32,425 nucleotides of DNA from Promethearchaeota archaeon (lineage in GTDB: Archaea > Asgardarchaeota > Lokiarchaeia > Sigyniarchaeales > SOKP01), in assembly GCA_004524535.1 (NCBI GenBank), contig SDNY01000033.1:1-32425 (forward strand), given 5' to 3'. Shown here piece after piece: positions 1-32,425 of the stretch (positions within the stretch are counted from its first letter, which is position 1; each line of letters starts with the position of its first letter). The notes under the pieces were generated by a model, which was not told the DNA's origin, did no database searches, and saw only the letters and a program-made list of their open reading frames with translations. The translations under genes were made by a program, and so were the position numbers.

Positions 1-185
1 TTATAATGTTAATTCTAACTTTCGTTTTGATTACCGATCAATCCCTTTATTATCCGGGATTAAAATAAAGAGTTACAGAAACTTTAGAGAAAAAAAACCT
101 TGCGTTTTAATAATTTAAAACATTGTTTTAATAGTAAGACATAAACAAAAAAAAAAGATTTAAAAAGCAATTCAGTTGAAAAATT
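1..185. other. AT-rich leader region, no clear gene
   Basis: No gene can be supported here. One plus-strand frame stays open from base 2 to a TAA near base 113, which could be the last 37 codons of a gene entering from the left, but the peptide is not recognisable. The rest is A-rich and probably carries the promoter of the following AN1/rhomboid gene. Confidence 0.3.
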
Positions 186-1139
186 GTGCCTTTTTGCGAA
201 TATTGTGGAGAGGAAATTGGTTATTTACCTTTTAAGTGTAAATATTGTAGTGGAACTTTTTGTAAGAAACATCGTTTGCCTGAAAACCACGATTGTACCT
301 TTGAACTAAAACACTCTCCACTTGTACCTGATACTTCGAGAGAGGCACGTCCCCTTTATCAAGATGCTATTACATTAAAGCCAGCTTCTCAAGATTACGA
401 TGCTAAATGGGAAAAAGAAGGGAGAAAATACATAAAGCAACAAGAACGGCAAAAAAGGCAGTCAATGAGGAGTTTTGAGAGAGGCTTGACTGGAACGGGA
501 GAAAATAAGGGCACAAATTTCCTAATAATCATGATAGTTATTTTTTCTATTACAGCAACTATTTTTGATTTGGTTGGAATTCCGCAATATATTGCTTTTA
601 GTCTTTTTGGTATTTTAAACTTATATTTATGGACGATATTTACAGCAATTTTTGTAAGTTACTCTTCAGATCTATTTAGTCTGTTTTTCCTATTAATTTT
701 AATATTGTTTCTATATAACATTGCAAAAAATATTGAAATGAGATTTGGAACAAATTTTTTAATTAAATTGTATGTATTTTGTGCTTCCATAACGGCTGGA
801 TTTTATATTTTAATTAGGTTAGCGATAAGTTTTATTTACCCTCTTAATAATATTTTATTTATTATACCCATAGGATTAGCTTTTGGAGGAATATTTGGAT
901 TAATTTCATTTATCATCTATTTCAATCCAAATAGTGAAATGATGTTATTCTGTTTTTTTATTCCCGTAAAAATGAAAGGAAGAACATTATTACTTGTTTT
1001 AATACTTTTCAGAGTAATTCCAGGGGTACTTTTCAGTTTATTTTATGGACCTGCTTTTCTTGCTATTTATCTTCCTGATTTAGGAGGGATTTTAGCATCG
1101 TATCTTATATTTAAGGTAAAATATAAACCTCGTTATTAA
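186..1139 (+). CDS. AN1-type zinc finger fused to catalytically degenerate rhomboid-fold membrane protein
   Basis: The N-terminus is a textbook AN1 zinc finger: C4, C7, C18, C21, C26, H29, H35 and C37, with the exact family spacing. A charged linker (about residues 75-108) leads to six or more membrane helices (113-310) with rhomboid-family features, including a W-T-x-F-T-A segment near 149-154 and a G-x-x-G motif in a later helix. Where active rhomboids have the catalytic G-x-S-G, this protein has LAFGG (231-235), and the final-helix His is replaced by Asp (D298 in DLGG). It is therefore predicted to be a pseudo-rhomboid, like derlins or iRhoms, that binds or moves membrane clients rather than cleaving them. 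AN1 fingers in eukaryotes occur in ubiquitin/proteasome factors. The start is GTG at 186. HypB follows after 3 bases, so the two are probably co-transcribed. Confidence 0.8.
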   Translation: MPFCEYCGEEIGYLPFKCKYCSGTFCKKHRLPENHDCTFELKHSPLVPDTSREARPLYQDAITLKPASQDYDAKWEKEGRKYIKQQERQKRQSMRSFERGLTGTGENKGTNFLIIMIVIFSITATIFDLVGIPQYIAFSLFGILNLYLWTIFTAIFVSYSSDLFSLFFLLILILFLYNIAKNIEMRFGTNFLIKLYVFCASITAGFYILIRLAISFIYPLNNILFIIPIGLAFGGIFGLISFIIYFNPNSEMMLFCFFIPVKMKGRTLLLVLILFRVIPGVLFSLFYGPAFLAIYLPDLGGILASYLIFKVKYKPRY

Positions 1140-1142
1140 ATA

Positions 1143-1808
1143 ATGCCAGAAAAAGAAAAAGTCTCTAAAATTATAGAATTGAATGAGGATTTAATAGAGA
1201 ATAACGAGAGATTAGCCAATGAAAATAATCAAACTCTAAAAAAATACAATATTAAATCTTTCGATATCGTAGGAGCGATAGGTGCTGGTAAAACAGCAAT
1301 TTTAGAAATTTTATCTGAAAAATTATCAAAAAAATATAAAATTTTAGTCATAAATGGAGATGTTGCGACTAGAATAGATGCAGATAGAATTGAGCAACAT
1401 GGTGTAAAAACAATACAGGTTAATACTGGACGGGAATGTGCCCTAAATTCTTATCATATTTCTCAGGTCATAAAAAATATTGATCTAAAAGATTATGAGA
1501 ATGGTATTCTTTTCATTGAGAATGTAGGTAATTTGATATGTCCCTCTGATTTTATTTTAGGTGCTGAAAGTAGAATTGTCATAGTTTCAATCACGGAGGG
1601 CCCATGGGTTGTTCGTAAACATCCATTATTATTTAAAATGTCTGATATTGCTGTTATAAATAAAATTGATTTATTGGACATAATAGATGTTAATTTAGAA
1701 GAGATGATTAATGATGCTAAAGAAATAAATCCCAATCTTAAAATAATAGCCACCGGTGCTAAAACGGGAGAAAATATTTCCAAGCTCATAGAAGCTTTAG
1801 AACTTTAA
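1143..1808 (+). CDS. hypB: Hydrogenase/urease nickel incorporation GTPase HypB
   Basis: HypB is a SIMIBI-class GTPase that delivers nickel during [NiFe]-hydrogenase maturation. Visible are the P-loop GAIGAGKT (44-51), the GDVATRIDADRI segment (72-83), the ENVGNLICP motif with C133 (126-134), NKID for guanine recognition (173-176) and a C-terminal ATGAKTGEN loop. The usual metal-binding CHL triad is C99-A-L here, with a His at 105 instead. There is no N-terminal His-rich nickel store. At 221 residues the length is normal for archaeal HypB. It follows the pseudo-rhomboid gene by 3 bases. No hypA or hydrogenase genes are in the window, so the recipient enzyme must lie elsewhere. Confidence 0.93.
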   Translation: MPEKEKVSKIIELNEDLIENNERLANENNQTLKKYNIKSFDIVGAIGAGKTAILEILSEKLSKKYKILVINGDVATRIDADRIEQHGVKTIQVNTGRECALNSYHISQVIKNIDLKDYENGILFIENVGNLICPSDFILGAESRIVIVSITEGPWVVRKHPLLFKMSDIAVINKIDLLDIIDVNLEEMINDAKEINPNLKIIATGAKTGENISKLIEALEL

Positions 1809-1884
1809 ATTTTACAACCTAAATAATAATAAAAAGCAAAGAACATAATATTATTATAATTAAAAAATAAAATGTAAATTTACT

Positions 1885-2298
1885 ATGTCGATAAGACTAT
1901 ACAATACTGAATTACAAACTCTAATTGATAAAATAGTAAAAGTATATTGTGATGACGATAAATATTTTGTTGGTCAATTAAAAGGAGTTTCAGAGGATTC
2001 AAACCTTATTTTGGTAAATGTTAAAAATGAAAAGAGCAAGGAATTTCCAAAAATACTCTTAAAAAGCTCATTTTATAATTATGTAAGTGTGGAAGAAGAA
2101 CCATTTCCAATGCAAGCGTTGGCGGAAAGGATTTCAAAAATATTTTCCAAAGGACATGTGAACTATATTCCAGAACAAAATGTTATTTCAATTTTAAACG
2201 GAAAAATTATTGTAGACGAAAATGGAGTTAGGGGGTCTGGACCATCTGCAGATAGGGTCAAGAAAATATTTGAACAATTCAAAATGGACCTTGAATAA
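1885..2298 (+). CDS. LSm/Sm-like RNA-binding protein with C-terminal extension domain
   Basis: Residues 8-70 carry an Sm-fold pattern: a hydrophobic L-x-D-K-I-V-K-V strand, K-Y-F-V-G-Q-L-K-G-V in Sm1, and S-N-L-I-L-V-N-V in the strand that follows. Archaeal Sm proteins form heptameric rings that bind U-rich RNA. After the Sm fold comes a second domain of about 65 residues (YIPEQNVISILNGKIIVDEN region and a terminal helix) that normal 75-residue SmAP proteins lack. This resembles the two-domain SmAP3 arrangement, though I cannot confirm homology. The start is ATG. A T-rich tract directly after the stop probably terminates transcription. Confidence 0.72.
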   Translation: MSIRLYNTELQTLIDKIVKVYCDDDKYFVGQLKGVSEDSNLILVNVKNEKSKEFPKILLKSSFYNYVSVEEEPFPMQALAERISKIFSKGHVNYIPEQNVISILNGKIIVDENGVRGSGPSADRVKKIFEQFKMDLE

Positions 2299-2332
2299 AA
2301 ATTTTTAATTTTTAATTTTTTACTTTTTACTT
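2299..2332 (+). terminator. T-rich transcription terminator after the LSm gene
   Basis: Four successive runs of five or six T directly follow the LSm stop codon, in the short gap before a convergent gene. Runs of T in the non-template strand are the usual intrinsic terminator of archaeal RNA polymerase. Confidence 0.5.
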
Positions 2333-2840
2333 ATAACTTTCTATCCTTGAAAATCTCAAGTAAATTTTTTAATTGAATATTTTGAATAATATTTTTGAGT
2401 GCAGCTTTCCCTAAGGGAGTAATTTTTACAAGTTCAAGGTCGTCTATGCTAATTTTCCTTAGATAATCGTTTTCAATTAAAAATTTAACGTCAGAACTCC
2501 ATACTTCAGAGAAAATCTCTTTTAAATCATCAACCTTGATATTTTCATCAACTTCTTTGCTTAGAGCTACAATTAAAGCAAGAGTTCCATATTGACTAGG
2601 TGTAATATTATCGTCTTTTCCTTCAGAGGTTAAAACAAAATATTTTTGGTCTAAAAATTTAGTGGTTATGAGTTCAAAACCTACCTTTCTTAAATTAAGG
2701 TAAACCTCATTAATGATTTGATCAAAATTTGAGCCTTCGCATAAATTCTTGAGGTCTTCTTCCCTTATCATTTTTTGCTGATTTGTTAAAATTAGTTTCG
2801 TGATCTTTGTCACAATTTGATTAAAATTCTCTTTTTCCAT
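2331..2840 (-). CDS. MAGE/Nse3-like tandem winged-helix (KITE-type) protein
   Basis: The 169 residues read as two winged-helix domains in the order of the MAGE homology domain. An I-R-E-E-D-L segment (25-30) precedes a helix, then L-R-K-V-G-F-E-L with a Y-F-V-L-T strand. A hydrophobic helix with L-A-L-I-V-A-L follows, and the second wing ends in a K-I-T-P-L-G-K-A-A-L segment. In eukaryotic SMC5/6 complexes Nse3/MAGE and Nse1 are KITE proteins that bind the kleisin and DNA; bacterial ScpB and MukE are equivalents. This is the last gene of the eight-gene cluster and starts 7 bases after the stop of the SMC-like coiled-coil gene, which fits a KITE role. The family call rests on pattern resemblance; a generic winged-helix regulator is the alternative. 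Confidence 0.55.
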   Translation of the reverse strand: MEKENFNQIVTKITKLILTNQQKMIREEDLKNLCEGSNFDQIINEVYLNLRKVGFELITTKFLDQKYFVLTSEGKDDNITPSQYGTLALIVALSKEVDENIKVDDLKEIFSEVWSSDVKFLIENDYLRKISIDDLELVKITPLGKAALKNIIQNIQLKNLLEIFKDRKL

Positions 2841-2847
2841 GATTTAT

Positions 2848-4458
2848 TCAACTGGTTTCAATTTTTACGGTTTTTATATTTTCAATTGGATTCTTCATTT
2901 CTAAATTCGATATTATAAAAATTAAATTAAATTCCTTAAGATTATTCTCTTTTTCGAAGACTGGTAATATTTTTTGAATTGTTCGAAAAACAGAACCTCT
3001 TTTATTGTAAATTTTGGGTAAAAATAAATTTGAAAAGATAATACTCTTAAAACCTAAATGAATTTGAATTGAGATATAAAACATAATTACAAAAAAAACC
3101 TTTTCAGGTGTAGTTAACTCTTCAAATCCTAAACTCTCTTTACTAGATCGAATAAATTCCAAATTAACAGAAAAATCTTTATAATCACTACTGATTTTTA
3201 TTTGAAAATGGATGGTTAAATTTATTTCAATTATGAATCTATTCAATAGTTCTTCAAAATTATTAATAAAAATTTCAATTTTTCTAAAATTTTTGACTGA
3301 ATCCTCGATCTCATTATTTTCAATAGAAATCAAGACATCATTTTCATTATTTTTAAAAATTTTATTGATTTCTGTCAATTTATTTTGAATTTTTATTAAA
3401 TTTTCAGGATTCTTATTGTCTAAATATTTATTAGATTCAGAAATCTCATTTAAATCGCTATCTATTCTTTGAATTTCATTTTCAATTTCCTGTGGAGGCT
3501 TTAAAAAATCCAATTCCTTATAGTCCATTTCTTCTATAAGATCCTCCTTATTATCCAAAACTTTTTTTTTTAATTCGATTTGTATGTTTTTTAAGCTTAG
3601 TTCATCATTTTTTATTTTATTAAGTAGTGTATTATAATCCTTCTCTAATATCTCATATTTAGGATTGATCTCATCAAATTTCAGTTCTGATTTATTTAAT
3701 TTTAATTTAGTCTGGTTTATTTGATATTGGAAATCTTTAGCTTGTTTTTGTAAATCTTTAATTATTTCGGATTTAGATTTAGATGAGGTATTTTCATCTT
3801 CCAATTTGAGATCTAAATTATTTTTTTGAGTATTTTCACTCATTTGTCTAGTGATTCTATTAATTTGGCTAAAAGCTTCTTTTTTCTTAATATTTAACTC
3901 TTTAATTTCTGAATTAAACTTGTTTAATGTATTTTGTATTTGATCTCTCTGATTTTTAAGAAATAAGAAATCCTTTTCTCGGTATTTTAATTTTTTATTA
4001 TTTTCTTTTATACTTTCATTCAATTTGTTTAATAAGTCCGTTTTGGCAGCGATATCACTCGATTCTATTTTAATTTTTGATAATTCTAGTTCTTTCAATA
4101 ATTTTTTTTTTCTTTTTACAAGTATATTATAGTTTAATGCTAAGATTAATGATTGAACGATATTTCTATATTGAACAATTAGTTTTGAATTATAATTAGC
4201 AATTTTTCGATATTCACTAAAGTGTCGAAGCAATTTTAGAGATTTATTCAAATCTCTATACTCTTCAGATTGATTTTCAAAAATTTTAATCAAATTTTCA
4301 ATAGGAATTGTGTTAAAATCCTTTAAAATTTCTAATATATTGCTTTTTTGAAGTATTTTTAATCCTTCTTTATTGAATTTCCCTAGTATTAGTGTAAACC
4401 TATCTTTTATTTGTATCTCACGTTCTCCTATTGAAATCTTAGATAATATCGATGTTAT
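2848..4458 (-). CDS. SMC/Rad50-like coiled-coil protein with degenerate ATPase head
   Basis: The frame is open from 4458 to the stop at 2848 (536 residues), but the first standard start is a TTG at 4293 (481 residues). The extra 55 upstream codons look real: strand-rich DRFTLILGKFNKEGLKIL sits where an SMC head has its Walker A, but the GxGKS is missing. A long charged coiled coil fills the middle. The C-terminus has LTTPEKVFFVIMFYISIQ where SMC proteins have the LSGGEK signature helix, then a strand ending in FSN instead of a Walker B aspartate, and a final IIFIISNLEM-like strand. I read it as a non-catalytic SMC-like subunit. The KITE-like gene follows after 7 bases. A GTG at 4468 would be in frame if one A of the AAA run at 4457-4460 were absent. 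Confidence 0.5.
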   Translation of the reverse strand: MTSILSKISIGEREIQIKDRFTLILGKFNKEGLKILQKSNILEILKDFNTIPIENLIKIFENQSEEYRDLNKSLKLLRHFSEYRKIANYNSKLIVQYRNIVQSLILALNYNILVKRKKKLLKELELSKIKIESSDIAAKTDLLNKLNESIKENNKKLKYREKDFLFLKNQRDQIQNTLNKFNSEIKELNIKKKEAFSQINRITRQMSENTQKNNLDLKLEDENTSSKSKSEIIKDLQKQAKDFQYQINQTKLKLNKSELKFDEINPKYEILEKDYNTLLNKIKNDELSLKNIQIELKKKVLDNKEDLIEEMDYKELDFLKPPQEIENEIQRIDSDLNEISESNKYLDNKNPENLIKIQNKLTEINKIFKNNENDVLISIENNEIEDSVKNFRKIEIFINNFEELLNRFIIEINLTIHFQIKISSDYKDFSVNLEFIRSSKESLGFEELTTPEKVFFVIMFYISIQIHLGFKSIIFSNLFLPKIYNKRGSVFRTIQKILPVFEKENNLKEFNLIFIISNLEMKNPIENIKTVKIETS

Positions 4459-4471
4459 TTAAAATCACGTC

Positions 4472-5512
4472 TTAATTTTCTTTATCTTCAAATTTTTTAA
4501 CAAATTCTTTATATTCTTTATCTTTCATTTCCTTTCTTTTTCTTATTAAATCTAAAGGATCTATTTCATCGTCTTTTTTAATTAAGAATTTCTCTTCAAA
4601 ATTATTTTCAAATTTAGATTTAAATTTTTCAATTTTCTCAGATACTTCTTCAGATATCTCAATTTTTTTATTTTTATTAGGGTTTTCTACGATATTGGAT
4701 AATTTTTCCCTTTTCTTCTTTCGCATTCTTCTTTTAAATTCTTTATCGGAGAATTTAAAATAATCTTCAAAGGATTGAAGTTGTCTTTCTTGTTTTTCTT
4801 TTAATATAGTTAAACTCGCATCTTCTTTGGTTTTTTCAATAAATCTTCTTTTAGTTTCTAGTTCTTTTTGCGTTGATTTGCTTTCAATATTTTGAATAAA
4901 TTCTTTAAAAGTGATAGGATTGCTATGAAAACTCTTCTCAAAATCCTTTATTAAATTAGGATCACTATTATTTGGGATTTTACTTAATTCTTGCTTAAGT
5001 CTTTTTTTAAGAAGTTCACTGTAATATTTTTCAACTTTTTTTAGAGTTGCCAAATATAAAGAATTTTGTTTTAGCGAATCTAATAAATCTAACCATTCAT
5101 CAAGCGTTAATGAAAATAAGAAAGAAGATTGGTAAATAATTTTACTAATTTTTTTATTTTCAATTAAATTAAGACCAATTTGTTTAATGTTATTACGATT
5201 TAAATTGGATTTTTTTAACTTATCAACAAAATCATCCTTATATTTTTTGATTAATTCGTCTTGAAAAAATATAAATTTACCAATATTCTCTTTCGAAACC
5301 TTAATTAGAGTATCATTAATATTTTTTAAAAGTTGATTTAATTCTTGAATTTGATTAATGAAATCTTGATCACTGAAATTTTTAATAGCATCATCTTTAT
5401 TTTCAATATATTCTTTGTAAATGCTTTCTAATCTGAACAAATTTCCTTGGAGAATTTCTACTGGAGTTGTAATTTCCTTTATTTTTTTAAAATTAAATAA
5501 TTGATTTTCCAT
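4472..5512 (-). CDS. Uncharacterised charged helical/coiled-coil protein
   Basis: I do not recognise this 346-residue protein. It is Lys/Glu-rich and almost wholly helical. The first 175 residues have a more hydrophobic, folded character (for example the SLTLDEWLDLLDSL segment). The C-terminal half is highly charged with a basic patch (KFSDKEFKRRMRKKKREKL, about 252-270) that could bind nucleic acid or a partner. It lies between the AAA+ gene and the SMC-like coil, with 46 and 13 bases to its neighbours. By position it could be the linker (kleisin-like) subunit, but nothing in the sequence demonstrates a kleisin fold. ATG start. Confidence 0.6.
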   Translation of the reverse strand: MENQLFNFKKIKEITTPVEILQGNLFRLESIYKEYIENKDDAIKNFSDQDFINQIQELNQLLKNINDTLIKVSKENIGKFIFFQDELIKKYKDDFVDKLKKSNLNRNNIKQIGLNLIENKKISKIIYQSSFLFSLTLDEWLDLLDSLKQNSLYLATLKKVEKYYSELLKKRLKQELSKIPNNSDPNLIKDFEKSFHSNPITFKEFIQNIESKSTQKELETKRRFIEKTKEDASLTILKEKQERQLQSFEDYFKFSDKEFKRRMRKKKREKLSNIVENPNKNKKIEISEEVSEKIEKFKSKFENNFEEKFLIKKDDEIDPLDLIRKRKEMKDKEYKEFVKKFEDKEN

Positions 5513-5558
5513 AATACTTTACTTCAATAGATTTTCAAAAGTATTAATTTATAAAATT

Positions 5559-6650
5559 TTATATTTCTGGAGGGCCTTGTCCTTGCTTTTTATTTGAACC
5601 TTGTCTTGAACTACTTAATATATCTTGTGTTTCAACGTGGGATGCCGTTCCCCCTACAAGTTTTAATGACACATATAAAATTTCATATGTTAAAATTTCT
5701 GTATGCATTATTTTAAATAAAGCAACTTCAATACCTCTTTGAATATCTGAGCCTGTATAGCCATGCGTTATTTTCAATAATCCATCAATCTTATCATTTT
5801 TCTCTACTTCCTTCCAAAAAAGATCACCATCAAACTCTGATATTCTATGTCCCAATTTTTTTTCTAAATCATTTTCTATGGCTTCTATTTTTTTAAATTC
5901 ATCGTTTAATTTGAGTTGTATGGACTCATCTACTCCTATTTTAGTTTTTTTCACTTTTTGAATAAATAATTCAATGATTACTTTTCTTATACGATAATCT
6001 GGAAATTCAAAAGAAAGATGAAACGTAAATCTCCGCCAAATAGCAGAATCTAATAGATGTTGATGATTCGTAGCTCCTATTATAGCTAATGGATATCCTT
6101 CATAATTTATTCTATCTATAACTTGCAAAAATGAAATAACTGCTCTTTTTATTTCTCCCACTTCGTGTATGTTAGATCTTTCCGAACCAACCGCATCTAT
6201 TTCATCAAAAAACAAAATAAAAGCTCCTCTTTCACTTGCTATGTCTGCAGCTAACTCAACAACTCTCGTAATACTTTTAATAGTATCTCCTAGTAATGGA
6301 GATATAAGCCGATTTGATTCCACTATACAAACGGGAATTTTATATTCCTTAGCAAAGGCTCTAGTAAGTGTAGTTTTACCTGTACCAGGAGGGCCATAGA
6401 GTAAAATGGTTAAATTTGGAATTAAATTCGCTTTTTTTAACTGCTCTTTAATATCATCATATTTTTTTAAACCTTTAAAAAAATCCTCTAATAATTCTTT
6501 TTGCACTTCATTTCCAATAATATCTTCTATAGAATCTTTCACATCTGAAGGAAAATATACTGCTCCAAATCTTCCTAGAAGTTCTTTTATATTATCATCT
6601 GTATATTTAAGGCGTTCCTCAGCCTCTTCCTCATTAGTCGAATTCCTCAT
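5559..6650 (-). CDS. AAA+ ATPase, classical AAA family
   Basis: A single AAA+ module: Walker A GPPGTGKT (86-93), Walker B FILFFDE (144-150), sensor 1 in GATNHQ (N195), and Arg pair R206/R207 in the WRRF segment as candidate arginine finger. The C-terminal lid contains the H-G-Y-T-G-S-D-I-Q-R-G motif typical of the Vps4/katanin/p97/proteasome-ATPase group. An inserted, charged segment of about 50 residues precedes the GYTGSDI helix, and a short disordered Gln/Gly tail ends the protein. There is no MIT, OB or N-domain, so it is not a standard Vps4 or PAN. It is the only recognisable intact ATPase in the eight-gene cluster, and is a plausible motor or remodeller for the adjoining coiled-coil proteins. 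ATG start, 23 bases after the upstream gene. Confidence 0.88.
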   Translation of the reverse strand: MRNSTNEEEAEERLKYTDDNIKELLGRFGAVYFPSDVKDSIEDIIGNEVQKELLEDFFKGLKKYDDIKEQLKKANLIPNLTILLYGPPGTGKTTLTRAFAKEYKIPVCIVESNRLISPLLGDTIKSITRVVELAADIASERGAFILFFDEIDAVGSERSNIHEVGEIKRAVISFLQVIDRINYEGYPLAIIGATNHQHLLDSAIWRRFTFHLSFEFPDYRIRKVIIELFIQKVKKTKIGVDESIQLKLNDEFKKIEAIENDLEKKLGHRISEFDGDLFWKEVEKNDKIDGLLKITHGYTGSDIQRGIEVALFKIMHTEILTYEILYVSLKLVGGTASHVETQDILSSSRQGSNKKQGQGPPEI

Positions 6651-6673
6651 TTTTAATCACCATAGCTTTTTAA

Positions 6674-7939
6674 TTATTTATTTTTTCTTTCTTTTTCAAT
6701 TTTTTTACAATAAATTGCGATTTCATTAATAAAATCTTTGAGATTATCAATTTGAGAACCGATAAAATTAAAAATTTCCTTCCTATATTGAGGAGAATCT
6801 CTAATTTTCATTTTATCTAATCCTAGATAATTAGGGAAGCAAGCAAGCTTCATTAAATAAGGTAAAACTTTTTCATTTGTTTGTAAGTCTTTGAAAATAG
6901 AATAAAAAATATTTTCGTCTGTTAATTTCCACTTTAAAATCCCCATATAAATTAAAAACGCAAAATTCATGGAGATCCAATTAATTAATTCTTTTGATAA
7001 AAATCCACGCCTCATTGATGCGAAAGCTAAATAGTATAAAATTAACGTTTCATTACTAAATTGAGGGATTAATCTAATTGTTCCATCCGATTGTTTACTC
7101 TCACGAAAAAAATTATTTTTGAGAAAAATATCGACTGTTTCTTGTTGGGGAGATAAAAAAATTCCATCCAAAATACGGAGACCTATTCGTTCAGCAAGGC
7201 TCTCAATAGCTTCTTCTTCTGGATTAGCAATCGAATCTATATAAGCTGAAAAAATCTCATTTTTTAAAACCATAGGAATTTCATAATTTTCTTTTTCTGG
7301 GAATTCTCCAAAATTAGGATCCAAATTATATAAAGAAGTAATATTATTGATAATTTGATATACTTTAGGAGACAATCCAGGTATAACAAAAAAATCAGGA
7401 TTTTCTAATTTTTCTCGATAATAAGTATGGGGCATTAATAAATGTCTCTGACATTCATAATAGTTTGCGGAATTTTTGAGTAGGTTCTCATAAATAATTT
7501 GTATACTACTACCTCTTGAAAAAATAGTTTGTTCGATAAATTTAACCAACTGGAATAAATATGTATTCTCGATATTTCTTTGATCAGGATTCGTAATATT
7601 TTGCAAAACTTTTAACGCATCAATTGATTCATATAGGAATTCTACAATATAATCCTTGATATCAATGATTGGAATATCCTCTCTATATTTAACAATGAAA
7701 TCTTTGATAATTTCGTAAACATTAGTTCTATACATCGCTGAAAATTCCGATAGTGCCCTAACTTTTCTAATATTTCTCTTTTCTTCTTCTTGACGGATTT
7801 TATCGAGGACTTCTATATCTAATAAAAGGTCTGGATCTAAGTTTAAAATGATTCTTCTCGTTTCTCTTAGTATCGGCCTCATATGACTGATAAATGTCAT
7901 ATATCTCGGTAATATGTCAGTCCACTTCTCCCGAACCAA
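6674..7939 (-). CDS. Uncharacterised all-helical protein of the AAA+/SMC-like cluster
   Basis: I do not recognise this family. The 421 residues are predicted mostly helical with mixed hydrophobic and acidic faces, without membrane segments, zinc ligands or nucleotide motifs. The start is TTG: a good Shine-Dalgarno GGAG lies about 8 bases upstream, and the upstream gene ends 16 bases before, which argues for translational coupling. Its helical repeat-like composition and position directly upstream of the AAA+ gene suggest a scaffold or adaptor subunit. A remote HEAT-like or tandem winged-helix fold is possible but not demonstrated. Confidence 0.65.
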   Translation of the reverse strand: MVREKWTDILPRYMTFISHMRPILRETRRIILNLDPDLLLDIEVLDKIRQEEEKRNIRKVRALSEFSAMYRTNVYEIIKDFIVKYREDIPIIDIKDYIVEFLYESIDALKVLQNITNPDQRNIENTYLFQLVKFIEQTIFSRGSSIQIIYENLLKNSANYYECQRHLLMPHTYYREKLENPDFFVIPGLSPKVYQIINNITSLYNLDPNFGEFPEKENYEIPMVLKNEIFSAYIDSIANPEEEAIESLAERIGLRILDGIFLSPQQETVDIFLKNNFFRESKQSDGTIRLIPQFSNETLILYYLAFASMRRGFLSKELINWISMNFAFLIYMGILKWKLTDENIFYSIFKDLQTNEKVLPYLMKLACFPNYLGLDKMKIRDSPQYRKEIFNFIGSQIDNLKDFINEIAIYCKKIEKERKNK

Positions 7940-7955
7940 ATCTTTTCTCCTCTTT

Positions 7956-9095
7956 TTATTCTGTATCGGTACCTACAGTAATTTCAGTAAATATATTAGC
8001 AATTTCAACGAAAATGGGAATCTCAACACGACAAAGGTTCCCAAGGATCCACTTATTCACGTCACGAAGAAGAAAACGTATTTGTGTATGAATTTTCTTA
8101 TTAATTTCTGACCCTATTATTTTCGATAACCATAACCCCCCACCTATCCTGTACGCTATTATTTTAATAAGCGGTTCAAAAAGTGGCTCCAAAACTTGTT
8201 TCAACATCCATGATTTAGGAATTACACTCATATTTTGATTATCAAATGAAGGATCTCTCAATATTGGATTAGTTTCATCAATAGATAACTTAGGCATGAA
8301 CCCTAAAATTAGAATTAAAGCAAAAATAGCAGATATTCCATTAATTGTGTATGATCCTCCGATTTTTTCAAGATCATCACGATTAATAGCTACATTTGCT
8401 AAAAACATACAAATAAAAATGTTTCTATCAAAAGCTTCAGAGACATAAGCATATCCTAATTCATCATCAATTATTAAATACTTTTCTTCTAAAATTTTTA
8501 AAATAGCAGGAGGAAAAGTGTAAAAAGTATAAACTTTTTTTTCACTTCTTCTTTTATCCTTTTCAATTACCAGTTCTTTCGAAATCAAACCAAATAGATT
8601 CACTAATTCTTCCAATTGTTTTTGAATATAATGTCGTGGCTTATTCGGGTCTCCAAACATAGCAAAAAATTGATGGTCAACAATATGAAAATCGTTCCTC
8701 TTACTAAAAGCTTCAACCATCCTGTCGATGATAGGTCCTTGTGTACCCATAGCAATAGCTTTTGCTTTAGACGTAACAAATCCATTTAATAATTCGTTTA
8801 TAATAAAATCTTGCTCGTGAGTCCTTGATTTTAAGATTTTTTGAAAAGCCTCAGTAAAATCTTTAGTGTTAGGAAAGAAAGCATTTTGTATCTTATCATC
8901 AATAGATTTAAGAAAGATTGCGCCATTATTATTAGGAAAGTGGATTCGCATATTATTTAATCGCTGTAATAACGCTTCTCTCGCACCAGGAATGTTTTCA
9001 ACATCTCGTTCATTCACTTGCTCAATCGCTTTTTCAACACCTTTAATAAATTCTTGCTGCAATTCTTTCCAAGTAGGATCTTGTTGTTCACTCAT
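7956..9095 (-). CDS. Uncharacterised helical protein with probable winged-helix segment
   Basis: Not recognised. I place the start at the ATG at 9095 (MSEQQ); an in-frame TTG lies 12 bases further upstream. The product of about 379 residues is helical. A middle region (about residues 150-205), with a helix followed by KDKRRSEKKVYTFYTF, looks like a winged helix with a basic wing. A hydrophobic stretch around GISAIFALILILGFMP is too isolated to call a membrane protein confidently. The gene is 27 bases downstream of the zinc-ribbon gene and 16 bases upstream of the next helical gene, so it belongs to the same transcript. Confidence 0.62.
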   Translation of the reverse strand: MSEQQDPTWKELQQEFIKGVEKAIEQVNERDVENIPGAREALLQRLNNMRIHFPNNNGAIFLKSIDDKIQNAFFPNTKDFTEAFQKILKSRTHEQDFIINELLNGFVTSKAKAIAMGTQGPIIDRMVEAFSKRNDFHIVDHQFFAMFGDPNKPRHYIQKQLEELVNLFGLISKELVIEKDKRRSEKKVYTFYTFPPAILKILEEKYLIIDDELGYAYVSEAFDRNIFICMFLANVAINRDDLEKIGGSYTINGISAIFALILILGFMPKLSIDETNPILRDPSFDNQNMSVIPKSWMLKQVLEPLFEPLIKIIAYRIGGGLWLSKIIGSEINKKIHTQIRFLLRDVNKWILGNLCRVEIPIFVEIANIFTEITVGTDTE

Positions 9096-9122
9096 TTTAA
9101 AAAGCAAATTTTTTTTAATATT

Positions 9123-10094
9123 TTAATTAATATCCCAATTCAATTCATTTGCTACTTTTTTTAAAGCAGCAATTAATGATTTTAATAATTTCTTATCGTA
9201 AAAATTAGGAGATGCAACTCCTTTTTGAGCTTTCCAACCCATTTGTGCCCCTTCTCCCATTTCTCTTTGACCATATTTAACAATATTTTGCAAATCTCTT
9301 GACCACCAATAGAATCTAAGCCACTTCTTATTGGGATTATCTTTAGAATAAATTACTACTAAAGCTTTCCACTCTCCCATTAACCACTTCACGGTTATTC
9401 CAGCAATAGGCATATAGAAATTTATAGGAAAATCTCCTTGAAAATTAAGATCTAAATCTGAAGGGGCGATATTAAATATAGGCTGGTTATATCCTTCAAG
9501 AATAACAATTTCTCCACAATGCTGACATTCATAATGCGATTTCATTTTATCCATCTTTTTTTGACATTTAGGGCATGTCCTATTTTCAATAATTCGATAT
9601 TTTATGATATCTAATTTTTTTTCTTTTTCCTTTTGATCTTCAGTTTTAGAAGCTTTTTTTCTAAATTGCCCTTTAAAAGTCCAAAGATCATCGAAATCGC
9701 TATCTATTTTTTCTAAGGCTTTAATCATATTTTTAAGAACTTCTTTTTCATAAATTTTGAACATTCCCGCATGTTGATAAAACGATTTTTTCCACCAAGA
9801 TAATCTAACATACTTTTCACTTGTTAAATAAGGACTATGGCAAATTAACACACCAAACCACCTATTTGGTGTTTTATTAATAGTAATTCCTTTTTCACAT
9901 ACCTCGTATTGCTTATTTAAACTCACATTATTATGATAATATTCTCCATCTTGGAATTCGCCTTCTTCAATTTTTTTTTTTTCTTCAGCTTCAGATTCTT
10001 TATCTACTTCCTTCAATATTTTTTTACATTGAGGACATTGAAATATTCCCGAAACTAGCTGTTCCATCTTAATATTACACGAAGGACAATTCAA
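9123..10094 (-). CDS. Duplicated zinc-ribbon protein with repeated WW-containing domain
   Basis: The protein consists of two similar halves. Each begins with a zinc ribbon (C3, C6, C20, C23; and C174, C177, C190, C193). Each continues with a beta-rich domain that matches the other half: a G-I-T strand, a W followed by a hydrophobic strand, K-x-(V/L)-R-x-x-W-W, and a closing helix (KNMIKALEKI near 121-130; KSLIAALKKV near 305-314). A charged linker (about 140-170) joins the halves. The strand-strand-WW-helix layout is loosely like the single-strand-DNA-binding PC4 fold, but I cannot assign it. The start is TTG, two bases after the previous stop, so translation is probably coupled. A nucleic-acid-binding subunit is the natural guess. 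Confidence 0.6.
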   Translation of the reverse strand: MNCPSCNIKMEQLVSGIFQCPQCKKILKEVDKESEAEEKKKIEEGEFQDGEYYHNNVSLNKQYEVCEKGITINKTPNRWFGVLICHSPYLTSEKYVRLSWWKKSFYQHAGMFKIYEKEVLKNMIKALEKIDSDFDDLWTFKGQFRKKASKTEDQKEKEKKLDIIKYRIIENRTCPKCQKKMDKMKSHYECQHCGEIVILEGYNQPIFNIAPSDLDLNFQGDFPINFYMPIAGITVKWLMGEWKALVVIYSKDNPNKKWLRFYWWSRDLQNIVKYGQREMGEGAQMGWKAQKGVASPNFYDKKLLKSLIAALKKVANELNWDIN

Positions 10095-10096
10095 TT

Positions 10097-11197
10097 TTAT
10101 TCATCACCGCTTGTTATAATAAATCTTTCATAGTCTAAATTTAAAAGTTTCATATCTTTTTCAGTAAAATTTGAAAGCGTATTATTAATTTCAATAATTT
10201 CTCTTCTTAAAGCAATCAAATCATCTTGTATCTCATCAACGATATTATTTTCGTTGAATGAAACGTTCTCGATAAAATTCATATAGTTATATTTTTTATT
10301 TTTTCCAGAGTAATATGATTTAATTTTTATTAATTTATCATTAATTGTTTCCATTTTATACCTAAAATTTAATAATTGCATGAGTTTAGAATTCCAATCT
10401 TTGCAAATTGGAGCTTCATTTTTAATATTGTCAATATCAAATTTATCTGGTAATTTTATATTCTCGTCTTTAAGATAATTTATAATATCTTTATTTTCTT
10501 CAATGGCTTTATTTATTATTTTAATGAAGTTTTTGGTATTTAATAAAGGGTCAAATATTTTGATAAATTTTTCAATTTCATCTTTAATTTCTTTAAATCG
10601 TTCATAAAATCCTTCAATAGTAATTTCCATTTTAATAGCTTGATAGATATTCCCAAATTGATCTATTATATAATATAGATCGTTTGAAAGACAATAGTCA
10701 TTGGCTCCAATTTCAAAAATAAAAGGATGTATCGCAGTACTTATTTCACATCGTACCCCCTTTAACCTAGTTAATGCTAGATTAAAATTCCTTTTAGTTA
10801 GAAATTTAAATTTCTTTTTAATCATTGCAAAAAGTAATTCTTCAGGGACAATAATAGTATTTTGCTTTATTTCTATTGTCTCATCTCCTAGTTTTACGAT
10901 AAAATCATCCTCTTTTGCCTCAAACTCCCTCATGCTTCTTATATTTCTAAGTAATCCTAAATCAACGGCAATCTCAAGGAAAGAACGTTTCCAAAAGGTT
11001 AACAAATTCCCTTTAAAAACATCATCTAATATTAAAACTCTTTCATACGAATCAATAATTTCTTGATCATTTAAATCCTTAAAAAGGTCATTTCTAACCA
11101 CGTATAGAAATAGAACAATATATCTCATCTCAATATCGTCAAGAATCTTATTGATTAAGTTCTTATCATATTCCAATGATAATGTTTTATGTTCCAA
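10097..11197 (-). CDS. Uncharacterised protein, first gene of the eight-gene cluster
   Basis: Not recognised. The 366 residues start at an ATG and end two bases before the zinc-ribbon gene. The N-terminal 80 residues are helical with hydrophobic spacing that could form a helix bundle or winged helix (RYIVLFLYVV at 25-34). A beta-containing middle follows (about 95-190), then a long Lys/Glu-rich helical region with coiled-coil character (205-350). It has no zinc, nucleotide-binding or signal motifs. A folded head plus long helix resembles the layout of kleisins or of MukF-like subunits, but this is only an analogy. Confidence 0.6.
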   Translation of the reverse strand: MEHKTLSLEYDKNLINKILDDIEMRYIVLFLYVVRNDLFKDLNDQEIIDSYERVLILDDVFKGNLLTFWKRSFLEIAVDLGLLRNIRSMREFEAKEDDFIVKLGDETIEIKQNTIIVPEELLFAMIKKKFKFLTKRNFNLALTRLKGVRCEISTAIHPFIFEIGANDYCLSNDLYYIIDQFGNIYQAIKMEITIEGFYERFKEIKDEIEKFIKIFDPLLNTKNFIKIINKAIEENKDIINYLKDENIKLPDKFDIDNIKNEAPICKDWNSKLMQLLNFRYKMETINDKLIKIKSYYSGKNKKYNYMNFIENVSFNENNIVDEIQDDLIALRREIIEINNTLSNFTEKDMKLLNLDYERFIITSGDE

Positions 11198-11216
11198 ACC
11201 TAAAATCCACTCAATT

Positions 11217-11226
11217 TTTTTAAAGT
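11217..11226 (-). promoter_or_regulatory. Possible TATA box of the eight-gene cluster
   Basis: Reading the minus strand, CTTTAAAAAA lies about 20-29 bases before the ATG at 11197. That is where an archaeal TATA box would sit for leaderless or nearly leaderless transcription. The 219-base gap also serves the divergent Elf1-like gene. Confidence 0.35.
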
Positions 11227-11416
11227 TCGTTTGACTAAAAAGAGTAAGTGGTAAAATAAAGCATTCCTAAAAAATTTTACGATTTTTCTTTAACCTATTA
11301 CTTAAAAAAAAGCAAAAATTTTTTACATCTAATTCTTAATTATATTATAGTTAAGAACATTACTTTTTATCAATTTTTAATATCATTATAAAAATTAAAA
11401 ATATTAGGAGATTTGT

Positions 11417-12001
11417 TTGGGAAGAAGAAAAAGAAAACAACCAGGTTATAAGCGAGTTAAGAGGGTACCAAAGATATTCAATTGCCCTTCTTGTGGTGAA
11501 AAGAGCGTAAAGGTTGAGAATATTAGAAAATCTGCGATCGCAACGGTAAAATGCGGATTTTGCGGGCTGAACAAGGACGTATTAGTTAACTCCATTTCGG
11601 AACCTGTTGATGCATTTGGAGATTTTATTGATATTTTTTACGCAGATCAAGAATTACAGAGATTAGAAAAACGTATTGAAAAATTAATAAAAGATAAAGA
11701 ATATGGAGAATTAGCCTTGTGCTATAGTATCCTATCAGATATTTGTAAAGCAAAGGCAGCAGAAGCCTTAGAAGACGAGGATAATATTGACATGGATGTA
11801 GTTAATAATTGGAAAATCAGAGGCGAAGAATACAAAAGGAAAGAGAAAGATGCATTACTAAAATTAGACACAGATGAATTAGAGAGAGGTATTAAAACTG
11901 ACGAGGAATCTCTTTTTGCTGAGCATAAAGAAGGCGGGGGAATAAAGAAAGAGAAAAAGATCGAGGATATCTTTGAAGATCCTGGATTTTTAGAGTTTTA
12001 A
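11417..12001 (+). CDS. Elf1-like transcription elongation factor with acidic C-terminal extension
   Basis: The first 75 residues match the Elf1 family: a basic MGRRKRK tail, zinc ligands C23/C26 and C46/C49, and the E-P-V-D-A-F-G-D-F-I-D segment (about 62-72) that corresponds to the Elf1 E-P-I-D-V-Y motif. In eukaryotes Elf1 binds RNA polymerase II near the DNA entry site and helps passage through nucleosomes; archaeal homologues are thought to act on RNA polymerase. Beyond the domain is an extra helical, strongly acidic region of about 115 residues. The start is TTG, preceded by a good AGGAG. It is divergent from the eight-gene cluster and convergent with the next gene. Confidence 0.82.
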   Translation: MGRRKRKQPGYKRVKRVPKIFNCPSCGEKSVKVENIRKSAIATVKCGFCGLNKDVLVNSISEPVDAFGDFIDIFYADQELQRLEKRIEKLIKDKEYGELALCYSILSDICKAKAAEALEDEDNIDMDVVNNWKIRGEEYKRKEKDALLKLDTDELERGIKTDEESLFAEHKEGGGIKKEKKIEDIFEDPGFLEF

Positions 12002-12009
12002 GTTTTCTC

Positions 12010-13725
12010 CTAAGATTTAAGAATAATTTCCTTTATCATTGAAGGAATGTTTTTCCAAATTGGTAATTTTAAGGCAAAATTAAAAAATTCCTTGTAATTT
12101 AGTTTCTTTTTTTTAATGAGAAAGCTCCAGTTATAAAATGCTAATTTATTAAATAGGTTTATAAAATTAACTCCAATTGGATTATATTTCCAAGCTAAAA
12201 ATTTGGCTAAATATGCTCCAAATTGTTTAGTTTGCCCTTTTGATTCGGGATAAACAGATTCAGCTAAAGATCGATTAAAAAGTTCATAGATTGAAAATAT
12301 AGGAAGAAGTTTTTCTAAGATTTCATTGATTTTAACTTTGTAATTTGCATCATCTAAAGAAAACGAACTCATTTCGTTTAACTTTTTAACTGCATAACGG
12401 AACTGTCTTTCTTTAAAATAAAGCCACATTTTTCCCATTTGATCTCTGAGGTCTTTTAAAGCATTATTTACTTCCTTATCATCAAAGATAAATCTTTGTT
12501 CTTTTTCATATAGTCTTATAATAGTTAAAAAGATTGAATTTGTTGACTCTTCGTCAAAATCTCCGTAACCTACACGTTTACTTAAAAATCTGAGTTTTAA
12601 TTCTTTAGAAGTTGGACTATGTATTGTATGAGTATAAAGACAGGTGGTCCATAATAAATCTTTAATTTTCTCCAATAAATTTCTATGGAGGATGCAGATT
12701 CTTATTATAGAAAATTGTCGAGATAACTTACGTTTTGGAATTAGCAATTCAATGTAAAGCCTAATTTTATCAAAAAAACTGTAGCTTTTTATTAAGTTTT
12801 GCTTCCTTTTTTTATAGAACGCTATTTTTTTGGTTAATAATCTATTAAGAATCATCAGATTTTTTATATAAGAATAGAAATCAATATTATATTTTTGAAC
12901 GATGGATTCATAAGAAATTAAAGGAATTTTTAAAGTATTGACTGAACTAGGTTTTTCAATGCTCATGGCGTGATCTCCAATAGTATAAGAGAAATTTACA
13001 TTCTGTAAGGTTTCTCCTAAAGACGAGAATTTACCTAAATAATTTTGTTCACCAGTAAAATATCCGTGTAATAGCGTATTAACTCCCCTAAAAACATTAT
13101 TTTCATACTCAGATATCATAACTGATTCGAATTCACCCGGATGATGTCTTTTAGATTTGAGTTTCTGATTTACGAGAAAAATTGCTTGATTTGCTTTATG
13201 GCATACGGTATAAACCCATTTCATTAAAGGATCTAATATTTTTGCTAATCTAAACCAATAATTGTAGAATTCTGGACCAAAATATATTGGAAATCCAAAT
13301 CCACGAGAAAACGAATATATAAATTGAAATATATTTCTAGTTTTCTCCCCTTTTAAAAATCCCGGAAATTTAAAATGCAACACGACTCGTGGAAATAAGG
13401 CATCTAAACCTAAATTCATCCACGCCTCAAAAAGGATTATACCATCAGGAAATCTAAAAGAATCTTTTTTACTTATGAAATCATCGCTTAAGGTATTTAA
13501 AGCAGTTGGAATCGTAAAAAGCCAATCCATATTCTTTCTTACAGTTTTTAATCCTTCCTTAAACTTCTTAAAAATTAAAGGTTGAATCTGTTTTTGAATC
13601 TCTGTCTTTTTATAATAATACTTATTCAAAACTCGAAACAACGAGAAAATTTCCAATATTCTTCTTTGTAGATCGTAAACAACTTTTACAGTTAAGCCCT
13701 CTTGAGCTTTATAAGTGGATTGCAA
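12010..13725 (-). CDS. Large uncharacterised helical protein
   Basis: I do not recognise this 571-residue protein. It is rich in aromatic and basic residues and mainly helical, with no signal peptide, convincing membrane helix, nucleotide-binding or metal motif. A Gly/Phe/Pro-rich stretch (about 140-160, including FGFPIYFGPEFYNYW) and a Lys-rich segment around 300-330 stand out. The start is TTG. It lies 146 bases downstream of the polyproline gene on the same strand and ends 8 bases from the convergent Elf1-like stop. If the polyproline protein acts in the cytoskeleton, this could be a large partner, but that rests only on proximity. Confidence 0.65.
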   Translation of the reverse strand: MQSTYKAQEGLTVKVVYDLQRRILEIFSLFRVLNKYYYKKTEIQKQIQPLIFKKFKEGLKTVRKNMDWLFTIPTALNTLSDDFISKKDSFRFPDGIILFEAWMNLGLDALFPRVVLHFKFPGFLKGEKTRNIFQFIYSFSRGFGFPIYFGPEFYNYWFRLAKILDPLMKWVYTVCHKANQAIFLVNQKLKSKRHHPGEFESVMISEYENNVFRGVNTLLHGYFTGEQNYLGKFSSLGETLQNVNFSYTIGDHAMSIEKPSSVNTLKIPLISYESIVQKYNIDFYSYIKNLMILNRLLTKKIAFYKKRKQNLIKSYSFFDKIRLYIELLIPKRKLSRQFSIIRICILHRNLLEKIKDLLWTTCLYTHTIHSPTSKELKLRFLSKRVGYGDFDEESTNSIFLTIIRLYEKEQRFIFDDKEVNNALKDLRDQMGKMWLYFKERQFRYAVKKLNEMSSFSLDDANYKVKINEILEKLLPIFSIYELFNRSLAESVYPESKGQTKQFGAYLAKFLAWKYNPIGVNFINLFNKLAFYNWSFLIKKKKLNYKEFFNFALKLPIWKNIPSMIKEIILKS

Positions 13726-13849
13726 TAGATTTAACTACCTTACCTTGAAAATGATTATATTATGTAGTATTGTTTTTAATTTTTTAATGTTAGTTAAAAT
13801 CTCTATTAAGTAGTGAGTATTTTTTCACAATTTTTGATAAATTAAAAAG

Positions 13850-13874
13850 TAATAATAAAAAATGTTTATTATTA
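13850..13874 (-). terminator. Inverted repeat at the stop codon of the polyproline gene
   Basis: A perfect 10-base stem (13850-13859 with 13865-13874) and a 5-base loop overlap the TAA stop of the polyproline gene. All stem pairs are A-T apart from none with G-C, so the hairpin is weak; it may mark the transcript end. Confidence 0.35.
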
Positions 13875-14321
13875 TTGTGAGGACCGCCTCTTGCTAAAAA
13901 GTTCTTTGAGCTCCCCCATTATTGCGCCTCTTAAACTTTGTGGACTTGACGGACCCCTAGGTCCTGGTGGTGGACCTCCAGGCGGACCTCCAGGCGGAGG
14001 TGGTGGACCTCCAGGTGGACCTCCAGGTGGACCTCCAGGTGGAGGTGGTGGACCTCCAGGCGCCCCTCCAGGCGGAGGTGGTGCCCCTCCAGGTGCCCCT
14101 CCGGGGGCTGGTGCAGCCACACCTCTAGCTTTTATCGTATTAATATCATTGCTCAAACTATTAATTTTTGTTTGCAATGCTCCAATTCGATCATCAACCA
14201 GATCTGGAATTCGAAGAATAATCGTCATTATTTTTTCAACTATATCCCCGAACGCATTTACTTTTTCTTCAATTGGAGATTTTTTTGCGTCTGCAATGAA
14301 GCTCGCAAACTCATCGGCCAT
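13872..14321 (-). CDS. Coiled-coil protein with polyproline tract and basic C-terminal helix, candidate actin regulator
   Basis: Three parts are visible in 149 residues. First is a helical N-terminus with heptad spacing (about 20-66; DRIGALQTKINSLSNDINT), probably an oligomerising coiled coil. Second is a Gly/Pro tract (71-127) with repeated PPPPGG and PPPPPGG runs, the kind of sequence that profilin, SH3 and EVH1 domains bind. Third is a short amphipathic basic helix (QSLRGAIMGELKELFSKRR, 128-146). Coiled coil, polyproline and short basic helix recall Ena/VASP, WASP or WASH-complex components, and the last helix resembles the F-actin-binding motif of VASP. Asgard archaea do have actin and profilin. 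No homology can be proved here, and a structural or membrane role is the alternative. ATG start. Confidence 0.6.
   Translation of the reverse strand: MADEFASFIADAKKSPIEEKVNAFGDIVEKIMTIILRIPDLVDDRIGALQTKINSLSNDINTIKARGVAAPAPGGAPGGAPPPPGGAPGGPPPPPGGPPGGPPGGPPPPPGGPPGGPPPGPRGPSSPQSLRGAIMGELKELFSKRRSSQ
13964..14109. repeat. Gly/Pro-coding tandem repeats
   Basis: Units based on GGACCTCCAGGC or GGTGGA recur with small changes and encode the Gly-Pro tract of the coiled-coil/polyproline protein on the minus strand. The tract is much richer in G+C than its surroundings because Gly and Pro codons are. Unequal exchange should make its length variable between strains. Confidence 0.8.
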
Positions 14322-14377
14322 TTAATTATTCACCACTACTATTTATCGTTCACTATAATTGATAATAAATAATACTA

Positions 14378-14401
14378 ATTAGAAAGTAAAAATTTTCTAA
14401 T
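14378..14401. repeat. 8-base inverted repeat in the intergenic gap
   Basis: ATTAGAAA and TTTCTAAT form a perfect stem around an 8-base loop, 57 bases upstream of the polyproline gene start. It could be the terminator of the upstream coiled-coil gene or an operator. The rest of this 261-base gap holds nothing I recognise. Confidence 0.3.
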
Positions 14402-14582
14402 TAATATATATTAGTTTTGTTTAATAAAAATTTGTTTTGTGATAAAAATACCAATTTGTTCTAAATAAATATTAAAAAAATGATAATATTCCTTTGATTA
14501 ACAGGCATTCAATATTTCATGAAATCTAGTATTAATTAATTCAAAAGCATAAAAAAATATAAAAAAACAAAGATATTTTAAT

Positions 14583-15206
14583 CTAACTCATTTTAGAAAT
14601 AGAATCTTTTAATTTCAGCCATAACTCATTAAGTTCAGCTCTAACTTGTAAAAATTGATCAATTTCTTTACGTAGAATATTTTTGGACCGATCAAATTCT
14701 CTTTGTGAATCGTCTAATCGATTTTCAAGTTCAGTTAACTTAGCTCCTTCAATTAATTTATTTTTGGTCTTTTCTATGTTTAAAGCTTTTTTTATGACGT
14801 TTGATCTTTTACCAGCAAGCTCAATTAACGCATTCGCAAATAAATCCTTTCGTGTGGCTAAGTCATCTTTTCTAATTGCGAGATTTTTTATTGCATTGAT
14901 ATATAAAGTATTTGCTTCTAAATATTCATCATTTGCATTAATTAAATTTTCAAAAGTGTTTACCTCCTCTTCATCAACATTGGATCTATGTTCTCTCGCT
15001 AAAGTCTGCATCTGTTTTAAAACATCCCTAAAAATTCGATTTAAAGTCTGTCTAGCAATATTCATTTTGGCAAGATCAGTAGCAAGTTTAATTTGAGATT
15101 TGCCAACAGCTCTCTGCCATTTAGCAAGCTTTTTAAGCTGGGTTGCTAGTTCTTTTTCATTTTTTGCTAATTCCAGTTCATCTTGATGGGTGATTATTGG
15201 ACTCAT
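14583..15206 (-). CDS. Coiled-coil protein of unknown function
   Basis: All 207 residues are predicted helical, with extended heptad-like patterning and no Pro except at the extreme N-terminus. The helices appear as three or four long segments (about 8-75, 80-120, 125-165, 168-205), which would suit a long three-helix bundle such as BAR/IMD-like or spectrin-like folds as well as a simple coiled coil. No motif fixes a function. It lies upstream of the polyproline coiled-coil gene on the same strand but 261 bases away, so shared transcription is uncertain. ATG start; an A/G-rich stretch upstream may act as ribosome binding site. Confidence 0.65.
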   Translation of the reverse strand: MSPIITHQDELELAKNEKELATQLKKLAKWQRAVGKSQIKLATDLAKMNIARQTLNRIFRDVLKQMQTLAREHRSNVDEEEVNTFENLINANDEYLEANTLYINAIKNLAIRKDDLATRKDLFANALIELAGKRSNVIKKALNIEKTKNKLIEGAKLTELENRLDDSQREFDRSKNILRKEIDQFLQVRAELNELWLKLKDSISKMS

Positions 15207-15287
15207 TTTATTCCTCTTCTTTTTAAATTCTTTTTATTTTTTATTTCTTAATCTTATTATATTTTTTTTTATTTTTTAAATTCTGAT

Positions 15288-16328
15288 TTAAAATGGATAA
15301 ATTGCAGTTAATATATTATCTTTATAATTTGCCTTAATTACTTTTGCTTTAAGATACTTTCCAATTAATTCATCTGAGATTAATGGCTTTTTAAGAATTA
15401 CTTTAATACCAATATTTTCATTAATTTTACCTATGCACTCTCTTTTCCATCGCCCTTTCGAAAGAATTTCTAATTTAATTAAATCATTCTTCTTTAAACT
15501 TAAAGTATCTACGCTTTTTCTTTTATGAATACCAAAGTCTCTCGGTCCAAGTTTCAATTTAATGTTGTATTTCTTTTCTAATTCAGATAGGCGTTTATAA
15601 AAATAACCCCACGTTTTTGGTCGAATTCTTCCTAATTTTCTCCCAGTTTTATAAATTAAATATTTTTGAATTCCAATTTGAATTTTTTTTTCAGAATATC
15701 CTTTATCCCTTAAATCCATTATAAATTCAATAATATCTTCAAGATCTTTATCATTTTTTCCTGGAAACCAAACTGGAGCAATTAAAAGGTCAATATTTGA
15801 TTCTAATATAAACTGTATATTTTCTAAAAGTTTTCTCATGTTATATTCTTTAGTATTACATAAATAATTAGCAAATTCTTCACTTAATGTATTTAAGCTA
15901 AGATTTATTCGTGTAAGATTGACATCTTCTAGTTTCTTAATTATCTCTCTTGTAAGTAATAATCCATTTGTCTGCATTGAAATGATATTGATTCCTTCTA
16001 TTTTCCAAAGCAATTTTATTAATTCAACCAATTCAGAATATAACAAAATTTCTCCGTACGATGCCAAATGAATTTCAATATCGTATTTTCCCTTAATTTC
16101 AATAATTTCCTCAAGTTTTTCAACTATATAATTAGGATCTACAATAAAATTGGTCTCATAATCTCCCGCACTTACAAAACAATATCTACATTTCAAATTA
16201 CACAAAGTTAAAGGTTTTAGCTCAATAATATTAGTTCCACGGTCTATAATTCCAATGAAATCTACTCCAAACAATGGAATTCCCGATTTTTTATTTACAT
16301 ATATTACTTCTTTTACCATTTTTTTCAA
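15288..16328 (-). CDS. Radical SAM enzyme with C-terminal TRAM-like domain
   Basis: The CNLKCRYC motif (C43, C47, C50) is the CX3CX2C site for the 4Fe-4S cluster that cleaves S-adenosylmethionine. The surrounding strands (EIHLASYGEILLY, with a G-E pair for SAM, and the QTNGLLL segment) follow the radical SAM barrel. The last 65 residues are beta-rich, with a G-K-I-N-E-N-I-G-I strand and a final L-x-A-K-V-I-K-A pattern like the RNA-binding TRAM domain of tRNA-modifying radical SAM enzymes. The substrate is unknown; RNA is plausible. The start is a TTG overlapping the Pelota stop (TTGA), with an ATG 9 bases further in as alternative. Pelota lies directly upstream, which points to a translation-related context. 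Confidence 0.82.
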   Translation of the reverse strand: MKKMVKEVIYVNKKSGIPLFGVDFIGIIDRGTNIIELKPLTLCNLKCRYCFVSAGDYETNFIVDPNYIVEKLEEIIEIKGKYDIEIHLASYGEILLYSELVELIKLLWKIEGINIISMQTNGLLLTREIIKKLEDVNLTRINLSLNTLSEEFANYLCNTKEYNMRKLLENIQFILESNIDLLIAPVWFPGKNDKDLEDIIEFIMDLRDKGYSEKKIQIGIQKYLIYKTGRKLGRIRPKTWGYFYKRLSELEKKYNIKLKLGPRDFGIHKRKSVDTLSLKKNDLIKLEILSKGRWKRECIGKINENIGIKVILKKPLISDELIGKYLKAKVIKANYKDNILTAIYPF

Positions 16329-17398
16329 AGTTTATATCTTAAAATCGCTATCAATGATCCCAAATCGACTATTTGTTGACCTGTGGAATGCTCCGAACTT
16401 AAAATATTTACACTGCCACCCGCTTTTTCCACATTAGTAATAATTTCTTCAATTTTAAGCTTATCTTCTTTTGATGATCCTCTAATTATAACATCTGCTA
16501 AAAAAAGTTCTTTTACAGCGCCTCGTTCAGAGGCATTTAATATTTCTTCAAAACCTATAGCAATAAGATCGGCATTCGTGTTGAAAAGAGCTAAAATTTC
16601 TTCTATTTTATTAGATTCTTGTAAAATTTTAATATTCTTTTTTAATTGAGCTAATTCTTTGGACTTTAATGTTTCCAAAATAGCACTTTCTGTACCAGAA
16701 CTTGCATGAATGCTTTTAATTTTAGATATATAGTCTGGGCTTGATACTTCTTTTATATATTTGATAAATTGAGTTCTTGTATTGCCTGGACCACATACGA
16801 TTATTAGATTTACTTCTGTATTCTTAAGATTCTCTTCCAGTATTTTTCGAATATCCTCGAAAAATTCTTTTAGAGCTTTGTTTCGGTGAGATTGCTCGTA
16901 TCTTTTACCTGGTATGGTTCTTTTGACGCTCGCAATTCTGGCTTGACTATAATTTGTTATAAGCGATAAAGTTGCAAGCCCCGTCTCCATTGCTATAAAG
17001 AACATTACAAAATTATCCTCGAATTTTGAGGTTTCTTTTAACCGTTTCAATTCATTTTTTAGCCATTTTTCTTTAGAAATGGTTATTTTTTGCCCAGGTT
17101 CTATATTAAATGTGTGATACGTTCCATAACTTACAAAATCTTCAGGCCCTTCAATAATTGTCCCTTTTACTCTTAATCTATTTGAGAATTCGTGAAAAGC
17201 AATGTCTTTAACTTCTAACTTTAAAAACATTGGTTTTCTTTCGCCTTTCGATCCCTCTTTAAGGACCACTCTTCTCTGTGTTCGAGCAGCAGCTTTATCC
17301 CCTTCTGAAAGTACATTGTACAACGTCCATAAATCATTAAGATTTTCTACTTTTACTTTGATTTCTCCTAGTTTTTGATTTTCAGCTAAAATCTTCAC
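16325..17398 (-). CDS. pelA: Pelota/Dom34, mRNA surveillance and ribosome rescue factor
   Basis: Pelota is the eRF1 paralogue that enters stalled ribosomes with aEF1A/aABCE1 and splits them. The 357-residue length and features match: an N-terminal Sm-like domain with KLGEIKVKVENLNDLW and a conserved E-G-D-K region, the R-L-R-V-K-G-T-I-x-E-G-P-E-D segment, HTFNIEPGQKITI near residue 95, a central domain with a V-C-G-P-G-N-T-R strand-loop, and a C-terminal domain with SSEHSTGQQ followed by L-G-S-L-I-A-I-L-R. It lacks the GGQ peptide-release motif, as expected for Pelota. GTG start. The downstream radical SAM gene overlaps its stop. Confidence 0.95.
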   Translation of the reverse strand: MKILAENQKLGEIKVKVENLNDLWTLYNVLSEGDKAAARTQRRVVLKEGSKGERKPMFLKLEVKDIAFHEFSNRLRVKGTIIEGPEDFVSYGTYHTFNIEPGQKITISKEKWLKNELKRLKETSKFEDNFVMFFIAMETGLATLSLITNYSQARIASVKRTIPGKRYEQSHRNKALKEFFEDIRKILEENLKNTEVNLIIVCGPGNTRTQFIKYIKEVSSPDYISKIKSIHASSGTESAILETLKSKELAQLKKNIKILQESNKIEEILALFNTNADLIAIGFEEILNASERGAVKELFLADVIIRGSSKEDKLKIEEIITNVEKAGGSVNILSSEHSTGQQIVDLGSLIAILRYKL

Positions 17399-17529
17399 GT
17401 ATCTTTACTAACTCCAAAAAAAAAATATAATTATATTATAAGAGTATTAGATAGTAGAAAAATTCACACTCTACAGATCAAAGGAAAAAATAAATAAAAA
17501 AAAGATAAAGAAAATAAACCTATTTATTA

Positions 17530-17682
17530 TTATTTGTCGCCTAACGCTTCTTTTACCTTCGCAAGTTCTTCCATACGTTTCTTTTTCTCTTCCTCTCTCC
17601 TCTTCATCTCAGCTTCGTCAGGCGATGCAAGACTAACGCCTTTCTTTATAGCGTCTTTAAGTTCATCATCTAGTTGTGGCAT
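17530..17682 (-). CDS. Small charged helical protein (50 residues)
   Basis: An ATG at 17682 opens a 50-codon frame ending in TAA, with AGGTG about 10 bases upstream. The peptide starts MPQLDDELKDAIKKG and continues as one Lys/Glu-rich helix with an EMKRREEEKKKRMEELAK core. G+C is clearly higher than in the flanking gaps, and wobble positions look like coding sequence. I do not recognise a family. It lies between Pelota and the acetyltransferase gene, with its own short untranslated flanks. The remainder of the 17399-17768 gap is AT-rich promoter-like DNA. Confidence 0.65.
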   Translation of the reverse strand: MPQLDDELKDAIKKGVSLASPDEAEMKRREEEKKKRMEELAKVKEALGDK

Positions 17683-17768
17683 TTTTTCTCAACACCTTTT
17701 TGTCTAATAATTTAACTAGAAAATTAAATTTTTTATATACTCATTATAATAGAATTCATTTATAAGTT

Positions 17769-18236
17769 TTAGTTATTATTATCTTCGATTTCTTTTTCCA
17801 TTAAATAAGCGCTTTCTTTTGATTTATAATAGTTTTCTATTCTTTTGATTTTTCTGAAATTGAACTTCTCGTATAATTTAATGGCGTCGGAATTGTTAGT
17901 TTTAACATTTAGAATAATTTTTTTTATATTTTCTTCTGTTTTTTTAATTCTTTTTATCGTATATTTTAATAATAAGGAACCATAGCCTTTATTTTGATAT
18001 TTGGGATTAATCACGAAATTAATGATATTTAAATCTCCATCTTTTAGATCTTTTACAACAATTACAAATCCAACCAAAATTTTTTTAATTCCTGTTTTTT
18101 CAAGTTTATAAAACATTGTATTCTGGTGAATTAATTTTTCAAGTACTTCTTTTGAAAACGCGTCCTCCGTAAATACTTCATGTTCTAAATTACTGATTGC
18201 TGTTAAATCTTTTGGAGATACTTTCTTAATTTTCAT
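17769..18236 (-). CDS. GNAT-family N-acetyltransferase, RimI/Ard1-like
   Basis: The 155-residue product shows the GNAT acetyl-CoA site: strand INFVINPKYQ, then Q-N-K-G-Y-G-S pyrophosphate-binding loop and helix, followed by LNVKTNNSDAIKLYEKFNF, the asparagine-containing strand and tyrosine helix typical of RimI N-terminal protein acetyltransferases. I chose the ATG at 18236 because it gives a normal GNAT length. The open frame extends further upstream, but that part only shadows the radical SAM gene. The ATG overlaps the end of that gene by 11 bases, so the two are translationally coupled. The substrate is unknown. Confidence 0.85.
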   Translation of the reverse strand: MKIKKVSPKDLTAISNLEHEVFTEDAFSKEVLEKLIHQNTMFYKLEKTGIKKILVGFVIVVKDLKDGDLNIINFVINPKYQNKGYGSLLLKYTIKRIKKTEENIKKIILNVKTNNSDAIKLYEKFNFRKIKRIENYYKSKESAYLMEKEIEDNNN

Positions 18237-19371
18237 AACCGACTTCTTCTCTAAAAATTTTAACAGGTGTTTTTTCCGTAATTTCTCTATATTTATTTTG
18301 CCTAAATGGCAGAACTTCAAGAATATAACCATGTAAATTATATTCATCTAAAAATCTTATTATTTCATCCTCTATTGCGATATAATAAGGTAATTTAATT
18401 ATCCTCCCTTCGAGAGAGATTAATTTTTTAGGCACTTTTAGAACATTGATGAGAAATTCATATAATTTATCTAAGAATTGTTGTTTTCCCTCGATTTGAC
18501 CGTATAATAAGAGACCGTCATCATTAATTTCTTCATAGGGTAATCTAATATTTTTAGCTCTTCGAACATATCGATTTTTTAACTGATGATAGTCCTTAGC
18601 TCTTATTGTACAAAAATGAATTTTAATAGAGACTTTATTAGCTAATTTATTGATTAAATCAAGTGCCATTTCTTTACTGTCTTTAACTACAGCCAATGTT
18701 CCTTCTTTTAATTGAAATCCGTGTTCTTTTAATGATTGACTATTCGGAAAACAAAATTCAAACTCGTTCAAATTAATAAATTCTGCACCTATCGTATCTA
18801 GATAAATGATAAATTTTTCAAGATTCTTCACATATTCATTGTTTGGAATAATAGGGACCTCTGCTCCAACTGACATGCCTTTATTGAGTGCTTTTTTAAT
18901 AATTTCCCAATTATTCTTGGAAGGATGAAACCTTATTTCATTTAATCCATATTTGGCGAGTTTATTAGCTATAACTTCATTAAAATTAATACCATTTGTA
19001 TAGAGATGTATATGGAACCTATTACCTTTTATCTCCCTAATATATTTAATGTAATCATAAGTTTTATCAAGATTAGACTTTATTAAGGGCTCTCCTCCAG
19101 TGATACTGATCCCCTTCGCATTAATCTTATCAATTTCTTCTAGTAATTCTTTTTTTGATGTTATTTCTATTTCATCAACAAAAGTTATATCTTTACCTCT
19201 TTTTTCTACAGAAATCGGACAGTACCAAGAGCAGTGGTCTGGTTTTTGACAGATACCATTTAGAAATAAAACGGCTTTAGCTCCTTGCAAGCAATATTTA
19301 CAGCCTTTAGGAATGCCTCTTCTCTTGATATAATAAGTATCTCCTTTTGATATGACTATTTTTGATTTCAT
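18226..19371 (-). CDS. Radical SAM protein with atypical cysteine spacing (COG2108-like)
   Basis: The N-terminus has C24 and C27, then C41, C47 and C51 (spacing CX5CX3C), followed by the SAM-binding SITGGEPL motif (89-96) and the HLYTNG strand (about 125-130). The cysteine pattern is not the usual CX3CX2C. It resembles an archaeal group of uncharacterised radical SAM proteins, probably COG2108, in which extra cysteines may hold zinc or a second cluster. A C-terminal region of about 110 residues follows the barrel. Its ATG overlaps the nucleotidyltransferase stop (TAATG), and its end overlaps the acetyltransferase start, so the three are a coupled unit. Substrate unknown. Confidence 0.8.
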   Translation of the reverse strand: MKSKIVISKGDTYYIKRRGIPKGCKYCLQGAKAVLFLNGICQKPDHCSWYCPISVEKRGKDITFVDEIEITSKKELLEEIDKINAKGISITGGEPLIKSNLDKTYDYIKYIREIKGNRFHIHLYTNGINFNEVIANKLAKYGLNEIRFHPSKNNWEIIKKALNKGMSVGAEVPIIPNNEYVKNLEKFIIYLDTIGAEFINLNEFEFCFPNSQSLKEHGFQLKEGTLAVVKDSKEMALDLINKLANKVSIKIHFCTIRAKDYHQLKNRYVRRAKNIRLPYEEINDDGLLLYGQIEGKQQFLDKLYEFLINVLKVPKKLISLEGRIIKLPYYIAIEDEIIRFLDEYNLHGYILEVLPFRQNKYREITEKTPVKIFREEVGYEN

Positions 19372-20078
19372 TATCTCTTATATAACTTTTTTCTCACAAT
19401 TGATTTTTTATTTGCTAACTTTTTTAAAACATCTTCAGTAGATTCGCCCATTTCGATTGATCTTTTTAGAAATACGCCTGTTCTACCATATTTTTCTCGT
19501 CTTAAAAGGACTTTAATTCTTTCATTTATAATATTAAGACTTATTCCAACTTCCTTCGCCACAGTAGATTCATTCCCTATTATTGATACTTCTTCATGAC
19601 CTTTTATATTAGGTCTAATAAGTACCAATCGTTTATCGATTCCTGGTACTCTAATCTCAGATTTTAATTGACTTAAGTTGATTTTTCCTCCAAAATCATA
19701 AAATTCAACAGTTTTTTTTTCCAACTTGGATAAGGGTACGGTAATACATTCTAATTCACTTAAATAAATGTAAAGTTTTAACGAATCTAGTGGTGTTGCC
19801 ATTAAAATTTCTCTAAAATAGTTTTTAAAGCCATTTTTCCCTAATATAAATTCAATTTGATAGGAAGGAATTTGATCAGTAAATACAATATCAATATCAC
19901 TATCTTGATGTACATTTCCCCGAGCAATGCTTCCATATATATAGGGATTTAAACCTTCCTTAGCGAACATTTCTAATAAATTTATTGCTCTGTCTCTCTT
20001 AGAGTTTAGAATTTGCCAATCTCTCTCAGAATATACAACAGATATCTCGTGGTCTCTTAGGATTTTTTCTTTTGACAT
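19371..20078 (-). CDS. Pol beta-type nucleotidyltransferase with C-terminal helix-turn-helix
   Basis: The minimal nucleotidyltransferase signature is clear: Y-G-S-I-A-R-G (48-54) and D-S-D-I-D-I (59-64), where D61 and D63 would bind the metal ions. The C-terminal part contains a helix-turn-helix-like stretch (ESTVAKEVGISLNIINERIK, about 169-188). This combination is found in archaeal proteins annotated as predicted nucleotidyltransferases (COG2413-like), whose targets are unknown. It is not long enough for a CCA-adding enzyme. ATG start; it begins 3 bases after the upstream gene and its stop overlaps the radical SAM start. Confidence 0.82.
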   Translation of the reverse strand: MSKEKILRDHEISVVYSERDWQILNSKRDRAINLLEMFAKEGLNPYIYGSIARGNVHQDSDIDIVFTDQIPSYQIEFILGKNGFKNYFREILMATPLDSLKLYIYLSELECITVPLSKLEKKTVEFYDFGGKINLSQLKSEIRVPGIDKRLVLIRPNIKGHEEVSIIGNESTVAKEVGISLNIINERIKVLLRREKYGRTGVFLKRSIEMGESTEDVLKKLANKKSIVRKKLYKR

Positions 20079-20081
20079 ATA

Positions 20082-20924
20082 TTAAGGTAAAATTTGGGAT
20101 TTCAATGATATTTTTTCAATTAGATTAACAATTATTCCTAAAAGGATTGTCTCATAATGTTTAAACGATTTTCTTGCTTTTTCTAAGGTAAGAAATCTTA
20201 AATGATTATTATTTTCTAAAGGAACAATCTTTAGAAATCTTTTTAAATTCTTATTTTTCATAATCAAAATCGATTTTTTGCTGAAAATTACGCAAATGGA
20301 TGATTCTAAATTAGTTTGGTTTAATTTATCATAAATACTCGCAATATTGATGTTATTAATTTTCGGATTAATTAAAATCATTCCAAAATTTTTAGTATCA
20401 GATAATATGGAGTTAAAAAAAATTTCAGATTCTAAATAATTTATTAAAATATAATTTGAATTCAATATTGACTTGTTTTGTTTAAAAAGATTTAAAAATG
20501 TAGAGATAATTGATCTAATCTCTTCTTGGATTGAATTTTCTAAACTATTATATTTCTGATATGCCTTAATTTTAAGATTTAAAATAATTACATTAAATCC
20601 ATAACTACTTAAGCCCTCAGTTAAAGTATATAATAATTTCTTCTTTTTGTTTGTTCTAATAATAATAATTATAGGTTTTGATGCTTCAATACCTTTAAAC
20701 GATATATTTCTAATAAAACTCCAATTTCTAACAGTAATATGTTTACTTTTAAGATTAACATCTAATTTATTAGGAGTAAAGATCTCTAATGACTCGTTTG
20801 AAAGAGAGGATCTCCATCTAGATCTTTCTTTAAAGATTTTAACACATATTAAAGCTAATAGTAATATAATAATTATAATTGAGTCTATGAATATCCAGTC
20901 TAGATGAAAAATATCAGTAGTCAT
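20082..20924 (-). CDS. Membrane-anchored protein resembling a degenerate alpha/beta hydrolase
   Basis: One strongly hydrophobic N-terminal helix (about 10-29) is followed by basic residues, so it is probably a signal anchor with the rest in the cytoplasm. The soluble part begins with a strand, KPIIIIIRTNKKKK, then a helix and GLSSYGFNVIILNLK, the strand-helix-strand start of alpha/beta hydrolases. The expected nucleophile elbow (GxSxG) is absent; NYILINYLESEIFF is in its place, so activity is unlikely. The gene is 18 bases downstream of cutA and 3 bases upstream of the nucleotidyltransferase. Function unknown. Confidence 0.55.
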   Translation of the reverse strand: MTTDIFHLDWIFIDSIIIIILLLALICVKIFKERSRWRSSLSNESLEIFTPNKLDVNLKSKHITVRNWSFIRNISFKGIEASKPIIIIIRTNKKKKLLYTLTEGLSSYGFNVIILNLKIKAYQKYNSLENSIQEEIRSIISTFLNLFKQNKSILNSNYILINYLESEIFFNSILSDTKNFGMILINPKINNINIASIYDKLNQTNLESSICVIFSKKSILIMKNKNLKRFLKIVPLENNNHLRFLTLEKARKSFKHYETILLGIIVNLIEKISLKSQILP

Positions 20925-20942
20925 TATTGAAAAAAAAAATAT

Positions 20943-21260
20943 TTAATTATTTACTACATCATCAATCCAGTTTAAGTAATTTTTGGAGCCTTTTTCAATC
21001 TTAAAAGCAATTATTTCTGGAGTCTCATAACTATGAATTTCTTGAATCTTTTGAATTAAAGCATCACTTTTTTCTTCTGTCGTCTTTATTAATAAAATAT
21101 ATTCATTATCTTCCTCTATTTTACCTTTCCATTCGTAAATAGATATGACATTTTGAATTATATTTACGCATGCAGCAAGTTTATTTTCAATTAGAATTTT
21201 GGCAATTTTCTTCCCATCTTCTAATTTATTAACGGTTACTATAAATATATAATACATCAT
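20943..21260 (-). CDS. cutA: CutA1-type divalent-cation tolerance protein
   Basis: The length (105 residues) and conserved signature are those of CutA1: F-I-V-T-V near the start, L-I-E-N-K-L-A-A-C-V-N-I (about 24-35), Y-E-W-K-G-K-I-E-E (42-50), Y-I-L-L-I-K-T, H-S-Y-E-T-P-E-I-I-A-F, and Y-L-N-W-I near the C-terminus. CutA1 forms very stable PII-like trimers that bind copper and other metals; its cellular role is unclear. It is the first gene of a five-gene minus-strand run. Two adjacent ATG codons can serve as start. Confidence 0.93.
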   Translation of the reverse strand: MMYYIFIVTVNKLEDGKKIAKILIENKLAACVNIIQNVISIYEWKGKIEEDNEYILLIKTTEEKSDALIQKIQEIHSYETPEIIAFKIEKGSKNYLNWIDDVVNN

Positions 21261-21482
21261 GTTGTCTCAATTTCTTATTTTTCTTTTTTAAAATAATATT
21301 TAACATAATTTCAATTTTTTTCAGCTTTAAATAATATTTAATTCAGATGACAAATTCACTATATAAAATAAAATTTGATTAGTATTATTATTTAAAAAAG
21401 AAATTAATAAATAATAATTTCAATATTAATAATAAAATTGAATTTGAAATAATTTGAAAAAATTTATTTAATTAGGAGGCTG

Positions 21483-21687
21483 ATGAAAAACGCTTCATAA
21501 TGTTTATCTTATCCACCAGTTGACCGGAATCTGTCTTTTACACCGTAAGTATGGAAGTATTGAGTTTAATCAAGACTTAGTTTCCGGATTTTTGACGGCA
21601 TTAAAAGATTTCAGTGTTGAGTTTTCTAAAGGTAGTGGAGAACTCAAAGTTATAGGTTATAGATAAGTTCTATCTATAAGTAAAGAT
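21483..21687 (+). pseudogene. 5' part of longin-like gene, separated from the rest by stop and one-base shift
   Basis: An AGGAGG (21474-21479) precedes ATG at 21483, which terminates after five codons. If one A of the run 21486-21490 is removed, the frame reads M-K-T-L-H-N-V-Y-L-I-H-Q-L-T-G-I-C-L-L-H-R-K-Y-G and continues with SIEFNQDLVSGFLTALKDFS to a TAA at 21664, in the same frame as the ORF beginning at 21688. That peptide is the typical start of archaeal longin/roadblock-like proteins. The two pieces therefore look like one gene damaged twice, or hit by consensus errors. Confidence 0.6.
21657..21679. repeat. Perfect hairpin containing the in-frame TAA
   Basis: TTATAGATA and TATCTATAA form a perfect 9-base stem around the loop AGTTC. 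The in-frame TAA at 21664-21666 spans the stem-loop junction. It lies between the two parts of the longin-like reading frame. Confidence 0.75.
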
Positions 21688-22245
21688 ATGCAAATCTTTT
21701 ATTTAATGCTCGTCTTTAAGGAAGGTGTTCTAATAACTGCGGCTGCGGATAAAAACGACGATAGTAAAATAACTCATAGAGCTTTAAGCGATATCATCGA
21801 TAAGTTTGTTGGATTATATGGAGATCAGATTCAAACTTGGTCTGGCGACGTTCGCATCTTTAAAGATTTCGCTGATGTGATAGATAATGTCTTGGACAAG
21901 GGCAAAGTTGCAGAAATTCAATTGAAAATTCCAATTCTTAAAATATATAAAAAGGATTTTCTCAAATCTCAAGCAAAAATAGCGAAAAAAGGATTAATGC
22001 TATCGGAGGACGATTTAAGAAAAGCAGAAGATAAAAAGCCTGAATGGACAGAGAAAAGGCTTCCAAAGCAGGTTATAACTCAAGGATTTTTGGATAAAAA
22101 GCAATATGAAATTGCACATTTAGCAGATGGCTTTCACACTATAGCAGAAATTGCCGAAGAAGCTGGTACACCACAATCAGAAGTACAATCAATTATCGAT
22201 AGTTTAGATAAACTAGGTTTATTAAAATTTATTGAAATAGCTTAG
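21688..22245 (+). CDS. Longin-like domain protein with C-terminal winged helix (intact 3' part)
   Basis: The first 60 residues (MLVFKEGVLITAAADKNDD, then a helix with IIDKFVGLYGDQIQTWSGD) match the second half of a longin/roadblock-like fold; the first half is encoded just upstream in the same frame but behind a TAA. After a charged linker, the C-terminal 65 residues form a winged helix (QYEIAHLADGFHTIAEIAEE, then PQSEVQSIIDSLDKLGLLKF). In Asgard archaea longin domains accompany small GTPases and trafficking-like proteins, so a GTPase partner is a reasonable inference. The ATG at 21688 has no ribosome binding site, which supports the view that real translation began at 21483. Confidence 0.7.
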   Translation: MQIFYLMLVFKEGVLITAAADKNDDSKITHRALSDIIDKFVGLYGDQIQTWSGDVRIFKDFADVIDNVLDKGKVAEIQLKIPILKIYKKDFLKSQAKIAKKGLMLSEDDLRKAEDKKPEWTEKRLPKQVITQGFLDKKQYEIAHLADGFHTIAEIAEEAGTPQSEVQSIIDSLDKLGLLKFIEIA

Positions 22246-22345
22246 AAATATGTTAAATAAATTTTTTTAAGAAATTATCCCCTAATCTCTTTTTTTAATA
22301 TACAATTAAATTTTTGAAATTTAATTAATTAATTTAATCTATAAA

Positions 22346-23818
22346 ATGAATGTAAATAAAATTGAAGAAAACATCTACGAAATTACTCCTAAGGCCTTAA
22401 TGGTTCGATTGCAGGGTAAAATTGAAAGATTTCAAATGAACGTACCTGTACGTATTTATGCTAATGAGTATATTTTAGAAAGAATAAAGCAAGATAGGAC
22501 CTTAGATCAGATAAGTAATGTCGCATGCTTACCAGGAATAAGAAAACATGCGATAGCTCTCTCAGATGCCCATCAAGGTTATGGATTTTGTATTGGTGGA
22601 GTTGCTGGGACAGATGCTGAAACAGGTATGATTTCTCCGGGAGGAGTTGGTTACGATATAAATTGCGGAGTAAGACTTATTCGAACGTCATTAGAAGAAA
22701 AAGATGTTAAAAAAATCATGCCTAATTTATTAGACTCAATTTTTAGAAATATACCTTCTGGATTAGGTTCAAAGGGTAAACTAAATATAAGTTATTCCGA
22801 TTTGGATGATGTTTTAAATAATGGACTGAATTGGGCTTTAGATAAAGGATATGCACTCGAAAATGATCTTAAACATTGTGAAGAAAATGGTTTTTTAATG
22901 GATGCCAATGCTGATATAATATCACAGAAAGCAAAACAAAGGGCAATTAAACAACTTGGTTCTTTAGGTAGTGGAAATCATTTTATTGAAATACAACGAG
23001 TTGACGAGATTTACAACGAAAATATCGCAAAAAAACTTGGTATAATTAAAAAAAACCAAATTGCAGTTATGGTTCATACGGGTAGTAGAGCTTTGGGTCA
23101 TCAAGTTTGTACTGATTCTTTGAGAAACATTGAAAAAGCAATGAAAAATTATCAGATCAGAGTTCCTGATAGAGAACTCGCTTGTGTCCCTGCCAACACT
23201 CCTGAAGCTCAAAATTATTTGAGTCAAATGGCATCTGCTGCAAACTTTGGATTTTGTAACAGACAATTGATTACTCATTGGCTAAGAGAATCGTTTCAAA
23301 ATGTATTTAAAGAAGATCTTGACGCTCTAGATTTAAATTTAATTTATGGAGTTTGCCACAATATCTTAAAAATAGAAGAACATGAAGTTAATGGTGAAAA
23401 AATGATGTTGAATATTCATCGCAAAGGGGCGACTAGAGCGTTCCCTCCAGGTCATCCAGAATTACCTCAAGATTACAAAGAGATTGGACAACCTGCATTA
23501 ATACCTGGGACTATGGGTTCGGCTTCATATTTATGCGTTGGAAAACCAAAAGCAATGGAGCTTTCTTTTGGCTCTACAGCTCACGGTTCAGGCAGAGTGA
23601 TGTCTCGATCAAAAGCTAAGAGAAGTTATTGGGGAAACCAAATAAAAGAAGAATTGAGTAAAAAGGGAATCCTTGTAAAAGCAGCTTCAATTCAAGTTAT
23701 TGCCGAAGAGGCTCCAGGTGCTTATAAAGACATAGATCAAGTCGTTAATGTAAGTCATGAACTTGATATAGTTGAAAAAGTCGTTAGGTTTGTCCCAATT
23801 GGTGTAGTAAAGGGATAA
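22346..23818 (+). CDS. rtcB: RNA-splicing ligase RtcB
   Basis: RtcB joins 2',3'-cyclic phosphate and 5'-OH RNA ends using GTP and manganese, sealing tRNA halves after intron removal. The protein is a normal 490 residues without intein. Metal ligands are present: DINCGVR (C107), GSGNHF (H212), HTGSRALG (H244), and VCHNI (H338). The guanylylated histidine is H413 in STAHGSGR. The C-terminal block IQVIAEEAPGAYKDIDQVV is also standard. ATG start. Archease, its activator, lies convergently 5 bases downstream. Confidence 0.97.
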   Translation: MNVNKIEENIYEITPKALMVRLQGKIERFQMNVPVRIYANEYILERIKQDRTLDQISNVACLPGIRKHAIALSDAHQGYGFCIGGVAGTDAETGMISPGGVGYDINCGVRLIRTSLEEKDVKKIMPNLLDSIFRNIPSGLGSKGKLNISYSDLDDVLNNGLNWALDKGYALENDLKHCEENGFLMDANADIISQKAKQRAIKQLGSLGSGNHFIEIQRVDEIYNENIAKKLGIIKKNQIAVMVHTGSRALGHQVCTDSLRNIEKAMKNYQIRVPDRELACVPANTPEAQNYLSQMASAANFGFCNRQLITHWLRESFQNVFKEDLDALDLNLIYGVCHNILKIEEHEVNGEKMMLNIHRKGATRAFPPGHPELPQDYKEIGQPALIPGTMGSASYLCVGKPKAMELSFGSTAHGSGRVMSRSKAKRSYWGNQIKEELSKKGILVKAASIQVIAEEAPGAYKDIDQVVNVSHELDIVEKVVRFVPIGVVKG

Positions 23819-23823
23819 CACAA

Positions 23824-24255
23824 TTATATGTCAAAAACAATTTTAATTTTTACTCCTTCTGTGCTCTCCTCTATATTAATAAAAGAATATGTAATTGCCT
23901 TAACTTCGGTCCCAACCTCATGCTTATTTTTATCAAACTCTTCGCCTCTTACAATTGCCTCTAATTCGTATTCGTTATTAATTTTATTAATACTTTCAAT
24001 ATTAATTTCGTTAAATACTAATCCTTCCACGTCAAAAATAAAAAGAAATTCTGAAAGAAAATCAAATAATAAAGCTTCTTTATCTTCAGCTTTAATTTTT
24101 AGACTTTTTTCAACTGTATGGGAAATTTTCTCCAAATTAGAAGTAATAACTGTCATTAAACTCAGAGCACATTGAGAAAACGCTTCTTCTAAGGTTCTAC
24201 CCCAGCTTAGGCTTTGAATGTCTGCGGTGTGATCAAGATATCTAAATCCTTTCAA
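23824..24255 (-). CDS. Archease, RtcB activator
   Basis: The family signature YLDHTADI is at residues 6-13, where D8, H9 and D12 match metal-binding positions. A conserved L-L-F-D-F-L-S-E-F-L-F segment (about 62-72) and the acidic C-terminus (VFDI, with D142 as probable ligand) are also present. Archease speeds RtcB guanylylation and multiple turnover. At 143 residues it has the usual length. The start is TTG. It faces RtcB tail to tail with a 5-base gap, so the two are physically linked but separately transcribed. Confidence 0.94.
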   Translation of the reverse strand: MKGFRYLDHTADIQSLSWGRTLEEAFSQCALSLMTVITSNLEKISHTVEKSLKIKAEDKEALLFDFLSEFLFIFDVEGLVFNEINIESINKINNEYELEAIVRGEEFDKNKHEVGTEVKAITYSFINIEESTEGVKIKIVFDI

Positions 24256-24345
24256 CTTGATTTATTTAAAAATAGCGTTCCTTTAAACGTTTGCATTTTA
24301 ACAAATTTTCTTAGGAGTTTATAACACTAACATATTAATTTTTGT

Positions 24346-24846
24346 TTGATTAAAGTGATAGACAATATTTTTCTTTCTCAGAAAATTAGGATTAAAAAGA
24401 AATATACTAATAAAGAACTTAAGCTATACCAATATTTTCACAAGAAGACAAAATTTTATCCTGAATATGTAATAATATTAAATCAATTTATCTTTCTTTT
24501 CGTTAATAACGATATTTACTTCGAAGCCAAGGTACACTTAAATTCTATACGAAAGCAATTAGAAAAGAAAGTCGTAATGATAAGAGCAGAGAATACATTA
24601 ATAAAATTACTGTTTAGTTTTTTTCCGGATCCTTATATTCACGATATAAAAATTGAAATTAACGAAGAAAATGGGAAAAAAATTAAGATTATCACAATTT
24701 ATTTTTTATCATTTGAAGAAAGAGGTATTGCCATCGGAAGGCAGGGAGCATATATTAAGGCTGTCAATGAAATTTTTGAAAAATATATAATCTACGAGAA
24801 AAAAGATCTACCTATAACACTAAAATGTAAATTATTAAATTTATAA
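24346..24846 (+). CDS. NusA-like KH-domain protein
   Basis: The C-terminal 90 residues carry archaeal NusA-like features: V-V-M-I-R-A-E-N-T-L-I-K-L-L-F-S-F-F-P-D-P-Y (about 75-98), resembling the link into KH1, and the KH2 G-I-A-I-G-R-Q-G-A-Y-I-K-A-V-N motif (about 126-140), where the GxxG loop contacts RNA. The N-terminal 70 residues are lysine-rich and less familiar. The start is TTG at 24346, the first start codon after an in-frame stop; a GGAG is 29 bases upstream and too far for a normal ribosome site. At 166 residues it is slightly longer than typical archaeal NusA (about 140). Confidence 0.7.
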   Translation: MIKVIDNIFLSQKIRIKKKYTNKELKLYQYFHKKTKFYPEYVIILNQFIFLFVNNDIYFEAKVHLNSIRKQLEKKVVMIRAENTLIKLLFSFFPDPYIHDIKIEINEENGKKIKIITIYFLSFEERGIAIGRQGAYIKAVNEIFEKYIIYEKKDLPITLKCKLLNL

Positions 24847-24853
24847 AAAATCT

Positions 24854-25624
24854 TTACCAAGGTACGTCCTTTAAACCGCCTATATATGCCACAGTATTAG
24901 CAATAATGCTTACAGAAGGTGTTAATATCAAAAGAAGGATTATCATATAGATGTCTGGAACCCAAAATAGATTTGGAAAAATAAATGCGGGGATAGATAC
25001 AAATAGAATAGCAAATACAGCAAAATCAAGTTGGTCTATTACCCAAAATGGCGCTCCACTTTCAACATCGAACCTTCTTTTCAAGAATGAACCTACAAGG
25101 TCCCCTAAAGCAGCACCATAAGAGCATAGGACAATTCTAATTATTATGGATAGAAATCCAAAAGGAAAAGAACCACCGATAAAATAGTACTGATAATAAA
25201 CAATATCGTTATAAATTTTATAATGGTTATTTTTAATACCTGTCATCGGAACATTTACAATATTAGGCCATAAAACAAGAAGAAGGCAAAACAGACCAAT
25301 TGAAATAGGAATTCCAATATATAATGGCCCTTTAATTAAACCTGACCATGTTTTATTATCACCAAGGATTCTTCTACCATCTCGAAAAGTTCGACCTCCG
25401 TCAATTGGTTTACCTCCTCCTACTATAACCATTGCAGCATTTGAAATATAACCGGGAACGATGAATAAAAGGCTAAATACAAAAACAGCAACCCAATCCC
25501 GCCATGAAAAAAAAATCGAAATTAAAAGAAAGTCAATTAAAATTAAACAAGCAAAAAATATTGCTAATCTCAACGCAATCTTAGTGTGCTTTTTCTCAGC
25601 TTCCGTTAATTCCCTTTTTGGCAA
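24854..25624 (-). CDS. carS: CDP-archaeol synthase
   Basis: CarS (DUF46) activates unsaturated archaeol phosphate with CTP, the step that precedes head-group attachment in archaeal ether lipids. The diagnostic loops are present: PGYISNAAMVIVGGGKPIDG with the P-I-D-G motif (about 57-76), R-R-I-L-G-D-N-K-T-W (84-93), and G-A-A-L-G-D-L-V-G-S-F-L-K-R-R (about 170-184), whose aspartates bind metal and CDP as in bacterial CdsA. There are at least five membrane helices. A 30-residue insertion (about 123-152) between helices is slightly unusual. The start is TTG. Confidence 0.93.
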   Translation of the reverse strand: MPKRELTEAEKKHTKIALRLAIFFACLILIDFLLISIFFSWRDWVAVFVFSLLFIVPGYISNAAMVIVGGGKPIDGGRTFRDGRRILGDNKTWSGLIKGPLYIGIPISIGLFCLLLVLWPNIVNVPMTGIKNNHYKIYNDIVYYQYYFIGGSFPFGFLSIIIRIVLCSYGAALGDLVGSFLKRRFDVESGAPFWVIDQLDFAVFAILFVSIPAFIFPNLFWVPDIYMIILLLILTPSVSIIANTVAYIGGLKDVPW

Positions 25625-25970
25625 CTCTTAAAGAACCCAAATTAAATGATATTTTTTATAAGAATTAGGTAATTAAATAATAATTTGTTTAATAAGATTA
25701 TTGATACCTTTAGGCTTAATATTTGAAAATTTTCAGTAAAATTTTGTAATAAGAATTTAATAATATTTCTCAATAAATAATTATCTTTTAAAGAGACGAC
25801 AATAATATTATCAATTACTGATAAGGTGTTTTAAAACATATTAAAATATTATTAAACTCCAATTAATTTGGCTGTTAATAATAGATTTAAATAGTTAAAG
25901 AGAATAATTATATTTGTGCAGTCGAAAGAGAATAATTTCGAGTGGAAAAAAATACGCTTGGTGTCTTTAA
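25625..25970. promoter_or_regulatory. Intergenic region upstream of orc1 with AAAGAGA repeats
   Basis: This 346-base gap holds no gene. AAAGAGA occurs at 25790-25796, 25897-25903 and 25925-25931; the last two are part of a 13-base direct repeat AAAGAGAATAATT with a 28-base period. The second copy lies inside an imperfect palindrome TCGAAA...TTTCGA (25922-25941). TCGAGTGGAAA at 25938-25948 is a weak single match to archaeal origin-recognition boxes. It may contain the orc1 promoter, an operator, or an origin. Confidence 0.45.
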
Positions 25971-27287
25971 GTGTTGAAGAATCCCAATGAAAAATATAAT
26001 TTTAATATAGATCAGTTTTATAAGGATTATAAAAAAGGTCCTAAAGTTTTTAAAAATAGAGATGCTTTAGAGCCATCGTTTGTTCCTGATGAATTACCCC
26101 ATCGGAATAAAGAAATTCAAAAGATTGCTGAATTAACCGCATGTGCATTAATGGGTGATGCTCCTCCAAGCTTTTTATGTTATGGTATGACTGGTACTGG
26201 GAAAACTGCTACTATTAGATATGTGAGTCAAAAGTTAGAATATCACACTAAAGAACACAAACCATGGTGGATTTATATCAATTGTAATGTAGTATCAACA
26301 CCTTACCGCATTTTAGCTCATATTTATAATACTATTTCTGGAAGTGAAAAAATACCTCCTACTGGGTTACCAAAGGATGTAATCTTCAAAAAATTGTTAG
26401 GATTATTGGACCAAAAGGTTGGAAATTCTATTTGTTTCCTTGTTTTAGATGAAATTGACAGATTAATTGAAAATAAGAAAGGTGGGAATGAAATTCTTTA
26501 TGATCTTACAAGATTGAATGAGAATTTAGATTATTGTAGAACGAGTTTGATTGGGATTTCTAACAAATTAAAATTCAGAGAAAATTTAGATCCAAGAGTG
26601 TTATCTAGTCTTGGAGAAGAACCCCCTATTGTTTTTAATCCTTATAACGCACCCCAACTTGGGGATATTCTAAAAGACAGAGCTGAAATTGCATTTTATG
26701 ATGGGGTTTTAGAAGAGGGAATTATTCGTTTGTGTGCTGGGTTAGCAGCAGAAGGGGATGGGGACGCAAGAAAAGCGTTACAATTACTACGAAAAGCAGG
26801 AGATTTAGCACAAAGAGCTCAGAAAGACGTAATCAAAAGAGAACACGTTTATGAAGCACAAGATGATCTAGAAAAAGACCATGTCATAGAATTTATACTT
26901 GGAATGCCTTTACAGGCACAATTAACATTAACAGCGATTTATTTATTATCAAAATTTCCTGAATCACCAGAGATCATCATCTCTGGGGATGTTTACGAAG
27001 TTTATGCTGAGCTTTGCGGCATTATTCCAGGAGTTAGAAAATTAACCGAAAGAAGAATTAGCGACTATATTAACGAATTAACCTTAGCCGGTATAATCTC
27101 AGCACCAATAAAATCAATGGGATATCACGGGAGAACAAAAATTATTAGATTAGACATCGATAAGGTGTTTTTAAAAGACATATTATCGAAGATTGACAAA
27201 ATTAAAAATATTTTAAATTATAAACCAATTTTACTTCAATCAAATAAAGTAAAATTAAAAAATAACGTTTTTAAAAGATTAATTTAG
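25971..27287 (+). CDS. Orc1/Cdc6 replication initiator
   Basis: This AAA+ protein recognises replication origins and loads the MCM helicase. Walker A is GMTGTGKT (72-79), Walker B LVLDEID (157-163), sensor 1 GISN (195-198), and the arginine finger region LDPRVLSS (R209). Sensor 2 lies in GDGDARKALQLLRKAG (about 264-279). The C-terminal winged helix (about 320-425) has a K-L-T-E-R-R-I-S-D-Y-I recognition helix. At 438 residues it is a full-length archaeal Orc1. The start is GTG; the region before it carries repeated elements. It overlaps the convergent SWIM-like gene by 4 bases and is close to both PolD genes. Confidence 0.95.
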   Translation: MLKNPNEKYNFNIDQFYKDYKKGPKVFKNRDALEPSFVPDELPHRNKEIQKIAELTACALMGDAPPSFLCYGMTGTGKTATIRYVSQKLEYHTKEHKPWWIYINCNVVSTPYRILAHIYNTISGSEKIPPTGLPKDVIFKKLLGLLDQKVGNSICFLVLDEIDRLIENKKGGNEILYDLTRLNENLDYCRTSLIGISNKLKFRENLDPRVLSSLGEEPPIVFNPYNAPQLGDILKDRAEIAFYDGVLEEGIIRLCAGLAAEGDGDARKALQLLRKAGDLAQRAQKDVIKREHVYEAQDDLEKDHVIEFILGMPLQAQLTLTAIYLLSKFPESPEIIISGDVYEVYAELCGIIPGVRKLTERRISDYINELTLAGIISAPIKSMGYHGRTKIIRLDIDKVFLKDILSKIDKIKNILNYKPILLQSNKVKLKNNVFKRLI

Positions 27288-27961
27288 CTGGAGAACTCCC
27301 ATTCATTAATATTCTCTGCTATATCATTAAGGAATTTAATACAATCCGATTCTTCTTTCAGTAGCAAGAAGATTCTTGCCAAATGTTTACAAAATTTTTT
27401 ATTTATAGCCCTTCTTGTTTCAAAATCGTGACAATTATGATGAATGATTTTATTTTTAGTATCGATTTCGATATTGTAAGATTTCTCCTTTGATCCGGCA
27501 ACGTGAGCCTTAATTAATCCTTTTTTAAAATCAAATATATCAATTTTGAAAGCATCGTTCGATATAGTTGCAGCTCTATTTATGGTTCCCTTATCTAAAA
27601 AAGATTTAAGTAGAGTATTAAAATTAGAGCTTTTCTCGGCTTCAAAATCATCTATTAAGGAATCAAATTTTCTGCTTGAATTTAATTTAGTTAAAATTAT
27701 TTCTTTCCTTTTTAATTGCCACGTTTTTAATTTCTTATATGAATTTTGAGGCAATTGAAGATTGCTATTATCATCCTTTTCCAAGGAATTGCTTTTAATC
27801 GAGCGTTGAAGGAATTCTAATGCTTCTTCGGGAGATAATAGAAAAAGTTCGAAAGAAATTTTATACACTAATTCATTCATAGAAATATTGGGAAGATCTA
27901 TTACTTTCCAAATATATAACAGTAATTCCGAATCATTATTATAAGGTATTTTGAAAATCAT
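27284..27961 (-). CDS. SWIM-like zinc-finger protein
   Basis: The C-terminal third has the SWIM pattern: a strand Y-N-I-E-I-D, a strand K-I-I-H-H-N-C, then a gap and F-C-K-H-L. The likely ligands are H175, C177, C191 and H193, so the first cysteine of the usual CxC...CxH is replaced by His. The N-terminal 60 residues form a helical domain (WKVIDLPNISMNELVYKISF, then SPEEALEFLQRSI). Related archaeal proteins of this layout occur near replication genes. It overlaps orc1 by 4 bases tail to tail and lies 30 bases after the PolD small-subunit stop, so it is probably read from the PolD transcript. DNA or protein binding is inferred. Confidence 0.68.
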   Translation of the reverse strand: MIFKIPYNNDSELLLYIWKVIDLPNISMNELVYKISFELFLLSPEEALEFLQRSIKSNSLEKDDNSNLQLPQNSYKKLKTWQLKRKEIILTKLNSSRKFDSLIDDFEAEKSSNFNTLLKSFLDKGTINRAATISNDAFKIDIFDFKKGLIKAHVAGSKEKSYNIEIDTKNKIIHHNCHDFETRRAINKKFCKHLARIFLLLKEESDCIKFLNDIAENINEWEFSS

Positions 27962-27991
27962 CTAAATATGTTTTTTTATTAATTATGTGTA

Positions 27992-29776
27992 TTATTTATT
28001 CACTTTTTTTAAGTCTAACGGCCCTTTAAATTTAAGCGTATCGAGTTCGAGAATTGATAAAATTCCAGGTGTTGGTTGGATACCGAAGCTTCGCATGAAG
28101 TCTGTTTGGGATTGGAAGCAGCCTGAGTTAACTAAAGCAATATTATTATAATATCCTATACCGTTGATGTGAACATGTCCTGTGTGAAAGATTTCTGGAA
28201 TCTGATCTATTACAAGCCAATCTTTATTAGTTGGGGCTATTTGGGTTTTTTTGCCATAAATTGGAGCTAAATGCCTACATTTTAAGAATTCTTCCATTAT
28301 TTTAACGGGTTTATTTTGTTCCAAATCCGAAATCGATAATGACATATCAAGAATACTATCTCCATGATAAATAAGTGTCTTTACATCATGGGTTTTTACT
28401 ATTGCAGGATTTCCTATACATTTTACACCTATATTAATCAATGCTTCAGCGTACTTTTTTGGTACAGCTGGTCGAGGAATAGCATTCCTTACTGGTTCAT
28501 GATTACCAGAACTGTAAAATATTTTTATGTAATCAGGAATTTCAGAAAGATATTCTGAGGCTTTTTCATATTGCAGATAAATGTCTGAAATAGTGAGATC
28601 TTGTTGTTGATTTGGATAAACACCGATTCCGTCCACTAAATCTCCATTTATAATTAAATATTTTACCCTTCCAGCAATTTCTCGCCAATTATTATTACCA
28701 ATTTTACCACTTAGAAAATTTATAAACCTTTTCCATAGTTTTTCTTCGAATTCTTTACTTCCTATATGAGTATCGGAAATAAAAGCAATTGACAATGGTT
28801 CTGAAGATTTAGTTGTTTCATAATTGACAGGGACGTCTATTCTTAAGACATTATCAGCAAAAAGGATACCTCTTTTACCTGGCTCTCCCGGATTGTAGGT
28901 TCCTTCAACAAGGATCATTTGATCCTTGACAATTTTCTCAGCTATTTTGCGATTTTCAGAATCTTTTCTCACAATAACATTAAGAAGACCTGTTTGATCT
29001 TCAATTGTTATAAAATAATTCCCTTTTTTCGTTTGACGTATTTCATTTACCAAACCGGTTGCTGAAAGATATTGATTTTGAGAATTCCTAAAGATATTGT
29101 TGATTTTAACCACTGACAGAGCTTCGGGCCTCTTTCGCATAAGTTTATAAAGGCGATTAAACTTATCCAACGTTAAATTGTAAAAATCATCATAACTTCC
29201 AGAAGTATATAATTTACCTGTAGGATCGCTTAATATTTTATAATCTGCGTTATATTTTTTTGCTATAGGGTTAAAAGTAAGGGTAGATTTAGCAGCCCCC
29301 GTTGGCCTAATTTCGATTCTATTTGTTTTATCGTCTTGTTTATACGAAAAAGTTTGAGATTCATGATCCTCAGCTTTAATGTAATTATTTTTTTTAATAT
29401 GACTATTGATTACTGAAGAATTTTGAGATAATATTTCTTTTTCATTGATATTTTTCTCAATATTAGCGTTGAAATTTAATTCTTCACCTGATTTTTTCTC
29501 TATCGGAAGAGTCTCTTCTCTAATTAAGATTCTTCTCAATGCTTTTTTAAATTTTTCGTTTGAGATTTTTTTTAAATCTTTTTCAGTTAAATGACTATTA
29601 AATGTGGGTAAAAAACTCATTTCTTTAATAATCAGAGATATTTTGTTTAGAGGATTATCTAGTTTAAGGATTATATCTAACGTTGAAGGTGTTATATTTA
29701 TTCCAGAATTAACCAATTTGTCAATTAAGATTCTTTTTTCTTCTGAATTTCCCGCATTCAATGTTTTTTCATTCAT
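27992..29776 (-). CDS. polB: DNA polymerase D small subunit DP1 (3'-5' exonuclease)
   Basis: DP1 is the proofreading exonuclease of the archaeal replicative polymerase PolD. A weakly conserved N-terminal region (1-150) is followed by an OB fold (about 220-315; TGLVNEIRQTKKGNYFITIE). The Mre11-like phosphoesterase carries all expected motifs: SDTHIGS (D335, H337), NGDLVDG (D379), SGNHEP (N425, H426), YHGDSI (H471), and HTGHVH (H534, H536). The active site therefore seems intact. The invariant S-G-x-F-Q-x-Q-T-x-F-M segment (551-561) is present too. ATG start; it is divergent from the large-subunit gene across a 243-base shared promoter region. Confidence 0.96.
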   Translation of the reverse strand: MNEKTLNAGNSEEKRILIDKLVNSGINITPSTLDIILKLDNPLNKISLIIKEMSFLPTFNSHLTEKDLKKISNEKFKKALRRILIREETLPIEKKSGEELNFNANIEKNINEKEILSQNSSVINSHIKKNNYIKAEDHESQTFSYKQDDKTNRIEIRPTGAAKSTLTFNPIAKKYNADYKILSDPTGKLYTSGSYDDFYNLTLDKFNRLYKLMRKRPEALSVVKINNIFRNSQNQYLSATGLVNEIRQTKKGNYFITIEDQTGLLNVIVRKDSENRKIAEKIVKDQMILVEGTYNPGEPGKRGILFADNVLRIDVPVNYETTKSSEPLSIAFISDTHIGSKEFEEKLWKRFINFLSGKIGNNNWREIAGRVKYLIINGDLVDGIGVYPNQQQDLTISDIYLQYEKASEYLSEIPDYIKIFYSSGNHEPVRNAIPRPAVPKKYAEALINIGVKCIGNPAIVKTHDVKTLIYHGDSILDMSLSISDLEQNKPVKIMEEFLKCRHLAPIYGKKTQIAPTNKDWLVIDQIPEIFHTGHVHINGIGYYNNIALVNSGCFQSQTDFMRSFGIQPTPGILSILELDTLKFKGPLDLKKVNK

Positions 29777-29855
29777 TTTAGAATTTTATAAAAATTATTG
29801 TTGGATAATAATTATATTGTTTATTATTAAGGGAAAAACATTTTTTTCTTTTTAA

Positions 29856-29900
29856 GTAAAGAGAGACTGAGTAAAAAGAGAGAGACTCTTTAAATATTAA
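29856..29900. promoter_or_regulatory. Repeated AAAGAGA element and TATA-like sequence between the two PolD genes
   Basis: GTAAAGAGAGACT (29856-29868) is followed by a variant GTAAAAAGAGAGAGACT (29871-29887). The second copy forms an inverted repeat, AAAGAG (29875-29880) with CTCTTT (29886-29891), overlapping a TATA-like TTTAAATATT (29889-29898). This looks like an operator at the promoter of the PolD large subunit. The same AAAGAGA core occurs upstream of orc1. Confidence 0.45.
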
Positions 29901-30019
29901 TATAAAAAATTTAAATAGTCTATTAATAAATGAATTTAATTTACATCGGATAAATACGAATATTAAACTTTAAATTCTTTTTTTACCCAAAATAGAATTA
30001 TTTTAGGAGTTTTTTATCT

Positions 30020-32425
30020 ATGGTTGTAATGAGCAAGGAGATGGATGAGTATTTTTCTTCACTTCAAAAGGAAGTGAATAAATATTATGAGATAGCAGAA
30101 GAGGCTCGGAAAAAAGGTTTTGATCCGGAAATATATGTAGAATCTCCACAAGCAAAAGATTTAGCTGGTAGAGTTGAAAAATTAATTGGTCCTGAAGGAG
30201 TTGCGAACTTAATAAGAAAATTAAAGAAACAAGGGAAATCTGAGGATGAAATAGTGTTTAAAGTCGTGTCAGAGATCTTGGATGAAAAATTAGGTGCTTT
30301 TGAATCCTTGGAGGATCGTGTTGAGAGAGCTATTAGAGTAGGATTAGCAATAAAGACAATGGGAGTCGTAAGTGCCCCACTTGAAGGGATTTCCAAAATA
30401 TTAATAAGGAAAGATCAACAAGGCAACGAATACTTATCATTATATTTTTCTGGTCCGATTAGAGCTGCTGGTGGAACTACTGCGGCATTAAGTGTTCTTA
30501 TTGCAGATTTTGTAAGAAAAAAGTCAAATATTCCAATATACAAGGCAACTGAAGGAGAAATTGGTAGATTCGTTGAAGAAGTTAAACTTTATGATAGATT
30601 AATACATTTGCAATATCCATCTTCAAACGATGAGATTAGATATGCTGTTAAACATTTACCCGTTGAAATAAATGGGGATTCTACTGAAAATGAAGAGATT
30701 TCAGCATTTAGAGATTTACCTCGAATCGAAACAAACAAAATTCGGGGAGGTGCATGCCTTGTTTTGAATGATGGGATCCTTCTTAAGGCAGCCAAACTTC
30801 ATAAAATCGCGAAAAATATGAGTTTAGAAGGATGGGATTGGTTAATAAAATTAAAGAAAATTGCAATCAAAGAAGAAAAACCGGAAAAAGAAGTAAAAAA
30901 GAGAGAAAACATAGAGGAGGAAAAAAAAATAGCTCCCAACTTTAAATACATTACCGATATTATAGCTGGGAGACCCGTATTTAGTCATCCTTCTAAAATA
31001 GGAGGGCACAGAATAAGATATGGTCGGTCACGAAATACTGGGTTAGCTGCTGCTGGCCTTCATCCAGCAACAATGGCAATTTTAGATGATTTTGTAGCAA
31101 TTGGAACTCAACTTAGAACGGAACGCCCTGGAAAAAGTACCAGTATTACTCCAGTTAATAATATTGAACCTCCAATAGTTAAATTAGACAATGGAGATGT
31201 AATTAAAGTAAAAAATTATAAAGAATCTAAGGAATTATTTTCACAAATTAAGAAAGTTTTATTTTTAGGGGATATTCTTTATGGATTTGGCGAATTTTCT
31301 GAAAATAATCATAGATTAATACCATCAGGGTATGTAGAAGAATGGTGGGCGTTAGATTTAGAAAAGGCAGCTAAGAAACAACAAAAACTAACTGAAAAAA
31401 TTAAAAGTTTTATAGAAAAACCTTTTGAAAACATCCCTTCTGCTAAAGAAGCTATAGAAATTTCTCAAACCTATGATATTCCTCTACATCCTGCTTATAC
31501 TGATTATTGGGGGAATATTTCTAGAGAGGATTTAGAGTTTTTAAGAATTTCATTTTTTAACGCTTATTTGGAATCAGAAAATAAAATAATCTTGGAATAC
31601 GATGATTGTGTTAAAGAAATCTTAGAAAAAGCTTTTATGCTTCATAGATTAAAAGATAACAAAATAATCTTTAGTAAATCAATGAATTATATCTATATCT
31701 CAATATTTAACTTAAAAAATAAAAATCCAGTTGAAATTAAAAAAGAAGAGAATATATTTACTTATTTTTTTAGAGTTTCTAACATAAAAATAAAGGATAA
31801 AGCACCTTATTTTATGGGCTCGCGTATGGGACGTCCCGAAAAATCTGAAAGGAAGAGCATGAAAGGCATTCATACATTGTTTCCTTTAAGCGATAAAGTT
31901 GGGAATTCAAGATTAGTTAAGAAAGCTATCGAAATTGGAAAAATAAATATAGATATCTGTAGGAAAAAATGTCCTAATTGTGGAGCAGTTTCTATATTTA
32001 ATATTTGTTCTAACTGCGGCCAACACACCGAAATTCAAAAGATATGTATAAAATGCAAAAAACTTTACCCTTCAAACAACGAAAATTGTCCCCAATGTGG
32101 TTCACCTTTAAAATTCTCCGACGAGGCCAAATTCAATATTAAGAATCACATTAGAAATATATTAAAATCGTTGAAATTACCTTTTCCAAAAAAATTTAAA
32201 GGAATTTTTGGCTTAACAAATAATTTTAAGGTATCTGAACCGATTGAAAAAGGCATACTTAGAGCGAAAAATAATGTTTTAGTTTATAAAACTGCTGAAA
32301 TAAGATATGACGCTACAGATATCCCTTTAACTCATTTTAAGCCTAGAGAAATTGGAATTTCCGTTAAAAAACTTAAAGAACTTGGATATAAACATGATTT
32401 CAAGGGAGAACCTTTGCAGGAAGAA
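30020..32425 (+). CDS. polC: DNA polymerase D large subunit DP2 (5' part, runs off the window)
   Basis: DP2 holds the two-barrel polymerase active site of PolD. The 802 codons present are open throughout and match the family: an N-terminal helical domain, Y-F-S-G-P-I-R-A-A-G-G-T-T-A-A near residues 150-165, a K-I-R-G-G-A-C-L-V-L-N-D-G block, and A-G-R-P-V-F-S-H-P-S with GGHRIRYGRSRNTGLAAAGL. A zinc region follows with C651/C654, C663/C666, C676/C679 and C690/C693. No intein occurs in this portion; catalytic aspartates and common intein sites lie beyond the right edge. The start is ATG at 30020, with AGGAG 10 bases upstream; a second ATG at 30029 is less well spaced. Confidence 0.96.
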   Translation, partial: MVVMSKEMDEYFSSLQKEVNKYYEIAEEARKKGFDPEIYVESPQAKDLAGRVEKLIGPEGVANLIRKLKKQGKSEDEIVFKVVSEILDEKLGAFESLEDRVERAIRVGLAIKTMGVVSAPLEGISKILIRKDQQGNEYLSLYFSGPIRAAGGTTAALSVLIADFVRKKSNIPIYKATEGEIGRFVEEVKLYDRLIHLQYPSSNDEIRYAVKHLPVEINGDSTENEEISAFRDLPRIETNKIRGGACLVLNDGILLKAAKLHKIAKNMSLEGWDWLIKLKKIAIKEEKPEKEVKKRENIEEEKKIAPNFKYITDIIAGRPVFSHPSKIGGHRIRYGRSRNTGLAAAGLHPATMAILDDFVAIGTQLRTERPGKSTSITPVNNIEPPIVKLDNGDVIKVKNYKESKELFSQIKKVLFLGDILYGFGEFSENNHRLIPSGYVEEWWALDLEKAAKKQQKLTEKIKSFIEKPFENIPSAKEAIEISQTYDIPLHPAYTDYWGNISREDLEFLRISFFNAYLESENKIILEYDDCVKEILEKAFMLHRLKDNKIIFSKSMNYIYISIFNLKNKNPVEIKKEENIFTYFFRVSNIKIKDKAPYFMGSRMGRPEKSERKSMKGIHTLFPLSDKVGNSRLVKKAIEIGKINIDICRKKCPNCGAVSIFNICSNCGQHTEIQKICIKCKKLYPSNNENCPQCGSPLKFSDEAKFNIKNHIRNILKSLKLPFPKKFKGIFGLTNNFKVSEPIEKGILRAKNNVLVYKTAEIRYDATDIPLTHFKPREIGISVKKLKELGYKHDFKGEPLQEE

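Follow-up and report, generated by a model that had tools for sequence, protein, structure and literature searches.

What kind of machine is encoded by eight consecutive genes of a Lokiarchaeal chromosome that bring together a live AAA+ ATPase, an SMC-like protein with replaced ATPase motifs, a KITE-type protein and several helical proteins? The genes lie in the window analyzed here, a stretch of 32,425 nucleotides on contig C101 of a 3.66-Mb genome. All eight ORFs, which an earlier note on this DNA had described as co-directional, were confirmed on the minus strand, running from position 11197 to position 2331 in the transcription order G8-G7-G6-G5-G4-G3-G2-G1. From G8 to G1, the intergenic gaps measure 2, 15, 16, 23, 46, 3-13 (depending on the start of G2) and 7 bases. 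The features of the region, including the two conserved flanking genes that lie outside the system, are as follows.

11417..12001, plus strand: elf1, conserved flank outside the system
10097..11197, minus strand: G8, 366 aa, the first gene; no recognized family
9123..10094, minus strand: G7, 323 aa; two zinc ribbons, internal duplication
7956..9107, minus strand: G6, 383 aa; predicted (AlphaFold) to be helical with a winged-helix-like middle
6674..7939, minus strand: G5, 421 aa; helical, paralogue of G6
5559..6650, minus strand: G4, 363 aa; AAA+ ATPase of its own subfamily (PF00004, 5.8e-26)
6372..6395, minus strand: Walker A of G4, GPPGTGKT, invariant in 26 sequences
6195..6215, minus strand: Walker B of G4, LFFDEID, with DE invariant in 26 sequences
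4472..5512, minus strand: G3, 346 aa; helical, fast-evolving
2848..4458, minus strand: G2 (open frame), ~536 aa; predicted SMC/Rad50-type head with a coiled-coil hairpin (AlphaFold, Foldseek)
4360..4383, minus strand: Walker A position of G2, GKFNKEGL in place of GxxGxGKS (alignments)
3100..3117, minus strand: ABC signature position of G2, LTTPEK in place of LSGGE, conserved (alignments)
3022..3045, minus strand: Walker B position of G2, IIFSNLF, without Asp-Glu; N477 nearly invariant (alignments)
2331..2840, minus strand: G1, 169 aa; KITE-type tandem winged-helix protein (hhalign)
1885..2298, plus strand: lsm, conserved flank outside the system

The earlier description of the cluster was accurate overall, except that the ORF listed for G2, from a TTG at 4293, was too short, the frame running to 4458. 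Beyond elf1, a 571-aa protein without a Pfam match (window 12010-13725) is kept beside elf1 in family f1 genomes, and about 15 kb from the cluster the window contains orc1/cdc6 and a gene resembling the small subunit of DNA polymerase D (25971-29776).

Among the eight proteins, only G4 passed a Pfam cut-off (the AAA family), and NCBIfam contained nothing specific for the cluster proteins; by these comparisons, most of the eight genes belong to no known family. The Walker A, Walker B, sensor 1 and arginine motifs of G4 are intact and invariant across 26 orthologues, as the earlier note had anticipated for an active AAA+ ATPase. In a phylogenetic tree, G4 groups with the AAA protein of the sister version described below (dAAA, support 99/97) and is separate from PAN and CDC48. 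Among named families, IetA ("IteA" in NCBIfam) scores best, at 167 bits versus a cut-off of 510, and the IetA models give PAN 141-143 bits as well. Judged by its motifs and by the tree, G4 is a classical-clade AAA+ ATPase with intact motifs that forms a subfamily of its own. A ring of G4 would probably be hexameric.

The AlphaFold model of G2 (mean pLDDT 84, pTM 0.55) consists of an N-terminal group of strands, a coiled-coil hairpin and a C-terminal strand-helix head. The hairpin is single, with a loop of ~20 residues in a protein of 536 aa in total, and the model has neither a hinge nor long arms. A Foldseek search against the PDB returned the heads of Rad50, SMC, JetC, MukB, LmuB and Smc5/6 with E-values from 1.5e-8 to 1e-3, the long coils accounting for part of the best values; compared with an isolated SMC head half, 1xew_Y (the C-terminal half), the model reached a TM score of 0.50 by target. 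The Walker A, signature and Walker B sites carry the replacements listed above in an alignment of 25 sequences, and several of the replacement residues at these sites are themselves conserved. Comparison of the two head halves with SMC head profiles was not significant (hhalign, 11% and 2%), so that the SMC assignment relies mainly on the predicted fold and on the order and positions of the motifs. A PDB profile search with G1, G2, G5 and G6 yielded nothing informative beyond coiled coils. The predicted fold and the replaced motifs agree with the dead SMC head that the earlier note had proposed, and they support G2 being an SMC/Rad50-type head with a short coil that is catalytically dead through motif loss. 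The best explanation of the alignments is that the head is maintained in a noncanonical form and that the usual ATP binding and hydrolysis have been lost.

The beginning of G2 is unusual. Homology extends to ~4458 in the open frame, where there is no ATG, GTG or TTG start, and the same holds in a second genome of the genus (G001); the lack of a usual start in two species of the genus points to a rare start or a frameshift. In the adjoining segment (window 4458-4472; L044 8420-8468), a GTG lies in a different frame, which ends at a stop codon about nine codons later.

G1 matches KITE proteins of the c- and e-type archaeal SMC operons discussed below, with hhalign giving 83.7% (E 8.1e-6, 116 columns) against a pooled c/e/d KITE profile. 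By this profile comparison, G1 is homologous to the KITE subunits of SMC complexes, in agreement with the two-winged-helix protein noted earlier at the end of the cluster. No kleisin was found within the cluster by profile comparison: G3 and G8 scored 1.2% and 0.25% against a pooled kleisin-like profile, a comparison that a diverged kleisin could escape. Neither protein matched a recognized family, and G3 did not match the KITE profiles. G5 and G6 are distant paralogues (hhalign 92.6%, E 4.7e-7). G6 is among the most conserved proteins of the cluster, and its model is helical with a winged-helix middle (pLDDT 75, pTM 0.78); a Foldseek search against the PDB and viral models gave nothing significant, the best matches being TFIIH (E 0.28) and TFIIE-alpha (E 0.75). 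The duplication previously recognized in the zinc-ribbon protein G7 was recovered as well, its two halves aligning with an E-value of 1e-6.

If the eight genes form a unit, they should be kept together. All eight proteins were compared by tblastn against the loci of 38 relatives and 58 named loci of the GTDB collection. The order G8 to G1 sits between elf1 and lsm, and in every Lokiarchaeal locus with both flanks (37/37) all eight genes are present in the same order and on the same strand; the single deviation among 348 adjacent gene pairs is a missing G2 match in locus L130. The earlier note had suggested a neighborhood search for co-occurrence across Asgard genomes, with independently scattered homologues counting against a common machine; such scattering was looked for, and the eight families were found together. 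G4 was matched in 39 of 58 relatives, and profiles of G5 and G6 matched 61 and 62, respectively, of the 228 genomes of the phylum, the matches being confined to families f1 and f2 apart from one weak G6 match. Both genes are single copy in about 60 of the 228 genomes searched, G5 in most genomes of the two Lokiarchaeal families. That about ten f1 genomes truly lack the cluster was not supported: each of the eight examined either lacks elf1 as well or has a contig break within elf1, which makes assembly gaps likelier than deletions.

The dN/dS ratios lie mostly between 0.02 and 0.5 across the genes, with occasional higher values at very small dS. G2 and G3 evolve fast, and the ratio for G2 is 0.2-0.4. 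On the evidence of these ratios, the cluster genes are under purifying selection. G5 had no relatives in viral contigs, and repeat and promoter scans of the cluster region were uninformative. The best explanation of the distribution is that the cluster is vertically inherited and chromosomally fixed in the Lokiarchaeales families f1 and f2. At one locus (L097, 2400-9000), a 6.6-kb insertion between G8 and G7 carries genes for a secreted-looking protein and for a 1,226-aa protein of an unrecognized kind; G8-G7-G6 are uninterrupted on another contig from that bin (L100). A weak G6-like protein (E 3.7e-5) occurs on a 5.4-kb contig of another Asgard family (genome G112, L152 1022-5041), with an E1-E2 fusion and a JAB protein nearby.

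The link of the cluster to SMC proteins does not depend on G2 and G1 only. Two genomes of family f2 (G042 and G050, loci L073/L074) have a diverged version of the cluster. They encode homologues of G4, G5, G6, G8 and G7 (hhalign 97-100%; 96.9% for G8 against dG8 and 100% for G7 against dG7), and beside this core lies a full-length SMC of 1,057 and 1,071 aa, respectively, with intact Walker A and Walker B motifs. The best PDB matches of the L073/L074 SMC are eukaryotic SMC5 and SMC6 (E 5e-9). In G042, a downstream protein matched Nse4_C at 19.3 bits, below the cut-off of 26 (E 0.0013), and may be a kleisin of the Nse4 type; small downstream proteins look winged-helix-like by eye, with profile comparisons that are not significant. 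The G042 cluster is located near lsm and an1 and is inverted relative to locus L069. Other genomes of the same genera (G037, and G046 and G049) have the common version, which lacks a full-length SMC, so that two states of the cluster coexist within genera. Of the earlier proposal of a separate DNA-organizing, segregation or defense machine, the part strengthened by these loci is the SMC link, since the five core genes here accompany an intact SMC5/6-like protein.

AAA proteins are found beside SMC proteins elsewhere in Asgard genomes. The same genome contains, on contig C103 (L144, G000:C103, 8247-14142), an operon encoding a dead AAA-like protein, an intact SMC (1,150 aa), a kleisin-like protein and a KITE protein, and this SMC was found in 53 of 58 relatives. 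Family f22 possesses an AAA-SMC-kleisin-like-KITE operon with a live AAA protein, near genes for E1, E2, RING and JAB proteins. Together, the C103 and f22 operons indicate that AAA beside SMC is a recurrent archaeal arrangement. At L209 (G136:C20, 6615-18981), an M48-RING gene also lies near the f22 operon, a neighborhood that recalls the RING subunit of SMC5/6; an SMC that is 73% identical to that of an f22 genome occurs at L151 (G047:C173), on a contig that may be a contamination in a Lokiarchaeal bin.

With its dead AAA and intact SMC, the C103 operon is the reverse of the window cluster, in which the AAA is live and the SMC dead, as might be expected if the cluster were a loader or regulator of the intact C103 SMC-kleisin-KITE complex. 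The losses are not complementary, however: the C103-type AAA is dead also in families f3 and f4, which do not have the window cluster, and in two other Asgard genomes. Furthermore, G042 and G050 hold both a C103-type locus and their own intact-SMC version of the cluster. Such an accessory role therefore appears improbable, and its specific form in which live G4 rescues the dead C103 AAA was ruled out, because the same AAA is dead where the cluster is absent.

Three genomes (G011, G023 and G163) have an insert in the cluster precisely at the junction of G4 and G3 (L123 13934-20685; L118 13865-21152; L116 13770-18661; L218 453-7480). The insert encodes a zinc-hook Rad50-like ATPase of 644-669 aa, small proteins of ~150 aa and DNA-modification genes, in sets that differ by genome: a PAPS reductase (BrxP/SspD-like), a C5 (5mC) methylase, TGT and DUF5591, and a DpdB-like protein recalling 7-deazaguanine (Dpd) modification, along with an HhH-GPD nicking-endonuclease-like protein and a HerA-like ATPase. 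G4 is extended at its C terminus in these three genomes, and its frame in G023 is split into two parts. A diverged second copy of elf1 lies near the insert in G011 and G023. Replacement of G3-G2-G1 by the Rad50-like module was ruled out, as G3-G2-G1 are present downstream of the insert.

These inserts bear on the function of the cluster, which we infer to be either maintenance or surveillance and defense. SMC-type defense systems are known, namely, Wadjet and Lamassu, and the modification genes between G4 and G3, together with the likeness of G4 to IetA of the IetAS defense system, favor surveillance. Under this explanation, the cluster would recognize DNA that is foreign, unmodified or damaged, and exclusion of that DNA would be driven by the AAA+ protein, in the manner of SMC-based or modification-based restriction. 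The inserted genes could also reflect a chance insertion hotspot, and the IetA likeness is offset by the low score of G4 and the high scores of PAN with the same models. In a PADLOC scan of G1, G2 and G4-G8, there was no match for G1, G2, G5 or G6, and those for G7 and G8 were marginal only. The eight genes include no nuclease or effector; this and the near-universal vertical inheritance at one locus favor maintenance. The constant location across nearly all genomes and the failure to match G5 in viral contigs likewise indicate vertical rather than mobile inheritance and argue against surveillance, which we regard as rather unlikely.

A machine that does not act on DNA at all, such as a protein-remodeling or cytoskeletal AAA+ complex reusing an SMC-like coil, has a precedent in Arcadin-4, a cytoskeletal relative of SMC (PMC9389158). 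The KITE protein, the winged helix of G6 and the intact-SMC version all speak against it, as do the Rad50-like and DNA-modification neighbors in three genomes, and we hold it to be very improbable.

We consider the chances about even that the cluster encodes a chromosomally fixed machine for handling DNA, in which the AAA+ protein supplies the power and the SMC part has been retained as a scaffold. The core of this machine would be G4, the paralogous helical/winged-helix pair G5-G6, helical G8 and zinc-ribbon G7, and the core's partner would be an SMC-superfamily module, here reduced to dead G2, KITE-like G1 and G3. The occurrence of G4-G8 beside an intact SMC or a Rad50-like ATPase in other genomes suggests a core regularly found alongside SMC-superfamily partners. 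As a clamp or adaptor, G1, G2, G3 and the winged helix of G6 may grip DNA or an SMC-type partner, and the G4 ring, by turning over ATP, would load, unload or remodel this assembly. We infer that the proteins would form a physical complex with DNA as its substrate and G4 as its motor. Tentatively, the cluster may even represent a distinct class of chromosome machine that combines an AAA+ ring motor with an ex-SMC clamp or adaptor and whose G4-G8 core swaps partners: a dead short SMC, an intact SMC5/6-like protein, or an added Rad50-like ATPase with DNA modification.

As a rule, an SMC machine is its own motor. A dead SMC and an intact AAA+ ring in one conserved operon would show that the SMC scaffold is separable from its engine, and because close relatives carry an intact SMC5/6-like protein with the same core, the switch could be studied within one archaeal order. 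The host group, related to the ancestor of eukaryotes, is the nearest to them, which makes it relevant to the origin of SMC5/6. An archaeal SMC5/6-related SMC and the ASRP/coalescin family have been described (PMC9389158), and a 2026 review of Asgard archaea treats SMC in general terms only (PMC12993045); the literature searched for an Smc5, Asgard or AAA operon, with partial coverage, contained no description of this one.

Among known systems, the archaeal AAA-SMC-kleisin-KITE operons (c-type in this genome, e-type in f22) share the KITE homologous to G1 and have the gene order AAA, SMC, kleisin-like, KITE; in contrast, the window cluster has G5-G8, G3 and a dead SMC, whereas the c-type has a dead AAA and a live SMC. 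The window cluster looks like a derived relative of these operons with five extra families. The SMC5/6 complex (Smc5, Smc6 and Nse1-6) and the archaeal SMC5/6-related SMC have in common with the window an SMC-type head with a coil and a KITE protein, and the sister version adds the resemblance of its SMC to SMC5/SMC6 and the weak Nse4_C match; conversely, the SMC of the window is dead, short and hingeless, a kleisin was not found, and no counterpart was found for the AAA+ protein or G5-G8. Wadjet (JetABCD) and MukBEF share a KITE-type subunit and JetC/MukB heads that the G2 fold matches, but the cluster lacks the JetD nuclease, its SMC is dead and an AAA+ protein is added; the PADLOC scan gave no match to JetA, JetB, JetC or JetD for G1, G2 and G4-G8. 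Lamassu (LmuACB) and Rad50-Mre11 possess SMC-superfamily heads with coils that were among the Foldseek matches of G2, yet the cluster contains neither the LmuA effector nor the Mre11 nuclease. IetAS supplies the best-scoring named family of G4, but at a third of the curated cut-off, and neither an IetS-like gene nor any protease family was found among the eight genes in Pfam or NCBIfam. With ATPase motifs and hinge lacking in its SMC and no kleisin found, the window cluster falls outside the definition of an SMC-kleisin-KITE complex, but the parts it works with probably descend from one.
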